From Alkalihalobacillus sp. CinArs1 (GTDB taxonomy: Bacteria; Bacillota; Bacilli; Bacillales; Guptibacillaceae), in the NCBI RefSeq assembly GCF_947387515.1, contig NZ_CANDOB010000002.1, positions 124,001-188,000 of the forward strand: a stretch of DNA of 64,000 nt. Reading direction: 5' to 3'. How positions within the stretch are numbered: position 1 is the first letter of the stretch; each line of letters starts with the position of its first letter. Under the pieces are notes generated by a model. That model searched no databases. It saw only the letters and a list, made by a program, of their open reading frames with translations, and was not told where the DNA came from. Of this stretch, positions 1 through 64,000 are shown piece by piece. The position numbers and the translations under genes are program-made.

Positions 1-1
1 A

Positions 2-328
2 CGCGAACAATACAACTACACGATCTTCACTTTGGAAACGCACCTTTGTTACTTGAAGGAAGCTCATGAAGGTGAAAAGTTAATTGTAAGGAGCCAAATC
101 CTTGATCTTGATCAAAAACGTATTCATATTTTCTTCAAGATGGAAAACGATCAAGGTGATGTCGTGGCAACAAGCGAACAGATGCTAATGGGAATGGATA
201 CGACAGAGGGAAGACCTGGAGCATTTCCAGAAGCTGTGGTTGTCGAATTAGAGCAAATGTATGTCGTCGATAAAGAATACGAAACACCGAAGCAGGCCGG
301 CCGAACAATCGGTATTAAAAGAAAATAA
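2..328 (+). CDS. Hot-dog fold acyl-CoA thioesterase, C-terminal part (5' end outside window)
   Basis: The reading frame is open from base 2 and ends at TAA 326-328, so only about the last 108 residues are visible. The visible part reads as a 4HBT-type hot-dog domain: a strand with YTIFTLETHLCYLKEA, then EGEKLIVRSQILDLDQKR and a region ending MLMGMD before a short charged tail. This pattern resembles the thioesterases that accompany or are fused to L-carnitine dehydrogenase (betainyl-CoA thioesterase type). That link is family knowledge and cannot be tested here because the N-terminus and upstream gene are missing. An internal TTG at 32 is possible but lacks a convincing ribosome binding site, so I treat the gene as truncated by the window edge. 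Fold assignment is fairly secure; substrate is open. Confidence 0.7.
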   Translation, partial: REQYNYTIFTLETHLCYLKEAHEGEKLIVRSQILDLDQKRIHIFFKMENDQGDVVATSEQMLMGMDTTEGRPGAFPEAVVVELEQMYVVDKEYETPKQAGRTIGIKRK

Positions 329-334
329 GCAAAC

Positions 335-370
335 AAAAAGGCATCCCCAATCGATTGGGAATGCCTTTTT
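335..370. terminator. Bidirectional intrinsic terminator between thioesterase and arsC
   Basis: An AGGCATCCCCA/TGGGAATGCCT stem with one mismatch is flanked by A-runs on the left and T-runs on the right. It can serve the thioesterase gene on the plus strand and arsC on the minus strand. Confidence 0.75.
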
Positions 371-374
371 CTGT

Positions 375-797
375 TTACTGCTCTTCTTTTGCAAAGCGTT
401 CAATCCGTGCATCGATTTCATCACGGACACGTTGGAAGAATGCCCATTTTTCTTCTTCAGTTCCTTCAGCTTTTGCAGGGTCGTCAAAGCCCCAGTGCTC
501 ACGTGTAACATGTGGAGGCGTCATCGGACATTTGTCGTTCGCATCTCCGCAAAGTGTTACGACCATGTCAGCATTGTTCAGAAGCTCTGAATCGATCGTG
601 TCAGATGTTTGGTTCGTGATGTCGATGTCGACTTCTTTCATTGCTTTCACCGCATTAGGATTCAATCCATGCGCTTCGATTCCAGCAGAGTAAACGTCGT
701 AGCGATCGCTAAGGTGTTTTTTTGCAAACCCTTCAGCCATTTGACTTCTGCAAGAGTTACCCGTACATAGGAAATAAATCGTTTTTTTGTTAGACAT
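375..797 (-). CDS. arsC: Arsenate reductase ArsC, thioredoxin-coupled type
   Basis: Reduces arsenate to arsenite in the cytoplasm using an intramolecular disulfide cascade regenerated by thioredoxin. The low-molecular-weight phosphatase loop CTGNSCRSQ lies near the N-terminus (about residues 10-18). The second redox pair is in [14 protein letters not shown] (about residues 80-93), giving the three cysteines expected of the Staphylococcus pI258/B. subtilis class. Length of 140 residues is normal. I start at the ATG at 797, with GAGGAG about ten bases upstream; a TTG six bases further out is possible. It is the last gene of arsR-arsB-arsC and lies 21 bp after arsB. Expression is expected to follow arsenite relief of ArsR. 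Identification is secure. Confidence 0.95.
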
Positions 798-824
798 GAT
801 CAATCGTCTCCTCTTTGTTATAAG

Positions 825-2141
825 TTAAATGATCAATAGCCACAGATAGAGGCCAAAGAGTGTAATTAATAGTGTAGGAATAGTTAATATAATTCCTATT
901 TTAAAGTAGTATCCCCAAGAAATCTTCACACCTTTTAGGGACAGTACGTGAAGCCATAATAGTGTAGCGAGAGAACCGATCGGTGTGATCTTAGGACCTA
1001 AATCAGAACCGATGATGTTCGCGTAAATCAGTGCTTCTTTTAGCGTGCCTGTTGTAGATGTTGCTTCAATTGCAAGCGCATCGATCATAACCGTAGGCAT
1101 GTTGTTCATAATGGAAGATAAGATGGCAGCGATGAAGCCCATCGAAACGGTTGCTGCTAGTAATCCTTGGTCAGCTGCACCCTGAATGAGGTTTGCGAGT
1201 ATGTCCGTTAAGCCAACATTCCGGAGTCCGTAAACAACAACGTACATACCGATCGAGAAGAATACGATCGCCCATGGTGCTCCATTTACAACTTTACGCG
1301 TTTCGACCGCTGAACTTCTTCTAGCCATCAGTAGGAAGAAGATCGCAACGATTCCTGCGATGATCGAAACGGGAACGCCGATAAATTCACTTGCAAAATA
1401 CCCTACGAGCAAGACAGCAAGTACGAGCCAGGATAGTTTGAACATCTTCTCATCACGGATTGCTTCTTTCGGTGCTCTAAGCATCTTCAAATCATAGTTC
1501 CCTGGAATATCTTTTCTAAAGAAAAGGTAAAGCACAAGGATACTTGCGCCAAGCGCAAAGAAGTTCGGAACGACCATTCTTGAAGCATATTCAACGAATC
1601 CGATATCGAAAAAGTCCGCTGAAACGATATTCACGAGGTTACTAACAACAAGTGGCAGTGATGTCGTATCTGCAATAAAACCACTCGCCATAATAAAAGG
1701 GAAGATCATTCTTTCTTGAAATTTAAGATTTCGCACCATCGCAAGTACGATTGGTGTCAGGATAAGTGCTGCGCCATCATTTGCGAAAAGTGCAGCTACA
1801 ACAGCTCCGAGTAGCGTTACGTAAATAAACATTCGGAGTCCGTTCCCTTTTGCTACTCTTGCCATATGAAGAGCAGCCCATTCAAAGAACCCGATTTCAT
1901 CTAGGATGAGTGAGATCAAGATGATCGCAATAAACGCGAATGTGGCGTTCCATACGATTTCGGTTACGGTTATCACATCTTGAAAATCAACGACACCTAC
2001 AAGAAGGGCTAGAATGGCGCCACCGCATGCCGACCACCCGATTCCGAGGTTTTTCGGCTGCCAGATGACGAGAATCAATGTAAGTATAAAAATCATGATT
2101 GCGAGTAAAACAGAAGTCAAATCGATTCCTCCATTAATCAC
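825..2141 (-). CDS. arsB: Arsenite efflux permease ArsB
   Basis: A 438-residue polytopic membrane protein of the ArsB/NhaD ion transporter superfamily that exports arsenite or antimonite. Typical segments are visible: an N-terminal hydrophobic helix, the loop [17 protein letters not shown], then [19 protein letters not shown] and, near residue 370, [20 protein letters not shown]. The last two match the hallmark half-helix regions of ArsB. Hydrophobic stretches are consistent with 10-12 transmembrane helices. The start ATG at 2141 overlaps the end of arsR by 8 bp, so translation is probably coupled. No arsA ATPase is nearby, so export would be driven by the membrane potential. Identification is secure. 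Confidence 0.95.
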
Positions 2142-2478
2142 AGCGTATGCGTCGTCCGCTTAGTTCTAGTTGGTGAAGCTTGTCTCGTTGATCCGGAACG
2201 AGCTGAATGATACTTTCGATGATAGAAAAAGCTTCATGGTCTCGGTTGAGTGAGTAAAAGATCCACTGGCTATTTCTTCGCTCTTTCACTAACCCAGCAT
2301 CGCGAAGCTTACGAAGATGCTGGCTGATGGAAGGCTGGCTCATGTTTAGTAAGTCCACAAATTCACATACGCAGCACTCTCCGTCTTTTAACAAACTGAT
2401 GATTGTCAGTCTTGTTTTATCTCCTAACAGTTTAAGAACGCTAGCAGCTAATTCCATTTCGATCGCCGTTCTATTCAT
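2134..2478 (-). CDS. arsR: Arsenic-responsive repressor ArsR
   Basis: A small winged-helix repressor of about 114 residues. The metalloid-sensing motif [11 protein letters not shown] lies in the recognition region, with cysteines placed like ELCVCDL of classical ArsR. The DNA-binding helix reads [19 protein letters not shown] and the wing contains [11 protein letters not shown]. The ATG at 2478 is chosen because GGAGGTGA sits four bases upstream; the six residues further upstream would start inside that site. It is first in arsR-arsB-arsC. A palindrome lies directly upstream (2500-2521), consistent with autorepression released by As(III). The divergent AhpD-like gene starts 137 bp away and could share this control. 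Confidence 0.95.
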
Positions 2479-2499
2479 TGCATCACCTCCAGTCATTAG

Positions 2500-2521
2500 T
2501 ATATAAGCATGTACTTATATA
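2500..2521. promoter_or_regulatory. Probable ArsR operator
   Basis: Inverted repeat ATATAAGCATGTACTTATAT (2501-2520, seven-base arms, six-base centre, extended by one T-A pair) lies about 20 bp upstream of the arsR start in the arsR/AhpD-like divergent region. Position and AT-rich dyad fit ArsR family operators. Binding is inferred. Confidence 0.65.
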
Positions 2522-2614
2522 TGCAATGATTTAATCCTTCAGATCACGATTTTGAAGGTGAAGTGCTCTTCCTGATAGAAAAGAAAGGGTATGACGTGAA
2601 AGGAGAGATCTAAC

Positions 2615-3145
2615 ATGGAGGCAAGAATAAAAGTGGTACCATATGAAGAGGCAGAAGGGAAACTAAAGGACCTTTATGAGGCATTCAACAATGAAATGGC
2701 CAATATATTGCGCGTGCATTCTTTAAATCCTCGTTCTCTTGAAGCACATTTGAAGTACTACAAAGTCATTATGTTTGCTGAGTCGCCATTATCACGAAGG
2801 GTAAGAGAAATGATCGCAACGGTCGTCTCAGTAGAGAATGAGTGTTTTTACTGAATGGAACATCATGGGGCGGCGCTCCATTTCATTACGAAAGATCGTG
2901 AACTAGTAGAAGGGATAAAGAAGAATTATCGAGAGCTGGATTTAGAAATGAAGGAGCTAGCAATACTGGATTACGCTGTTAAGCTTACGAAAAAGCCGAG
3001 CAGTGTGACGGACGAGGATGTGGCGGAATTAAAAGAAATAGGGTGTATCGATCGAGAAATCCTCGATATTTGTCAGATTGCTTCTTACTTCAACTTTGTG
3101 AACCGAATGGCAGAGGGGCTAGGGGTTTCCTTAGAGCGGCGATAG
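2615..3145 (+). CDS. AhpD-like peroxidase-related protein with in-frame UGA (candidate selenoprotein, CxxU)
   Basis: Read through the TGA at 2852-2854, the frame encodes about 176 residues of the carboxymuconolactone decarboxylase/AhpD superfamily, close to the usual size of its peroxidase-related branch. The first part ends VSVENECFY at residue 79, the TGA is codon 80, and the frame resumes MEHHGAALHF. The family motif is CxxCxxxH, so the stop falls exactly on the second cysteine (C77, U80, H84). Both halves keep family character, and reading frame and codon use are unbroken. A hairpin with features of a bacterial SECIS lies 10-27 nt after the TGA. AGGAGA lies about nine bases before the ATG at 2615. 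The gene is divergent from arsRBC. A nonsense mutation or sequence error (TGC or TGT to TGA) is the alternative. No sel genes are in this window. Confidence 0.7.
2865..2881 (+). promoter_or_regulatory. Candidate bacterial SECIS hairpin
   Basis: AUGGGGC (2865-2871) pairs with GCUCCAU (2875-2881), seven pairs including one G-U, leaving the triloop GGC. The first loop G is the 18th base after the UGA. Bacterial SECIS elements typically have a short upper stem, a small loop with G in the first two positions and 16-37 nt between UGA and that G. All three conditions are met. UGAAUGGA at the stop could also pair with UCCAUUUCA (2877-2885) as an alternative longer stem. Confidence 0.55.
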
Positions 3146-3246
3146 GGATAAAACAAACAATCCCTGCCTTACTAAACGAATGCCTATCCAACATGGTAAC
3201 TATAGCATAGGATATAGTAATCCATGATGGAAGGGAGGCCAACTCC

Positions 3247-3342
3247 ATGGGATATGGTTACGGCAGCGGGTTCGCTCTAATTGTTGTGCTGTTTATTCTC
3301 CTTATCATCGTAGGTGCAGCTTTTGTTGGAGGCGGGTACTAA
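3247..3342 (+). CDS. YjcZ-family small sporulation protein
   Basis: A 31-residue protein with an [10 protein letters not shown] start, a single hydrophobic segment [16 protein letters not shown] and a glycine-rich end FVGGGY. This layout (Gly/Tyr head, one membrane helix, GG-Y tail) is typical of the YjcZ/YhjR group of tiny spore coat-associated or membrane proteins of Bacillaceae. A good ribosome binding site (GGAAGGGAGG) lies upstream of the ATG. It stands alone between the AhpD-like gene and the desaturase. Sporulation control is expected from the family, but I could not assign a sigma factor promoter. Its presence supports a spore-forming host. Confidence 0.8.
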
Positions 3343-3445
3343 TACTCGATTTCTAAAGCTGCATGTAGCGGGTTAATCCTGCTAAATTGCATGTAATGAG
3401 AACAAGGATGCAGGGAAGGCTAATTTGGCCTCCTCTGATAACGAG

Positions 3446-3472
3446 AAAAAGCAGCCCTTCTTGGGCTGCTTT
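3446..3472 (-). terminator. Terminator of the desaturase gene
   Basis: AAAGCAGCCC and GGGCTGCTTT form a ten-base stem around a short loop just after the minus-strand stop codon, with an A-run (T-run on the minus strand) at the distal side. Confidence 0.8.
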
Positions 3473-3476
3473 CTAC

Positions 3477-4532
3477 TTATTTCTTAAAGAGTTTGCGTGG
3501 TAAGATCGATCGTGGGTTCAGTTTGTTTCCCAGTGATCCGAAGCCATTTCCACTGTTTGGATCAACAAGCTCATTGTGCTCAAAATAAACACGAGGCGTT
3601 TTCCAAAGTGCGATGAGCGCTCTCGTCATCGGCATTTCATGATAGCGATCAGGCCACATGTCTTTAATGTGCTGTTTAACGAGCGGATAATATTTTGGGC
3701 TCATACCAGGGAACAAGTGATGTTCTGTGTGGTAAGAGAAGTTAAAGTGAATCTTATCTACCCATTTTGGAACGGTAACCGTCAAGCTGTTAGCAAGTGG
3801 GTCGTTCACAGGGGTCAATGGATTCAAACGATGGTTTGTTGAAATGTAAGCCATAACGATAAAGTTTGCGATCAACAATGGAATAAAGAATGCAAAGATC
3901 CATTTTTCGAATCCCATGATGAATAAGAGTCCGATCCATGTTACCCATGGAAGAACAACTTGTAGCCAGACTTCTGTCTGCTTTCCTGATTTGAATTCTT
4001 TAATGTATACAAAGAACATTTTCATCGAATGTGCAGTGAACTGAACAGTAAGTGATGCAAAGCTAAAGAATGCTCTGATGAATAATGGCAGTCTATAGAT
4101 CCAACGGAAGATCTTCATCTTCGAGATCTTCTCGAGCGTTGGCCATGCATCAGGGTCATTCTCATCATGTTGTGTGTGCACATGGTGGTTCATATTATGC
4201 CATTTACGCCATAATTTTGGTCCAGTACTTAACGGAAAGAAGGCGATTGCACCAAGGGTGTCTCGAAGCCAAGGCTTACGTACAACTGTTCCGTGCAAAA
4301 TTTCGTGACCGAGAAACCCAAGTCCAGCAAAGCTTGCACCGATTACAACTGAGAAAACTAAGTTGATGAGTGGATGCAAGTTAAACAGTCCTATGATCAG
4401 GAAGCTGGCAACTGTAATCAACAAGTATATGAGACCGCCGAATAATCGGCTAGGTACGGGTTTAAAGGCATCCTTTGGCATGTGTTTCTTCACACGTGCC
4501 GCATACCAACTGAATGAGTGTAGATCTTTCAC
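3477..4532 (-). CDS. Membrane fatty acid desaturase
   Basis: Introduces double bonds into membrane lipid acyl chains. Three histidine clusters that hold the di-iron centre are visible: HEILH (about residue 100), HNMNHH (about 135) and HTEHH (about 275). Hydrophobic hairpins lie between them (LIYLLITVASFLIIGLFNL, later LLFIMGF and FAFFIPLLIANFIVMAYI). This is the Pfam FA_desaturase layout seen in B. subtilis Des and DesA-type enzymes. At about 351 residues the size is normal. A GTG at 4532 is preferred because AAGGTGAT lies at correct spacing; a TTG 15 bases further upstream lies within the ribosome binding region. A paired direct repeat about 100 bp upstream may be a regulator site. Cold induction through DesK/DesR, known in B. 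subtilis, is possible, but no desK/desR lies here. Confidence 0.88.
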   Translation of the reverse strand: MKDLHSFSWYAARVKKHMPKDAFKPVPSRLFGGLIYLLITVASFLIIGLFNLHPLINLVFSVVIGASFAGLGFLGHEILHGTVVRKPWLRDTLGAIAFFPLSTGPKLWRKWHNMNHHVHTQHDENDPDAWPTLEKISKMKIFRWIYRLPLFIRAFFSFASLTVQFTAHSMKMFFVYIKEFKSGKQTEVWLQVVLPWVTWIGLLFIMGFEKWIFAFFIPLLIANFIVMAYISTNHRLNPLTPVNDPLANSLTVTVPKWVDKIHFNFSYHTEHHLFPGMSPKYYPLVKQHIKDMWPDRYHEMPMTRALIALWKTPRVYFEHNELVDPNSGNGFGSLGNKLNPRSILPRKLFKK

Positions 4533-4547
4533 TAAATCACCTTCCAA

Positions 4548-4931
4548 TAGTCATTTGGGCAGAATTTTCAATTTTCTTATCTATGATTCGCAGTTAACTT
4601 TAACAGCACGATAAAGGCAAGTCAATGGAATTTATGACCAAAAGTTATGACCAGGTACTAAAAATAGTCATTTGAAAAATAATAACGCTATTATGCCAGA
4701 CTAAAAAGCATAACAACAAACACGATTGTAAAAACATTTTAAACAAAATTATTTTTAGTCATACATGTAATCAACATGTAGAAATTCTTTAAATACTTTA
4801 AAAATGGGATCCTGTTTTGTGTAAAATGGTAGAGGATGAGTGGAAGTTATTTCTTACCTTTCTAGTATAACGCTTCTGGAAAGAATAAGATAATTTTAAG
4901 AAGCGTAAAGCAGAATTGTGGAAATACTTTC
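4548..4931. other. AT-rich intergenic region between desaturase and trpS leader
   Basis: No open frame with a ribosome binding site is seen. The left part should hold the minus-strand desaturase promoter and the direct repeat at 4632-4653. The rest is AT-rich, with nothing further recognised before the trpS promoter. Confidence 0.6.
4632..4653. promoter_or_regulatory. Direct repeat upstream of the desaturase
   Basis: TTATGACCA occurs at 4632-4640 and again at 4645-4653, 13 bp apart; on the coding strand of the desaturase this is TGGTCATAA twice. A related TAGTCAT follows at about 4669. The site is about 100 bp upstream of the chosen start, a plausible activator position. A DesR-like role is only a guess. 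Confidence 0.35.
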
Positions 4932-4960
4932 TTGACTTGACTACTTGTAATGTTTAGAAT
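4932..4960 (+). promoter_or_regulatory. SigA-type promoter of the trpS leader
   Basis: TTGACT (4932-4937), 17 bp spacer and TAGAAT (4955-4960) fit a vegetative promoter. Transcription would begin about 4967, immediately before the T-box leader. Confidence 0.6.
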
Positions 4961-4964
4961 AATA

Positions 4965-5241
4965 AAAAAATACACGAGCGATGATGAAGAAGAGTAGTCT
5001 TTAGTAACACGTCAGAGAGCTGATGGGTGGTGTGAATCAGTGTGTGCTGAAGGGGAATGGGCTTCTGAGCTTCCGGGACTGAACGAAGGAGTAGGTTGCG
5101 GCGGAAGGTCTTACCGATAAAAGAGACACCTTATAGAAAAGCTTTCTTTTCTGTAGGAGTTAAGCGCGTTTGTGTGAAGCAAACGAATAAAGGTGGCACC
5201 ACGGGTTTCTCGTCCTTTTCATAGGATGAGAAGCCCTTTTT
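4965..5241 (+). ncRNA. T-box riboswitch (tRNA-sensing leader) of trpS
   Basis: The conserved T-box sequence is AGGTGGCACCACGGG (5191-5205). It is followed by a 13-bp terminator stem (5203-5215 with 5224-5236) and a T-run, the classic alternative to the antiterminator. A long structured stem I region precedes it. A UGG codon at 5058-5060, in the context GGGGAATGGGCTTC, is the likely specifier and would match tRNA-Trp, agreeing with the gene downstream. Uncharged tRNA-Trp should therefore allow read-through into trpS. The specifier is assigned by context without full folding. Confidence 0.88.
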
Positions 5242-5267
5242 GTGTTGATTAGAATGGAGGATGAGTG

Positions 5268-6260
5268 ATGAAGAAAACGGTGTTGACGGGTATTAAACCA
5301 ACAGGAAGGATTCACCTTGGGAACTATATCGGTGCGATCAAACCAGCGTTAGAGCTTGCAGCAGAAGAGGATCCTGTTTATTTCGTAGCAGATTATCATG
5401 GACTTACGAAAATACAAGATGCTGAACAGATGAAAGATCTCTCGTACGGGATTGCTGCGACATGGCTTGCTTTAGGACTTGATCCATCCACATCCATTTT
5501 TTATCGCCAGTCTGATGTTCCTGAAATATTTGAACTTTCATGGATTCTTGCATGTTTTAGCTCAAAAGGGTTGATGAATCGTGCGCATGCATACAAGGCG
5601 ATCGTCGATCAAAATAGAGAAACAGGACGCGAAATCGATGATGGAGTCAACATGGGACTGTTCACATATCCGATTTTAATGGCTTCTGATATTTTACTCT
5701 TCCAGTCTGATCTTGTTCCAGTTGGGAAAGATCAAATCCAGCATGTTGAAATCGCTCGTGACCTTGCAGATACGTTCAATCGACAATTCGGTGAAACGTT
5801 CAAACTTCCAGATTATGTTGTGAAGGAAGAATCTGCTGTCATACCGGGTCTCGATGGTCGGAAGATGAGTAAAAGCTACCATAACACGATTCCGATTTTT
5901 GAAGAGCCTGAGAAACTTAAGAAGTTGATCAACAAAATCAAGACGGATTCGACAAAACCTCATGAAGCGAAGGATCCAGACGATTCGACCGTATTTGCAC
6001 TTTATCGTGAATTTGCAAGTCAAGATGAGGTTAGTAAAATGAGAGATCGATTTGAAAATGGAATTGGATGGGGAGAGGCGAAAAAAGAATTGTTCGAAGC
6101 GATGAACCATGTGCTTGAAGAGCCTCGAAGAAAATATAAGTATTACATGGAAAATCGAGAAGAGCTTGATCGGATACTTGCTGAAGGGGCAGGAAAAGCT
6201 AGAGCTAAAGCGAAACCTCTCTTGAATGAAGTGAAGCAGAAGATCGGAATAAAAGCATGA
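5268..6260 (+). CDS. trpS: Tryptophan-tRNA ligase, divergent type
   Basis: Charges tRNA-Trp. Class I signatures are clear: TGIKPTGRIHLGNYIGA (HIGH-like region, HLGN) near the N-terminus and GRKMSKSYHNT (KMSKS) near residue 200; the DLVPVGKDQIQH segment is typical of TrpRS. Length is about 330 residues. The sequence differs from the standard Bacillus TrpS as I recall it (SGIQPSG-TLGNYIGA, longer spacing before KMSKS). It looks more like the second TrpRS class, which some bacteria carry as an additional enzyme, in some cases linked to indolmycin resistance. Whether it is the only TrpRS here cannot be seen. The ATG at 5268 lies seven bases after GGAGG; a GTG at 5265 is possible. It is controlled by the T-box upstream. 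Confidence 0.93.
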   Translation: MKKTVLTGIKPTGRIHLGNYIGAIKPALELAAEEDPVYFVADYHGLTKIQDAEQMKDLSYGIAATWLALGLDPSTSIFYRQSDVPEIFELSWILACFSSKGLMNRAHAYKAIVDQNRETGREIDDGVNMGLFTYPILMASDILLFQSDLVPVGKDQIQHVEIARDLADTFNRQFGETFKLPDYVVKEESAVIPGLDGRKMSKSYHNTIPIFEEPEKLKKLINKIKTDSTKPHEAKDPDDSTVFALYREFASQDEVSKMRDRFENGIGWGEAKKELFEAMNHVLEEPRRKYKYYMENREELDRILAEGAGKARAKAKPLLNEVKQKIGIKA

Positions 6261-6334
6261 ATCGATTGAAGGAACGCTCGAAATGAAAGAGAAATGGGAA
6301 GAATGGGAAAGATGAATGAAGTGAGGTGTAGTGA

Positions 6335-6664
6335 ATGAAATATGAGCTGTCTAAAAATATTGGCTTACAAGTAAAAAATGTCGCTGAAGCGAAAAGGTTT
6401 TATGAGAAAGTATTTGGTTTTAAGCACCAGGAGCACAGTACAGTCAATGAGGTAGAATTCAAAAGCGATCACAATCACATCTTTTTGATCGATGGAGAGG
6501 AAAATCTCGGGCCAGTCTTAGAGTTAGAAGTGGAATCATTAGAAGAAGCAAGGAATGATTTATTGAAGAATGGTTGTAAAATCATTCGCTGGGAAGGAAA
6601 AGGGAAAGATTGCTATATCCAAGATCCTTATGGAATGACGTTTAATATTTGGGAGAAAGGTTAA
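6335..6664 (+). CDS. VOC family (glyoxalase/bleomycin-resistance fold) protein
   Basis: A single 109-residue vicinal oxygen chelate domain. It begins with the usual IGLQVKNVAEAKRFYEKVFGF strand-helix unit and ends with CYIQDPYGMTFNIWEKG, where the final E or nearby residues normally bind metal. LELEVESLEEARNDLLKNG forms the middle of the second repeat. Such proteins include dioxygenases, isomerases and antibiotic-binding proteins; nothing here decides among them. It stands alone 74 bp after trpS, ends in its own terminator and has a weak GAGGTG-type ribosome binding site. Family call secure, function unknown. Confidence 0.8.
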   Translation: MKYELSKNIGLQVKNVAEAKRFYEKVFGFKHQEHSTVNEVEFKSDHNHIFLIDGEENLGPVLELEVESLEEARNDLLKNGCKIIRWEGKGKDCYIQDPYGMTFNIWEKG

Positions 6665-6665
6665 G

Positions 6666-6694
6666 AAAGAGCTGCCGAAATGGCAGCTCTTTTT
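6666..6694. terminator. Bidirectional terminator between VOC gene and sortase
   Basis: AAGAGCTGCC/GGCAGCTCTT stem with A-run before and T-run after; it serves converging genes. Confidence 0.8.
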
Positions 6695-7307
6695 ACTTAC
6701 GGAGTGGTGTTTCTTTTGAAACGAGCTCTGATTGAATGATATATCGTTCTGGTGCGAACCCAATATAATCAAACGGATAGCAAGTTGTTAACGTTAAAGT
6801 AGGCTCGTCCTTGTTTACGATAACGGAACGGTCATCTTCATCTGTGATCCAAATCTTTCTTACTTGATAATCGTATACAGTTCCATTGAATTCTACATAC
6901 AAGTGGTCGCCTTCTTCTACTTGATCAAGGTTGTGAAAAACGGTGTCTCGATGCCCAGAGAGAACCACGTGGCCATTTTCATCAGGCGTGACAGTCCACT
7001 TACTTTCGTGTAGACCGACACCTTTCTTCAATGAATCCTCATCCGTTCCATAGTAAACGCTGTATGTGCTGCCTATCCTTGGAATCGATAGCATAGCTGC
7101 TTTTTCACCATACTCATATGTGGATTTTGATTCTTCTTCCTCAACAGCAATCGTCTTTTTCTCCACGGTCGATTCCCAACCTGGATGGTTTTTTTGGACG
7201 ACTTCTGGCTCATGGGTAACAGCTTTGCTTTGATCCCAAAAGGAATAGCCACTCCATAAAACGATCAAAAGACCTACAAATAACAGCAGAATTCCAACCT
7301 TTTTCAT
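6693..7307 (-). CDS. Class D sortase
   Basis: A membrane-anchored transpeptidase that joins LPxT-type sorting signals to the cell wall. An N-terminal helix (VGILLLFVGLLIVLWSGYSFW) anchors it, and a charged linker follows to about residue 75. Catalytic residues are recognisable: His in LSGHRDT (about residue 117), Cys in TLTTCYPF (about 178) and Arg in APERYI (about 188). Length of 204 residues and the LTTCYPF/FAPERYI pattern fit class D, a class linked in bacilli to sporulating cells. No LPxT substrate gene is next to it, so it probably acts on proteins encoded elsewhere. Its ATG overlaps the stop of an 11-codon upstream frame that has a strong ribosome binding site, suggesting coupled translation. 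Confidence 0.9.
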   Translation of the reverse strand: MKKVGILLLFVGLLIVLWSGYSFWDQSKAVTHEPEVVQKNHPGWESTVEKKTIAVEEEESKSTYEYGEKAAMLSIPRIGSTYSVYYGTDEDSLKKGVGLHESKWTVTPDENGHVVLSGHRDTVFHNLDQVEEGDHLYVEFNGTVYDYQVRKIWITDEDDRSVIVNKDEPTLTLTTCYPFDYIGFAPERYIIQSELVSKETPLRK

Positions 7308-7339
7308 AGATGCTTAACGCTCATTAAAAGGTTTGTCAT
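7304..7339 (-). CDS. Upstream mini-ORF coupled to sortase (11 codons)
   Basis: On the minus strand AGGAGGAG is followed after five bases by ATG and eleven codons (MTNLLMSVKHL). Its TGA overlaps the sortase ATG as ATGA. The sortase itself lacks a good ribosome binding site, so this frame probably delivers ribosomes to it. The peptide may have no function of its own. Confidence 0.45.
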   Translation of the reverse strand: MTNLLMSVKHL

Positions 7340-7466
7340 TCGAACTCCTCCTATAGAAACAGTCTCTACTAATTGTCTTCCTCAGGAGGTAAGATGTAAA
7401 CCATTATTTCAAATATTTTCAAAAAAAGATCAGATTGACAGACGTTTCCACTTGGTGGTAGGTTAA

Positions 7467-7495
7467 TGTTAACTTAAATAAACAATAAGTTAACA
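7467..7495. promoter_or_regulatory. BirA operator upstream of bioB
   Basis: TGTTAAC (7467-7473), 15-bp spacer and GTTAACA (7489-7495) form the bipartite palindrome typical of BirA sites in Bacillales. A possible promoter, TTGACA (7435-7440) with TAGGTT 18 bp downstream, places the operator over the transcription start, so biotinylated BirA would block initiation. The operator ends 20 bp before the bioB ATG. Confidence 0.88.
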
Positions 7496-7515
7496 TTTAA
7501 ATGGGAGGCAATTGG

Positions 7516-8517
7516 ATGCTTAAAGTCGAAGAAACAACAGCGAATTGGGAAAAATTTGCGGATCTTGCACTTGAAGGGAAACCGCTGACAAAAGAACAAG
7601 CTATTTCAGTACTTTCATCCTCCGATGAATCGTTATTACCTTTATTGAATGCGGCATACCGCGTGAGAAAGCATTATTTCGGGAAAAAAGTAAAGCTGAA
7701 CATGATCATCAACGCGAAGAGCGGGTTATGTCCTGAAAACTGTGGGTACTGTGCTCAATCCGCCTATGCGGATACGAACGTAAATAAATATGCACTTCTA
7801 GACAAGGATACCCTTGTGAGTGGGGCACGGGAAGCGATGAATCGTAAAGCTGGTACATACTGTATCGTGATGAGTGGACGCGGTGCAACAAACAGAGAAC
7901 TTGATAAAGTAATCGATGCTGTTGAAGAAATTAAAGCCGAGATGCCTCTTAAAATCTGTGCTTGTCTCGGAATTCTTTCTTCTGAGCAGACGAACCGTCT
8001 GAAAGAAGCCGGCGTTGATCGCTACAATCATAATATCAATACGAGTAAAGGTCACCATGACAACGTCACAACAACGCACTCATATGATCACCGTGTGAAG
8101 ACGGTTGAAAATGTAAAGGAGTCTGGTATTTCACCTTGTTCAGGCGTAATCGTTGGAATGGGAGAATCACACGAAGATGTGTATGATATGGCAGCAGAAC
8201 TTCGTCGAATCGATGCCGACTCGATTCCGGTTAACTTTCTTTACTCTGTGCCCGGTACGAAGATGGAAAAGATGGATGAGCTTGATCCAAGATACTGCTT
8301 AAAAGTGCTCGCGCTATTTAGGTTAATGAATCCAACAAAAGAAATCCGTATCTCAGGTGGGCGTGAAGTGAACCTTCGCTCTCTACAAGTGATGGGATTA
8401 TACGCTGCAAACTCCATCTTTGTCGGAGATTACTTAACGACTGACGGTGCTGAGTCTTCAGCTGATCATAGAATGATAGAAGATTTAGGTTTTGAGATTG
8501 AAGAGTGCGCTTTATAA
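7516..8517 (+). CDS. bioB: Biotin synthase BioB
   Basis: Radical SAM enzyme inserting sulfur into dethiobiotin, the last step of biotin synthesis. The cluster-binding motif CPENCGYC (CxxxCxxC) lies near residue 72, preceded by INAKSGL. Further conserved regions are HNINTSKGHHDNVTTTHSYDHR, ISPCSGVIVGMGES and the late RISGGREVNLRSLQ, which contains the Arg ligand of the second cluster. Length of 333 residues is normal. The ATG at 7516 is used because GGGAGG lies eight bases upstream; an ATG at 7501 precedes that site. It is separated from the other bio genes by about 2.4 kb but shares the BirA-type operator with them. Confidence 0.97.
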   Translation: MLKVEETTANWEKFADLALEGKPLTKEQAISVLSSSDESLLPLLNAAYRVRKHYFGKKVKLNMIINAKSGLCPENCGYCAQSAYADTNVNKYALLDKDTLVSGAREAMNRKAGTYCIVMSGRGATNRELDKVIDAVEEIKAEMPLKICACLGILSSEQTNRLKEAGVDRYNHNINTSKGHHDNVTTTHSYDHRVKTVENVKESGISPCSGVIVGMGESHEDVYDMAAELRRIDADSIPVNFLYSVPGTKMEKMDELDPRYCLKVLALFRLMNPTKEIRISGGREVNLRSLQVMGLYAANSIFVGDYLTTDGAESSADHRMIEDLGFEIEECAL

Positions 8518-8525
8518 GCTATAAA

Positions 8526-8553
8526 AAAAAAGCTGCCATGATGGCAGCTTTTT
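8526..8553. terminator. Bidirectional terminator after bioB
   Basis: AAAAAGCTGCC/GGCAGCTTTTT stem with five-base loop between converging bioB and the M50-like gene. Confidence 0.8.
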
Positions 8554-8558
8554 GCTAG

Positions 8559-9044
8559 TTAGTCGATCGGATCTTCCGCTTTTCCGTAGCGAATCACATC
8601 GAATATCGCGAGGCCATCACTAGGCTTTCCAGCATCGTTCCGGTATGGCATAAGCGAAAAGAAAATAAAGTAAACAGAGAAATAGGAATACTGATAAAAG
8701 AAAAGTGTCACAGGTAGGACATCTAAATTCATAAGTAGATTAAGAATCAAGATAACACCTAGATTGAATAAACTACCTGCGGCATAGATGGCAACATGTG
8801 CCCACGTTTTATTGTAGGTTAGTTTTTCATACTGACACCATCCTTCCATGAAATACTTCTTCTTCACTTCGAGAGCCCCGAGATGGAACAGCGTTTCACC
8901 TGTACCTATACAAAACTTAATTTTCCCACCGAACAGTCTCGCCGTAAGAACGTGACCTGCTTCATGAACAAGCGTTACGATCGGGAGAATCAAGAAAAAA
9001 TTTATTAGAAACATTGGGATATCGCTTAACGTAAACAAAACCAT
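8559..9044 (-). CDS. M50 (site-2 protease-like) membrane protein
   Basis: A 161-residue membrane protein with the zinc-binding motif HEAGH (in VTLVHEAGHVLTARLFGGKI) near the start. A later SLMPYRNDAGKPSDG segment may correspond to the PxxDG part of site-2 proteases. Hydrophobic segments flank both (FLINFFLILPIVTLV and AIYAAGSLFNLGVILILNLL). Many such short Bacillus proteins are annotated only as M50 family and no substrate is known. The start is uncertain: AGGAGG lies almost against the ATG at 9044, so a TTG six bases inside could be used, while the ATG at 9059 lacks a site. It stands alone on the minus strand between bioB and a DinB-like gene. Family moderately secure. Confidence 0.72.
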   Translation of the reverse strand: MVLFTLSDIPMFLINFFLILPIVTLVHEAGHVLTARLFGGKIKFCIGTGETLFHLGALEVKKKYFMEGWCQYEKLTYNKTWAHVAIYAAGSLFNLGVILILNLLMNLDVLPVTLFFYQYSYFSVYFIFFSLMPYRNDAGKPSDGLAIFDVIRYGKAEDPID

Positions 9045-9225
9045 TCCTCCTGGATGCAAAGAGAATTTTGTGCAATGTTAGAGGTGTTACCCCTTTTTAG
9101 TAAGGTGTTAACACTATTTTTTAAAAAAGTGACTGTTAAATAAAGGTTCCAGTCCAACTGTATTGAACTAGTACGTTATGAAAGAATAGGTTTGACAGAT
9201 CTACATAATGAAAGGTGTGTTTAGG

Positions 9226-9696
9226 ATGGAAAATATAATAAAGCAGATGGATATGACCCGTACTTTTTTATTGATGGGTGCTGAGAAGATCACGGAAGAT
9301 AATGCAGATATCATTCCAGAAGGATTCCCAAATTCACTGCGATGGCAGTTAGGTCACGTGCTTGTCTCGTTTGAGTACATCGTATTCCATATGGCCGGGG
9401 AAGAGGTTAACCTCCCTGAAGGCTATACTGAATTGTTTACAAGAGGTACGAGTCCGAAAGATTGGACAGTTGACCCTCCAAAAGTAGCAGAACTCAAAGA
9501 ACGATTATCTGAACAGATGGGTCGCTTCAAAGAGACGTTTGAAAATCGTCTTGATGAGAAGATTGAAGAAACATTTAAGGCTGGACCAGTAGAGCTGCAT
9601 ACAGTCGGTGAGCTCGTTCTTTTCGCACTCTTTCATGAGAGTGAGCATGGTGGTTGTATCAAAGGGCTTCACCGTGCAATCAAAGGTGCACAGTAA
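9226..9696 (+). CDS. DinB family protein
   Basis: A 156-residue four-helix-bundle protein of the DinB/YfiT-like superfamily, probable metal-dependent thiol transferases. The three-His metal site is visible: His in RWQLGHVL near residue 45 and HESEH near residue 137, with the spacing expected of DinB_2. The fold begins IIKQMDMTRTFLLMGAEKI. The ATG at 9226 follows GAAAGGTG at correct spacing; an ATG 18 bases upstream has no site. It ends in its own terminator and is monocistronic. Members are often stress induced; no operator was recognised. The name reflects family only; substrate is unknown. Confidence 0.85.
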   Translation: MENIIKQMDMTRTFLLMGAEKITEDNADIIPEGFPNSLRWQLGHVLVSFEYIVFHMAGEEVNLPEGYTELFTRGTSPKDWTVDPPKVAELKERLSEQMGRFKETFENRLDEKIEETFKAGPVELHTVGELVLFALFHESEHGGCIKGLHRAIKGAQ

Positions 9697-9700
9697 GAGG

Positions 9701-9723
9701 AGCTGACTTATGTCAGCTTTTTT
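9701..9723 (+). terminator. Terminator of the DinB-like gene
   Basis: AGCTGAC/GTCAGCT stem with four-base loop followed by a T-run. Confidence 0.78.
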
Positions 9724-9780
9724 GTGTTCTTTAACGATTTAAATGAGGAAATGCTTTCGAAGAGAAAGGGGAGAGAGAAC

Positions 9781-10803
9781 ATGGAGCAAGTAATCGAACA
9801 AATTGAGGAGCGTATAAAGGAAGTGGGGTTTTCTGGTGTTGTTTATGCGCGGAATGAAGATGACGTTGTGATCAAGTCGGCTGCTGGTTTTGCGAACCGA
9901 GCGGAAGAAATCAAGAACAACATTCATACGAGCTTTGGAATTGCTTCTGGATGTAAAGTGTTCACAGCGATCGCGATCTGCCAGCTTATTGAGAGAGGAC
10001 TAGTATCGTTTCAATCTACAATAGGGGAATGTTTCAAGGTTCCATTTCCACACTTCGATAACGAAGTAACAGTTCATCAGCTTTTAACACATACTTCTGG
10101 AATACAGGACTATTTTGATGAAGAAACGATGGATGATTATGAAGCATTATGGCTCGACACACCGGCCTACACAGTAACTGAACCGAAAGATTTTTTACCA
10201 TTGTTCCAGGATGGGAAGATGAAGTTTGCTCCTGGGGAAAGATTTGCCTATAACAACGCAGGTTTTATTGTACTTGGCTTAATCGTGGAGGAGATTACGG
10301 GGGAATCGTTCACTGACTATGTAGCGGCAAACATCTTCAGTCCATGCGGCATGCATGATTCTGGTTATTTTCCACTAGATGCGCTTCCTAAAAATACGGC
10401 TAAAGGCTATATCGACTTTGAAGATGGATCGTGGAAGACGAATGTCTATTCCATTCCTAAGGTTGGGGGACCGGATGGCGGGGCGTATGTGACGGCTCCG
10501 GACATGATTAAGTTTTGGGAAGGCCTTATTAATGGAAAGTTGGTCAGTAAAGCGATCGTTCATCGTTTGCTAACAAGCCATGTGCATGTGAAGGATAATA
10601 CCTACTACGGATACGGAATTTGGATAGAGATGAATGAGGATGAGGTTATGAAGTATTACGTGATGGGCTATGATCCTGGAGTGAGCTTTGAATCTGCTTA
10701 TTATCCTTCAACAGATTTCATGGTTGCCATTCCGTCAAATAAGGAAAAAGGTCCTTATAAACTTTTGAAAACACTTGAAGAGGAATGGGGAATGAACGAA
10801 TAA
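9781..10803 (+). CDS. Serine hydrolase, beta-lactamase class C/PBP4* family
   Basis: A cytoplasmic-looking serine hydrolase of about 340 residues with no signal peptide. The nucleophile motif SxxK is GIASGCKVF (about residue 57), the second motif is AYNNAGF (YxN, about residue 158), and LLTHTSGI is the conserved family strand. The C-terminal part contains YGYGIWIEM, as in many Bacillus YbbE/PbpE-like esterases. The family includes D-aminopeptidases, esterases and class C beta-lactamases; the missing export signal argues against a periplasmic-type beta-lactamase. The ATG at 9781 is chosen from the GGGGAGAGAG just upstream. It is monocistronic with a terminator after it. Family secure, substrate unknown. 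Confidence 0.87.
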   Translation: MEQVIEQIEERIKEVGFSGVVYARNEDDVVIKSAAGFANRAEEIKNNIHTSFGIASGCKVFTAIAICQLIERGLVSFQSTIGECFKVPFPHFDNEVTVHQLLTHTSGIQDYFDEETMDDYEALWLDTPAYTVTEPKDFLPLFQDGKMKFAPGERFAYNNAGFIVLGLIVEEITGESFTDYVAANIFSPCGMHDSGYFPLDALPKNTAKGYIDFEDGSWKTNVYSIPKVGGPDGGAYVTAPDMIKFWEGLINGKLVSKAIVHRLLTSHVHVKDNTYYGYGIWIEMNEDEVMKYYVMGYDPGVSFESAYYPSTDFMVAIPSNKEKGPYKLLKTLEEEWGMNE

Positions 10804-10808
10804 AACGA

Positions 10809-10841
10809 AGTCAGCGCCTATACAGGCTGCTGGCTTTTTTT
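10809..10841 (+). terminator. Terminator of the serine hydrolase gene
   Basis: GTCAGCGCC and GGCTGCTGGC form an imperfect stem followed by a run of T. Confidence 0.65.
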
Positions 10842-10941
10842 GTTTTCTGCATTTGAAATGCCAATTTTAAAAAAACGGTCGTCGATAAGTTTCTCGTTAG
10901 ACTATGAATCGTTTTACGAGAATGATAAAATGTCTTAAATA

Positions 10942-10970
10942 AGTTAACTTAAATTATAAATAGGTTAACA
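10942..10970. promoter_or_regulatory. BirA operator of the bioXWAFD operon
   Basis: AGTTAAC (10942-10948), 15-bp spacer and GTTAACA (10964-10970) repeat the arrangement found before bioB. It lies 27 bp before the chosen start of the first gene, so biotin excess should repress the whole operon through BirA. Confidence 0.87.
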
Positions 10971-10997
10971 TTTTAGGTGGAGGTGAACAAAAATAGA

Positions 10998-11486
10998 TTG
11001 AATCGAGAACGAATAAGAGAAATGACAACGATAAGTGTATTAGCGAGCTTAATCATCGTGACAGGGATGATTAAGGTCCCGTCACCGATTCCTGGATCGG
11101 ATTTTCAACTATCCGCACCACTAGCTGTTGGAATCGCGGTCGTGTATGGTTTTCGAAAGTACATCATAGCTGGTATTCTAGCAAGCTCGATTCTACTGAT
11201 GCTTGGCTTCCATACGATACTGAACGTGGAAATATCTATGGTTTTTAGGATCGTAGCGGGAGGAGCTGTGGCATTGTTCGGTCCTTCGATTCCAGTCGTG
11301 GTCTTAGCTGGTCCACTTGGATCGATCGCAGCCAGATTTGTACTTGCTGAAACATTACAAGTAAGCGTATGGCCACTTTTGGCAGCTGCATTACCGGGCA
11401 TACTCTTCGCTGCCATCACCGTTTTACCAGTTACATCGCTATTAAAACGAATTAAGGTCGAGGGGAATAAACAGTATGCGAGATAA
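10998..11486 (+). CDS. bioX: BioX-like small membrane protein, possible pimelate uptake component
   Basis: A 162-residue integral membrane protein with about five to six helices (ISVLASLIIVTGMIKV, LAVGIAVVYGF, YIIAGILASSILLMLGF, VVLAGPLGSIAARFVLA, LLAAALPGILFAAITVLPV). It lacks the BioY signature I know, so I do not call it the biotin transporter. Its place, immediately before bioW and overlapping it by 11 bp, matches the bioXWF arrangement described in Lysinibacillus sphaericus. BioW needs pimelate, so uptake of pimelate or another dicarboxylate, perhaps as an ECF-type S component, is a sensible inference. GGAGGTGA lies at 10979-10986; the TTG at 10998 is the first start downstream of it, while GTG codons at 10977 and 10983 overlap the site. 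Biotin-regulated by the adjacent BirA box. Confidence 0.65.
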   Translation: MNRERIREMTTISVLASLIIVTGMIKVPSPIPGSDFQLSAPLAVGIAVVYGFRKYIIAGILASSILLMLGFHTILNVEISMVFRIVAGGAVALFGPSIPVVVLAGPLGSIAARFVLAETLQVSVWPLLAAALPGILFAAITVLPVTSLLKRIKVEGNKQYAR

Positions 11487-12237
11487 AGAATTATACAGTA
11501 TACGAATGCGAGCTTCGGAAGGTGGAGCACATGAAGACGGTGGTAAACACGTTTCTGGAGGAGAACAACTCTCAACTAAAAATGAGTTGATCGATCGCGC
11601 TGCATCGCTAGTACGACGAGCTTTTTCTCATCAAAGAGGAGAACCCGATTTTCTAAGGCTTACGATTGAAAAGGTAAGTGAACCTGTTCACGGTCTAACG
11701 CCCCTACCTGTTTCTTATACGCAAGTATCAAACGCATCACAAGGAAGACTTGTTGCAGAAGATTTGTTAAAGCAAACAGGATTAACGGAGCAGGTAATCG
11801 TTAAAGCCATGTCTGTCTTAGAGACATGCTATGGAGTAAGAGGAGCAATCATAATCGACTCTTCTACAGGCGACCGAATAGATGGTCGTCACGATAAGGG
11901 CATCCGGGTATCCCGGCTGGATTGGAATGAAGCAGATTATACCTGTTGGCTTGAACATTTTCAGATGGAAAAGAATCAGAGGTTGAGGGAGGCGTTACCT
12001 CTCGCTACTAAAGTCGCTTCACATCCAGATTCGGTTGCAGAGTTTTGCTTTAGTGATGATCCCGATTACATAACAGGCTATGTAGCTTCAAAGAAGGTAG
12101 GCTACCATCGCATCTCTCAAATGAAGGAACGAGGCGATGAAAACGGTGGAAGATTATTCTTTGTGAATCCACAGTGTCATGTGTCATCGTATATCGACTA
12201 TTTAGAAAAAGAGCCAATTCTATTAAAAGGAGTTTAA
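11476..12237 (+). CDS. bioW: 6-carboxyhexanoate-CoA ligase (pimeloyl-CoA synthetase) BioW
   Basis: Activates free pimelate to pimeloyl-CoA with ATP and CoA, feeding BioF. The sequence is typical throughout: YSIRMRASEGGAHEDGGKH at the N-terminus, GVRGAIIIDSSTGDRIDGR in the middle, KGIRVSRLDW and the late SDDPDYITGYVASKKVGYHRI. Length of 253 residues is normal. The start overlaps the previous membrane gene by 11 bp, with GAGGGG at suitable distance, so the two are probably translated together. Presence of BioW rather than BioC/BioH or BioI means this operon makes the pimeloyl moiety from free pimelate, imported or derived from fatty acid synthesis. Confidence 0.96.
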   Translation: MRDKELYSIRMRASEGGAHEDGGKHVSGGEQLSTKNELIDRAASLVRRAFSHQRGEPDFLRLTIEKVSEPVHGLTPLPVSYTQVSNASQGRLVAEDLLKQTGLTEQVIVKAMSVLETCYGVRGAIIIDSSTGDRIDGRHDKGIRVSRLDWNEADYTCWLEHFQMEKNQRLREALPLATKVASHPDSVAEFCFSDDPDYITGYVASKKVGYHRISQMKERGDENGGRLFFVNPQCHVSSYIDYLEKEPILLKGV

Positions 12238-12240
12238 TCT

Positions 12241-13605
12241 ATGAATTTAATCGAGAAAAGTAAGAAGCATCTCTGGCTACCATTTACACAGATGAAGGAT
12301 TATGATGAAGACCCTTTGATTATTGAAAGTGGAGAAGGAATTAAGGTGAAAGATATCCATGGAAAAGAGTATTATGATGCCTTTTCTTCCGTATGGTTAA
12401 ACGTTCATGGACACCGAAAGAAGGAGCTAGATGATGCAATCCGAGCGCAACTCGATAAGATCGCCCATTCTACGTTATTAGGAATGACGAACGTCCCTGC
12501 AACTGAACTAGCTGAGAAACTTGTAAATCTTGCTCCTGGTCCTTTAACAAGAGTCTTTTATTCAGATAGCGGCGCTGAAGCTGTGGAAATAGCAGTTAAG
12601 ATGGCTTATCAATATTGGCAGAATAGAGGGAGAAAGGATAAACAGAAATTCATTTCAGTTAAAAACGGCTACCATGGTGATACGATTGGAGCTGTTAGTG
12701 TGGGCTCGATCGATCTATTTCATCAAGTGTATGGACCGCTGATGTTTAAAGGTTTCAAAATGCCCGTTCCCAACGTCTATCGCCATGAAACAAGAGATCC
12801 GGAAACGTGTCGAGATGAATGCCTCAAAGGGCTAGAAAACGTATTGAAAGAACATCATGCTGAGATTGCGGGGCTAACCATCGAATCGATGGTTCAAGGA
12901 GCTGGCGGTATGATCGTCATGCCAGAAGGATTTCTATCGGGTGTGCGTGAACTATGTACCAAATACGATGTTCTCATGATCGTAGATGAGGTTGCGACAG
13001 GGTTTGGTCGAACGGGTACCATGTTTGCGTGTGAACATGAAGGCGTCGAGCCAGACTTGATGGCTGCAGGAAAAGGTATTACTGGTGGCTATCTCCCGAT
13101 TGCAATCACCTACGCAACGGAAGAAATTTACGATGCGTTCTATGACGATTACGAAAAGCTAAAAACGTTTTTCCACGGTCACTCTTACACTGGTAATCAG
13201 CTGGGGTGTGCGGTTGCGATTGAAAACCTCCGTTTATTTGAGAGTGAAAAGATCGTAGAAGGTGTTTCGCAACGGTCTGCACAACTGAAGAAACGGTTGG
13301 CGGAATTAAATCGCCTCGATCATGTAGGGGACGTTAGACAGCTAGGGTTCATGTGTGGGATTGAACTCGTTTTAGATAAGAAAACGAAGAGGTCGTTTCC
13401 GTTTGAGAGTCGTGTCGGCTATAAAGCTTCCCTGAAAATGAGAGAGCTTGGTTTATTAACAAGACCTACTGGAGATGTTGTCGTCTTCATGCCGCCTCTT
13501 GTGAGTACAGAGACTGAATTGGAAGAGATGGTCCGCATCATGGAAAAAGCGATTAGCGAAGTTACGAAGAAGGAGGCTGACCGTCTTGCACAGTTTAAAG
13601 AATGA
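12241..13605 (+). CDS. bioA: 7,8-diaminopelargonate synthase (DAPA aminotransferase) BioA
   Basis: PLP enzyme that transaminates 7-keto-8-aminopelargonate to 7,8-diaminopelargonate; in bacilli related BioA (BioK) enzymes use lysine as donor, in others SAM. N-terminal [19 protein letters not shown] and [19 protein letters not shown] are typical. [18 protein letters not shown] marks the PLP phosphate region, [13 protein letters not shown] contains the cofactor Asp, and [15 protein letters not shown] contains the Schiff-base Lys near residue 280. Length of 454 residues is normal. AAAAGGAG precedes the ATG, four bases after bioW. Amine donor choice cannot be read safely by eye. Confidence 0.95.
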
Positions 13606-14761
13606 TTGGATACAAAAAGAGTTACATATGATTGAAGAAAAAGGGTTGTCCCGTGGCTTACGATCGGTGGAATCTTCTTATCAACCTCTTGTTCAAATCG
13701 ACGGAGAAGCGAAAGTGATGGCAGCCTCGAACAATTATCTTGGATTAAGTTCGGATGAAAGCTTGATAGGTGTTGCGATCGAGGGAATGAGATCGTTTGG
13801 AGTTGGCAGCACGGGTTCGCGTTTAACAACGGGAAATACAACGCTGCACGAGCTTCTCGAAAAAAGGATTGCACGCTTTAAAAAGTGTGAAGATGCCTTG
13901 CTTTTTTCGAGCGGCTATTTAGCGAATATCGGGGTTCTCTCTTCGATTGCTGGTGAAGGGGATGTTATTCTTAGCGACGAATTGAACCATGCGAGTATTA
14001 TCGATGGCTGTCGGCTGAGTAAAGCAGCAACAAGAGTATATAACCATGTAGATATGGCAGACCTTAAAGAGCATTTAGTACGCAGTCAAAATAAAAGGCG
14101 CCGGTTTATCGTGACGGACGGGGTATTCAGTATGGATGGAAACATCGCGCCTCTACGTGATATTGTATTGCTCGCTGAAGAGTTTAATGCGTATGTCATC
14201 GTTGATGACGCCCATGCAACAGGTGTGATCGGAGAAAACGGCAGAGGTACAGCATCATATTATGGCGTTTCAGTTGATGTAACGATTGGAACATTTAGTA
14301 AAGCGATCGGTACGGAAGGCGGGTTCGTTGTCGGCTCTAAGGATGTGATCACGTTTTTACGTAACCGTGCTCGGTCGTTCATTTTCCAAACTGCACTCTC
14401 ACCAGGTATCGTCGCTGCAAGCATTCGCGCATTAGAATTGATCCAGCATGATTCCGCACTTCGCGACCAACTTCATCTCTCGATCAAACAATGTCGAGAA
14501 GGACTGAGGGATTTAGGCTATTCCGTTTTGGGAGAGGGAACGCCGATTATCCCCGTTGTAATCGGAGACGCTACAAAAGCCGTACAGTTTTCAAGTGCGC
14601 TTGAAAAGGAAGGGGTTTTCGCGCCGGCAATCAGACCTCCATCTGTTCCAGAAGGGTCAAGCCGTATACGTTTAACGTTGATGGCGACGCATCAAAAGAA
14701 ACAAATCGATGGTATTCTTCGTGCATTTTTGAAAGTTGGAAAGGCATTTGAGGTGATTTGA
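13586..14761 (+). CDS. bioF: 8-amino-7-oxononanoate synthase BioF
   Basis: PLP enzyme condensing pimeloyl-CoA with alanine. The alpha-oxoamine synthase pattern is complete: [10 protein letters not shown] near residue 47, [52 protein letters not shown] with the PLP Asp and His, and [14 protein letters not shown] with the Schiff-base Lys near residue 238. Length of 391 residues is normal. It starts at TTG 13586, nine bases after GGAGG, and overlaps the end of bioA by 20 bp, so translation is likely coupled. Third enzyme gene of the biotin operon. Identification secure. Confidence 0.96.
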
Positions 14762-15457
<696 letters not shown>

Positions 15458-15534
15458 TCCGTGAAGTATCCCTTTCAACTAGCGATCCGTTCTTTTATAC
15501 TATAGGAAAATAAAGGAATGAAGGAGAGCTGATC

Positions 15535-17517
15535 TTGAAACTGAAAATGTTCTTATTGATGGGGGTACTCATCATACTTGCTAGCTGTTCAACACCACCT
15601 TCAGCCATCGATGCGTTCGATACATATGTAAAGAAGTGGAATGAACAAGAGTTTAGTAGTTTGTACACGCAGCTGTCGCCGGCTGCACAGGAGTCGATTA
15701 CAAAAGAAGATTTTGTCGAGCGCTATGAATCGATTTATTCCGATGTTAAAGTTGAGGATTTGAAGGTAACATTTAAGAAGCCTGAGGAAGAACCAGAGGC
15801 GAATGAAGAAGGAGAAGTGACGTTTCCTTTTTCAGTTTCGATGCAGACGCTAGCAGGAGAAGTTGCTTTCGAAAACGAGGCAACGCTCGTCCTAACAGAA
15901 GATGAGGAGACAGAGACATACAAAGTGAACTGGAATCCTTCATTTATTTTTAAGGAGTTAGAAGAGGGTGAAGAAGTCGCCATTTCTTCAGCAGTCCCAA
16001 CTCGTGGAGAAATAACGGATCGAAACGGTTTAGAGCTTGCCGTGAATGGAACGGTCAAACAGATCGGAGTCGTTCCTGAAAAAATTGAATCTGATAAAGA
16101 AGCGATTCTGTCGCAGTTAAGTGAAGTCTTGAAGGTAAGCGTTGAAGCTATTGAGAAGGAACTAAGTCAAGGGTGGGTCCAATCGAACCCTGCTCAATTC
16201 GTTCCGATTAAAAGTGTCATGGAAAAAGAAGCGGATTTGATTGCTGAAGCAATAACGATTACTGGCGTGCAAGTGAACAATACGACAAAACGTATTTATC
16301 CACTTGGTGAAAGCGCCGCACACTTAACTGGGTATATCCGTAATCTATTAAAAGAAGACTTAGAAGAATATGCCGAAAAAGGCTACTCAAGCTATGAAAA
16401 GATCGGTGTCGCAGGACTTGAAGAAATTTATGAAGACAAGCTTCACGGTAAAACCGGTTGGACGATTTTAATAAAGGGGACTGAGAAAGTAATTGCGAGT
16501 ACACCGAAAGTGGATGGTGAGAACATACAAGTAACGATCGATTCAACCGTCCAGGAGAAGCTGTACAACGAACTCTCTGGGAAAGCTGGTACAGCGGTAG
16601 CACTTCATCCGACAACGGGAGAAACACTAGCGTTGGCGAGTTCTCCTGCGTATGACCCGAACGATTTCACCCTTGGATTCGATGAAGGTGAGTATGATGC
16701 GCTAGCTGCTAATAAAGATCAGCCGTTTTCAGCAAAGTTTAATAAAACGTATTCGCCAGGATCTACGATCAAACCGCTTACTGCTGCGATTGCTTTAAAA
16801 GACGGACTCGATCCGAATGAGGTTGAAGAAATTGATGGGTTGAAATGGGGAGCAGACTCTAGCTGGGGTAGTTATAAGGTTACGCGCGTAAAACCAGCAG
16901 ATCCTCAAGTGACGCTTGAAGAAGCGCTCATGCATTCTGATAATATTTACTTTGCGAGAAAAGCGCTTGACCTAGGAGCGGAAAAGTTTCAGCAAGGTCT
17001 TGAATCATTTCTGATCGGAAAGGAAACCGACTTTCCGTTTCCAACTGCAGATTCTTCTGTGTCAAACAACGGTTTAGAAAATGACATCCTGTTAGCTGAC
17101 TCAGGCTATGGACAGGGAGAACTATTGATTTCGCCATATCATCTTGCCATAACGTATACGACGTTTGCGAACGATGGGAAGATGGTGAAGCCTACGTTAA
17201 TCATGGATCAGGGTGGTGAAGCAGTGGAAGTTGTTTCTTCTGAAATTGCTTCAGTCGTTGATGGTGCTCTTTCAGAAGTCGTTTCAAACCCTGAGGGAAC
17301 TGCATATGAGCCTAAGGTAGAAGGAATCTCGATCGCAGGGAAAACTGGAACGGCTGAATTAAAAGGTGCAGGTGAAGAAACCGGACAGGAAAACGGTTTG
17401 TTCGTAGCTTACAATACGGACCGGAAAGACTTACTCATCGCCATGATGGTCGAGAACGCTTCGAGTCACGACGTCATCGGTAAAGTTAAGAGTGTATTCG
17501 CTCAAATGCAGCCGTAA
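15535..17517 (+). CDS. pbpC: Penicillin-binding protein of the MecA/PBP3 type (class B transpeptidase, lipoprotein)
   Basis: Cross-links peptidoglycan outside the membrane. The N-terminus carries a lipobox (LIILASC, Cys about residue 18), so it is probably lipid anchored. Residues about 25-140 form the NTF2-like domain seen in MecA and B. subtilis PBP3; a dimerisation domain follows (GEITDRNGLELAVNG). The transpeptidase domain has SPGSTIKP (SxxK, about residue 410), HSDNIYF (SxN, about 465) and GKTGTAE (KTG, about 602). Length of 660 residues matches PBP3 (PbpC). It starts at TTG 15535 with AAGGAGA upstream. The MecA-like build suggests low beta-lactam affinity; that is a family trend, not shown here. 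Confidence 0.93.
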   Translation: MKLKMFLLMGVLIILASCSTPPSAIDAFDTYVKKWNEQEFSSLYTQLSPAAQESITKEDFVERYESIYSDVKVEDLKVTFKKPEEEPEANEEGEVTFPFSVSMQTLAGEVAFENEATLVLTEDEETETYKVNWNPSFIFKELEEGEEVAISSAVPTRGEITDRNGLELAVNGTVKQIGVVPEKIESDKEAILSQLSEVLKVSVEAIEKELSQGWVQSNPAQFVPIKSVMEKEADLIAEAITITGVQVNNTTKRIYPLGESAAHLTGYIRNLLKEDLEEYAEKGYSSYEKIGVAGLEEIYEDKLHGKTGWTILIKGTEKVIASTPKVDGENIQVTIDSTVQEKLYNELSGKAGTAVALHPTTGETLALASSPAYDPNDFTLGFDEGEYDALAANKDQPFSAKFNKTYSPGSTIKPLTAAIALKDGLDPNEVEEIDGLKWGADSSWGSYKVTRVKPADPQVTLEEALMHSDNIYFARKALDLGAEKFQQGLESFLIGKETDFPFPTADSSVSNNGLENDILLADSGYGQGELLISPYHLAITYTTFANDGKMVKPTLIMDQGGEAVEVVSSEIASVVDGALSEVVSNPEGTAYEPKVEGISIAGKTGTAELKGAGEETGQENGLFVAYNTDRKDLLIAMMVENASSHDVIGKVKSVFAQMQP

Positions 17518-17524
17518 AAACGAA

Positions 17525-17570
17525 AAAGCCACATCTTGATCCAAAAAAGGATCGAGATGTGGCTTTCTTT
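17525..17570. terminator. Bidirectional terminator between pbpC and prfC
   Basis: A strong 18-bp stem (left arm 17525-17542, right arm 17549-17566) with A-run before and T-run after, between converging genes. Confidence 0.85.
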
Positions 17571-19144
17571 TACTTAGATTCCTTCAACGGTACATCAGGA
17601 TTTTTCTCCTGGAACCAGCGAAGCGCAAAGTCGTTTGTGAATAAGAGGACTGGACGCTGCTGCTGATCGTAAACGAGAAGGTTTCTCGAGTTGTCGACAA
17701 GGTTTTCTGGCTTATCTGCTTCAATCCATCGCGCGTGCTGATGAGGCATCGTGTCGAATTGAATGTCAGTGTTGTATTCACCCTTCATGCGGTGTTCGAA
17801 GATTTCAAACTGAAGTCTTCCGACAACGCCGATGACGATTTCATCCCAGTGCGCGGTTTTGTAAACCTGAATCGCACCTTCCTCTGAAAGCTGCTGTACG
17901 CCTTTGTAGAAGTGCTTTTGTTTCAACGCTTTTTGAGCTCGCACTTTGGCAAAATGCTCAGGTGGGAAGGTTGGTAGTGCACCGAACGAATAAACGTTTT
18001 TAGAACCGACGAGCGTATCACCGATCTGATACGTTCCGGAATCATAGAGCCCGACGATATCTCCTGGATAGGCTTTATCGACATTGCCTCGAGACGATGC
18101 GAAGAAAAGCTGTCCTTGAGAAAGCTTCATACTCTTATTCGTTCTTTCAAGCCAAGCTTCCATTCCTCTTTCGAACGTGCCTGATACGATACGAAGGAAT
18201 GCAACGCGATCGCGGTGGGCAGGGTTCATGTTTGCCTGGATTTTGAAGATAAAGCCAGAGAAGGTTTCATCTTCAGGCTTCACTTCTCCTTCAGAGCTTT
18301 GTCTTGGTGCTGGAGGTGGAGCAAGGTCTAGAAAGTGGTTTAAGAATGTTGGCACTCCGAAGCTTGAAATCGCACTTCCGAAGAAGACAGGCGTTTGTTT
18401 TCCTGCCTGCAATGCTTCCTCACTGTACGTTGAACCTGCTTCATCAAGTAACATCACGTCTTCTTGAAGCTGATTCACAAGATCTTCGCCAGCTTTATCC
18501 TTTAAGACAGGGTCATCGAGATCTGAAATGTAGACAGCTTCTTTCTCCTTGTTATCACCGTCTGTATCATAGAATTCCACTGCTTTTTTGTGTCTGTCGT
18601 AGACGCCGTGAAAGTCTTGACCCATTCCAATCGGCCAGTTCATCGGATAAGATTCGATTCCAAGAACTTCTTCGATCTCTTCAAGTAGTTCGAGCGGTTC
18701 ACGTCCTTGACGATCCATCTTATTCACGAACGTGAAGATCGGGATACCGTGCTCACTAACAACTTTGAATAGCTTTTTCGTTTGGGACTCGACCCCTTTA
18801 GCGGCATCGATGATCATAACGACACTATCAACAGCGAGAAGCGTTCGGTACGTATCTTCACTGAAATCTTCGTGACCAGGCGTATCGAGAATATTGATCG
18901 TATGTCCTTTATAGTTGAAGTTCATCACTGAAGACGTAACGGAAATTCCGCGTTGCTTTTCGATTTCCATCCAGTCAGATGTCGCAAACTTTGAGGACTT
19001 TCGTGATTTAACTGTACCAGTTGAACGAATTTGTCCACCAAGAAACAAAAGTTTCTCTGTTAACGTCGTTTTACCAGCATCGGGGTGGGAAATGATCGCA
19101 AACGTTCTTCTTTTATTTATTTCTTCTTGTAATTGGTTGCTCAT
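17570..19144 (-). CDS. prfC: Peptide chain release factor 3
   Basis: GTPase that recycles RF1/RF2 from the ribosome after termination. G-domain motifs are clear: [12 protein letters not shown] (G1), [11 protein letters not shown] (G2), [14 protein letters not shown] (G3) and [13 protein letters not shown] (G4, NKMD). The domains with [23 protein letters not shown] and [14 protein letters not shown] are typical of RF3 and separate it from EF-G. About 524 residues is normal. I start at the ATG at 19144, where AAAGGA lies upstream; a longer frame from a GTG at 19171 would include that site. Monocistronic on the minus strand. Identification secure. Confidence 0.95.
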
Positions 19145-19271
19145 AAGGCGATTTATCCTTTCAAATATCACTTCTTATGTAATATAACATAATCCCATCT
19201 CTCTTCCTATTGTAGAGATGAAAGGATTCTGTCGATGCTTGTTGAAATAGAGTGGAGGGGGAGGGAATCGA

Positions 19272-19694
19272 ATGAAAAATTTTGATGAGTTTTTAGACGA
19301 GTTTCTAGAAAGCTGGAGGCAATCATCCATCGATGGTGTGAAGTACAAGATTAGTGATAGCTATCAGGCTAGAGAAATCACGAGCCAATCAGAAATTTAT
19401 GATTTTGGTTATACCGAATCTGTAAAAGGTTGGGAACAGGCTTTTACTGCATTTAAAAAGGATGGTACACAGTGGGACTTGAAAAAGGTATCGGTCACAC
19501 CGCTAAGAAGAAATGAAATGCTTGCAGTTATTTGGGCTTCCATCTCTGCTGGTGGAAAGCGTAGTGAAACGGGCAACTTGTTCTTCAATACGTTCCGAAA
19601 AGGTGTACAAGGAGAATGGAAGCTTGTAAGAAGTTACATTGAAGCAGGTGTTCCTCAAGAAAACATCACCAAAATCGAACGATTTAATTGGTAA
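19272..19694 (+). CDS. NTF2-like/SnoaL-fold protein of unknown function
   Basis: A 140-residue soluble protein. It opens with a helix (FDEFLDEFLESWRQSS), then alternates strands with a repeated aromatic pattern (IYDFGYTESVKGWEQAFTAFKK) and ends with strands such as EMLAVIWASISAGGKRSETGNLFFNTF and GEWKLVRSYIEAGV. The 'counting' beta-sheet ending (WKLVRSYIEA) is what NTF2-like proteins show. No catalytic residue can be assigned. It is monocistronic with a GGAGGGGGAGGG ribosome binding site and a terminator. I do not recognise a specific family member; fold call is by pattern only. Confidence 0.65.
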   Translation: MKNFDEFLDEFLESWRQSSIDGVKYKISDSYQAREITSQSEIYDFGYTESVKGWEQAFTAFKKDGTQWDLKKVSVTPLRRNEMLAVIWASISAGGKRSETGNLFFNTFRKGVQGEWKLVRSYIEAGVPQENITKIERFNW

Positions 19695-19701
19695 AAAAGG
19701 G

Positions 19702-19731
19702 ACCGCTCGGATAACATCGAGCGGTTTCTTT
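19702..19731 (+). terminator. Terminator after the NTF2-like gene
   Basis: ACCGCTCG/CGAGCGGT stem followed by a T-rich tract. Confidence 0.72.
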
Positions 19732-19893
19732 ATAGGGAAGGGTCTTTTAGACTAGTTATCGATAGGTCAGAGAAGAGAACAACACCTTTTTACTTATTTC
19801 AATCGATCCGAGTTCGTTTAATTGACTTTACGGTGGGAATTAGAAAAAATAGTAGTGAAATGATCCAATTTAGATATAGAGGAGTGAAATGAG

Positions 19894-20727
19894 TTGAGTA
19901 AGATGACCTTATCAAAAACAGTTAAGCTAAATAACGGCGTTGAGATGCCGCAAGTTGGTCTAGGTGTATTTCAAGTAAAAGAAGAGGAACAGCTTATCGG
20001 TGCCGTTACTGCTGCGATTAAAAATGGATACAAAAGCATAGATACTGCTGCGATCTACGGAAACGAAGAGTGGGTAGGCAAAGCGGTCAACGAAGCTGGT
20101 GTACCTAGAGAAGAACTCTTCATCACTTCTAAAGTATGGAATTCGGATCAAGGTTATAATGAAACGATCCAGGCTTTTGAAGCGTCGCTTGAAAGAATGG
20201 ATCTCGAATACTTAGATCTATACCTTATCCACTGGCCAGTGGAAGGGAAGTTCGTCGACACATGGAAAGCGATGGAGCACCTTTATCATGAAGGGAAGAT
20301 CAAAGCGATCGGTGTGAGTAACTTCCACATTCACCACCTTGAAACACTGTTTAAGGAAACGACCGTTAAACCGGTAGTTAACCAAATCGAGCTACATCCA
20401 AAGCTAAACCAAAAAGAAATTCGCGATTTCTGTGAGAAGCATGAGATTAAGGTGGAAGCATGGTCACCTCTTATGCAAGGTGAACTATTAGAGAATGAAG
20501 AGCTGAAAGACATCGCTGAAAAGCACAACAAATCAACTGCTCAAGTCATCCTAAGATGGCACTTGCAGAACGATGTCATCATCATTCCGAAGTCTACGAA
20601 AGAACATCGTATTAAGGAAAATGCTGATTTATTCGACTTCGAACTTTCAAATGGAGAGATGGATCGTATCAACGCGCTGAATGAAGACAAACGAGTTGGA
20701 CCAGACCCGGACAACTTTGATTTTTAA
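19894..20727 (+). CDS. Aldo-keto reductase (AKR5-like, YtbE/YvgN type)
   Basis: NADPH-dependent reductase of aldehydes such as methylglyoxal. The catalytic tetrad is visible: Asp and Tyr in SIDTAAIYGNE (about residues 48-57), Lys in FITSKVWNSD (about 79) and His in YLIHWPVEG (about 112). The 2'-phosphate-binding motif is IIPKSTKEHRIKEN near residue 230. Length of 277 residues is normal, and the order of motifs matches B. subtilis YtbE/YvgN glyoxal reductases. A TTG at 19894 is chosen, nine bases after GAGGAG; an ATG nine bases inside is too far from that site. Monocistronic with its own terminator. Physiological substrate not known. Confidence 0.92.
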   Translation: MSKMTLSKTVKLNNGVEMPQVGLGVFQVKEEEQLIGAVTAAIKNGYKSIDTAAIYGNEEWVGKAVNEAGVPREELFITSKVWNSDQGYNETIQAFEASLERMDLEYLDLYLIHWPVEGKFVDTWKAMEHLYHEGKIKAIGVSNFHIHHLETLFKETTVKPVVNQIELHPKLNQKEIRDFCEKHEIKVEAWSPLMQGELLENEELKDIAEKHNKSTAQVILRWHLQNDVIIIPKSTKEHRIKENADLFDFELSNGEMDRINALNEDKRVGPDPDNFDF

Positions 20728-20733
20728 TGTAAG

Positions 20734-20766
20734 AACCGATAGGAAAATACTCCTATCGGTTTTTTA
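20734..20766 (+). terminator. Terminator of the aldo-keto reductase gene
   Basis: Perfect 11-bp stem AACCGATAGGA/TCCTATCGGTT followed by T-run. Confidence 0.85.
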
Positions 20767-20903
20767 GTTCTGCATCCAATGGATTAATTTTCCTCCATAG
20801 GAAAAATTGCTAATTTTGACATTGTAGTGTTTGCATAAGTCTTATATTATTAAACTATTTGAGGATAGTTTAAATTCGCCCTAGATTCATAGGAGGCATC
20901 ATA

Positions 20904-22487
20904 TTGGAGAAGTATAAAAAGAAATTTGCTAGTAAAATTAGAGATCAAATCAACGCGATAAAAAAGAAGAATGAGAGCGTTCCTGAGAAAGAAATCTATC
21001 AGCTTCTGCACACGATAAAGGGAACAGCTGGTACAGTCGGATACCAGCATGTGGGAGAACAGGCAGAGGCAGTCATCTCACAGTTTGATGAAGAGAGTGA
21101 GAAAACGTTCTCCAACGAGTATACGGTAAAAGTGCTTGAGGGTATCGTTGAGGGAATAGATGAGGGCAATGCTGCCGGGGCAACGTCTGATGAAGAAGAA
21201 GTGGTCATCCTCATCCATCCGAAACCAATGACGTTGATCGAAATGAAAAGTTACATAGAGAAACAAGGGTATATCGTCTTTGCTTCTTTGCAGCTTTCGA
21301 AAGCACGTACAGTGATCTATGATATGAATCCTGACTGTATCATTTTAGAGCATTCACTGATGGATCAGGATAAAGAGATCGCTGATGAAATTAGAGAAAA
21401 AGCAGAAGTGCAGTTTATCCCATTAGTCATTACGGATGAGAACAGTTCTGCAGTGAATCGGTTGAATAGCTACAAGCTAGGTGCGAGCGACTATTTTGAA
21501 TCGGACATATCGATGGACGAGTACTTCATTAGAATGAACGATAAAGTGAAGAAGCGCAGAATGGTCATGACCTCCGTATTAACAGATGAGTTGACGGGAG
21601 CTTATAATCGAAAGTTCCTAGAAAACCATCTGAATCATCTGCGTTCGGAAATGATTAGAACGAACGAAAATGTCAGCATCACCATTCTAGACATCGACCA
21701 TTTTAAATCGATAAATGATCAATATGGTCATTTGATAGGAGATCAAGTGTTAAGGAAGCTCTCCCACTTTATTATGAATCGTAAGAAAAGAAGGGATACG
21801 CTGATTCGGTATGGCGGGGAAGAGTTTGTGGTTGTGCTTCCAGGAAGAAGTACTTCTGATGCGATCGACTTCATAAATGAACTTCTCACAGATTTTCAAA
21901 AAGAAGTGTTCGGCCCGCAAACTGAACAGTTTTCAGTTACATTTTCAGCTGGCATCGTGGAACTCGATACAAGTTCAACCAACCGAGAACTATTGAATCT
22001 AGCTGATGAGGCGCTATATCGAGCTAAGTCAAATGGTCGAAACCAAGTTGTGTTCTATGACAATGTTCCTTCCAATGAAAAGAATATCAAAACGATACAA
22101 ATCGCCATTGTCGATGACGATGAAATACTAAGAACGATGCTTTCATCACACCTTATGGACCTTCAGATGGATGGAAATTATCACATCGAAGTGAAAGCCT
22201 ATCGAGAAGGAGAGGCGTTCTTTGAAGATTCATGGCATCGAACGAGCGCGCCTTGTCTTGTATTACTCGATGGCATCATGCCTCGGATGGATGGTATAGA
22301 GGTATTGCATCGTCTTCGTCATGAGAGGGAACAAAGCCGCTACACCGTAATGATGTTGACCGGTAGAAAAACAGAGAGAGACATCGTTAGAGCGCTAGAA
22401 CTTGGCGCTGATGATTATATTACGAAGCCTTTCAATATGCTTGAGCTAGAAGCTCGTATCCGTAGACTTATTGAGAAGGTCGTTTAA
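20904..22487 (+). CDS. Hpt / pseudo-receiver / GGDEF / receiver protein (PleD-like diguanylate cyclase)
   Basis: Probable phosphorelay-controlled c-di-GMP synthase, cytoplasmic, 527 residues. Domains: Hpt (about 1-80, phosphoryl His in LLHTIKGTAG at residue 36); a receiver-like domain (about 95-205) whose phosphoacceptor is replaced (CIILEHSL, Glu for Asp); GGDEF (about 220-385) with active site RYGGEEFVVVLPG; and a true C-terminal receiver (about 395-525) with VDDDE, LLDGIMPRMDG, MLTGRK and TKPF. The usual RxxD inhibitory site before GGEEF reads KRRD, so product inhibition may be weaker or altered. It starts at TTG 20904 after AGGAGG. It is first in a cluster with a HEAT-repeat membrane protein, GT2 synthase, glycosidase-like protein, receiver and hybrid kinase. 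Role in controlling polysaccharide synthesis is inferred. Confidence 0.88.
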   Translation: MEKYKKKFASKIRDQINAIKKKNESVPEKEIYQLLHTIKGTAGTVGYQHVGEQAEAVISQFDEESEKTFSNEYTVKVLEGIVEGIDEGNAAGATSDEEEVVILIHPKPMTLIEMKSYIEKQGYIVFASLQLSKARTVIYDMNPDCIILEHSLMDQDKEIADEIREKAEVQFIPLVITDENSSAVNRLNSYKLGASDYFESDISMDEYFIRMNDKVKKRRMVMTSVLTDELTGAYNRKFLENHLNHLRSEMIRTNENVSITILDIDHFKSINDQYGHLIGDQVLRKLSHFIMNRKKRRDTLIRYGGEEFVVVLPGRSTSDAIDFINELLTDFQKEVFGPQTEQFSVTFSAGIVELDTSSTNRELLNLADEALYRAKSNGRNQVVFYDNVPSNEKNIKTIQIAIVDDDEILRTMLSSHLMDLQMDGNYHIEVKAYREGEAFFEDSWHRTSAPCLVLLDGIMPRMDGIEVLHRLRHEREQSRYTVMMLTGRKTERDIVRALELGADDYITKPFNMLELEARIRRLIEKVV

Positions 22488-22503
22488 TAGGACGGTCGAT
22501 GAT

Positions 22504-23550
22504 ATGAACGCTGTATTTGTAGTATTTCAGCTTTTTGTTGTTCTGCTTGTGGTTTTAACACTGCTGTTTTGTTTTCTTCTTATAAGAAAATACCTCAGCA
22601 ATCGCTTTGATGAGAAGAAAGCGTATTGGAAGAAGTATTATTTAGAAAGCATCATGGAGGCGCTTAAAGGAACGCGGGAGCTTGCACCGCCAGAATCGAA
22701 AGCGATGATGGAAGCGTTAGAGGACGTGCTGACAAGGTACTACTCCTTGATGAAAGGAAATACCTCCATGATGGCGGAGATCGAGATGATCGCTGAAAAG
22801 TATTTTTTAATACATTATAAAACTCAACTGAAAAGTAACAGTTGGAGTGTGCGGATGAACACGCTTTATCGCATAGAAAAGTTTCGCATGGCTGCGTTGA
22901 GTGATGAGTGCATAGCGATTTATGAAACCAAACATGTAACTGAAATGGAAGCCATTCAAGTACTGCGAGTTTTAGCAAACATACAGGATGATCGAGTCTA
23001 TTCCATCCTTTTAAAAGAAACGAAAGAGTACTCAGGGTTTTATTATCTAGATATTTATTCACGACTTGAAAGACCTTTGTTTGAAGCGTTGATCATGTCG
23101 ATCGATGAGTTTCCGCTATGGATTCAACAGACGTTGATCGAAGCAATGGGAGAAAGAAAAGAACATGATTACTTACCTTACATCGAACCGTTCTTAAGCT
23201 CTTCCAATACAGAATTCAGAATACGAGCGTTAAAAGCCATCTCTAAGATGGGATACATGACGAAGATCGATCTCATTATCCCATCGTTCACGTCTGAGAG
23301 CTGGCAAGAGAGAATGATGGCGGCAAAGGTTGCTAAGATGCAGCGTGATGACCGCTTCGTACATCTGCTGCTGCCCCTTCTCTCGGATCAGTTCTGGTGG
23401 GTAAGAACAGCAGCAGCCGAATCCCTTTCCTATCAATCAAATGGTAAGGCGTTATTAAGAGAGATCTCTAGTGAACATGAAGATCGTTTCGCTAGAGACA
23501 TTGCCCTCGAGTGGCTTTTGAGGAAGGAGCATCTACGTGACCCTCGCTAA
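22504..23550 (+). CDS. Membrane-anchored HEAT-repeat protein
   Basis: About 348 residues. One N-terminal membrane helix (VVFQLFVVLLVVLTLLFCFLLI) is followed by a cytoplasmic, helix-rich domain. From about residue 110 onward repeats of HEAT type are seen, such as WSVRMNTLYRIEKFRMAAL, EFRIRALKAISKMGYM, WQERMMAAKVAKMQRD and WWVRTAAAESLSYQSNG, each with the VR/IR and alanine pattern. Such repeats act as protein scaffolds. Its gene lies between the diguanylate cyclase and the GT2 gene and overlaps the latter by 14 bp, so a role as partner linking signalling to the synthase is likely but inferred. The ATG at 22504 is preferred; a TTG at 22471 inside the previous gene is possible. Confidence 0.78.
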   Translation: MNAVFVVFQLFVVLLVVLTLLFCFLLIRKYLSNRFDEKKAYWKKYYLESIMEALKGTRELAPPESKAMMEALEDVLTRYYSLMKGNTSMMAEIEMIAEKYFLIHYKTQLKSNSWSVRMNTLYRIEKFRMAALSDECIAIYETKHVTEMEAIQVLRVLANIQDDRVYSILLKETKEYSGFYYLDIYSRLERPLFEALIMSIDEFPLWIQQTLIEAMGERKEHDYLPYIEPFLSSSNTEFRIRALKAISKMGYMTKIDLIIPSFTSESWQERMMAAKVAKMQRDDRFVHLLLPLLSDQFWWVRTAAAESLSYQSNGKALLREISSEHEDRFARDIALEWLLRKEHLRDPR

Positions 23551-24952
23551 CATCTTCACAACGTTATTAATTATTTTCACAAGCTTTGTAGCAGTCTATC
23601 TTGTGGGGATCATCTTGTTTTATTTCATACTGTTCATTATCTCTGCGATTCAGTTGAGAAAAGAACACAACATCGATCAGTTCGAGCAATACGAAGAGAT
23701 CATCGACTCATCATTCTCGCCGCCCGTGTCGATTTTGGTGCCAGCATATAACGAAGAAACGGGCATCGTGCCAAGTGTACGGTCGTTACTCAGCATCAAC
23801 TACCCGGAGTTTGAAGTTGTCGTCATAAACGATGGATCAAAGGATGGGACACTGCAGGCGGTAGTAGAAGCTTTTAGTATGGTAAAGGTTGAAAAAACGG
23901 TTCGTAAATTAGTGGACTCAAAAGACATCAAGCACGTTTATCAATCTACGTTATATGAGAATTTATTTCTAGTAGACAAAATGAACGGTGGGAAAGCAGA
24001 TGCTCTTAACGCTGGAATGAATGTTGCCCACTATCCTTATTTCTGCTCACTCGATGGTGATTCGATCATTGAGAGAGATGCGTTTGCAAAGGTGATGAAA
24101 CCGATCATCGATTCTAAGCAGCAGGTTATCGCTGTTGGAGGAAGTGTCCGAATCGCGAATGGATGTGAGATCGAGCGAGGTGAAGTGATGAAGGTCGCAC
24201 TATCCAGAAGTCCACTCGTGGTCATGCAAGTAATCGAATATTTGCGAGCGTTCCTCATGGGAAGAATCGGCTTATCACGTCATAATCTCCTGCTGATCAT
24301 CTCTGGCGCATTCGGTGTTTTTCATCGTGAAAGTGTCGTGAAGGTAAACGGTTATCGAACGAACACGGTTGGAGAAGATATGGATCTTGTTGTGAGATTA
24401 CACCGCTTAGCAAAAGAAGAAGGTTCAGGCAAACGCATCGTCTATGTACCTGATCCTGTTTGCTGGACTGAAGCCCCTGAAAGCATGAAAATTCTCAGAA
24501 GACAGAGAAGCAGGTGGCACAGAGGACTCTTCGAAAGTCTTTGGTACAACAAAAAAATGTTATTTAACCCTCGGTACGGGTTAGTCGGCACCATCTCGAT
24601 GCCATATTTCTTTATCGTTGAATTTATTGGACCAGTCATCGAGCTCATCGGATATATTCTGATGATTCTCGCACCATTCATTAGTGGTTTCTACACACCG
24701 TTCGCATTCATGCTGTTTTTGTTAGCCGTCATCTATGGATCGCTTCTATCGATGAGTGCGGTACTGCTAGAGGAATGGAGTCTTCGCCGCTACCCTAAGG
24801 TAACCGACCTCGTGAGACTCTTTTTCTATTCTCTATCAGAAGCATTCTGGTTCAGACCGATGACAGTATTGTGGCGTGTAGAAGGAATCTTTCAACTATT
24901 TAAAGGAAACCAAGGCTGGGGAGAAATGAGTAGAAAAGGAGTTTCGAAGTAA
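23537..24952 (+). CDS. Processive family 2 glycosyltransferase (polysaccharide synthase)
   Basis: Membrane synthase of the hyaluronan/cellulose/PNAG synthase type, 471 residues. After an N-terminal helix (about 8-35) come VSILVPAYNEETG (UDP-sugar binding), VINDGSKDGT, DGDS (about residue 173, metal binding), GEDMDL (about 280, catalytic base region) and QRSRWHRG (about 322, the QxxRW motif of processive enzymes). Two or more membrane helices follow (about 350-425). No PilZ domain is attached, so c-di-GMP control would need a partner. It starts at GTG 23537 after AGGAGC, overlapping the HEAT gene. The next gene follows directly. The sugar used cannot be read from sequence. Confidence 0.92.
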   Translation: MTLANIFTTLLIIFTSFVAVYLVGIILFYFILFIISAIQLRKEHNIDQFEQYEEIIDSSFSPPVSILVPAYNEETGIVPSVRSLLSINYPEFEVVVINDGSKDGTLQAVVEAFSMVKVEKTVRKLVDSKDIKHVYQSTLYENLFLVDKMNGGKADALNAGMNVAHYPYFCSLDGDSIIERDAFAKVMKPIIDSKQQVIAVGGSVRIANGCEIERGEVMKVALSRSPLVVMQVIEYLRAFLMGRIGLSRHNLLLIISGAFGVFHRESVVKVNGYRTNTVGEDMDLVVRLHRLAKEEGSGKRIVYVPDPVCWTEAPESMKILRRQRSRWHRGLFESLWYNKKMLFNPRYGLVGTISMPYFFIVEFIGPVIELIGYILMILAPFISGFYTPFAFMLFLLAVIYGSLLSMSAVLLEEWSLRRYPKVTDLVRLFFYSLSEAFWFRPMTVLWRVEGIFQLFKGNQGWGEMSRKGVSK

Positions 24953-27900
24953 GTGTTTACTCACAAGAAATTAACGTCATACGCAGGTGTTGTAGCAGGA
25001 ATCCTAACGTTACTTGTGATCATCAGCATTCCGGTCATCATTTGGCACTCTCAAGGAGAACATCAACAAGACGTTTACATTATTGATAAAACAGTACCAG
25101 ATCAATCGTATCGCGAACACCGCGGACTAACATGGCTGCTCAATTATGAGAAATGGGTGAAAGAAGATGGAGCATACGATGCTTCAAAAGACTACACTGG
25201 CTTCCATCCGGGCGAGGAGCGCGAATATGCCATTTCCTCTTTCCCCGATACGTTAAAGGATTATGAATTGATCTATCTCGCCGACTCATACGGCGTTTAT
25301 GAAGATGAATACTATGGTGGAACAACGAACGGCGACCGATCAGCCTCCCTATATGGGGGAATGCAAGTGGATGAAGTGAATAAGATCGCTGAGGCAGTGC
25401 AAAAAGGATCGACTTTCATCGCTGAATTCAACGCATTCGGAAGTCCGACTGAACAGGCTGCGAGAGAGCGGCTCTACTCTGTTCTTAACCTGGAATGGTC
25501 AGGATGGATCGGACGATACTTTGAAGAGCTCGAAGTCGGAGGAGAGGTTCCTGCTTGGGCAGTGAAAAACTATGAGAAACAAACGGGAGAGAAGTGGAAG
25601 TTTGAGGGTGATGGTTTACTTCTCGTAGATGAGGATGATCAGTTGATCGTCATCGAGGGTGAAGAGATCGGGGAGGATACCGTCACATTCTCATTCACAG
25701 AAAACGGAAAGGATCATGTGAGTGATCATCTTGTTCAGGAATCAAGTTCTTATCATTACTGGTTTGATATCGTCACGCCTGAAAACGATGAGGAGATATT
25801 AGCTACTTATTCTCTCGATGTTACGGAAGAAGTGGAAAAAACGTTATCGCAAAGCGGCGTTCCCGTAACGTTTCCTGCAGTGATCAACCATCAAGATACA
25901 TATTATTTTGCTGGAGATTATGCTGATCGCTCATCTACATTTGATTTTTATCAGTACAAAGGGATCCCGTCGATCAATCGCTTACTCACTTTTGGAGACA
26001 ACTCTTCAATCGATGCGTTTTACTGGAAAATGTATGTTCCGATGATGAAGTCTGTACTCGAAGAAGTCGAAGAGAAAACAAGTGATAAGGAAGAAGTGCA
26101 GCATAAGAGCGAGGTGTATACCTCTGATGGGGTCCGCGTAGCTGGTCAAGTAAGCGACGATCACATCCAACTCTATCGAGATGGAAAATGGGAAGACATG
26201 TTGATCAAAGGCGTGAATATGGGAATCGCAAAACCTGGCTATTTCCCGGGAGAAACGGCGATTACAAAGCGGGAATACAAGCGATGGTTCAGACAGATCT
26301 CTGACATGAATGCGAATGCGGTAAGGGTCTATACGATCCATCCTCCTGGGTTTTATGAAGCGCTTCTCGAGCATAACAAAGAAACTGAAGAGCCGCTCTA
26401 CCTCTTCCACGGCGTTTGGGTTGAAGAAGAACCGATGCTTGAGTCTCAGAATGCATTCGCTGAGGAGAATCTCGAACTTCTAGACCGAGCGATCGAAGAC
26501 ACGATAGATATTATTCATGGAAATGCTCGCATCGAGAATCGGAAGGGGCATGCTGGTGGAATTTATTCTGCAGATGTCTCGCCTTATGTGATCGGTTGGA
26601 TTCTTGGAGTCGAGTGGGATCCTGAAGTTGTCGTTTCTACGAACGAGAAAAACGCATCACTAGCGCAATATGATGGAGACTATGTTTCAACTTCGAATGC
26701 TAGTCCGTTTGAAATCTGGCTTGCGAACATGATGGATAAGACGATGCGGTATGAAATGGAGAATTACCAGTGGCAGCGTCCGGTTAGTTTTACAAACTGG
26801 GTAACGACGGATCTTATCGAGCATCCTGCTGAGCCGCTTGAAAAAGAAGACCTTGTCTCGGTGAATCCAAATGCAATCGAGCTGAAGGAGACGTATCAAG
26901 CCGGTCAATTTGCTTCTTATCATATTTATCCTTATTATCCTGACTTCCTGAACTATGAAGAGAAGTATGTGAACTACAAGGATCACAATGGCGAGAAAAA
27001 CAATTATGCAGGGTATTTGAACGACTTGCGTGGTGAACATTCAATGCCTGTCCTCGTAGCGGAGTTCGGTGTGCCAGCTTCTAGGGGAATCACACATCGG
27101 AATGTGTACGGGATGGACCAAGGCGGACATTCTGAATCAGAGCAAGGAGAGATCGATGCGAAGTTGTTCGAATCGATCGTTGAAGAAGATTATGCAGGAG
27201 GGCTCATTTTCTCCTGGCAGGATGAATGGTTTAAACGAACGTGGAACACGATGGATTACGATAATCCGGACCGACGTCCATTCTGGTCAAATGATCAAAC
27301 AAACGAGCAGCAGTTTGGTTTGCTTAGCTTTGATCCAGGTGAAACTCTAAAAGTAAAAGTTGATGGAGACGTGACTGACTGGGAAGACGCAGGTATCAAG
27401 CCGCTCGTAACATCAGATAACGGCAACTTTGAGAAATTGTATATGACAAGTGATGAGAAGTATATCTATTTTAGACTAGATTATGAGAATATGACGCCAG
27501 AATTGCTAGAAGAAGAACATACAGCACTTCTTTTCAATACGATCGGTCAACAAGGAAGCACAGCCTTGTCAGAATCTCTTGCAGCAAGCGAGGGGATCGA
27601 TTATATATTGAATTTAAACGGAAAGACAAATTCACGTCTGCTTGTCCACAGCTACTATGATACGTTCTATTATCAATACGGCGAGTCGCTCGGATTAATC
27701 GATAAGAACGAGTATGCAAGTGATCCGAACAACGAAGTGTTCCACCCTCTGCGTCTTGCTTTGAATAAAGAACTCTACATTCCAACAGAGGATAAAGTCT
27801 ATCCTTTTGAAGACTATGAAGCAGGTTTACTCACATACGGTAATGGTGATCCAGAGGACAAGAAGTATAACTCAGTGTCAGATTTCATCATGAAAGACAA

Positions 27901-28234
27901 TCGTATTGAAATTCGACTGCCATGGGCTTTGTTCAACGTGAAGGATCCTAGTAAGAAAGAAATTTTTGGCGACATCTTTGAGAAAGGACTGAAGTCATCG
28001 AGGGTTTCAGAAGGGTTTGAAATCGGGGTCGTTACGTACGAAGGTGAAGTTGAAAATGAAGGTTTAAAGATACAAACAATCTCACAAACAGAACCGAAGC
28101 TTGATGACGAAACCCTTACCGTTTCAGAATTTGCTCAATTTGAATGGGACGAGTGGGATGAACCAACTTATCATGAACGATTAAAACAATCCTACTATAT
28201 TATTCAAGAAGCTTTTGGCCGATATAAGAAGTAG
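24953..28234 (+). CDS. Large membrane-anchored extracytoplasmic glycosidase-like protein
   Basis: A 1093-residue protein, anchored by an N-terminal helix (about residues 13-31), the rest outside. Residues about 40-200 look like a Rossmann/amidotransferase-like region (DYELIYLADSYGVY, STFIAEFNAFG). From about 415 a TIM-barrel resembling GH2/GH5-type glycosidases is suggested: KGVNMGIAKPGYFPGE, MNANAVRVYTIHPP, VIGWILGVEWDPE (possible acid Glu about 552) and VLVAEFGVPASRG (possible nucleophile Glu about 704). From about 800 a DOMON/CBM9-like domain begins with VDGDVTDWED and continues KYIYFRLDYEN. It starts at GTG 24953 with AGGAGT upstream, one base after the GT2 stop. Likely trims, modifies or releases the polymer made by the GT2. 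Domain calls are by eye. Confidence 0.72.
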   Translation: MFTHKKLTSYAGVVAGILTLLVIISIPVIIWHSQGEHQQDVYIIDKTVPDQSYREHRGLTWLLNYEKWVKEDGAYDASKDYTGFHPGEEREYAISSFPDTLKDYELIYLADSYGVYEDEYYGGTTNGDRSASLYGGMQVDEVNKIAEAVQKGSTFIAEFNAFGSPTEQAARERLYSVLNLEWSGWIGRYFEELEVGGEVPAWAVKNYEKQTGEKWKFEGDGLLLVDEDDQLIVIEGEEIGEDTVTFSFTENGKDHVSDHLVQESSSYHYWFDIVTPENDEEILATYSLDVTEEVEKTLSQSGVPVTFPAVINHQDTYYFAGDYADRSSTFDFYQYKGIPSINRLLTFGDNSSIDAFYWKMYVPMMKSVLEEVEEKTSDKEEVQHKSEVYTSDGVRVAGQVSDDHIQLYRDGKWEDMLIKGVNMGIAKPGYFPGETAITKREYKRWFRQISDMNANAVRVYTIHPPGFYEALLEHNKETEEPLYLFHGVWVEEEPMLESQNAFAEENLELLDRAIEDTIDIIHGNARIENRKGHAGGIYSADVSPYVIGWILGVEWDPEVVVSTNEKNASLAQYDGDYVSTSNASPFEIWLANMMDKTMRYEMENYQWQRPVSFTNWVTTDLIEHPAEPLEKEDLVSVNPNAIELKETYQAGQFASYHIYPYYPDFLNYEEKYVNYKDHNGEKNNYAGYLNDLRGEHSMPVLVAEFGVPASRGITHRNVYGMDQGGHSESEQGEIDAKLFESIVEEDYAGGLIFSWQDEWFKRTWNTMDYDNPDRRPFWSNDQTNEQQFGLLSFDPGETLKVKVDGDVTDWEDAGIKPLVTSDNGNFEKLYMTSDEKYIYFRLDYENMTPELLEEEHTALLFNTIGQQGSTALSESLAASEGIDYILNLNGKTNSRLLVHSYYDTFYYQYGESLGLIDKNEYASDPNNEVFHPLRLALNKELYIPTEDKVYPFEDYEAGLLTYGNGDPEDKKYNSVSDFIMKDNRIEIRLPWALFNVKDPSKKEIFGDIFEKGLKSSRVSEGFEIGVVTYEGEVENEGLKIQTISQTEPKLDDETLTVSEFAQFEWDEWDEPTYHERLKQSYYIIQEAFGRYKK

Positions 28235-28257
28235 AGAGGTTCTACTTCTTTCTTTTT
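28227..28257 (+). terminator. Intrinsic terminator overlapping the stop codon of the glycosidase-like gene
   Basis: AGAAGTAGA and TCTACTTCT form a perfect nine-base stem around GAGGT, followed by TTCTTTTT. The TAG stop (28232-28234) is inside the left arm. It should reduce transcription from the polysaccharide genes into the receiver and kinase genes. Confidence 0.7.
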
Positions 28258-28287
28258 AGGTTAGTGAGTATAGAAAAAGGATGTGTA

Positions 28288-28659
28288 GTGAATATGAATG
28301 CGAGAATACTAGTAGCAGACGATGAAGAAATTTTGCGCATGTTGATCGTAGATACACTTGAAGACAATGACTATGAAATCGATGAAGCAGAGGATGGCGC
28401 TGAAGCGCTCGATCTCATCAATTCAAATCCTTATGACCTTGTGCTGCTCGATTACATGATGCCCGAGATGACAGGCTTAGAAGTTATCGAAACGATCAGA
28501 GCCAAAGGGAATCATGACGTAAAGATCATGATGTTAACAGCTAAGGCACAAAAGAAAGATGAAGACCTTGCGAAAGAAGCAGGAGCAAATTATTTTCTTT
28601 CAAAACCTTTTAGCCCTATCAATCTATTAGAAACAGTCGAGGCAATCTTAGATGAATAA
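28288..28659 (+). CDS. Stand-alone response regulator receiver
   Basis: A single receiver domain of about 123 residues with no output domain. Acidic pocket ADDEE near the start, phosphoacceptor Asp in VLLDYMMPEMTG, Thr in IMMLTAKAQ and Lys in FLSKPFSP are all present, so it should be phosphorylatable. The GTG at 28288 lies six bases after AAAGGA; the ATG at 28294 is a close alternative. It overlaps the following hybrid kinase gene by 8 bp, which makes it the probable partner. Being CheY/Spo0F-like, it could act as phosphotransfer intermediate or bind a target such as the HEAT protein. Confidence 0.88.
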   Translation: MNMNARILVADDEEILRMLIVDTLEDNDYEIDEAEDGAEALDLINSNPYDLVLLDYMMPEMTGLEVIETIRAKGNHDVKIMMLTAKAQKKDEDLAKEAGANYFLSKPFSPINLLETVEAILDE

Positions 28660-31528
28660 ACGCTGGAAGAATAGTCTTTCTCATCAGTTTGTAAGAATTA
28701 TGGGAGGGTTTCTAGTCGTTATCGTACTTGTGACGATAGCGCTTGGGTTATTCACACATCAAATCGAGAGAACGTATGAGACGAAGATAAACGATCTCAG
28801 AAGTAAATATGAAGCTGCGATTGAGCTTGAAGATAGTTTGAACCAGATGTTTTTTGAAGCTAGAGGGTACTTAGGGTTTAGACTTGATTCCCCTTTCCTC
28901 GCATCTTATGAACAAGAAAAAGCTAAGATTGAAGAAAACATCTCGAACCTAGAACCAAAGTTAAGCACAGACGAAGAACGGCAAAAAATAAAGGATCTTG
29001 AAAATTATCTCGTTCGCTATAATCGGTTGTTTGAAGAAGCGCTAGATTTAGTGTCGGCTGATAATACAGAAGGACTTCAACGACTTTCTCGAGACATGGG
29101 TGGGAGTGACCTTGTATATACAGCCAAAGATTCAATCAGAGAACTCGTCAACTCAATCAGAACGGATATTAAAGAGACCGATGAAGAGCTCATCAACCGT
29201 CTTTCGACGATACAAGACCTTTTCATAGCGTTCGTTGTTTTCCTACTCTTGATCGCTACCGTGCTTGTCGGTGTGATGGCTCGAAAAGTTGGTCGTCCTC
29301 TACATGAACTGGCGATCGCCTCGAGTCAAGTTTCAGCCGGCGAGCGTGTTGAGGTGCCTCATGAAAAAAGGTTTGATGAATTAGGTGAACTAGCGAGAGC
29401 TTTCAACTCGATGGTGATGAGCATCCAAAGCAATGAAAGTAAACTGATCAGTACAAACGAAGCGCTTCTCAAGCAGCGTGAGGAATTAAAAGTTAACAAG
29501 GAAGAGCTTGAGCAGAGCGTCAAGACGATGAATTATCAAACAAAAGTTCTTCAGCATCGCAATCAGTTGAACCGCGCATTAGCGTCAACTTTGAGTAAAA
29601 CAGATCTTCTGCAAAGCATCATTTCGAACTTGATCGAAATTCTCAATGCTGATAGAGGATTGATCGTTCTCCTCAATCAAAATAAGGACTATGCAGCGGT
29701 TGGCTTAAAAAACGAGATGGTACAACGCTGGATAAATCATATCGATGACGGGCCAGCATTAAAAGCCATCACACAGAAGAACTATCACATCGTTAGCAGA
29801 CAAGCGACTGAGGGAGAAGCTGGTTACCATGCTCTCGAGCGTTCTCTTTCATATGATCTATACTTACCGATTATTTCTGAGGGTACGCCTGTTGCACTTA
29901 TGTGTCTCACACGAATCGGAACCGTATTTACAGAAAAAGAAGTGAACGAAGTAGACGACTTATGCAGGCAGATCTCACTGTCTCTCGATAAGCTGCGTTT
30001 ATATGAAACTACGGAAAATGAACGTAAAGTTACGATGGAAGTTTTGAATACGGTTAGAGAAGGCATTCAGTTAGTCGACCGAAAAGGTGACACAATTTCA
30101 GTGAATAACCAAATGTGTTCAATGTTGGACGCGTGTATCTCAGATGAAAACCGAAAAAAAGACTTCGATGTGTGGAGCAGCACGTTTTTAGGAAAAGTGG
30201 ATGAAGACTATCGGGACGTGGTAAGAACATATATCAACCGTGTGATAAAAGGAATCAAACCGCAAGAAAGTGAACTCGTCTATCAAACAAACCATGAAGT
30301 TCCCCGATTTATTCGGATGTATTATGAGCACCTGCATAATGCGGATAAATTTATCGGTTCAATCTTTGTTCATCGAGATATTACAAGAGAATATGAAGTG
30401 GATGAGATGAAGAACGAGTTTGTTAGTACAGTGAGCCATGAACTCCGTACGCCACTCTCAAGCGTGCTAGGGTTTACAGAGCTCATGATTTCAAAAGATC
30501 TAAAGCCTGAAAAGCAGAAGAGGTATTTGAAGACGATTCATAAAGAAGCGAGTCGTCTAACGGTTTTGATCAACGATTTTCTCGATATTCAGCGCATGGA
30601 ATCAGGGAAACAAATGTATGAGAAGACGGCGATCAACTTAAAACCAATCGTTTCTGACGTGCTGGAGAGTTATATAGAAACGTACAAAACGCATCGTTTT
30701 AATATTGAGGATACGAGTGACCATCATGAGATATTAGGAGATACGGATAAAGTCACGCAATTGCTTAATAATTTGATTAGCAATGCTGTGAAATATTCTC
30801 CTGAAGGTGGTGAGATCACACTTCGTTTTGAAGAAAAGAACGGCATGATCCACCTGCACATAGAAGATGAAGGGCTAGGCATTCCAGATGAAGCGATGTC
30901 TCACTTGTTTGAGAAGTTTTATCGGGTGGATAACAGTGATCGACGTCAGATTGGTGGAACAGGCCTAGGCCTAGCGATTTCAAAAGAAATTGCCACAGCG
31001 CACGGAGGAGATCTGACTGTGACATCGAGCTTAGGACAAGGGAGTACATTTACTATTTCTTTGCCTATTCTAGGTAAAGAGATGGACACGCCTAAAGATG
31101 GTGGAGTTCTCATTGTAGAAGACGATGATAGTCTGGCGCTTTTATTGATGGAAGAACTAAAAGCGAGTGGGTTCGATGTTTATCATTGCAGAAGCGGTGA
31201 ATCTGCCATCCACATGATCGAAAAAATGACGCCGCGTGGCATCGTTCTCGACATTTTGTTAGATGGAGAACTGAGCGGTTGGGATGTTTTGAAGGTAGTA
31301 AAAGAAACGGAGCGGACGAAGGATGTTCCGATTGTCGTTTCAACGGTAACAGAAGACAAGCAAAAAGGACTGGATCTCGGTGTGAAGGATTATCTCATCA
31401 AACCGTATCCGCCGCAAGACTTATCAAGGTCAGTCATCAAAGCGTTATCCTCAGAAGAGACGGGTGAAATCCTTATCCCAGAGGGTGCGATTGAACTTGG
31501 TAAGGAGCAGGGAGAAAGATGGAAGTAG
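28652..31528 (+). CDS. Hybrid sensor histidine kinase (HAMP-GAF-PAS-HisKA-HATPase-receiver)
   Basis: A 958-residue membrane sensor. A first helix (about 13-32), an extracellular helical domain of about 150 residues resembling CHASE3 sensors, and a second helix (about 187-208) are followed by HAMP (about 210-262), a coiled coil, a GAF-like domain (about 310-450) and a PAS-like domain (about 465-580). HisKA has VSHELRTPLSSVLGF (phospho-His about 595). The ATPase domain has NLISNAVKYSPEGG, DEGLGIPDE and GGTGLGLAISKEI. The C-terminal receiver has VEDDD, VLDILLDGELSGWD and KPYPPQD. With the Hpt of the GGDEF protein this supplies all steps of a His-Asp-His-Asp relay. It is last in the cluster and followed by a terminator. 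Confidence 0.92.
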   Translation: MNKRWKNSLSHQFVRIMGGFLVVIVLVTIALGLFTHQIERTYETKINDLRSKYEAAIELEDSLNQMFFEARGYLGFRLDSPFLASYEQEKAKIEENISNLEPKLSTDEERQKIKDLENYLVRYNRLFEEALDLVSADNTEGLQRLSRDMGGSDLVYTAKDSIRELVNSIRTDIKETDEELINRLSTIQDLFIAFVVFLLLIATVLVGVMARKVGRPLHELAIASSQVSAGERVEVPHEKRFDELGELARAFNSMVMSIQSNESKLISTNEALLKQREELKVNKEELEQSVKTMNYQTKVLQHRNQLNRALASTLSKTDLLQSIISNLIEILNADRGLIVLLNQNKDYAAVGLKNEMVQRWINHIDDGPALKAITQKNYHIVSRQATEGEAGYHALERSLSYDLYLPIISEGTPVALMCLTRIGTVFTEKEVNEVDDLCRQISLSLDKLRLYETTENERKVTMEVLNTVREGIQLVDRKGDTISVNNQMCSMLDACISDENRKKDFDVWSSTFLGKVDEDYRDVVRTYINRVIKGIKPQESELVYQTNHEVPRFIRMYYEHLHNADKFIGSIFVHRDITREYEVDEMKNEFVSTVSHELRTPLSSVLGFTELMISKDLKPEKQKRYLKTIHKEASRLTVLINDFLDIQRMESGKQMYEKTAINLKPIVSDVLESYIETYKTHRFNIEDTSDHHEILGDTDKVTQLLNNLISNAVKYSPEGGEITLRFEEKNGMIHLHIEDEGLGIPDEAMSHLFEKFYRVDNSDRRQIGGTGLGLAISKEIATAHGGDLTVTSSLGQGSTFTISLPILGKEMDTPKDGGVLIVEDDDSLALLLMEELKASGFDVYHCRSGESAIHMIEKMTPRGIVLDILLDGELSGWDVLKVVKETERTKDVPIVVSTVTEDKQKGLDLGVKDYLIKPYPPQDLSRSVIKALSSEETGEILIPEGAIELGKEQGERWK

Positions 31529-31558
31529 AAATCTAAACGAACTTTCTTCAGGAAATAA

Positions 31559-31587
31559 GGGTGTGCCGATGAGCACATCCTTTTTTT
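31559..31587 (+). terminator. Terminator at the end of the signalling/polysaccharide cluster
   Basis: GGGTGTGC/GCACATCC stem (one G-U pair) followed by seven T. Confidence 0.78.
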
Positions 31588-31689
31588 GAAGTGGCACAAT
31601 TATTCTTATTCCGACAAGAATAAAGGAATTTCAAGCTCGAAGAAGAAATCATATCATGTCTGACTTTAATTAAAAGGGGAGGCGTACGA

Positions 31690-32691
31690 ATGAAACTTCT
31701 TATCCTAGGCGGTACGCGGTTCATCGGAAGGTATATTACTGAACGGGCATTAAAGAATGGACATGAAGTTACTCATTTCAACCGAGGAAATCACGCTTTT
31801 CCTGAAGTCGAAACATTGATTGGAGATCGAGACGGTGATCTTTCGGCTCTTAACGGAAGATCGTTCGATGCAGTCATCGATACGAGCGGTTATTTTCCGA
31901 GAACCGTTTCCAATTCCACTGCACGATTAGCAGAAGTTGTCGATCATTATACATTTATATCGACGATTTCAGTGTATAAAGAGTTTGGCGAAAAGCCTTG
32001 TACGGAGGAGTCGCCTGTTCAAGTTATTTCTGAAGAAGAAGCAGAGAGAGTAACGGCTGAAGGTGCTGTTCCTGGGGAACATTATGGAGCGTTGAAGGCA
32101 CTTGCCGAGAAAGAAGCGGAAAAGCATATGCCGGGGAGAGTGCTGCATATACGGCCTGGTTTAGTTGTTGGACCGCACGATTATTCAGATCGCTTCAGCT
32201 ATTGGGTGAAACGATTAGAAGAGGGTGGCGATGTGCTCGCGCCAGGAAGACCACAGCGTCCGATTCAATTCATCGATGTAAGAGACCTAGCAGATTGCAT
32301 CGTAAAAATGACGGAAAAGAAGGTGACAGGCGTTTATAATGTCACGGGTCCAGAACGTCATCTGACGATGGGAGAGCTGCTCGATACCTGTATGCGCATA
32401 AGTGGAAGTAAAGCGCTCCTTCACTGGTTAGATGAAGAGTTTTTGATCAGCCAAGGAGTTACACCATGGAGCGACCTGCCACTATGGTTACCGGAATCGA
32501 ATAACGCAGCTGCTGACATCAGCGTTGATAGAGCGATTGCGAAGGGGCTAACGTACCGTCCGATCGAAGAGACCGTTAAAGACACGTTAGCGTGGTTGAA
32601 AACGAGAGACCCATCGCTCGATTGGAAAGCGGGCCTCGACCCTGAGAAAGAAAAGAAACTTTTGAATAAAACGGATCGAATGTATTCATAG
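31690..32691 (+). CDS. NAD-dependent epimerase/dehydratase-like protein (extended SDR)
   Basis: A 333-residue Rossmann protein. The N-terminal dinucleotide motif is LILGGTRFIGRYI (GGxxFIG form); DVIDTSGYFPR-like and YTFISTISVYKEF segments form the next strands; EHYGALKALAEKEAE carries the YxxxK pair (about residues 133-137). The GGTRFIGR form is common in the Bacillus NAD-epimerase group related to chloroplast CSP41, in which the role is not settled. GGGGAGG precedes the ATG. The DUF1801 gene follows after 18 bp, so the two may form an operon with the MFS gene. Substrate unknown. Confidence 0.85.
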   Translation: MKLLILGGTRFIGRYITERALKNGHEVTHFNRGNHAFPEVETLIGDRDGDLSALNGRSFDAVIDTSGYFPRTVSNSTARLAEVVDHYTFISTISVYKEFGEKPCTEESPVQVISEEEAERVTAEGAVPGEHYGALKALAEKEAEKHMPGRVLHIRPGLVVGPHDYSDRFSYWVKRLEEGGDVLAPGRPQRPIQFIDVRDLADCIVKMTEKKVTGVYNVTGPERHLTMGELLDTCMRISGSKALLHWLDEEFLISQGVTPWSDLPLWLPESNNAAADISVDRAIAKGLTYRPIEETVKDTLAWLKTRDPSLDWKAGLDPEKEKKLLNKTDRMYS

Positions 32692-32709
32692 TCTAAAGGA
32701 GAGTTTGAG

Positions 32710-33135
32710 ATGGCTTATGAGTTAAAGACGAAAGAAAACGACAAAAGCGTTATCGAGTTTATTGAAAATGTTGAAAGCAAAAAGAAACGTGAAGATGCGT
32801 ATCGATTGCTCGACATTTTTACTGAAGAAACAGGATACGACGCAAAGATGTGGGGAGAAAGCATCATAGGATTTGGCTCCTATCATTATAAATACAAAAG
32901 CGGTCATGAAGGAGATATGATGCTTGTTGGATTCTCGCCTCGTAAAGCGAAGATCAGTTTATATTTTGCAACAGGGGAGCCGAAACGAGAAGAAATACTT
33001 GAACGCTTCGGAAAGCATACAACTGGGAAAGCATGTGTGTACATCAATAAAGTAGACGATATCGATGTTGATGTACTGAAAGAATTGATTCATGAGTCGA
33101 TCACATTTCTACGTGAAACGTACCCAGAGCAGTAG
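32710..33135 (+). CDS. DUF1801 (YdhG-like) domain protein
   Basis: A 141-residue soluble protein. The typical DUF1801 elements are present: VIEFIENVESKKKREDAYRL at the start, then AKMWGESIIGFGSYHYKYKSG, MMLVGFSPRKAKISLYF and KACVYINKVDDIDVDVLKELI. The fold of this family resembles frataxin-like or SufE-like small proteins and no biochemical role is established. GGAGAG precedes the ATG. It lies between the epimerase-like gene and an MFS transporter with short gaps. Family secure; role unknown. Confidence 0.85.
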   Translation: MAYELKTKENDKSVIEFIENVESKKKREDAYRLLDIFTEETGYDAKMWGESIIGFGSYHYKYKSGHEGDMMLVGFSPRKAKISLYFATGEPKREEILERFGKHTTGKACVYINKVDDIDVDVLKELIHESITFLRETYPEQ

Positions 33136-33147
33136 AGCGGTGCAACT

Positions 33148-34401
33148 GTGAAACGAATCCATTATAGCTGGATCATCTTAGTCATTACCTTTTTCACAAT
33201 CATCGTAGCAGGTATCATCCGTTCATCTTCAGGGGTCTTTATCATTCCGTTTGAAAATGAGTTCGGCTGGGATCGCTCGGTCATATCGTTGGCATTTGGA
33301 ATCAGCTTGTTTCTATATGGTTTTTCGGGCCCATTCATGGCAGCTCTTATCGAGGTCGTCGGACTTAAGAAAATGATGGTGTTCGCCATGATGACGCTGC
33401 TCTCTGGTTTAGGGTTAACATACGTGATGCAGGAATCATGGCAGCTCATCTTGATTTGGGGCGTAATCATCGGTCTTGGATCGGGTCTATTTCTTACAGT
33501 TCTGAGTCCGTATGTGGCGAACCGATGGTTTGAGAAAAGAAGAGGACTAGCGATTGGAATCTTAACTGCAAGCACGGCAACGGGCCAGTTAATCCTTTTG
33601 CCACTTCTTGCGATCATCATCGATCACTATTCGTGGCGATGGGCGGTAGGACTCATCTTCCTTCTCAGTGTCGTGATGTTTGTCGTCGTTTTGTTATTTA
33701 TGAAAAGTTCACCTCGGGATGTGGGTGTTCTTCCATATGGACTTGAGGAGGAGCGCGAAGAGAGTGAAGCGTTCGGGAATAAGAATCCGATTAAGATGGC
33801 GTTCGGTGCTCTTCTTGAAGCTGTAAAAGTTAAGGCTTTTTGGCTGCTTGCCGGAAGCTTCTTTATTTGTGGCCTCTCAACGAGTGGCTTGATCGGCACA
33901 CATTTTATCTCTTACTGCATAAGTTTTGGAATTACTGTAGTGACGTCTGCAGCACTTCTTTCTTTTATGGGAGTATTTGATTTGATCGGAACAACGCTAT
34001 CAGGATGGTTGTCTGATCGGTTCGATAACAGGTGGCTATTATTCTGGTATTATTCGCTAAGAGGCGTCTCGCTGTTACTGTTGCCATACGCACTGACTGA
34101 GGGCTCAGTCACGTTACTCGTAATCTTCTCAGTTTTCTATGGATTGGACTGGATTGCAACAGTGCCACCGACGATCAACATATCGCGGCAAATCTTTGGT
34201 TTGGAGAAAAGCGGCATGATCTACGGCTGGATCTTCGCCTCTCATCAAGCAGGCGCTGCCGTTGCAGCTTACGGAGGCGGGCTCATCTATAAGGTGTTCT
34301 TTTCTTATACGTGGGCGTTTCTTTACGCTGGAATGTTTTGTTTGCTTGCGAGTCTGTTTGTCATCCTGATTAAGAAAGATACGAATCTAGTAAGGGCATA
34401 A
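33148..34401 (+). CDS. MFS transporter (MCT/oxalate-formate antiporter-like)
   Basis: A 417-residue protein with twelve hydrophobic segments. It opens IHYSWIILVITFFTIIVAGIIRSSSGVFIIPFENEFGW, typical of the monocarboxylate/oxalate-formate branch. The MFS loop motif between helices 2 and 3 appears as EVVGLKKMM and, in the second half, SGWLSDRFDNRW (DxxxRR-like). A charged central loop (EEEREESEAFGNKNP) divides the two halves. The start is GTG 33148, 13 bp after the DUF1801 gene; the ribosome binding site is weak. A strong terminator follows. Substrate is likely an organic anion, but this rests on family resemblance alone. Confidence 0.88.
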   Translation: MKRIHYSWIILVITFFTIIVAGIIRSSSGVFIIPFENEFGWDRSVISLAFGISLFLYGFSGPFMAALIEVVGLKKMMVFAMMTLLSGLGLTYVMQESWQLILIWGVIIGLGSGLFLTVLSPYVANRWFEKRRGLAIGILTASTATGQLILLPLLAIIIDHYSWRWAVGLIFLLSVVMFVVVLLFMKSSPRDVGVLPYGLEEEREESEAFGNKNPIKMAFGALLEAVKVKAFWLLAGSFFICGLSTSGLIGTHFISYCISFGITVVTSAALLSFMGVFDLIGTTLSGWLSDRFDNRWLLFWYYSLRGVSLLLLPYALTEGSVTLLVIFSVFYGLDWIATVPPTINISRQIFGLEKSGMIYGWIFASHQAGAAVAAYGGGLIYKVFFSYTWAFLYAGMFCLLASLFVILIKKDTNLVRA

Positions 34402-34406
34402 GCATA

Positions 34407-34436
34407 AAAAGGAGACGGGCATTCCCGTCTCCTTTT
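34407..34436. terminator. Bidirectional terminator between MFS and DUF2156 genes
   Basis: Perfect 13-bp stem AAAAGGAGACGGG/CCCGTCTCCTTTT with a four-base loop between converging genes. Confidence 0.85.
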
Positions 34437-34438
34437 CT

Positions 34439-35467
34439 TTAACCTGTATTTTGCAGTAATTCCCTTATGCGGGAAAAAGCTTTTGTTTTCGCTACTGGTG
34501 GATGATTGATCAACGCGATCAGTTGAACAATTAACGTTGGAAAGAATGATTTTTTGTGGCAAATATATTTCGGTTCCCATGAGTCCGCGAACTTGGCTTT
34601 AAATTCTTGTAGTCCTTTAAAATTATAGCGGCTGTTTCCGTGACAAAAGGCAAGGCGCATCAGGCGCTCACACATTGGCGAATCTTTGTGATTTCCAACA
34701 TTCGAGAGCGGGGCCATTCCGAGGCTGCACTTCTCAACGTTTTGTTCTTTTAACCATTTGAATATATGAATAAACAACACATCCATCGTTCCGTGTGGAC
34801 TGTTTGCACCCTTCCTCATCAAATCGATACAGCTGTAACTAGAAGTCGCGATGGTGGCAAACGCGATGATCTGACCCTCAGGATTTTTCAGTAAAGCGAT
34901 TGGGAAAGATGAAACGTAATCTTCGCTGAACGAGACGACAGAAAAGCCTTTCTCCTTCTGAGACCCAAGCCATGACTTCGAAACCTCTGCTACTTCTCGG
35001 AGAAGTCGACTGGAATAAGGAGGGTGCATGACGGAGAACGTGAATCCGTTCCGCTCAAATTTATTACACCTTGTTCGAAGCTTCGCCCACTGCTTCCCAG
35101 CAAACGTAAGGTTCTCGAGGTTTACGATCGCTTCCTCACCGATTTTCGTAAACCGGTACCCATGCTCATGGTAATGGTGCATGTAGCATGGAGATGCCTG
35201 ATAGAAGATCGGCGTTAATCCAAGCTCTCTGCTGTAGTCGCAAAATTCGTCGATGGCATCTTTTAGCAAAGACTCCTCACCGATCGGGTCACCTAATACC
35301 ATCAATTTGCTTCCGGTTCGTCTGTATGCGATTAACACTTTACTTTCCTGAGCCCAGAAAATCTGTTTATCCTGTAATAAAATCAGGTGTGATAAGTGAT
35401 GGCCGCCATATTCTCTTAGAAACGAGACAACCTTATCCATATCAACATCGAATTCATTATCAAACAT
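34439..35467 (-). CDS. Stand-alone MprF C-terminal-like (DUF2156) aminoacyl-lipid transferase domain protein
   Basis: A 342-residue protein that corresponds to the synthase half of MprF, the enzyme moving lysine or alanine from tRNA to phosphatidylglycerol. Tandem GNAT-like folds are seen: FWAQESKVLIAYRRTGSKLMVLGDPIGEE, PIFYQASPCYMHHYHEHGYRFTKIGEEA, SKSWLGSQKEKGFSV and CSLGMAPLSNVG. No transmembrane helix is evident, so the flippase half of MprF is absent. Related stand-alone proteins occur in many bacilli and some modify other acceptors. The minus-strand ATG at 35467 has GGAGGAAGAG upstream. Function by homology only; acceptor and amino acid unknown. Confidence 0.82.
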   Translation of the reverse strand: MFDNEFDVDMDKVVSFLREYGGHHLSHLILLQDKQIFWAQESKVLIAYRRTGSKLMVLGDPIGEESLLKDAIDEFCDYSRELGLTPIFYQASPCYMHHYHEHGYRFTKIGEEAIVNLENLTFAGKQWAKLRTRCNKFERNGFTFSVMHPPYSSRLLREVAEVSKSWLGSQKEKGFSVVSFSEDYVSSFPIALLKNPEGQIIAFATIATSSYSCIDLMRKGANSPHGTMDVLFIHIFKWLKEQNVEKCSLGMAPLSNVGNHKDSPMCERLMRLAFCHGNSRYNFKGLQEFKAKFADSWEPKYICHKKSFFPTLIVQLIALINHPPVAKTKAFSRIRELLQNTG

Positions 35468-35857
35468 GTACGCTCTTCCTCCTGCGTGTTTTGCATCTCT
35501 ATAAAGATAACATATGTTGAGAATGAACGTTGCAGTAATTTTTGAACGGTTATGGAAATTTTGGGGTCTTGAAATAAAAAAGTTTCATAGACAATTTTGC
35601 TGTAAGGCATAAAATCATCGTGTTTTTCAATCGATCATAGTACAAGAGTAGTGTATGAATTTGAGCTGAATCAAAAGACCTAATCGTTTAAAAAGGTGCA
35701 GTAAACAAAGCGTTTTACAACGTCAAAGTGAGTGATAGAAAGAGGATGATAGGTCAAAAGGTACCTCCCATAATAAGGATGAATGTTATATACAAAAACA
35801 GGAATAAAAATACTAAAATTAGGAGGTGTACTAGTTCATAGAATGCGGAGGTAAGAG
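35468..35857. other. Intergenic region between DUF2156 and M14 peptidase genes
   Basis: No supported gene. The segment should contain both divergent promoters. Near 35821 an AGGAGGTG is not followed by a usable frame; the GGAGG at 35846 serves the M14 gene. No hairpin or repeat stood out. Confidence 0.5.
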
Positions 35858-38266
35858 ATGAAACATCAACTTATAACAGGAATAACGGCACTCGGTTTGT
35901 TAGCTGCACCAATGGTTGGTTCAGCTAATACCCATGGAAGCGACAAGGTTCATACTGCTGAAAACTATGAGGAGAAAGATGGTAGTCTTTTCAATAGTGA
36001 AAACTACGATTTTGTGAAGTATTCGAAGATCGGTGATAAGCTTCAAGACATTCAAAAGAAAAGTAATCGAATGACGATCGAGACATCTTCTGAATCTTCC
36101 GATGGTCATGAACTATTCGTCGTAACCATCTCTGATCCAACTACGAAAGGGAAATATGGCTATCAGAAAGCGTTAAGAAAGAAAATGTTCAACAACCCTG
36201 AAAAAGCGGAGAAGTTCATTGAGAAACACCCTGACTTCAAAGTTCCCGTGATGATCAACGGTTCCATACACGGTACAGAATTTGTAGGGACGGATGCTTC
36301 TCTTCAATTGATCGAACGATTCGCTACAGCAAACGATGAAAAAACGAAAGAGCTACTAGAAAATCATATCCTTATCTTCAACGTTGTCCAAAATCCTGAC
36401 GGACGCATCGATGCGACGCGTTTTAACGGAAATGGCTTTGATTTAAATCGTGACTTTATCACACAGTCTCAGCCTGAAACGAGGCATACCGTCGACTTGA
36501 TCAAAGAATGGAACCCAATGGTGTTCCTTGATCTTCATGGTTATATCAAATCATTTGGAGGTCCAGATCATCCCGGATTGATCGAGCCATGTACACCGCC
36601 GCACAATCCAAACTATGAATATGATCTTTATTCAAAGTGGGCGCTTGATCAAGCAGAAGCGATGGAAGGAAAGATTGTAGATAATCGCGAGGCGTACAAA
36701 AACACGAACGTTGAACAATCGAATGTTGATTATCAATCGATGACAGGTACATATATTCCTCAGCGAGATGACGAAGCCGGATGGGATGATTATCCACCGA
36801 TCTTCACGCCGATGTATGCGATGTACCATGGTGCATATGGCTTCACGCTTGAAGCTCCAACGAACGATTGGGACGGAGTTAAATGGCATTATGATGCAGT
36901 GATGGGCGCACTTGAATTCTCAAACGACAATAAAAAAGATATGATCAAAGATCAGATTGAAGTGTTCAAGAGGGGCATTCAATTCGATCATCCTTATCAT
37001 AAGGAAGGATTCTTCCCTAAAGCGTATATCCTGCCTGTAGACGAGAAAGATCCGACAGCTACGGAAAAAGCAGTAAAGCATTTAGAGTTTAACGACATCA
37101 CCGTATCCGAGGCGAAGAAAGACTTTGAATACGATGGAGAGACCTATCCAGCAGGTACGTACGTTGTGGATATGAGTCAAGCAAAAGCTGGACTTGCGAA
37201 CACGATGCTTTGGGATGGGGAAGATATTACCGACATCACCCCTGCTATGTATGATATTTCCGCATGGAATTTACCTGAACTATGGGGCTTTGAAGCAGTT
37301 GAAGTTCGTGCTGAAAGTGATTTTGATGTGAAGGTAAAAGACGTCAACAAGGTGAACTCTGCTGGCGTACTCGTTGGCGACGGACCCTACGTGATTCCTA
37401 ACTCATCGGTCAAAGCTGTTCATCTAGCAAACACGCTGATCGAAGCCGGGTACGATATAAGAAGAGGGGGTGAGGGCGAATACTATATCCAATCTGAATC
37501 AACGCCAGAGCTGAAAAAGCTTGTGAAGGAATCCGGCATTCAAGTTGTGAGTAATGAGGCAATCTCAGGTGACGTGCTGACGTCTCAGAATGTGACAATC
37601 TTAAAAGATGGCGGGATAAGTAAATCCCAATCTCATGCAGGAACGCTAGCAGCACTCGAGCGATTAGGGTATAACGTCGAGGAGATCACACCAAAACAGT
37701 TAGCTGAACAAGGCTTGAGTGAGCAGACGGATGTTTTTATTTATAGTGGTACATCTAGGATGTTATCTTATGATCTTTCAAAAGCAAACGCAGCGTTCGG
37801 ACTCGAAAACGAACGTCAGCTGGAATCTTTAAAAGCGAATCTCAACGATTTTGTTGATCGAGGTGGAAAGTATATTGCAGTTGGTGCAGGAGCATCACAA
37901 TCTACGAAGAAGCTAGGATTAACGGATGTAACGGTTCATACCGGCGGCTACAACAGCAATGGAATCGTTCGTGTTGATTATAACGCCACACCATTAACAG
38001 CAGGCTATGAATCAACGGACTACGGTTTTGTTTATCAACCCGTCTGGTACACAGATGTTGAAGTCGCAGATGTTCATGCTTCATTCGTAAACAACAGCGA
38101 ATTCTTTGTTGCGGGGCACTGGGAAGAACGAGATCCTGCACAGGGTAAACCTGTACTCGTAAAAGAAAAAGATGAAGATGTCACGTTGATTGGAATTGAA
38201 GCAGGGTTCCGTGATCATACTGATGATCTCTATCGTCTTCTTTCAAATGCAATCTATAGTAAATAA
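35858..38266 (+). CDS. Secreted M14-family zinc carboxypeptidase
   Basis: An 802-residue exported metallopeptidase. The signal peptide is MKHQLITGITALGLLAAPMVGSA with cleavage near residue 23. The M14 zinc ligands are HGTE (in NGSIHGTEFVGTD, about residues 131-134) and the His of VFLDLHGYIKS (about 227). NPDGRIDATRFNGNGFDLNRD holds the Arg and Asn substrate-binding pair, and FTLEAPTNDWDG probably contains the catalytic Glu (about 331). The C-terminal 400 residues include a Rossmann-like region (VLVGDGPYVIPNSS, IYSGTSRMLS), as in long Bacillus M14 enzymes. Likely role is degrading extracellular peptides or wall peptides. It has GGAGG before the ATG and a strong terminator. Confidence 0.9.
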   Translation: MKHQLITGITALGLLAAPMVGSANTHGSDKVHTAENYEEKDGSLFNSENYDFVKYSKIGDKLQDIQKKSNRMTIETSSESSDGHELFVVTISDPTTKGKYGYQKALRKKMFNNPEKAEKFIEKHPDFKVPVMINGSIHGTEFVGTDASLQLIERFATANDEKTKELLENHILIFNVVQNPDGRIDATRFNGNGFDLNRDFITQSQPETRHTVDLIKEWNPMVFLDLHGYIKSFGGPDHPGLIEPCTPPHNPNYEYDLYSKWALDQAEAMEGKIVDNREAYKNTNVEQSNVDYQSMTGTYIPQRDDEAGWDDYPPIFTPMYAMYHGAYGFTLEAPTNDWDGVKWHYDAVMGALEFSNDNKKDMIKDQIEVFKRGIQFDHPYHKEGFFPKAYILPVDEKDPTATEKAVKHLEFNDITVSEAKKDFEYDGETYPAGTYVVDMSQAKAGLANTMLWDGEDITDITPAMYDISAWNLPELWGFEAVEVRAESDFDVKVKDVNKVNSAGVLVGDGPYVIPNSSVKAVHLANTLIEAGYDIRRGGEGEYYIQSESTPELKKLVKESGIQVVSNEAISGDVLTSQNVTILKDGGISKSQSHAGTLAALERLGYNVEEITPKQLAEQGLSEQTDVFIYSGTSRMLSYDLSKANAAFGLENERQLESLKANLNDFVDRGGKYIAVGAGASQSTKKLGLTDVTVHTGGYNSNGIVRVDYNATPLTAGYESTDYGFVYQPVWYTDVEVADVHASFVNNSEFFVAGHWEERDPAQGKPVLVKEKDEDVTLIGIEAGFRDHTDDLYRLLSNAIYSK

Positions 38267-38270
38267 AGGT

Positions 38271-38303
38271 GAAAAGCTGACCTAGCGAAGGTCAGCTTTT
38301 CTT
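38271..38303 (+). terminator. Terminator of the M14 gene
   Basis: Perfect 12-bp stem GAAAAGCTGACC/GGTCAGCTTTTC. Confidence 0.85.
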
Positions 38304-38485
38304 CTTGTAAAGAAAAATTTTACAGATTAGACGTGCGAAGCAACTGAATGACCGTCAATAGTCCTATACATAAAAGATAATGGTAGTTCTAAGTAATTAT
38401 TTTCCAATTAAATCCTTTATATGTAAAGCAAACGTGCTATTATTTAAATTATCAAATAATTTAGAAAAAAATGGAGGTCGTTAGG

Positions 38486-39898
38486 TTGAACAAGAAGTAC
38501 ATAGTAAACTCGGCACTATCTGGAGCGCTGGCTTTTTCAATGATTCTTCCCGGACACGTCTTTGCCCATGATGAAATCGGCGATGTAAATATTGAGAAAG
38601 GTGAGCGAGCGAATTACCAGGATGTGGCGGCACCAGTGATGGAAGGTAGTAAGAACCTGAAGTTTTTAAAAGAAGTTGCAGCACCCGAGATGGATATTGT
38701 ACGTGAAGATGGCAAGCAAAATTCGTTTGCTGATGTCTACGCGCACAAAGGGTACGCTTATGTAGGTACGCATGTACGAAATGGCGGGAACGGGGGAGTT
38801 CGCGTTTTCGATATGAAAGACCCTGCAAACCCTGAAGAAGTAGCTGTGTTTGCGAATGATGATATTCCAGGAACATGGCAAGAGAAAGTGATTGTAAAGT
38901 CGATTCACACTCCAGATTTTAAGGGGGATTTAGCGGTTGTTTCAGTTCAGCAGCTAGATAAAAACAACCCAGACTCTAAAGGTGGCTTCTTACTGTATGA
39001 TGTCACAGCACCTGACGAGCCTAAGAAGTTAGGATTTTGGGAAGTGACGAAAAAGACGAGAGGTACGCACGAGTTGTACTTAACGACGCAGGGGAACCGT
39101 GCGGTCGTTGTGGCAGCTAACCCTTATGCTGATTACTTCAGTCACGGGGAAGAAAAGGACTTTCAGATCGTTGACGTAACAGATCCTACAAATCCTGAAA
39201 CACTCTGGCAGTTTGATCCAAGAACGCTTCCGGAAGTAGCAGATGACTTCAATGGCTACCACTGGAATTCACCAGATGGAAAAACAAGGCCGCTCTTTAA
39301 TCACAGTACGATGGTTGATGAGACTGGGAAATATGCGTATGTATCGATGTGGGATCTTGGTACGGTTCTCTTTGATATCTCTAACCCATCTGAGCCAGAA
39401 TACCTTGGCAGGACTGACTTTGCCTCTGATCAGCAAGGATCTGCTCACTCTGCTACACTCGCGAAAGGCGGTACGATTTTAATCGAAACGCGTGAAGTAT
39501 ACGATCCTGTAAAAGATGGATATGAAGAAGCTTATGGATATACACGTATTTTCGATATTAAAGATAAAACGAACCCGAAGCTGTTGAGCGAATTTAAAAC
39601 AGAATTAACATATGATATCGAAGAAGAAAACAATGTCACGTTCTCAAAGACGGTTCACGATCCGAAAGTACGTGGAAATACCCTTTATCTTTCCCATTAT
39701 GCAGGAGGGGTTATAGCAGTAGATATCACGAATCCTTCTGAACCGAAAGAAGTTGCACGATATACGCCGGAGCGATCCGATGTGTGGGGTGTCTTCGTGG
39801 ATAGAAACTACATTCTAGCATCTGATATCGGAAGTGGATTAAAGGTGCTTCAAACAAAAGGGAATGAACAAAAGAATCAATCGGTACCACAATCCTAA
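38486..39898 (+). CDS. Secreted LVIVD-repeat beta-propeller protein
   Basis: About 470 residues with an N-terminal signal peptide (IVNSALSGALAFSMILPGHVFA). The mature part has repeated units with a VRVFDM/LLYDV/FQIVDV/VLFDIS/RIFDIK/IAVDIT strand followed by DPANPEEVA, DPTNPETLW, NPSEPEYLG, DKTNPKLLS and NPSEPKEVA, the LVIVD repeat pattern of a bacterial propeller. At least six copies are visible. The family is exported and non-enzymatic; a scaffold or adhesion role is possible. The TTG at 38486 is used, eight bases after GGAGG. It follows the M14 gene and both are exported, but a terminator separates them. Ends in its own terminator. Confidence 0.87.
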   Translation: MNKKYIVNSALSGALAFSMILPGHVFAHDEIGDVNIEKGERANYQDVAAPVMEGSKNLKFLKEVAAPEMDIVREDGKQNSFADVYAHKGYAYVGTHVRNGGNGGVRVFDMKDPANPEEVAVFANDDIPGTWQEKVIVKSIHTPDFKGDLAVVSVQQLDKNNPDSKGGFLLYDVTAPDEPKKLGFWEVTKKTRGTHELYLTTQGNRAVVVAANPYADYFSHGEEKDFQIVDVTDPTNPETLWQFDPRTLPEVADDFNGYHWNSPDGKTRPLFNHSTMVDETGKYAYVSMWDLGTVLFDISNPSEPEYLGRTDFASDQQGSAHSATLAKGGTILIETREVYDPVKDGYEEAYGYTRIFDIKDKTNPKLLSEFKTELTYDIEEENNVTFSKTVHDPKVRGNTLYLSHYAGGVIAVDITNPSEPKEVARYTPERSDVWGVFVDRNYILASDIGSGLKVLQTKGNEQKNQSVPQS

Positions 39899-39908
39899 AC
39901 CAACAAGT

Positions 39909-39941
39909 AAGGGAACTTCCAACTAAGGAAGTTCCCTTTTT
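39909..39941. terminator. Bidirectional terminator between LVIVD gene and SDR
   Basis: AAGGGAACTTCC/GGAAGTTCCCTT stem followed by T-run, between converging genes. Confidence 0.85.
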
Positions 39942-39942
39942 C

Positions 39943-40665
39943 TTAAAATGGATTTGTTGCCCATTGCAGCGACTGTTTAATAAACATACGAGGGTGCAGT
40001 TTCAATTGACCTACCATATACTCAGCAAGGTCTTCAGGCTGCATATACTTTTCTTTATCATTTTTATCAGAATCGCCTCCAAAGGCGAGCTCCGTTGCGA
40101 CAAGGCTTGGGTTTAAGGTGAAGACACGAATGTTGTTTCGTCTCACTTCCTGCATAAGTGCTTCCGTCATGCCCTGGATCGCAAATTTGGATGCATTATA
40201 AGCACTCGAACCTGCCGTCCCTTTCAATCCACTACTCGATGAGATGTTGATGATGTCTCCAGCGTCCTTTTCAATCATCTGCGGCAGGACTGCTCGAGTA
40301 ACGTGATATGTACCGTACACGTTCACTTCGATCGCACGCTTCCATTCTTCTGGTTCAAGTTCTAAGAAAGATCCGTAGACCCCAATCCCAGCATTGTTGA
40401 TCAGGATGTCAGTGAAGCCTAATTCATCGTGTAATTTCTTTACCGCATATTCGACTTCCTCAAGATTCGCGATATCAGCAGGTGCGACCACTGCTTTTAC
40501 CCCGTAAGATGCAGCTTCTTTTGCTACTTCGTTAAGCTTACTTTCTGTACGAGCGATCAATCCAAGGTTTACGCCCTCTTTTGCGAGTTCAAGTGCAGTT
40601 GAACGTCCAATACCGCTTCCTGCACCAGTTACGATTGCCGTTTTTCTTTTGATCTGTTGTCCCAT
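39943..40665 (-). CDS. Short-chain dehydrogenase (FabG-like 3-ketoacyl reductase family)
   Basis: A 240-residue classical SDR. Cofactor motif [11 protein letters not shown] near residue 12, NNAGIGVYG (about 85), catalytic Ser in [10 protein letters not shown] (about 138) and YNASKFA (YxxxK, about 151-155) are all present. [14 protein letters not shown] is the loop after the active site. It resembles Bacillus YqjQ/FabG-like general reductases and need not take part in fatty acid synthesis. The ATG at 40665 is chosen, with AGAGG upstream; an ATG 12 bases earlier is too close to that site. The aldehyde dehydrogenase gene diverges from it, which may reflect related metabolism. Confidence 0.9.
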
Positions 40666-40866
40666 TTCATACACCATCCTCTCAAGGTTTGCCTACCTTT
40701 AAGTGTAAAGTTAGAAACGGAGAGAAGCAAAGAAAAGGGTTTCATTAGATTGAAAAACATCATGATGTTTGAAGTCAGCTGTGAGCGGAAACAGTCACTA
40801 TGTACACGGAAAAGAGAAAATATGGAAATGAAAAGAATTAAAATTGACCAAAGGAGTTTTTACATC

Positions 40867-42291
40867 ATGCGTAACCATTTAAAACATTACATTAACGGTG
40901 AATGGGTCGAATCAACCGGTTCGGAAACACACGAGGTGATCAACCCTGCAACGGAAGAAGTGATCGGAAAGATCAGCTTAGGAACAAAGGAAGACCTTGA
41001 TAAAGCGGTAGCTGCCGCACGAGCAGCATTTCCAACATTCTCTCAAACAAGTAGAGAAGAACGTGTTGAGATGTTAGAAAAAATCGCAGAAGAATATGCG
41101 AATCGAAAAGAAGAAATCATCGACGTGATTACGGAGGAACTTGGCTCACCTCGTAAGATTTCAGAGAACGTTCATTACAACATGGGCTACAATCACTTTT
41201 CAGAAGCTGCGAGAGTCTTGAAAGACTTTACGTTCTCCGAAGATCGAGGCGATCATACTGTGGTTAAAGAACCTGTGGGCGTCAGCGGTCTGATCACACC
41301 GTGGAACTTCCCGACGAATCAGACCTCTACGAAGATCGCGAGTGCGTTCGCTGCAGGAAGCCCGGTCGTACTGAAGCCTGCTGAACTAACGCCTTTTGCG
41401 GCGATTATCTTAACTGAAATCTTTGACAAAGTCGGCGTCCCGAAAGGCGTCTTCAATCTAGTAAATGGTACGGGTGAAACGATTGGTGATGGCATCAGCT
41501 CTCATCCAGATATCGACTTTGTTTCCTTTACAGGTTCAGCTGCTGTAGGTGAGAAAGTTATGAAAAACGCATCAGAAACCATTAAGAATGTTGCACTTGA
41601 ACTCGGAGGTAAATCTCCACTTATCGTTCTAGACGATGCAGATGTTGAAAAAGCAGCAAAAGCTGCCGTCAGTCACATCGCAACGAATACCGGACAGGTT
41701 TGTTCCGCGGCAACAAGAACGCTCATTCCTGCTTCTATGAAAGAAGAGTTTGAAGAAGCGTTGAAACGTGTGCTGCCGAAGTTCCCAGTTGGTGATCCAC
41801 AAGGTGATAACTATGTAGGGCCGCTCGTTTCAGAGAAACAATGGAACACGGTTCAATCCTATATCCAAAAAGGCATTGATGAAGGGGCTACATTGCTCGC
41901 TGGAGGTACAGGAAAGCCAGAAGGTCTCGATAAAGGCTTTTACGCGAAACCAACCATTTTTACAGACGTAAAAAATGATATGGTCATTGCGCAAGAAGAA
42001 ATCTTTGGTCCAGTAATGTGCGTCTTAACATATGAAACGATCGACGAAGCAATTGAAATTGCGAATGAGACGGTATATGGACTAGCAGGCTATGTATTCG
42101 GTAATGACAAAGACACCCTTCGTAAGGTGGCAACAAGTATCCGCGCTGGTCGAATCAAGGTTAATAATGCAGAACTCGACCCTGCAGCACCATTCGGCGG
42201 ATACAAGCAGTCAGGAATCGGCCGCGAATGGGGCGATTATGGTATAGAAGAATATCTAGAGAAAAAAGCGATTCTTGGGTACCCTGCTTAA
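40867..42291 (+). CDS. NAD(P)-dependent aldehyde dehydrogenase
   Basis: A 474-residue ALDH. Start region [18 protein letters not shown] is typical; cofactor region [21 protein letters not shown], general base Glu in [16 protein letters not shown] (about residue 245) and nucleophile Cys in [11 protein letters not shown] (about 279) are all present. [12 protein letters not shown] and [15 protein letters not shown] close the domain. It is closest by eye to Bacillus YfmT/DhaS-like ALDHs, with unknown substrate. The ATG at 40867 has AAAGGAG ten bases upstream; the frame extends much further upstream but without a ribosome binding site. Monocistronic with terminator. Confidence 0.93.
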
Positions 42292-42308
42292 AGTGAAAAC
42301 GGTAATAA

Positions 42309-42342
42309 GAGGTCAGCTGCTTCATGCAGCTGATCTTTTTTT
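42309..42342 (+). terminator. Terminator of the aldehyde dehydrogenase gene
   Basis: GGTCAGCTGC/GCAGCTGATC stem with a long T-run. Confidence 0.82.
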
Positions 42343-42440
42343 ATGACGATAAAGAGAGCGTTCTAAAAGGAGAGAACATACATAGGTATTTACCTTGAAG
42401 AATAAACTGATTTGCGGAGCGCGCTAAGGGGGGGAGATCG

Positions 42441-43418
42441 ATGAAAGCAGTGGTTTGTGAAAGATACGGGGCACCAGACGTTCTTCAGTTGAAAGAGGTT
42501 GAGAAACCGGTTATAGCGGATAATGAGGTGTTGATCAAGGTTCACGCCACAACTGTTTCTTCAGGCGATGCACGAATCCGTCGTGGAACGAGGGAGTCGT
42601 TACCATTCTGGCCAATTTCAAAAATGGCCATCGGATTTCATAAACCAAGGAAACCAATATTAGGGATGGACTTTGCGGGAGAAATCGTCGAGGTGGGAAA
42701 TGAAGTGAAGCGGTTTAAGATCGGTGACCATGTCTTCGGATTCTGTGGACAGGGAACGTATGCTGAATACATTCGTCTATTTGAGGAAGGTCCGCTCACA
42801 CACAAACCACCCAGCATGACCTTTGAAGAAGCTGCGTCTATTCCGTTTGGAGGATGTTCGGCGCTAGATTTTCTAAGGAAAGGGAAGATTACTAGCGGAC
42901 AAAATGTTTTAATCTACGGTGCATCTGGTAGTTTAGGAACGTATGCTGTTCAGCTTGCAAAGTATTTTGGTGCAGACGTGACAGCGGTCTGCAGCTCTAC
43001 GAACGTTGAGTTGGTGAAGTCTCTTGGTGCAGATGCAGTAATCGATTATACGAAAGAAGACTTTGTTGAGCGTGGAGAGAGGTATGATATCATCTTTGAT
43101 ACCGTAGGAAAAACGACTTTCTCACGGGTTAAAGACGCTCTTAAACAGAATGGTTTATATGTATTAGCTGTGTTTCACTATCGAGAAATCTTTCAGATGA
43201 TCTGGACTTCAAAAATAGGCAGTAAGAAAGTGATCGGCGGGATAACGGACGAAAACGTGGATGATTTACGTTTTTTGAAGAAATTAATTGAAAAAGGGAA
43301 ACTAAAAGTGGTCATCGATCGATGTTACCCAATCCATCAAATTGCTGAAGCACATGAATATGTAGAGCAGGGGCACAAGAAGGGAAATGTGGTTATGAAG
43401 TGGGAAGAACGGTCGTAG
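42441..43418 (+). CDS. Quinone oxidoreductase-like MDR enzyme (zinc-free)
   Basis: A 325-residue NAD(P)-dependent medium-chain dehydrogenase. The GroES-like N-terminal half includes VLIKVHATTVSSGDARIRRG and PILGMDFAGEIVEVGNEV. The Rossmann half starts ILIYGASGSLGTYAVQLAKYFGADVTAV (GxSGxxG form) and contains GADAVIDYTKEDF. The cysteines of structural zinc-binding alcohol dehydrogenases are absent, so it belongs with quinone/enone reductases. GGGGGGAGA precedes the ATG. It lies 94 bp before the N-demethylase gene and could provide reduction of a product, but a common transcript is not shown. Confidence 0.88.
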   Translation: MKAVVCERYGAPDVLQLKEVEKPVIADNEVLIKVHATTVSSGDARIRRGTRESLPFWPISKMAIGFHKPRKPILGMDFAGEIVEVGNEVKRFKIGDHVFGFCGQGTYAEYIRLFEEGPLTHKPPSMTFEEAASIPFGGCSALDFLRKGKITSGQNVLIYGASGSLGTYAVQLAKYFGADVTAVCSSTNVELVKSLGADAVIDYTKEDFVERGERYDIIFDTVGKTTFSRVKDALKQNGLYVLAVFHYREIFQMIWTSKIGSKKVIGGITDENVDDLRFLKKLIEKGKLKVVIDRCYPIHQIAEAHEYVEQGHKKGNVVMKWEERS

Positions 43419-43512
43419 CGATGCTGCGGCTTTTTTGCATACCGCTAATGGAGGAAAACAGCGCGTCATTATGGAAGTTAGTCACTATCTACAAAAATGG
43501 CAGGTGTTCAGA

Positions 43513-44457
43513 ATGTCTAGTAAGGTAGAATTTCCGTTTCCATTTACGTCTGATCACTATGAATACACAAATAATTCCTCTCCTCTCATTCCAGCGCGAA
43601 CCGTGACAGTTTCGAGTAATTATGTAGAAGAAGTTCGGTTGAAACGAAAGCTTCTTGAAGAAAACCACGAGCGTTGCTATCGCTCCTTACCTATTTCGCT
43701 AGAGTCACAGTGGGAAACCCTTTTGCTCGTTTTCAGAGAATTAGCTACGTACGAACCTGAGCACTTTTCCTTTAAACGGAGAGGGAACACATACGTATTT
43801 ACTAATCACTTGCTTCAAGAGGAAGAAACGTTTGTTTATCGAGATCATTCTTCAATAGACTTCGAGCCCCTGGATCTAGTAGGTCGCCACGTGCAGGAGG
43901 ATCTTATCGTGATGGGTGATAGGCATGATGGATTGTTTTTAGAAGCTGGACAGCTATGCTTTCCTTCGAATTGGTCGTTAACGTTCGTGCTTGGAATGGA
44001 GTTTAAGACGATTCATACGCCAGTTCCAGCGATAGCGGAATTCATAGAAAAAGTAGAACGGTTCATCACGAGAATACGTCCAAACACAGCATGGGAACGT
44101 AAGAATTGGTCCATTACCATTTCACATAAACTCGATACGCCGCTTGAAACGTATTCCGATTGGGGAAAGCTTCGATATCACGTAACGAAAGAAAATGCAG
44201 GTGAATTGGTGAATTTACGTGTCGAGGTACAGCGATTATTTCGATTACCAGTAACAAACGATATCTTGTTTTCAATTCATACGTACCTGCTTCCACTAAA
44301 CGAATTAGTGGCGAACGATGATTGGCTGAAGAAGTTTTATACGAACGTAAAGACACTTCCACAGGAACTCGCTGACTATAAAGGCATTTCTCTGTATAAG
44401 CCTGAGTTGTTGGGGTTCCTTGAGAAGGCTTTGAAAAGAAGGAAGATTGAACGATGA
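43513..44457 (+). CDS. Heme-dependent oxidative N-demethylase-like protein (DUF3445)
   Basis: Probable catalytic subunit that removes methyl groups from secondary amines as formaldehyde using heme and O2. The 314 residues show the DUF3445 pattern: FPFPFTSDHYEYTNNSSPL at the N-terminus, VGRHVQEDLIVM, GQLCFPSNWS (about residue 160), ITIS near FITRIRPNTAWERKNWSI, and VRVEVQRLFRLPVTNDILFSIHTYL (LRVExQtLxRLP...), which is the family signature. The start at 43513 is set by AGGTG six bases upstream. It overlaps the next gene by 4 bp. A small Cys-rich subunit and a flavin/ferredoxin reductase follow, the same three-part set as the dimethylamine monooxygenase DmmABC of proteobacteria. Substrate here is inferred. 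Confidence 0.85.
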   Translation: MSSKVEFPFPFTSDHYEYTNNSSPLIPARTVTVSSNYVEEVRLKRKLLEENHERCYRSLPISLESQWETLLLVFRELATYEPEHFSFKRRGNTYVFTNHLLQEEETFVYRDHSSIDFEPLDLVGRHVQEDLIVMGDRHDGLFLEAGQLCFPSNWSLTFVLGMEFKTIHTPVPAIAEFIEKVERFITRIRPNTAWERKNWSITISHKLDTPLETYSDWGKLRYHVTKENAGELVNLRVEVQRLFRLPVTNDILFSIHTYLLPLNELVANDDWLKKFYTNVKTLPQELADYKGISLYKPELLGFLEKALKRRKIER

Positions 44458-44897
44458 AGAAAGCGCTGAAAACGTATCGTCATGTGTTGATTATTTCAGA
44501 TCATGTTCATAGGGAAAGAGCAAAGTGCAAGCAGCGAGAATTACAAAATAGAGATAGATTTGTTCAGCTTAAGGTAATCAGTCAGCTTGGTGATGGGACA
44601 GTAGAAGCGTTGTTATCTGAACAGCCTATAGGGAGCGCGCTCATCCTTTGCGGGGAAGGAGCGCTAGAAACGGAGCGAGTGGCGGTTTCGTTAGGCTATG
44701 CAAGGAATGATATATACATAGAAACACAACAACAGATGAGGGCTTTTTGTTCGCAGTGTCATCACATTACGAGTCTAGTGACTCATGAGAGGTTTGTTTG
44801 TGAAAACTGTCGGAATCAGCTTGAACCTTCAGAGCATTATTCATCGTATCATAGAGCACATCTCGCTTATCCTGTATTCATAGAATCTGACGATTAA
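44454..44897 (+). CDS. DmmA-like small subunit with C-terminal four-Cys motif
   Basis: A 147-residue protein translated from an ATGA overlap with the N-demethylase gene. The N-terminal part is alpha/beta (TYRHVLIISDHVHRERAKCKQREL, IGSALILCGEGALETERVAVSLGY). The C-terminus has CSQCHHIT and CENCRNQL, about 18 residues apart, a four-Cys zinc-ribbon or iron-binding site, followed by ELEPSEHYSSYH-like sequence. Size and Cys arrangement match the subunit described as dimethylamine monooxygenase DmmA family in other bacteria. It probably mediates assembly or electron transfer between reductase and heme subunit; that is inference. Confidence 0.75.
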   Translation: MKKALKTYRHVLIISDHVHRERAKCKQRELQNRDRFVQLKVISQLGDGTVEALLSEQPIGSALILCGEGALETERVAVSLGYARNDIYIETQQQMRAFCSQCHHITSLVTHERFVCENCRNQLEPSEHYSSYHRAHLAYPVFIESDD

Positions 44898-44909
44898 AGG
44901 ATGAAGAAA

Positions 44910-45857
44910 ATGAAGGATCGGTATCAAGTAAAAGTGGAGCAAATCAAACAAGTAACACCTCAGATAAAAGCATTCACACTTTCTTCTGAAACAGCCGTGG
45001 ATCCGTTTGGTGCTGGTGCTCATCTCACGCTGCATCTCCCGATGGGCGATCGTCAGTATTCTCTCATCAATAATCCTCTGGAAATGACAAATGACTATCA
45101 GATCGCTGTAAAAAAAGTAAGTGCTAACGGTGGTTCTCATTATCTTCATGAACACCTTGAAGTAGGTGATAGCGTTCTAGTTTCAGGGCCTGACAATTAC
45201 TTTCCTGTTCATCTAGAAGCACAGCACGTTATCTTTTTCGCTGCAGGAATTGGCATCACCCCTTTTCTATCAATGATGCCTTACTTATCCACACTGGGGA
45301 AAACGTTTGAGCTTCACTATGCGGTGAAAAATGTTGAAAGTTGTCCATTTTATGAGGAACTTTTGAAGTACACTGAACAAGTTTTCTTTTACAGTGGTTC
45401 TCGTGAGGAAAAAAAGAAGCAGGTAAGAGAGGCGTTAGAAAACAGGAAGATTGGGACTCATGTATATGTGTGTGGTCCTGAAACCTTTATGGAAATGGTA
45501 GTGGATACAACTAGAGAGCTCCGTTTTCCATCTCGCGTTGTGCATGAAGAGCGATTTAGACCTGCAGCTAAGATTAGAAATCCTAAGCCGTTTCGCGTGA
45601 CGGTTAATGGAGGAGATGAGCTTCTTGTGAAAGAAAATGAAAGTTTGTTAGAGAGGCTTCTAGACGAAGGATATCCGGTTTCTTATGCCTGTAGAATGGG
45701 GATATGTGGATCATGCGAAGTTACTGTATGTGGAGGGGAAGTCATCCACAGCGATACTTTTTTAACGGAGAAAGAAAAGGAGAATAAGATGCTATCGTGC
45801 GTCTCTAGAGGAGTTGGGGAGATCGCGATTAACGTTGTGGAAACGAATTCCATGTAA
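44910..45857 (+). CDS. PDR/VanB-type reductase: flavin, NAD(P)H and C-terminal [2Fe-2S] ferredoxin domains
   Basis: Electron supply for an oxygenase, 315 residues. Flavin-binding RQYSLINNPL near residue 50 (RxYSL), NAD-binding FAAGIGITPFLSMMPYL near 110 and VYVCGPETFMEMV near 190. The ferredoxin domain has CRMGICGSCEVTVCGGEV near 270 plus a fourth Cys in MLSCVSRG, giving CxxxxCxxC...C. This is the phthalate dioxygenase reductase/VanB arrangement and pairs with the heme N-demethylase just upstream. The ATG at 44910 lies after AAAGG at correct spacing; the ATG at 44901 abuts that site. Identification as reductase is secure; partner is inferred from the operon. Confidence 0.92.
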   Translation: MKDRYQVKVEQIKQVTPQIKAFTLSSETAVDPFGAGAHLTLHLPMGDRQYSLINNPLEMTNDYQIAVKKVSANGGSHYLHEHLEVGDSVLVSGPDNYFPVHLEAQHVIFFAAGIGITPFLSMMPYLSTLGKTFELHYAVKNVESCPFYEELLKYTEQVFFYSGSREEKKKQVREALENRKIGTHVYVCGPETFMEMVVDTTRELRFPSRVVHEERFRPAAKIRNPKPFRVTVNGGDELLVKENESLLERLLDEGYPVSYACRMGICGSCEVTVCGGEVIHSDTFLTEKEKENKMLSCVSRGVGEIAINVVETNSM

Positions 45858-45861
45858 ATTG

Positions 45862-45890
45862 TTTACATGTGTATTTTTGTTCGGTATAAT
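45862..45890 (+). promoter_or_regulatory. SigA-type promoter of the tetR-MFS pair
   Basis: TTTACA (45862-45867), 17 bp and TATAAT (45885-45890). The -35 lies inside an inverted repeat CATGTAAA-TTG-TTTACATG (45851-45869) that also contains the stop codon of the upstream reductase gene. Confidence 0.75.
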
Positions 45891-45892
45891 AA

Positions 45893-45910
45893 TGATTGAT
45901 TAATCAATCA
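45893..45910. promoter_or_regulatory. Operator palindrome for the TetR regulator
   Basis: TGATTGATTAATCAATCA is a perfect 18-bp palindrome placed two bases after the -10 box, over the transcription start, and 33 bp before the tetR ATG. This is the usual place for an autorepressing TetR operator. Confidence 0.75.
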
Positions 45911-45943
45911 GTTAAAAGTAGTGGAATGAAAGAGGGGAATGTT

Positions 45944-46531
45944 ATGGCCTTACCAAAATCGGAAGAAAAGCGTGCACGTATTTTAGAAGCTGCGATCCAG
46001 ATGTTTTCTCAGAGCGGCTATTCGAAGGCAACGATAAAGGACATCGCAAAAGAAGCTGGGGTTAGTTTTGGAACCGTTTTTACATACTTTGAGAACAAAG
46101 ACGAACTCTTTAAAGCGGCGGTGCTTGAACCGTTAGATGAGATCAAACGAGTGATGTTAGCTTCACCAGAGCCAACAGAAGAACCGGTGGCACAATTGAA
46201 AGAACTCATCTCCGCTCACTTTCAATTCTTCGCTCAGCAGGCGACATATTCGCGAATGATTCAGTACGTGATCGGACAGCCTGACCGGTTTCATGATCTG
46301 TTCATCGAATTAGATCGGTTTTCATTAGAATTAAGAGATGCACTACGTCCACTTATTTTGAAGGGGCAGGAAGTAGGCGAGCTCATTGAACTTCATCCAG
46401 ATGATGTCGCGGATACGTATCTTGCTTTTCTAAACGGTGTTCGGTTGACGCGAATCGATAGCTACGAAGAAAGAAACCGGTGGGATATGTACATCAAACA
46501 TGCACTCTTGCTATTTGGCCCTAAACAGTGA
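45944..46531 (+). CDS. TetR/AcrR family transcriptional repressor
   Basis: A 195-residue regulator. The N-terminal HTH is textbook: RARILEAAIQMFSQSGYSKATIKDIAKEAGVSFGTVFTYFENKDELF. The C-terminal ligand domain (about residues 70-195) is helical and variable, so no ligand can be read. The ATG at 45944 follows AGAGGGG. A -10 box and a perfect palindrome lie directly upstream, indicating autorepression. The MFS gene begins 14 bp after its stop, so the pair is most likely a drug- or metabolite-responsive efflux unit. It could also affect the N-demethylase operon that ends 86 bp upstream, but no such site is seen there. Confidence 0.93.
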   Translation: MALPKSEEKRARILEAAIQMFSQSGYSKATIKDIAKEAGVSFGTVFTYFENKDELFKAAVLEPLDEIKRVMLASPEPTEEPVAQLKELISAHFQFFAQQATYSRMIQYVIGQPDRFHDLFIELDRFSLELRDALRPLILKGQEVGELIELHPDDVADTYLAFLNGVRLTRIDSYEERNRWDMYIKHALLLFGPKQ

Positions 46532-46545
46532 GGAGGTGAACGGAA

Positions 46546-47826
46546 TTGTCATTTAAGAATCTTCATTACAATATCAAAATTCGTATCGTCACCCAGTTTT
46601 TCACCACGTTCGCGACTATGATGGTCATGCCATTCTTGACGGTTTATTTCGCTCAAAAAGTAGGTCAGACCGTCACGGGCTTCATGCTTGTAAGCCTCGT
46701 TTTCATTGGAGTAGCAGGTGGGATGATCGGGGGATACTTCTCCGATCGCATCGGTCGAAAACGACTGATGGTCGGTTCTGAACTTGGTACGGGTATCGCG
46801 TTTTTTATCATCGCATTTCTAAACTCTCCATGGCTTGATGCACCCTATTTGACGTATGCTGTGTTCATTTTTTCCATGTTTTTCGGAGGAGTGCTCGGAC
46901 CGGTCTCACAAGCGATGGTACTCGATGTCACGAATTCAGAAAATCGCCGCTATGTGTTTACACTTCTCTATTGGATAGGAAATATGTCCTCAGGTATCGC
47001 TGGTATAATCGGTGCGATCTTTTTCTATGACTATTTGTTTCACCTGTTCCTTGTGATTGCGATTGTTTCATTCCTCTCAGCTCTAATCACACAACTCTTC
47101 ATCACAGAATCCTACATCATCGACTCATCTAAAGCTGAAACAACAAATAAAGGTTCGATCTTAAACAATTATAAAATCGTCTTCCGTGATCGTGTATTCA
47201 TGATGTTTTTTATCGCTGGCATTCTCGTTCTTTCATTAGAAGAACAGCTGACGAATTTCCTTGCGATTCATTTTGCAGATGAAATAACCTCTCAATCTCT
47301 TATTTCCTTCAGAGAGTGGAATGTCGATGTAGACGGCGTCTTGATGCTTGGGATCTTACGCTCAGAGAATACGTTTCTAGTTGTGTTTGCAGCTGGCTTA
47401 ATCACGTGGCTTGTAAAGAGATGGAGCAACAGGACGGTGCTTATGGTCGGCCTCTCGATTTATTCGATCGGCTATGCACTCTTCACGATGTTTCAACTGC
47501 CGTGGGTGTTGATCGCTGTCATGGTGGTCGTCACAATTGGCGAGCTCATGTACATCCCTGTTCGCCAGGCGATGTTAGGAGACTTAGCGCCAGATCATGC
47601 GAGGAGTTCTTATCTCGCAATTCATCAAATGGTATTCTACATCGCGATGCTTGTCGCAGCGGTCGATATTATAATCGGTGGGTTTGTGCCTCCTTGGATG
47701 ATGGGGTTGAAGTACGTTCTTTTCGGCGGGGTAGGGATGCTGTTGTTTTTGAAGGTGGATAAAAGGATCGAGGAGAAGAAGGTAGAGAAAGCTTATGAAA
47801 GCAAAGAAAAGGCTGCAATACAGTAG
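46546..47826 (+). CDS. MFS efflux transporter co-transcribed with tetR
   Basis: A 426-residue twelve-helix transporter of the drug:H+ antiporter type. The loop 2-3 motif reads GGYFSDRIGRKRLMVG (G-x3-D-x2-G-R-K/R-x), and helix 4 region EFxGGVLGPVSQAMVLDVT. A long loop in the middle (ITSQSLISFREWNVDVDG) interrupts the second half, somewhat larger than usual. Helices toward the end include VMVVVTIGELMYIPVRQAMLGDL. It starts at TTG 46546 after GGAGGTGA and follows tetR by 14 bp, so it should be the regulated target. Substrate cannot be read. A strong terminator follows. Confidence 0.88.
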   Translation: MSFKNLHYNIKIRIVTQFFTTFATMMVMPFLTVYFAQKVGQTVTGFMLVSLVFIGVAGGMIGGYFSDRIGRKRLMVGSELGTGIAFFIIAFLNSPWLDAPYLTYAVFIFSMFFGGVLGPVSQAMVLDVTNSENRRYVFTLLYWIGNMSSGIAGIIGAIFFYDYLFHLFLVIAIVSFLSALITQLFITESYIIDSSKAETTNKGSILNNYKIVFRDRVFMMFFIAGILVLSLEEQLTNFLAIHFADEITSQSLISFREWNVDVDGVLMLGILRSENTFLVVFAAGLITWLVKRWSNRTVLMVGLSIYSIGYALFTMFQLPWVLIAVMVVVTIGELMYIPVRQAMLGDLAPDHARSSYLAIHQMVFYIAMLVAAVDIIIGGFVPPWMMGLKYVLFGGVGMLLFLKVDKRIEEKKVEKAYESKEKAAIQ

Positions 47827-47831
47827 CTAAG

Positions 47832-47860
47832 AAAGAGCGACTTCATCGAAGTCGCTCTTT
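47832..47860. terminator. Bidirectional terminator between MFS and wall protein genes
   Basis: AAAGAGCGACTTC/GAAGTCGCTCTTT stem, 13 perfect pairs, between converging genes. Confidence 0.85.
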
Positions 47861-47868
47861 GAACATTT

Positions 47869-49656
47869 TTATTGTTGATAAATGGGGTTCAATTCGTCTA
47901 ATAATTCGTAATGCGTGCTATTAACTTTTGCTCCTCCTAAGTAAGTTAAATAACGGAGGTTTATCAATTCTATGATACTCTTAGCATCAGTTTCGAACTT
48001 CTGATCAGCTAAGATAAGAGGGGCTTGGCTTTTAGCAGCTAGCATCGAACCTGTTAACGCATCGGCAAAATTTCTCCCTGTTGCAACATAGCCGCGCTCG
48101 ACTTCATCTTCTTGGAAGTGATCGATAATTGCTTTACTTGTGGAATAGCGGTTTTTACCAGCTAATCGATTTGTAGTTTGACCAAGGTTATTCTCAATTT
48201 CTTCTGAAATTACGCCTTTACCTCCAACAAGAAGGAGATCTTGTTTATTCTGAATCGCATCTTCTGTTGCTTTTGGAAGCGTAGATGCACTTGGACGTCC
48301 TGTTAATAAAATTGGTGTGAGGTCATTTGCTGCATATGGTGCTACTGCTAACGCGTCAGGGAAATTGAAACCGTAGGCAAGTATCGCTTTATCTGTTTCA
48401 GGCAGCAGGTCAGCGATTTTCTTAGCAGTTTCAAAACGGTCAGCACCTGCGACTCGCTCAACGTCTATATGTAAGTCGCGTAAAGTAGATTCTACTTTAT
48501 CAGATACAATTTTACTTCCACCTAATAGAATAGCATTAGTAGGATGGAGCTTCTTAATTGTTTCCAATGTCGAAGGTTGAATTTCTCTACCTTTAGGTAC
48601 TAATAAAATAGGAGCATCATGATAAGCAGCAAGCGGAGCACCAGCTAACGCATCTGGAAAGTCATTCCCTTGAGCGATAATGATCGTGTCAGCTCCGTCT
48701 TTCCAGCCTTCCAATGCAATGTTATCAGCTGTTTCAAAGCGGTTCGGTCCAGAAAGTCTTGAGATGCGGTTAACAAGTTTACTGCCATCGATATAACCGA
48801 TGCGGTTCGTACCATCAAGGGCCTTCACTTTATAAAGAGAAGAATGGTTACCCCCAAATGGACCTTCTCTAAAATCAAGCTTGTACTCTGTGTCGATGAC
48901 CTCAACTAGTGAACCTGTGTCGATCGTCTCGTTTTCTTTACCATCCATATAAAATGGAACGGTTGAGTAATCAACGTAAACTTTTAAAATATCCCCTTTA
49001 TTCATGAAAAAGCGTGATTCGGTAAAGTATCCGTCGATTGAGTATGTCATCTTATTAAAAGTTAGCTTACCTTCATCAATAGTAAAGTCCTTTTTTTCAA
49101 AAGGTAAGTTCTGTAAGCTCCATAAGGTGCTCTGAAAAGGAGGAACTATGTCTCTATTGCCCACGGCAACTGATATGTATACTTCCTCTTGATAAGCCCA
49201 AGGAGAATCCTCATTTAGTTGACTTGGTAGATTCTCTTCCGTTAACCCGTCATAAGCCATAATGACAAAATACCAATGCTGTAGTTTATGGCGGTCTGCA
49301 TCGTTAATAACTGGAAGTTCACCGTTTAAACTACTTTCCCATAAATCGTTTAACACTTCGATCGCACGATCAATGTTATATGTAACATCTGTTCTTAAAC
49401 GATCATTATCAAAACCAAGTGAATCTTTTACACCCATCAATCCAATTCTTCCATTTTCCTCAAAGTCCGGATTCCAACGACTTTCCTGACTAGCAATCGC
49501 TTTCAAAATTTCCGGTGGGATGTTAGCCTCGATACCTTTTTCTGATAATAGTTCATTGATCCTTTCTTTACTCATACCAGCAGCTGCACTGTCTTCTAGC
49601 GGAGCTATGAAACTGACAAACAATACTACGATAAGAACTTTCATAAACCTTTTCAC
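47869..49656 (-). CDS. Secreted transglycosylase-like protein with three CWB2 wall-binding repeats
   Basis: A 595-residue exported protein. Signal peptide MKRFMKVLIVVLFVSFIAPLEDSAAA. Residues about 30-170 resemble an SLT-type lytic transglycosylase: ILKAIASQESRWNP with a candidate catalytic Glu (about 58), then GRIGLMGVKDS and YVIMAYDGL-like helix. Residues about 180-295 form a beta-rich linker with an SH3-like part (VEVIDTEYKLDFREG). Three CWB2 repeats follow, beginning LSGPNRFETADNIA (about 300), VAGADRFETAKKIA (about 400) and LAGKNRYSTSKAIID (about 497), each with an FPDAL/FADAL motif and ILLGG/LLVGG/YLGG. CWB2 binds secondary wall polymers. Likely a wall hydrolase, by inference. Monocistronic. 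Confidence 0.88.
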   Translation of the reverse strand: MKRFMKVLIVVLFVSFIAPLEDSAAAGMSKERINELLSEKGIEANIPPEILKAIASQESRWNPDFEENGRIGLMGVKDSLGFDNDRLRTDVTYNIDRAIEVLNDLWESSLNGELPVINDADRHKLQHWYFVIMAYDGLTEENLPSQLNEDSPWAYQEEVYISVAVGNRDIVPPFQSTLWSLQNLPFEKKDFTIDEGKLTFNKMTYSIDGYFTESRFFMNKGDILKVYVDYSTVPFYMDGKENETIDTGSLVEVIDTEYKLDFREGPFGGNHSSLYKVKALDGTNRIGYIDGSKLVNRISRLSGPNRFETADNIALEGWKDGADTIIIAQGNDFPDALAGAPLAAYHDAPILLVPKGREIQPSTLETIKKLHPTNAILLGGSKIVSDKVESTLRDLHIDVERVAGADRFETAKKIADLLPETDKAILAYGFNFPDALAVAPYAANDLTPILLTGRPSASTLPKATEDAIQNKQDLLLVGGKGVISEEIENNLGQTTNRLAGKNRYSTSKAIIDHFQEDEVERGYVATGRNFADALTGSMLAAKSQAPLILADQKFETDAKSIIELINLRYLTYLGGAKVNSTHYELLDELNPIYQQ

Positions 49657-49796
49657 TAGTTGTCTCCATCCTCTCCATAATTTTCATCTCTAATGTTACA
49701 TAAGAACTAGGAGAATTGTAAGGGTAATCGAGAAACTCTTTTTACGTAAGTATTTCTAAAGGGGATAATTGGTAAAAGAAAGGGAGGAGAGTTTGG

Positions 49797-50237
49797 GTGT
49801 CCAATTTGTTTATCGTAAACGTCGAAGCAGCAATCTATCATGAAGGCAAGTATCTAATAATTAGAAGAAGTGAAAAGGAAGAACACGCTGGTGGTCTCTA
49901 CTCCTTAGTCGGAGGAAAGGTTGATTTCGACGACAGCTCGGTAAGTGTGTTAGAGGAGACAATTAAGAGAGAAGTGTATGAAGAAATCGGAATTGAACTT
50001 AGTAGTGATTTAGAGTATGTGCATAGCACCACGTTCAGAGCGGGTGAGGTTCAGGTGCTCGATGTTGTGTTTCTAAGCAGAAGCTTTGAGGGAAGGCCGT
50101 ACATAAAAAGTGAAGATGAAATAGCAGAGATTACGTGGATGACCTATGATGAGGTGCAAGATTCTATTGAAATCCCACCTTGGACGAAGAAAAGTGTTGG
50201 GATGACGGAGAAGTTGCTAGGGAAAATAATGAATTGA
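49797..50237 (+). CDS. Nudix hydrolase with lengthened Nudix loop
   Basis: A 146-residue Nudix domain. FIVNVEAAIYHEGKYLIIRRSEKEEHAGGLYSLVGGKVDF leads into the catalytic helix EETIKREVYEEIGIEL with REVYEEIG intact. Between GG and RE the loop (KVDFDDSSVSVLEETIK) is about three residues longer than the usual Gx5Ex7RE spacing, and the first conserved Glu is shifted. Metal-binding residues on the helix remain. It starts at GTG 49797 with GGGAGGAGAG upstream. No terminator hairpin was identified; the following 300 bp carry the repeat arrays. Substrate unknown. Confidence 0.85.
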   Translation: MSNLFIVNVEAAIYHEGKYLIIRRSEKEEHAGGLYSLVGGKVDFDDSSVSVLEETIKREVYEEIGIELSSDLEYVHSTTFRAGEVQVLDVVFLSRSFEGRPYIKSEDEIAEITWMTYDEVQDSIEIPPWTKKSVGMTEKLLGKIMN

Positions 50238-50295
50238 GTAGAAATAGGTGCTGCCCGAGGTGGGATAGCACCTTTCTTTTCGTTGGTGTGCTCGA

Positions 50296-50554
50296 TATCA
50301 GCGAAATAGACCTTGATATCAGCGAAAATCTGAATATATCGGCGAAAATTCATTTTTATCAGCGAAAATAGGGGATATATCGGCGGAATTACGTATTTAT
50401 CAGCGAACAGGGTCTGCCAGCTAAGAGGGCACTGTCTTTTCTTATAGCGAGTATCCCACCTATATCCGCGATTTTCCTATTTTATCCGCGAAACCCTTGT
50501 GGATATCCGCGAAACCTCAATTATATCCGCGAAATGCAATTCGTACTCCCGAAA
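50296..50554. repeat. Two arrays of an 11-bp motif with 20-21 bp period
   Basis: This whole gene-free stretch is filled with copies of TATCNGCGAAA. Array 1, TATC(A/G)GCGAAA, begins at 50296, 50317, 50337, 50357, 50378 and 50398. Array 2, TATCCGCGAAA, begins at 50443 (degenerate), 50463, 50483, 50504, 50524 and 50544 (degenerate). Intervals are 20-21 bp, two helical turns, with variable bases between copies. Between arrays a degenerate copy may sit near 50415. The frame is not kept, so this is DNA- or RNA-level structure. Confidence 0.85.
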
Positions 50555-50565
50555 GGCAGTAAAAC

Positions 50566-51018
50566 CTACCTCTTACCCCAATCACTCAACGACACCATCT
50601 CAAATTCTTCATCCACATCGATCCTCAACGGAGAGATGAGTTCGATCGAGTTCCCATCAGGGTCATTGAAATAGATTGCTGCGTGGGCTTGCGGGTTATT
50701 TGGAAGAACGAGCGGCTGTTCTTCAGGTGAGAAGCCGAATGCTTCTCGTACGCGTATCTTTTTACTTTCAAGCCAGGATTTTGCAGAGTAGATCTCTTCA
50801 TGATCGACGTGAAATGCGATGTGTCTGATCGATGGGTGATACGGAGTGTTCACCTGTTCTGAATTCCATAGCCCAAGCCAGCTTTCACCTTTCACGATCC
50901 ACATAAATGATACGCGTTCTCCTCTATGTGCAACTGTTAGCCCAAGCTTTTCATAAAAAGCGATCGATTCTTCGATATTACTAACAGGAAGATGAGCTTC
51001 GTACAATCCTTTTATCAT
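50566..51018 (-). CDS. VOC family protein
   Basis: A 150-residue vicinal oxygen chelate fold protein. It opens MIKGLYEAHLPVSNIEESIAFYEKLGLTVAHRGERVSFMWI. The second half has IRHIAFHVDHEEIYSAKSWLESKKI and HAAIYFNDPDGNSIELISPL, where His in HIAFHV and Glu in IELI are likely metal ligands. This pattern is close to fosfomycin-thiol transferase-like and glyoxalase-like proteins in bacilli, without enough to choose. The ATG at 51018 follows GGAGGCATTTCG on the minus strand. Unrelated in sequence detail to the VOC gene at 6.3 kb. Family secure. Confidence 0.83.
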   Translation of the reverse strand: MIKGLYEAHLPVSNIEESIAFYEKLGLTVAHRGERVSFMWIVKGESWLGLWNSEQVNTPYHPSIRHIAFHVDHEEIYSAKSWLESKKIRVREAFGFSPEEQPLVLPNNPQAHAAIYFNDPDGNSIELISPLRIDVDEEFEMVSLSDWGKR

Positions 51019-51288
51019 CGAAATGCCTCCTTTTCTTACATCGTATCGTAGAAATGAAGGCATGCCATCGTCAATCGTATGGAGCCACCGGTACGACTTT
51101 AGACTGAGATCGTGCTACTTTTTATCAGCGTCATAAGATAGAAGGTCAAACGTATATGTCTTGGCATCTTTAGAAGTGCTCTTCCGATTTTCAATCAGTT
51201 TGATGATGTCGTTAGTTGAACGGCTCAGCGCATAAGGCGCATGTTATAGTAAGATAAAAGTAGAAGGTGTGAAACGGAGGTGAACGGT

Positions 51289-52734
51289 TTGTACAAAGTG
51301 GTGATCGTCGATCGTGATAAACAGGAGCTTGCTGGGCTCGAGTGGTTGATTTCCAAATATTCGTTTCCGATATCTGATGTGATGCTTGTTGATCAACTTT
51401 CGGATATGTTCGGAACGCTCGAGAACAATTTACCGCATATACTCTGTCTAGAGCTCGATCTGATACCTGATGAGAAGTGGTCGATGGTGAAAAAGTTCAT
51501 CGATCGGTATGTGGGAGAAGTTGTTGCGGTTACAGCAGAACCGACGTTTGAAAAGGCAACGCAAGCGATCGAAATAGGCGCGATCGACCTCTGGGTCAAG
51601 CCGTTATCACCATCGAGGGTGAAGAATTCGCTTCAACTAGCGTTCAGAAAGCTATCGCATGGAAGGGGTAAAGAAGAGGATTCGAAGCAGTCGGTATGGT
51701 ATGAATCTCTCTTCATCGACGAGCATATCCCTTATCATCATCCTGTCTATTTGCTGAAAACGGAGTCGTCAAGGGACTTAAGCGATTTACGCTCGTTCAT
51801 CGACCAGTTTGACTTTTATCATGAGCCTCTCGTCTTTTCTACAAGCGATCGCGTTGTGCTAATTTTTGAGGAGCAACTGCCAGATGCGATCGCACAGGCA
51901 CAGCGTTTCCTTGAGGAATGGGAGCGGGCGACAGGAAAGCCGCTCGTGATTGCGGTCGACCGCGGTGATGGCGAAGAGTCCCTTCATGGTATGTACAAGA
52001 AGCTCCGCAAAGTGATGGAGACCACTTTTTTTACAGGCTATCAGCAGGTGCTGACTTCAAGTGCTCACACTGAGTGGCGCGATATGGATCCATTTTTAAC
52101 GCTAGTTGAGCAGCGGGATTGGGTGTATATGCTGGATGAAGGGCGTTCGAGCGACATTAAAAAGTGGCTGTATGAACAGTTTTATCATATTGAACGTCCT
52201 TACCCAGACCCTGGTTTACTCAGAACGAGATTAACGAGTGTTCTCGCACAAGTTCGTCGTTTTATGATCCGAAAAGGGATCAAGGAAAAAGAAGAAGCGT
52301 ATAAAAAGGTTTTCGATACAATTCTTTACAGTCCCGTGCTGTATCGGATCGTTCAAGATTTCATTCTCTTCATAAATGATCTGCTTCAAGCCATCGATGA
52401 AGGGAAGCACGCGAAGATGAATGTTGTTGAAGAAGCGATCGCGTATATAGAAGAGCACTTTCATGACCCCGCGCTCTCCCTAAAAGAAGTTGCTTCACAC
52501 GTGAATCGCAATCCTTCGTATTTGAGTCATACGTTATCTACAAAATACGGTCAGGCGTTTCGAGAAATCGTGAACGGCATTCGTATTCAAAAAGCAAAAG
52601 AGATGCTAACGGGAACAAAAGAAACGATCCAAGCGATCGCACACGAAACAGGATTTACGAACGCGAATTACTTTAGCAGAGTATTTAAAGAAGAATCAGG
52701 TGAAACGCCTGGTGAGTATCGAAAGCGTCATTAA
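51289..52734 (+). CDS. AraC-type regulator with degenerate receiver domain
   Basis: A 481-residue protein of the YesN-type response regulator layout. The N-terminal receiver-like domain (about 1-120) begins YKVVIVDRDKQELAGLEW but the phosphoacceptor position reads LCLELDLIP, and the switch region VVAVTAEPTFEKA and WVKPLSPSR remain. It may sense something other than phosphate. A middle region of about 250 residues follows. The C-terminal AraC domain (about 380-481) has two HTHs: LSLKEVASHVNRNPSYLSHTLSTKYG and IQAIAHETGFTNANYFSRVFKEESG, ending TPGEYRKRH. It starts at TTG 51289, just after GGAGGTGA. No kinase is adjacent; hutU starts 200 bp downstream, so it probably regulates the hut genes. Confidence 0.88.
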   Translation: MYKVVIVDRDKQELAGLEWLISKYSFPISDVMLVDQLSDMFGTLENNLPHILCLELDLIPDEKWSMVKKFIDRYVGEVVAVTAEPTFEKATQAIEIGAIDLWVKPLSPSRVKNSLQLAFRKLSHGRGKEEDSKQSVWYESLFIDEHIPYHHPVYLLKTESSRDLSDLRSFIDQFDFYHEPLVFSTSDRVVLIFEEQLPDAIAQAQRFLEEWERATGKPLVIAVDRGDGEESLHGMYKKLRKVMETTFFTGYQQVLTSSAHTEWRDMDPFLTLVEQRDWVYMLDEGRSSDIKKWLYEQFYHIERPYPDPGLLRTRLTSVLAQVRRFMIRKGIKEKEEAYKKVFDTILYSPVLYRIVQDFILFINDLLQAIDEGKHAKMNVVEEAIAYIEEHFHDPALSLKEVASHVNRNPSYLSHTLSTKYGQAFREIVNGIRIQKAKEMLTGTKETIQAIAHETGFTNANYFSRVFKEESGETPGEYRKRH

Positions 52735-52761
52735 GGCTGCGCACTTTGCGCAGTCTTTTTT
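52735..52761 (+). terminator. Terminator of the AraC-type regulator gene
   Basis: GCTGCGCA/TGCGCAGT stem with three-base loop followed by T-run. Confidence 0.78.
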
Positions 52762-52833
52762 GGTTTTTAACTAATATTTTTATAAAAACTAAAATAAATG
52801 CTATTAAGTGACGGTATTTTACATAATTGAATT

Positions 52834-52851
52834 ATCACAATGTGAAGTGAT
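52834..52851. promoter_or_regulatory. Dyad upstream of hutU, candidate regulator site
   Basis: ATCACAATGTGAAGTGAT contains TCACA-A-TGTGA (52835-52845) and the overlapping ATCAC-N8-GTGAT. It lies about 90 bp before the hutU start, a suitable distance for the adjacent AraC-type activator. Assignment to that protein is speculative. Confidence 0.35.
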
Positions 52852-52936
52852 TTCTATTATTCAAAAGAGCATCATCTATTTTCTGAACTTTTTGAATGCT
52901 AGCATAAAAGTATCAAAGAAGGTTAGAGGAGTGAAG

Positions 52937-54607
52937 ATGATGTCAGAAACGAAAACAGGTAAAGTTGAACAATATAGAGGAACGACGTTGAATACGAAAG
53001 GATGGATTCAGGAAGCTGCGCTAAGGATGCTGAACAATAACCTCCATCCAGATGTGGCGGAAAATCCTGATGAGCTCGTTGTGTACGGTGGGATTGGAAA
53101 AGCGGCACGTAACTGGGAATGTTACGAAGCGATCGTCGATTCACTTAAGAAACTTGAAGAAGATGAAACGTTACTGATTCAATCTGGAAAGCCTGTGGCC
53201 GTTTTTAAATCGCACAAAGACGCGCCGAAAGTATTGATTGCGAACTCGAACCTCGTGCCTGCGTGGGCAAACTGGGAGCATTTCCAGGAACTCGATCGAA
53301 AAGGACTCATGATGTATGGTCAGATGACAGCAGGAAGCTGGATTTATATCGGAAGTCAGGGAATCGTGCAAGGAACCTATGAAACGTTTGGTGAGCTTGC
53401 GAAGCAGCATTATGACGGTAGCTTAAAAGGAACGATTACGTTAACTGCTGGCCTTGGGGGTATGGGTGGAGCTCAGCCACTCGCTGTCACGTTAAACGGT
53501 GGTGTTTGTATCGCGATCGAAATCGATCAGCATCGCATTCAGCGTCGACTTGATACGAAGTACCTCGATACATCTACAGAAAGTCTTGATGAGGCGATCA
53601 AGCTTGCAGAAGATGCGAAGCAGAAAGGTGAAGCGCTATCGATCGGACTCCTTGGGAATGCGGCGGAGTTGCTGCATGACATGATCAAGCGAGGGTTTAT
53701 TCCAGATGTCTTGACGGACCAAACGTCTGCACATGATCCGTTAAATGGATATGTTCCAGTTTCGATGAGCTTAAAAGAAGCAGAAGAGCTAAGAAAGAGT
53801 AATGCCGAACAGTATACAACGCTTTCTAAGAAAAGTATTGCGACGCACGTTCAGGCGATGCTCGATATGCAGAAGAAAGGTGCCGTGACGTTTGATTACG
53901 GAAATAACATTCGCCAAGTAGCGAAGGACGAAGGAATCGAGAATGCGTTTGATTTTCCTGGGTTCGTTCCAGCGTATATTCGACCTCAGTTCTGTGAAGG
54001 AAAAGGGCCTTTCCGCTGGGTAGCTCTTTCTGGTGACCCTGAAGATATTTACAAAACGGATGAAGTGATTTTAAAAGAGTTCAGTGACAACGAACACCTT
54101 TGCAATTGGATCAAGATGGCGAGGAAGAAGATCAGCTTCCAGGGGCTTCCGTCTCGTATTTGCTGGCTTGGTTACGGCGAGCGCGCTCGTTTTGGAAAGA
54201 TCATTAACGATATGGTTGCGAGCGGAGAGCTTAGCGCACCGATCGTTATTGGTCGTGATCACCTCGATTCAGGATCAGTCGCTTCACCAAACCGTGAAAC
54301 AGAATCGATGAAAGATGGCAGTGATGCGGTGGCAGATTGGCCGATCTTGAACGCGATGATCAATAGTGTTGGAGGCGCAAGCTGGGTGAGCGTCCATCAT
54401 GGTGGCGGCGTAGGAATGGGTTATTCCTTACATGCTGGTATGGTCATCGTTGCTGATGGAACGAAAGATGCGGAGGCACGTCTTGAGCGTGTACTTACTA
54501 CAGATCCTGGTATGGGTGTCGCACGTCATGTCGATGCAGGTTATGAACTTGCTGAAAAGACTGCGAAAGACAAAAACATTAACATTCCGATGATGAATAA
54601 GCAATAG
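52937..54607 (+). CDS. hutU: Urocanate hydratase HutU
   Basis: Second step of histidine breakdown: urocanate to imidazolonepropionate, using tightly bound NAD as electrophile. Length of 556 residues is normal. NAD-binding [20 protein letters not shown] near residue 175, [44 protein letters not shown] with the conserved Cys (about 355) and [18 protein letters not shown] near 445 are typical. The ATG at 52937 follows AGAGGAG; the frame extends upstream but without a site. It is first in hutU-hutI-hutG-yjiH. hutH (histidase) and hutP are not in this cluster. Confidence 0.96.
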
Positions 54608-54620
54608 GAGGGAGAGACGT

Positions 54621-55889
54621 ATGAAATTACTAATCACACATGCAGCACAGCTTATCACAATGGCTGGACATACAGAGAAACCAGCGGTTAAAGAAGCGAT
54701 GTCGAAGCTTGACATCATTGAAAATGGTGCCGTTTATATGGAAGACGGCAAGATTGTAGAAGTAGGGACGACGGAGGCTCTTCTCGAGAAGTACGGGAAG
54801 TCTGTGAAGAACGATGAACACATCGATGCAACAGGGAAGGTCGTTACCCCTGGTTTGATCGATCCTCATACGCACCTTGTTCATGCAGGAACGAGAGAGA
54901 ACGAATATGCGATGCGTCTTGAAGGTAAAGCCTACATGGATATCATGGAAGCGGGCGGTGGCATCCATGCAACAACACGCGCAACTCAAGCAGCGAGTCA
55001 TGAGGAGCTTTACGAACAATCGAAAAAACGCCTCGATCAATTTTTGCTTCATGGCGTAACGACAGTCGAAGCGAAGAGCGGCTATGGGTTAACGCTCGAG
55101 CATGAAATGAAGCAGCTTGAAGTCGCGGATCAGCTTGGAAAAGATCATCCGGTCGATCTTGTGTCGACATTTATGGGTGCTCATGCGATTCCGATGGATG
55201 AAAAAGAAAATCCTGACGTGTTCGTGGATCGCGTGATCAATGAGATGATTCCGGAAGTTGCAAAGCGTAACCTTGCAACGTTCAACGATGTGTTCTGTGA
55301 GCGAGGCGTCTTTACACCAGAGCAGTCGAGACGAATTTTACAGGCGGGGAAAGAGCATGGATTGATTCCGAAGATTCATGCTGATGAAATCGAGCCATAC
55401 GCTGGAGCAGAACTCGCCGCATCTGTTGGTGCGATTTCTGCGGATCACCTGCTTCGTGCATCTGATCAAGGTATTAAGGATATGGCGGAAGCGGGAGTAG
55501 TTGGAGTCCTTCTTCCAGGTACAGCGTTTTTCCTTATGGCTGAATTTGCGGAAGCACGGAAGATGATCGATGCGGGAGTAGCTGTAGCACTTTCAACAGA
55601 TGCGAATCCAGGGTCTTCTCCAACAATTTCCCTTCCGTTCATCATGAACCTTGGCTGTTTAAACATGGGGATGACGCCTGAAGAAGTATTAACGGCTACC
55701 ACTGTTAACGCCGCACATGCGATCGGTTGTGCGGATCAGGCGGGAAGTCTTGAACCTGGAAAAAAAGCAGATGTCACGATCTTTAACGTGCCGAACTATC
55801 TTTTCCTGTCGTATCAGTATGGGATGAACCACGTTGATACAGTCGTAAAAGCAGGTGTTCCGCGCGTAGTTGGAGGACAGCTCGTATGA
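54621..55889 (+). CDS. hutI: Imidazolonepropionase HutI
   Basis: Hydrolyses imidazolonepropionate to N-formimino-glutamate. Amidohydrolase fold, 422 residues. Metal ligands HTHLVHAG (about residues 84-90), His in FMGAHAIP (about 185), His in IHADEIE (about 252) and Asp in STDANPGSSPT (about 325) are present; VEAKSGYGLTLEHEMK is the family substrate region. GGAGGG lies before the ATG, 13 bp after hutU. The last four bases overlap hutG (ATGA), so the two are probably translated together. Confidence 0.96.
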   Translation: MKLLITHAAQLITMAGHTEKPAVKEAMSKLDIIENGAVYMEDGKIVEVGTTEALLEKYGKSVKNDEHIDATGKVVTPGLIDPHTHLVHAGTRENEYAMRLEGKAYMDIMEAGGGIHATTRATQAASHEELYEQSKKRLDQFLLHGVTTVEAKSGYGLTLEHEMKQLEVADQLGKDHPVDLVSTFMGAHAIPMDEKENPDVFVDRVINEMIPEVAKRNLATFNDVFCERGVFTPEQSRRILQAGKEHGLIPKIHADEIEPYAGAELAASVGAISADHLLRASDQGIKDMAEAGVVGVLLPGTAFFLMAEFAEARKMIDAGVAVALSTDANPGSSPTISLPFIMNLGCLNMGMTPEEVLTATTVNAAHAIGCADQAGSLEPGKKADVTIFNVPNYLFLSYQYGMNHVDTVVKAGVPRVVGGQLV

Positions 55890-56869
55890 GTTACCCATAC
55901 CCATTGTTAGATCGCCCGAGTAGGATTTGGTCGAAGCAAAGTGATAAGACGAGTGACCTAAAGGTGCATGAGTGGATCGAAGCGATTGGGGAGTCACCGC
56001 CAAACTGGGAGGATGTCGATGTCACGATTCTTGGCATCCCTCTTTCCAAATCATCGATTTCCACTTCTGCAGCGAGTGAAAATCCAGATGCGATGCGCGG
56101 GATGTGGAAGTCATTCGGTACGTATAACCTTGATGAAGACGTTGACCTCGCTTCACTTAAAGCAGTCGATTTAGGTGATGTAAAGCAACATATCACGGAT
56201 ATCGCGAAGACACACCATAACATCGAGGAGGCGATGGTGGCGATGAAACGCCATCATCCTCACACGATGCAAGTCACGATGGGTGGGGATCATTCCATCA
56301 CAGCCATGCTTGTAAAAGGGTTAAAGAGAGCGAATCCGAATGAGACGATCGGAATCTTGCAGTTCGATACGCACTTTGACTTACGAGACCTTACAGACAT
56401 CGGTCCAGCAAACGGTACGCCGGTTCGAAACTTGCTCGAAAGTGGAACGATCGAAGGAAAGCATGTTCATAACATCGGACTTCACGGCTTTTTCAATGCG
56501 AGGGGGCTGAAGACTTATGCGGATGAACATGGTGTCAATTATACGACGATGAAGCAGGCGCGAAAGAGGGGGATCACCTCTGTTGTTCAGGAAGCACTTG
56601 CTGAGCTGAACAAAACAGTTGATACGATCTATTTAACAGTCGATATGGACGTTCTCGATATCACCCACAATCCTGCGGCACCTGCTGCGACACCTGGTGG
56701 AATGTTTACGAATGAACTTTTCGATGCGGTTCAAATCGCTGGTGAGCATCCGAAGGTGAAAGCAATGGATATCGTTTGCCTCGATCCGAGGAAAGACGTT
56801 GGCGACATGGCGGTGAAAAGTGCAGTTCATGTGATGCTATCGTTTTTGACTGGTTATTGCAGCAGATAA
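55886..56869 (+). CDS. hutG: Formimidoylglutamase HutG
   Basis: Cleaves N-formimino-glutamate to glutamate and formamide. Ureohydrolase fold with two Mn ions: GGDHSITAML (about residue 136), QFDTHFDLRDL (about 158) and TVDMDVLDITHNP (about 253), plus the late Glu/Asp of MDIVCLDP. Length of 327 residues is normal. In arginases and agmatinases the second motif reads DAHxD; DTHFD here is usual for formimidoylglutamases. ATGA overlap with hutI. Fourth enzyme of the Hut pathway, third gene of the operon. Confidence 0.94.
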   Translation: MSYPYPLLDRPSRIWSKQSDKTSDLKVHEWIEAIGESPPNWEDVDVTILGIPLSKSSISTSAASENPDAMRGMWKSFGTYNLDEDVDLASLKAVDLGDVKQHITDIAKTHHNIEEAMVAMKRHHPHTMQVTMGGDHSITAMLVKGLKRANPNETIGILQFDTHFDLRDLTDIGPANGTPVRNLLESGTIEGKHVHNIGLHGFFNARGLKTYADEHGVNYTTMKQARKRGITSVVQEALAELNKTVDTIYLTVDMDVLDITHNPAAPAATPGGMFTNELFDAVQIAGEHPKVKAMDIVCLDPRKDVGDMAVKSAVHVMLSFLTGYCSR

Positions 56870-56926
56870 GAGGGGGCATCCCTCTACCTATAACTATCAG
56901 AACATTCAATCAATTGGAGGAATAAC

Positions 56927-58255
56927 ATGGAAACAGTGAAACAAGAGGTTCATGTTCAGCCCACAAGACCCTCATTTTCTCATCTGCTGAAATTTTTCGG
57001 CTTTAGTTTGATCGGAATTTTTACTTTTTTCGTCCCGATTACAGTTGGAGGAAAGTCATCGATCCCACTCGATCACATCGTAACGTATCTCACAACGACG
57101 TTCACTTCAGTGGTTCCTTACTACGCACTCCTTGTCATTGTGATCGGAGCGATCTATCCGTTAATCAATAAGACGTGGAACAAAGACGCTGTCAATATAG
57201 GACTATCGCTTTTTAAAGTACTAGGTGTCCTCGTTGCACTTATGCTGATGTTTGAATTCGGGCCGGCGTGGTTATTCAGCCCAGGGATGGGACCATTTTT
57301 ATTCGAGAAACTCGTGATTCCTGTAGGATTACTCGTTCCAATCGGTTCGGTTTTTCTTGCGTTGCTCGTTGGCTATGGTTTATTAGAGTTTATCGGCGTC
57401 ATCCTTCAACCTGTCATGAGACCGATCTGGAAAACGCCTGGTCGTTCTGCGATTGATGCGGTCGCATCGTTCGTAGGCAGTTATTCAATCGGGTTGTTGA
57501 TTACGAACCGTGTGTTTAAAGAAGGAAAGTACACGATTAAGGAAGCGACGATCATCGCAACAGGGTTCTCGACCGTATCTGCTACATTTATGATCGTTGT
57601 CGCAAAAACGCTCGGACTGATGGAAGTGTGGAACATCTACTTCTGGCTCACGCTCTTTACGACGTTTCTTGTAACCGCTATCACGGTTCGAATTTGGCCA
57701 TTGAATAAAATGAGTGAAGCGTACTATGACGGGGAAGGAAGTCCAGAAGAAGTTATTAAAGAAAACCGCGTGAAGGCAGCATGGAGTCAAGCGATGGCTG
57801 CAGCAGAAAAGTCTCCATCACTAGGAAGAAACGTATGGATGAACTTAAAGGATGGCTTCATAATGACGGCTGCTATTCTACCTTCCATTTTGTCGGTAGG
57901 TTTGCTTGGACTTGTGCTCGCTGAATTCACGCCGGTGTTCGATATTCTAGGGTATATTTTCTATCCATTTACTTGGATTATGCAAGTTCCGGAGCCGCTT
58001 CTCGCAGCAAAAGCTTCCGCGATGGAAATCGCAGAAATGTTTTTACCAGCACTTCTCGTAGTGGATGCTCCATTGATCACAAAGTTCGTGATCGGAACGG
58101 TATCCGTTTCTGCGATTCTGTTTTTCTCAGCGCTCATTCCTTGTATCCTGTCAACGAATATTCCAGTGAGTATTCCAAAACTACTCGTGATCTGGGTAGA
58201 GCGTACGATTTTGACGATTATCATTGTTACGCCACTTGCTTATTTGTTTCTATAA
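56927..58255 (+). CDS. YjiH-family membrane protein with Gate (nucleoside recognition) domains
   Basis: A 442-residue polytopic protein with about ten hydrophobic segments (FSLIGIFTFFVPITVGG, YYALLVIVIGAIYPLI, VLGVLVALMLMFEFGPAWL and others). The Gate-like features are DAVASFVGSYSIGLLITNRVFKEGKYTIKEATIIATGFSTVSATFMI and, later, FLPALLVVDAPLITKFVIGTVSVSAILFFSALIPCILSTNIPVSI. It matches the YjiH group, which is often found beside hut genes. It probably transports histidine, urocanate or a product; transport has not been established. GGAGG precedes the ATG, 57 bp after hutG. Terminator follows. Confidence 0.82.
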   Translation: METVKQEVHVQPTRPSFSHLLKFFGFSLIGIFTFFVPITVGGKSSIPLDHIVTYLTTTFTSVVPYYALLVIVIGAIYPLINKTWNKDAVNIGLSLFKVLGVLVALMLMFEFGPAWLFSPGMGPFLFEKLVIPVGLLVPIGSVFLALLVGYGLLEFIGVILQPVMRPIWKTPGRSAIDAVASFVGSYSIGLLITNRVFKEGKYTIKEATIIATGFSTVSATFMIVVAKTLGLMEVWNIYFWLTLFTTFLVTAITVRIWPLNKMSEAYYDGEGSPEEVIKENRVKAAWSQAMAAAEKSPSLGRNVWMNLKDGFIMTAAILPSILSVGLLGLVLAEFTPVFDILGYIFYPFTWIMQVPEPLLAAKASAMEIAEMFLPALLVVDAPLITKFVIGTVSVSAILFFSALIPCILSTNIPVSIPKLLVIWVERTILTIIIVTPLAYLFL

Positions 58256-58263
58256 CACATGTT

Positions 58264-58298
58264 AAAAGTCCGATCTCATCATGAGACCGGACTTTTTT
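58264..58298. terminator. Bidirectional terminator after the hut operon
   Basis: AAAAGTCCGATCTCAT pairs with ATGAGACCGGACTTTT (one mismatch), followed by T-run; between converging genes. Confidence 0.8.
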
Positions 58299-59070
58299 AG
58301 TTCTTCATACTTTTTTTCATAAGAGAAGAGCTGATCTTTGTAACAGTTTTTCTAGGCAATAAACGTGGAAGGAAAGATGTTGCAACGTTCATTCGTCCAT
58401 CAATGATCGAGCTTTTCCCTTTCTTTAACCCACGTAAGGTCGTGTCTACCACTTGTTTTGAAGTCCTCATCTTGCCAGCCTTAATCGCGTCTGGCGCTTC
58501 GTTAAAAAATTCTGTTTCAGTATTCCCAGGACAAACGGCCATCACGTGAATGCCTTTCTCTTTGTACTCTTCGTGCAATGCTTCAGAGAAAGATAGGACG
58601 AATGCTTTTGTAGCAGCGTAGATCGACATGTATGGAATAGGTTGGAACGCTGCCATAGATGAGATGTTAATGATCTCTCCTTTTCCCTTTGAAACCATAT
58701 CTTTTAAGAATAGATGAGTCAGATCAACAACAGACGTAACGTTCAGCATAACCTGTTGATGGTTTTTCTCAACTGTTTTTTCTAAAAGTTCCCCCGTTGT
58801 ACCTGCGCCTGCGTTATTGATCAGCATGTCGACAGTGAACCCCATCGAATGAACGTTATCGTATACTTCCTGCGCGTTTCCTTCAATACTTAAGTCTTTA
58901 GGTATCACGATTGCTTGTACGTTATAGGTCTTCTTGAGGTCGTCAGCGATCCGGTCTAGCTTTTCTTTCGTTCGAGAGACAAGAATTACGTTCAATCCTT
59001 TTTCTGCTAATGTGTATGCAAATTGTTTTCCTATGCCAGTAGACGCCCCTGTAATAAGTGCTGTTTTCAT
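58297..59070 (-). CDS. Short-chain dehydrogenase (DltE/YqjQ-like)
   Basis: A 257-residue classical SDR. TGASTGIGKQFAY (cofactor motif, residues 8-20), INNAGAGTTGELL (about 88), Ser in INISSMAAF (about 142) and YAATKAFV (YxxxK, about 155-159) are present, followed by VCPGNTETEFF. The C-terminus (LLPRKTVTKISSSLMKKSMKN) is basic and may be membrane-associating. It resembles the YqjQ/DltE group. An ATTAAACGTTTAAT palindrome lies about 35 bp upstream, a possible operator. Monocistronic; substrate unknown. Confidence 0.88.
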   Translation of the reverse strand: MKTALITGASTGIGKQFAYTLAEKGLNVILVSRTKEKLDRIADDLKKTYNVQAIVIPKDLSIEGNAQEVYDNVHSMGFTVDMLINNAGAGTTGELLEKTVEKNHQQVMLNVTSVVDLTHLFLKDMVSKGKGEIINISSMAAFQPIPYMSIYAATKAFVLSFSEALHEEYKEKGIHVMAVCPGNTETEFFNEAPDAIKAGKMRTSKQVVDTTLRGLKKGKSSIIDGRMNVATSFLPRLLPRKTVTKISSSLMKKSMKN

Positions 59071-59103
59071 GTAAGTGTCGTTCCTTTCATTTACGTTTAT
59101 ATT

Positions 59104-59117
59104 ATTAAACGTTTAAT
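59104..59117. promoter_or_regulatory. 14-bp palindrome upstream of the SDR
   Basis: ATTAAACGTTTAAT is a perfect palindrome 34 bp before the SDR start, with a partial copy (TTTAAAC) adjacent. Position suits a TetR-type operator; no regulator is nearby. Confidence 0.35.
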
Positions 59118-59311
59118 CCTTTAAACATAATGACTATACCAGGTGAGCGAGGTACCGTCAATCAATACACTGGGCGAAAGAGTGAACATGTCCCTAAACG
59201 CCTTTTTTAGTAAGAATTGGATGAAAAACCCTATTTCAAACCGTTATGTCTCTTCCATTTCCGGGTAATGAAAATTTGAAAGAAATTAGGATAGAGATAG
59301 AGAGGGATATC

Positions 59312-60853
59312 ATGAGTTCGGAGAAGTTAATCGATTACAAGATTTTTGTTCCATCTGTACTGATCATGATTGCGATCAGTATACCTTTTGCTATGTATGA
59401 AGCAGAGTCTTTAAGCTTACTTAATTCAATCTTTGATACCATAGTGGATGTGTTTAGCTGGGGGTATCTATGGTACGGCATCATTCTAGTCGTAGCAGGA
59501 TTGTACTTCGCTTTTTCAAAATACGGCCAAGTCGTACTAGGAGACCCTACAGAAAAACCTCGCTTCACGCTTTTTGAATACGCTTCAATTTTAATCGCAA
59601 TGGGCGTTGGTTCAACGATTATGAGGACCGGGATGCTTCAGTGGACATCAGTCGCGAACGATCCACCAGCAGGAGTGAGTGCTGGATCAGCTGAAGCCCT
59701 TTTATGGGGGAACGCATATAGCATGTTTCTATGGGGGTTCCAAGTATTTGCTATTTTCGTTATGAGTGCTCCTGCAATGGGGTACATTCTACATGTAAAA
59801 AAGCGGCCTTTGATGAGGATTTCTGAAGCATGCCGCGTTTTATTTGGAGATAAGTTCACAGATGGATGGGGAGGAAGAGCCCTCGATATCCTTTTCCTTA
59901 TTAGTATACTTGCCGGTGCATCTGTGACTTTGGGTCTTGGAGCGCCAATCATCACGCATAATCTATCGAACTTACTCAATACGGAAGTGACGTTCGGGAT
60001 GACGATTCTCGTGACGATCGTATGGGTGTTCTTATTCTCACTCAGCGCTTATTTAGGAATTGAAAAAGGAATCAAACGTCTCAGCACGATGAACATGTAT
60101 CTCGCAGGAATATTTGCTGTATTTGTTTTGATCGCGGGTCCCGGGGTCTTCATATTAAACTATTTTTCTGATAGCGTCGCGTTTTTATTAACAAATTATC
60201 TTAACCTTTCACTAAACACTGAGTCAGTTTACGAAGGCAAAGCTTCTCACATCCAAAGCAACACGGTGTTCTGGTTCGCTTACAGTGCAACATGGGCGAT
60301 GTTACATAGTGTGTTCGCTGCAAAGATTTCGAGAGGAAGAACGATCAAAGAAATGATTCTTACGTATCTCCTGGCACCAACAATGATCTCTTGGATTGCT
60401 ACAGGTGTATTGGGTGGACTTGGCGTTCAGCGATACCTTGAAGGAGACCTTTCAATATTAAAACTCGTTCAAGAGGATGAACGGATGGCTGCCATTCCAG
60501 AAATTCTCCAAACGCTTCCGCTAGGAGAAGTATCGATTATGATCTTTATGGTTGTTGCACTTATCTTTTTAACAACAACGCTCGATTCTACAACTTACAC
60601 GGTTGCAGCATATACGAGTACGAGAGATATGAGTAAGTATGAACCTCCGAAAACATTACGGATCATTATCGCAATGATCATTACCGCATTTGCACTCATC
60701 CTCATGCGCATCGGTGGATTACCCCCACTCTCCGTTGTCTCAGGATTGATGGGGCTACCGATCATCGTCATTCAGTTCATTCTTATTTATGCAGCGAAAA
60801 AAATGATGGATAACGATTTAGCCTGGAGTAGGAATACGAGAAAATCTAATTAG
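59312..60853 (+). CDS. BCCT family transporter, divergent
   Basis: A 513-residue twelve-helix carrier of the betaine/carnitine/choline type. The start after a short tail is LIDYKIFVPSVLIMIAISIPF; the conserved region of helices 5-8 is recognisable as NTVFWFAYSATWAMLHSVFAAKISRGRTIKEMI. However the usual glycine-rich segment of helix 3 reads MGVGSTIMRTGMLQW instead of GMGIG...GxxEP, and the late SADS region reads LTTTLDSTTYTV. Substrate or coupling ion may therefore differ from BetL/OpuD. The ATG at 59312 follows AGAGAGGG; the frame could start upstream at 59246 without a good site. Monocistronic with terminator. Confidence 0.82.
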   Translation: MSSEKLIDYKIFVPSVLIMIAISIPFAMYEAESLSLLNSIFDTIVDVFSWGYLWYGIILVVAGLYFAFSKYGQVVLGDPTEKPRFTLFEYASILIAMGVGSTIMRTGMLQWTSVANDPPAGVSAGSAEALLWGNAYSMFLWGFQVFAIFVMSAPAMGYILHVKKRPLMRISEACRVLFGDKFTDGWGGRALDILFLISILAGASVTLGLGAPIITHNLSNLLNTEVTFGMTILVTIVWVFLFSLSAYLGIEKGIKRLSTMNMYLAGIFAVFVLIAGPGVFILNYFSDSVAFLLTNYLNLSLNTESVYEGKASHIQSNTVFWFAYSATWAMLHSVFAAKISRGRTIKEMILTYLLAPTMISWIATGVLGGLGVQRYLEGDLSILKLVQEDERMAAIPEILQTLPLGEVSIMIFMVVALIFLTTTLDSTTYTVAAYTSTRDMSKYEPPKTLRIIIAMIITAFALILMRIGGLPPLSVVSGLMGLPIIVIQFILIYAAKKMMDNDLAWSRNTRKSN

Positions 60854-60863
60854 AGCAGCAATT

Positions 60864-60899
60864 AAGCACCTATTCAACTTGAATAGGGTGCTTTTTTTC
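60864..60899 (+). terminator. Terminator of the BCCT gene
   Basis: Strong stem AAGCACCTATTCAA/TTGAATAGGGTGCTT with one bulge, then a run of T. Confidence 0.85.
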
Positions 60900-60995
60900 T
60901 GTTCTCCTGTAAAAATTGGAAACTTTTTGAATGCTGAAACGTCCTACATAGTAAGAATGGTATGTTGGAAAAACAGTTTAAGGAGGACGATCAGA

Positions 60996-61169
60996 TTGGG
61001 GAGGAAAGAGGCGCTGCTGTTTTTAATGTGGATCATCATTGGGTTGAGCATAGGGTATTTTGTTTTTATTCCAATAGTAGAGGATACGGTGATCGGATTA
61101 GTGATCGGTCTTTCGATCGGTGTGACGAGCGGAGTGTCATTTTCACTATCTAGTAGACCTAAGTCATAG
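60996..61169 (+). CDS. Small two-helix membrane protein of unknown function
   Basis: A 57-residue frame from TTG 60996, nine bases after AAGGAGG. The sequence has two hydrophobic stretches, LLFLMWIIIGLSIGYFVFIPIV and VIGLVIGLSIGVTSGVSFSL, separated by ED, and a basic end. Glycines recur at spacing suited to tight helix packing. The frame stays open upstream, but only this start has a ribosome binding site. It lies alone between the BCCT terminator and fda. I do not recognise it. Confidence 0.5.
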   Translation: MGRKEALLFLMWIIIGLSIGYFVFIPIVEDTVIGLVIGLSIGVTSGVSFSLSSRPKS

Positions 61170-61360
61170 TCTAACAGCTTTATAACCCTTTCACTTATTT
61201 ATTGACCATGTTCATTACCTTCTTTTTACTAAGCAGTATTGATAAGGAAACCTACTTTTCTCTCAGCATCCTGTGTGTTTCGATTAATGGAGGAGGAGTA
61301 CAGTTCGTTGGTTTCATTGTAGTTATTGGAGCGGCACAAGTTTACTGTTTACTAAAAGGA

Positions 61361-61396
61361 AAAAAGGTGCGTTACCCATGGGGGAACGCACCTTTT
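61361..61396 (-). terminator. Terminator of fda
   Basis: AAAGGTGCGTT/AACGCACCTTT stem just after the minus-strand stop with A-run on its distal side; T-rich on the other side too. Confidence 0.82.
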
Positions 61397-61404
61397 CGAG
61401 AGTT

Positions 61405-62295
61405 TTATTTTTTATTGACCGAAGCGTCGTAAATAGAGTCGACAGCGTTTTGTAGTGCTGCGTTAAACTCATCATCAGTTTGGTTTGCGTTTAGATCACC
61501 AGCTAATGCTCTAGAAAAGCTTGCGATCAATCCGTCGTTTTCTTTTAGCTTCTCATTTGCTTCATCGCGAGAGTAACCGCCAGATAGTGCAACGACACGA
61601 ACGACGCGAGGGTGGTCGATCAATTCTTTGTACGCATTCGCTTTCGTTGGAATCGTCAGCTTGAGCATCACGTTTTCGTTTTCATTTAAGTTGTTCAAGT
61701 GCTTCAGGATTTCATCACGTAGAATTTCTTCTGATTTTTCCTTGTCGTTACTGTGAATGTTCACTTCTGGTTCGATAATTGGAACAAGGTCCGCGTTTAT
61801 GATCTGTTTACCGACTTCAAACTGCTGGTCGACAACAGCTTTGATACCGCTCTTATTTGGCTCATGAATAACGGAGCGCATCTTCGTACCAAAAATCTTT
61901 CGTTCATTTGCTCGTCTAAGCGTCTCGTCTAAATCATGGATTGGCTTCATAAGCTGAACGCCATTTTCTTGTTCAGCGAGACCTTTGTCTACTTTTAGGA
62001 AAGGAGCGATCCCTTTGTCTGCAAGGTAGTCTGCGGTGTACTTTCCTTCAATTTCACGATCCATCGTTTGTTCAAACAGGATTGCTCCAATGATTTTGTC
62101 ACCATTAAACGCTGGGGAGGTAATGATTCTAGTACGCATTTGGTGCACACGATCAAACATTTCGTCTTCGTTAGAATAAGCATCTTCTGGAACACCATAT
62201 GCTGCTAGTGCCTTTGGGGTACTGCCGCCACTCTGGTCGAGCGCAGCGATAAATCCATTTCCGTTTTTGATCTTATCGAATTGACTGTTGTTCAT
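61405..62295 (-). CDS. fda: Fructose-bisphosphate aldolase, class I
   Basis: Schiff-base aldolase of glycolysis/gluconeogenesis, about 296 residues. [20 protein letters not shown] (residues about 14-33), [18 protein letters not shown] (Lys near 104), [13 protein letters not shown] (KMR), [11 protein letters not shown] (about 180) and [11 protein letters not shown] (Schiff-base Lys about 209) match the short bacterial class I enzymes as in Staphylococcus FdaB. Bacilli usually rely on class II FbaA, so this is probably an additional enzyme. The ATG at 62295 has GAAGGAG upstream; a GTG nine bases further out overlaps it. Monocistronic. Confidence 0.93.
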
Positions 62296-62439
62296 GTTTT
62301 CCACTCCTTCAGGTTCTAGTATTCAATACATCCACTAATGCGGGTTTTCCTACTACCATCATACTTAAGACAAACCTATTTTTCAAAAGGAAAGGGTAGT
62401 GAAATTTAGTTGCAGCAGAGCTAGTAATCTTTTCATTCG

Positions 62440-62467
62440 AAAAGAGCCTGGGAACCCAGGCTCTCTC
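62440..62467 (-). terminator. Terminator of the AGCS transporter gene
   Basis: AGAGCCTGGG/CCCAGGCTCT stem with tiny loop, A-run on the distal side, just beyond the minus-strand stop. Confidence 0.82.
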
Positions 62468-62468
62468 T

Positions 62469-63902
62469 TTACATCGCTGCTTTCTTCTTTTCCTCTTGAT
62501 CTTCTTCATCCTCCCAAGCTTCAGCACCTTCGATACCGAGCTCTTTAGGCGTAAATGTTGGGTTTTTACCTGCTTTACGCTGTGTCTCATAGTCTTTTAA
62601 CACTTTAGCAGCTACTTTACCTAGCATGGCGATTGCAATCAAGTTGATGATCGTCATAAGTGCCATGAAGAGGTCGGCCATCTTCCATACGAGACTTAAG
62701 CTTGAGACAGATCCAATCAGTACGAATGCCATCGTTGCGATACGGAAAATGAATAGAGCGGTCTTGCTTTCTTTAATGAATTCGATGTTCGTCTCACCGT
62801 AATAATAAGACCCGATGATTGAACTGAATGCGAATAGTAGGATCGATACCGAAATGAAGATTCCAGCCCAACCGCCGATATGCGCATTTAGTGAATTCTG
62901 AAGCAATTCGATACCAGATACATCTCCCGCTTGAAACACGGGTGCTAGCAAGATGATGAATGCTGTTGAAGAACATACTAGAATCGTATCGACAAAAACA
63001 CCTAATGACTGGATAAGACCTTGTTTTGCCGGGTGTGACGTTGTTGACGTCGCTGCCGCGTTCGGTGCACTACCCATTCCGGCTTCGTTTGAGAATAATC
63101 CACGTTTCACACCGTTCATGATCGCAGCACCAACTGCACCACCGAATGCCTGCTCGAGACCAAAGGCATGTCCTACGATAAGAGAAATGACAGCTGGCAG
63201 TTCTGAAATGTTAATAAACAGTACGACCATAGCGATCGCGATATAAAGCACGGCCATAACAGGGACGATCACACTCGATAAATTTGCGATTCGGTGTACG
63301 CCACCAAAGATAACGAGTCCTGTTAGTGCCGTAATGATTAATCCCATTGCTAGACGGTTCATACCAAATGCATTTTCAAACGCAAGCGCAATCGTATTAC
63401 TTTGAACAGAATTGAAAATGAGTCCAAACGTGATCGTGATGATGACTGCGAAAAGAACACCTAACCATCTTTTCTTAAGTCCTTTTTCAATATAGTAAGC
63501 AGGTCCGCCGCGGAAGGCTTTTGAGTCTTTCACTTTATAAACTTGAGCTAACGTGCTTTCGATGAATGCGGTTGCACCGCCGAGAAGGGCTACGATCCAC
63601 ATCCAGAAGACTGCCCCTGGGCCACCAAGCGTAATCGCCACGGCCACACCTGCGAGGTTACCGGTACCGATTCGTGTGGCAGCGCCGACACAGAAGGATT
63701 TAAACGGTGAAATATTTCTCTTTCCATCTTTAAAATCAGGTTTTTCTCCAAGTACACGAATCATTTCTCCAAAAAAACGAAATTGTACAAAGCGGGACGC
63801 GATCGTGAAGTAAACGCCGAGCCCGAGTAACCCTGCGATCAGTACGTAACCCCAGAGGATGTTGTTTGAATAATCAATGATGCTCGATAAAAAACTTTCC
63901 AT
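62469..63902 (-). CDS. Alanine/glycine:cation symporter (AGCS family)
   Basis: A 477-residue sodium-coupled amino acid importer. The pattern of AlsT/DagA proteins is clear: ILWGYVLIAGLLGLGVYFTIASRFVQFRFF at the start, GTGNLAGVAVAITLGGPGAVFWMWIVALLGGATAFIESTLAQVYK near residue 78-120 (family signature), GGPAYYIEKGLKKRW and later KRGLFSNEAGMGSAPNAAATS. The C-terminal tail is charged (EAWEDEEDQEEKKKAAM). Ribosome binding GAGGAG precedes the ATG at 63902. Monocistronic; the promoter lies toward the window end and is not resolved. Substrate alanine or glycine by family. Confidence 0.93.
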   Translation of the reverse strand: MESFLSSIIDYSNNILWGYVLIAGLLGLGVYFTIASRFVQFRFFGEMIRVLGEKPDFKDGKRNISPFKSFCVGAATRIGTGNLAGVAVAITLGGPGAVFWMWIVALLGGATAFIESTLAQVYKVKDSKAFRGGPAYYIEKGLKKRWLGVLFAVIITITFGLIFNSVQSNTIALAFENAFGMNRLAMGLIITALTGLVIFGGVHRIANLSSVIVPVMAVLYIAIAMVVLFINISELPAVISLIVGHAFGLEQAFGGAVGAAIMNGVKRGLFSNEAGMGSAPNAAATSTTSHPAKQGLIQSLGVFVDTILVCSSTAFIILLAPVFQAGDVSGIELLQNSLNAHIGGWAGIFISVSILLFAFSSIIGSYYYGETNIEFIKESKTALFIFRIATMAFVLIGSVSSLSLVWKMADLFMALMTIINLIAIAMLGKVAAKVLKDYETQRKAGKNPTFTPKELGIEGAEAWEDEEDQEEKKKAAM

Positions 63903-64000
63903 GTGAGTCGCTCCTCTTTTAGTTTATTTCAATATTTCTGACAATTTTGTCACAACTTTTATTATACAAGTAATCGCGCGAATTTCAACACTATTCGACA

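Follow-up and report, generated by a model that had tools for sequence, protein, structure and literature searches.

When an AhpD-like coding region contains a TGA triplet at a position where its relatives carry a catalytic cysteine, does the triplet end the gene, or is it read as selenocysteine (Sec)? This question is raised by a locus in the stretch of DNA analysed here (the window: 64,000 nucleotides, bases 124001-188000 of contig C2, from a host genome of 4.03 Mb). Translation of window positions 2615-3145 on the forward strand, with TGA as a residue, gave one frame of 176 residues, closed by a TAG stop codon at 3143-3145, in which the sole TGA is codon 80 (2852-2854). The initial annotation had described this TGA as the only interruption of the frame, falling at the second Cys of a CxxCxxxH motif (C77, U80, H84). 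Its coordinates and counts are correct, and the residues around codon 80 read C77-F-Y-U80-M-E-H-H84. The first residue of the CxxU motif, Cys77, is encoded by TGT at 2843-2845 and His84 by CAT at 2864-2866, both on the forward strand. A likely ribosome-binding site, AAGGAG, lies at 2600-2605 (+), 9 bases upstream of the ATG; a promoter scan found no promoter-like site upstream of the gene on the same strand.

The read-through protein scores 149.5 bits against the profile of peroxidase-related enzymes TIGR01926 (cut-off 81.8); it also matches Pfam CMD (41 bits, cut-off 23) and barely exceeds the cut-off of the AhpD core profile TIGR00778 (29.2 versus 27.8 bits). It is not a member of two related AhpD-type families of (seleno)proteins, reaching 49.8 bits against the 175 bits of NF041238 (AhpD_rel_CFYUT) and 14.3 bits against the cut-off of 110 bits of NF041047 (GSU3128 family). 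An AlphaFold2 model made with 34 sequences (pLDDT 96.4, pTM 0.91) predicts a fold whose top solved matches are 3c1l, 6k40, 2prr, 2pfx and 2oyo (best TMq 0.91-0.92), and the same five structures head the eight found by sequence (106 to 78 bits). These 'peroxidase-related' proteins have their fold in common with the window protein (TM about 0.91); 3c1l and 2pfx carry Cys at the residue aligned with its predicted Sec.

The 34-sequence alignment has five invariant columns of note for the active site: E65, C77, Y79, C/U80 and H84. With these residues the window protein has the catalytic Glu, the CxxC/U pair and the His of an AhpD-type proton relay. Two such relays are given in the accessible portion of PMC3141380, namely Glu36-Cys48-Tyr50-Cys51-His55 in PA0269 of P. 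aeruginosa and Glu118-Cys130-His132-Cys133-His137 in M. tuberculosis AhpD, and both have the five-residue spacing of the window protein with Cys where the latter would have Sec. M. tuberculosis AhpD was likened to it by published relay spacing alone, and the PA0269 structures 2ijc and 2o4d have a lower TM to the predicted fold (0.68-0.71). His84, whose spacing matches that of His55 in PA0269 and His137 in M. tuberculosis AhpD, would by analogy be the proton-relay histidine.

To see what relatives carry at codon 80, which the initial annotation had proposed to be Cys or TGA, we ran a locus search, which found 137 relatives, and retained the best 80 loci, dropping a second match in L075 that formed an 81st row. 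Codon 80 is TGA in 26 of these best 80 of 137 loci and TGC or TGT in the other 54; the in-frame TGA thus stands opposite the conserved Cys of homologues, as in known selenoproteins. The exchange tracks selA: among the best 80 of 137 loci, the SelA profile passes its cut-off in 24 of the 26 TGA genomes versus 1 of 53 with Cys loci (53 genomes for 54 loci, L074 and L077 sharing one). Searched in two sets, the TGA genomes gave 20 of 22 and 4 of 4, and the Cys genomes 0 of 18 and 1 of 35. Both TGA genomes without selA above the cut-off, L012 and L013, are MAGs, and the lone genome with a Cys copy and selA is that of L078. Fisher's test gives p = 7e-17 for this association, a value that is too small because the genomes are kin. 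In a tree of 82 rows, Sec copies fall on one side of a single branch (support 99/91) and Cys copies on the other. With a remote, very long-branched paralogue as its sole outgroup, the tree does not give the direction of the Sec/Cys change. Separately, the host genome carries a distant Cys-type paralogue with a CxxC motif at C2:29410-29901 (L106; 29% identity), and weak matches of this kind are found in 13 of 13 congeners.

Could the TGA have arisen from the second Cys codon by nonsense mutation, in a pseudogene, or through a sequencing error? A single base change from TGC or TGT to TGA would suffice, and a close homologue is confined to two of the 14 genus genomes, one of them the window's. 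Against this explanation, the same TGA is present in the 26 loci described above (best 80 of 137), among them all 16 of the most similar, L002-L017. Moreover, comparison of the window gene with the nine copies L002-L010 gives pN values of 0.09-0.25 before the TGA and 0.11-0.26 after it, versus pS values of 0.69-0.92 for the stretches on both sides. Purifying selection acts on both sides of the TGA. The varied inactivating mutations in relatives that the initial annotation had named as evidence of decay are replaced here by a shared TGA in close relatives and by selection that continues past it. A random nonsense mutation, already rated there as the less likely origin, becomes extremely improbable in view of these data and of the frozen hairpin codons described below.

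Decoding of UGA as Sec calls for dedicated machinery, and a search of the same genome for selA, selB, selD and a selC tRNA had been recommended, with absence of the machinery as grounds for rejecting a selenoprotein. All four genes are in the genome, inside C2:1304125-1311778. SelA scores 559.6 bits (cut-off 267.9), SelB 365.3 bits (cut-off 242.25) and SelD 412.7 bits; the tRNA-Sec is above the Rfam gathering score and has the anticodon TCA according to ARAGORN, the Rfam match being no proof alone because 5 of 14 control genomes also pass that search. The SelD gene (C2:1309065-1309991; L116, read in L123) itself has one in-frame TGA, in the context GG-U-GCK, and a predicted hairpin places a three-base loop at bases 18-20 after this TGA, the same distance as in the AhpD-like gene. 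From these features SelD is a candidate selenoprotein in its own right. Between selB and selD lie genes for an ABC transporter of the phosphonate type, with its binding protein, permease and ATPase (L123:8628-15809, C2 about 1304627-1311808); as a guess, it might import a selenium compound.

SelA is above the cut-off in 14 of 14 genus genomes and the selenoprotein gene is absent in 12 of them. Formate dehydrogenase was considered as a further selenoprotein of the host genome and rejected, since the Fdh-alpha match has no internal stop. Because selA is present throughout, the gene is mostly missing and the host's own formate dehydrogenase has no in-frame stop, other selenoproteins probably exist in the genus.

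A hairpin follows the TGA at 2865-2881 (+): a stem of seven pairs (2865-2871 with 2875-2881) closed by the loop GGC (2872-2874), with the letters ATGGGGC-GGC-GCTCCAT. The stem starts after a gap of ten bases, which puts the first G of the loop at base 18, within the range known for bacterial SECIS elements. The seven pairs, the triloop and both distances had been described in the initial annotation, and both sequence and folding agree with it. A stem-loop right after the TGA with a small apical loop containing G is the bacterial SECIS feature as described in the accessible part of PMC1088965. We assessed the hairpin by folding, by synonymous recoding and by pair counts. Taken by itself its geometry is weak evidence, because the two strands of the window together contain 2841 TGA triplets, and 6 of them, the gene's own included, have a seven-pair stem (counting G-T as a pair) 8-14 bases downstream whose loop is three bases long and begins with G; the hairpin alone was therefore rejected as proof, five other triplets being equally good. 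Full pairing of the window hairpin arises in 1.8% of 500 synonymous recodings of the same peptide, and on its own this copy is moderately unlikely by chance. The coincidence goes far beyond chance, however, because the same TGA recurs in 26 of the 80 best loci of 137 and the remaining 54 have a Cys codon.

Comparison with relatives shows more constraint on the hairpin than the peptide imposes. Mean pairing is 6.4 of 7 in 27 Sec sequences (the 26 loci and the window) versus 3.1 of 7 in the 54 Cys loci, of which two form 6 of the 7 pairs; restricting the Cys loci to the 25 with HHG retained at residues 83-85 gives a mean of 3.2 of 7. For 21 of the 27 Sec sequences, the observed pairing is reached in at most 5% of 500 synonymous recodings, and it is not significant for the other six (L011, L012, L014, L015, L073 and L080). 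In L073 and L080 folding places the hairpin at a shifted position, and the lowest-energy fold differs from the hairpin in L015 and L017. The clearest sign of constraint is codon choice: across ten bacillus copies (the window and L002-L010), with M and W codons left out, 81 codons are invariant in their residue and only 8 use a single codon in all ten, namely codon 79 just before the TGA, codon 83 just before the hairpin, and codons 84-89, those of the hairpin itself. Covariation, which the initial annotation had suggested looking for among homologues, is also present. Across all 27 Sec sequences (21 distinct), 89.8% of cells pair, 13 cells are changed on both sides where shuffling gives 5.8 on average, and the covariation score of 0.330 compares with at most 0.072 for slid versions; none of 500 shuffles reaches the observed percentage paired, number of cells changed on both sides or covariation score. 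Two other counts from the same 27 sequences show no excess over shuffles: 2 of the pairs have a change on both sides, and 6 additional pair types occur.

These results bear on two further explanations. In the first, the UGA would be read through by another tRNA (Trp or near-cognate) to yield a protein without Sec, which at a low level is compatible with the sequence alone. Such readthrough gives no account of a TGA that occupies the catalytic Cys position in 26 of the best 80 loci of 137 and tracks selA across their genomes, or of a hairpin constrained more tightly than the peptide requires, and we regard it as very hard to credit. In the second, two proteins would be made, one stopping at the TGA and another of 96 residues reinitiating at the adjoining ATG at 2855, as the separate entries 2615-2854 and 2855-3145 in the ORF list might suggest; this has next to no likelihood, as a conserved second start is disfavoured by codon 81 being ATT in L003, ATA in L006 and ACT in L016, the active site C77/U80/H84 would be divided, and all 9 Cys loci in the 34-sequence alignment have an uninterrupted frame.

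By its sequence, then, the gene is almost certainly intact and would encode an AhpD-like selenoprotein in which UGA is read as Sec. This was the interpretation offered in the initial annotation, and it is supported by a frame under purifying selection before and after the TGA, by the exchange between TGA and Cys codons, by the Sec machinery, by a hairpin that is both constrained and covarying, and by the predicted fold.

The gene is a new example of a known selenoprotein family and no new kind, because a 2026 review (PMC13188914, in its accessible portion) already lists an 'AhpD-like protein, TIGR01926, CxxU'. AhpD-like selenoproteins with CxxU had been noted as known from other bacteria, and the profile in that review is the one matched here. 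The example accession given there also appears under COG2128 in the accessible text of PMC9312934; that of PMC2398784 counts 299 'AhpD-like 1' COG2128 CxxU selenoproteins and that of PMC1088965 27 AhpD-like sequences. As far as these sources go, the known proteins (Sargasso Sea 2005; GOS 2008; PMC9312934, PMC13188914) share TIGR01926 and CxxU with the window protein, and their bacterial SECIS lies directly after the UGA, as in the window gene. What distinguishes the window gene is its host, a Guptibacillaceae-type bacillus (with the relative L002), and its site between arsR and a desaturase gene. A non-exhaustive search of the accessible open-licence PubMed Central literature found no naming of an AhpD-like selenoprotein in Bacillaceae.

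How might such a protein work? We propose that SelB, together with Sec-tRNA(UCA), would recognise the hairpin at 2865-2881 and decode the UGA at 2852-2854 as Sec80. The product would be a helical protein of 176 residues with the active site E65-(x11)-C77-F-Y79-U80-xxx-H84. In AhpD, the second Cys of CxxC is the residue that reacts first. By analogy, the more reactive residue would be U80: activated via a Glu65/His84 proton relay, it would attack a hydroperoxide or a disulfide; C77, the likely resolving Cys, would then resolve the product as a selenenylsulfide, which a cellular thiol system would reduce. We lean towards this AhpD-like redox mechanism with some confidence, and infer from the same likeness that the physiological role is likely AhpD-type peroxide or disulfide chemistry.

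The neighbours of the gene might at first suggest a functional link to arsenic. All on the reverse strand, the divergent neighbour is an ArsR-family regulator (2134-2496; Pfam HTH_5), followed by the arsenite efflux pump ArsB (825-2141; Pfam ArsB, 733 bits) and a protein with the LMW-PTPase fold (375-803; Pfam LMWPc), which we take to be an ArsC-type arsenate reductase; on the other flank lies a fatty acid desaturase gene, also on the reverse strand (3477-4547; Pfam FA_desaturase). An ORF at 3247-3342 (+) encodes 31 glycine-rich hydrophobic residues and presumably resembles YjcZ-type small sporulation proteins. Upstream of arsR, at 2500-2521, is the palindrome TATATAAG-N6-CTTATATA. A like palindrome precedes arsR in 10 of the 10 congener stretches listed, with a mismatch in one (L135), and nine of these stretches are without the selenoprotein gene. 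The palindrome is therefore best read as the likely operator of arsR itself; that it also acts on the selenoprotein gene would be guesswork.

Does the gene travel with the ars genes? Window ArsC, ArsB and ArsR queries match beside the homologue in one congener, L002, in addition to the window's own copy (L092), and ArsR-like matches of 40-41% identity lie near the homologues in L054 and L075. No matches to the window ars proteins were found near the homologues in L003-L017, in flanks of 6 kb or shorter, and according to ORF lists the neighbours of these copies vary. Conservation of the gene with ars genes was thus not seen across lineages. Membership of an ars operon was considered and rejected: other Bacillota copies have no adjacent ars matches and sit in differing neighbourhoods, and nine congeners have the ars set without the gene. 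An arsenic-responsive AhpD-type selenoenzyme, its gene taken under ArsR control and serving metalloid or thiol stress, is accordingly an unlikely reading; it is based on the gene being next to arsR in two species of a single genus and absent from that site in nine others.

Within the genus, the close homologue with one TGA is found in the window's genome and in G001, which appears to be the same assembly as L002 (selA being at the same place). Nine of the 12 congeners without the gene keep the desaturase-arsR-arsB-arsC order with no match to the gene in between; in G006 and G009 the stretch next to the desaturase gave no ars match, and in G012 the desaturase itself was not matched. Because nine congeners have the site without the gene, the gene has been gained or lost at this site, and the empty congener sites offer a local case of selenoprotein gene gain or loss. 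Together, these analyses recover an intact gene where the ORF list gives two fragments and a pseudogene could be suspected, and they record a predicted AhpD-like selenoprotein across several genera of bacilli. Across the family they reveal a natural contrast, in which Sec copies mostly occur with selA and Cys copies almost always without it.
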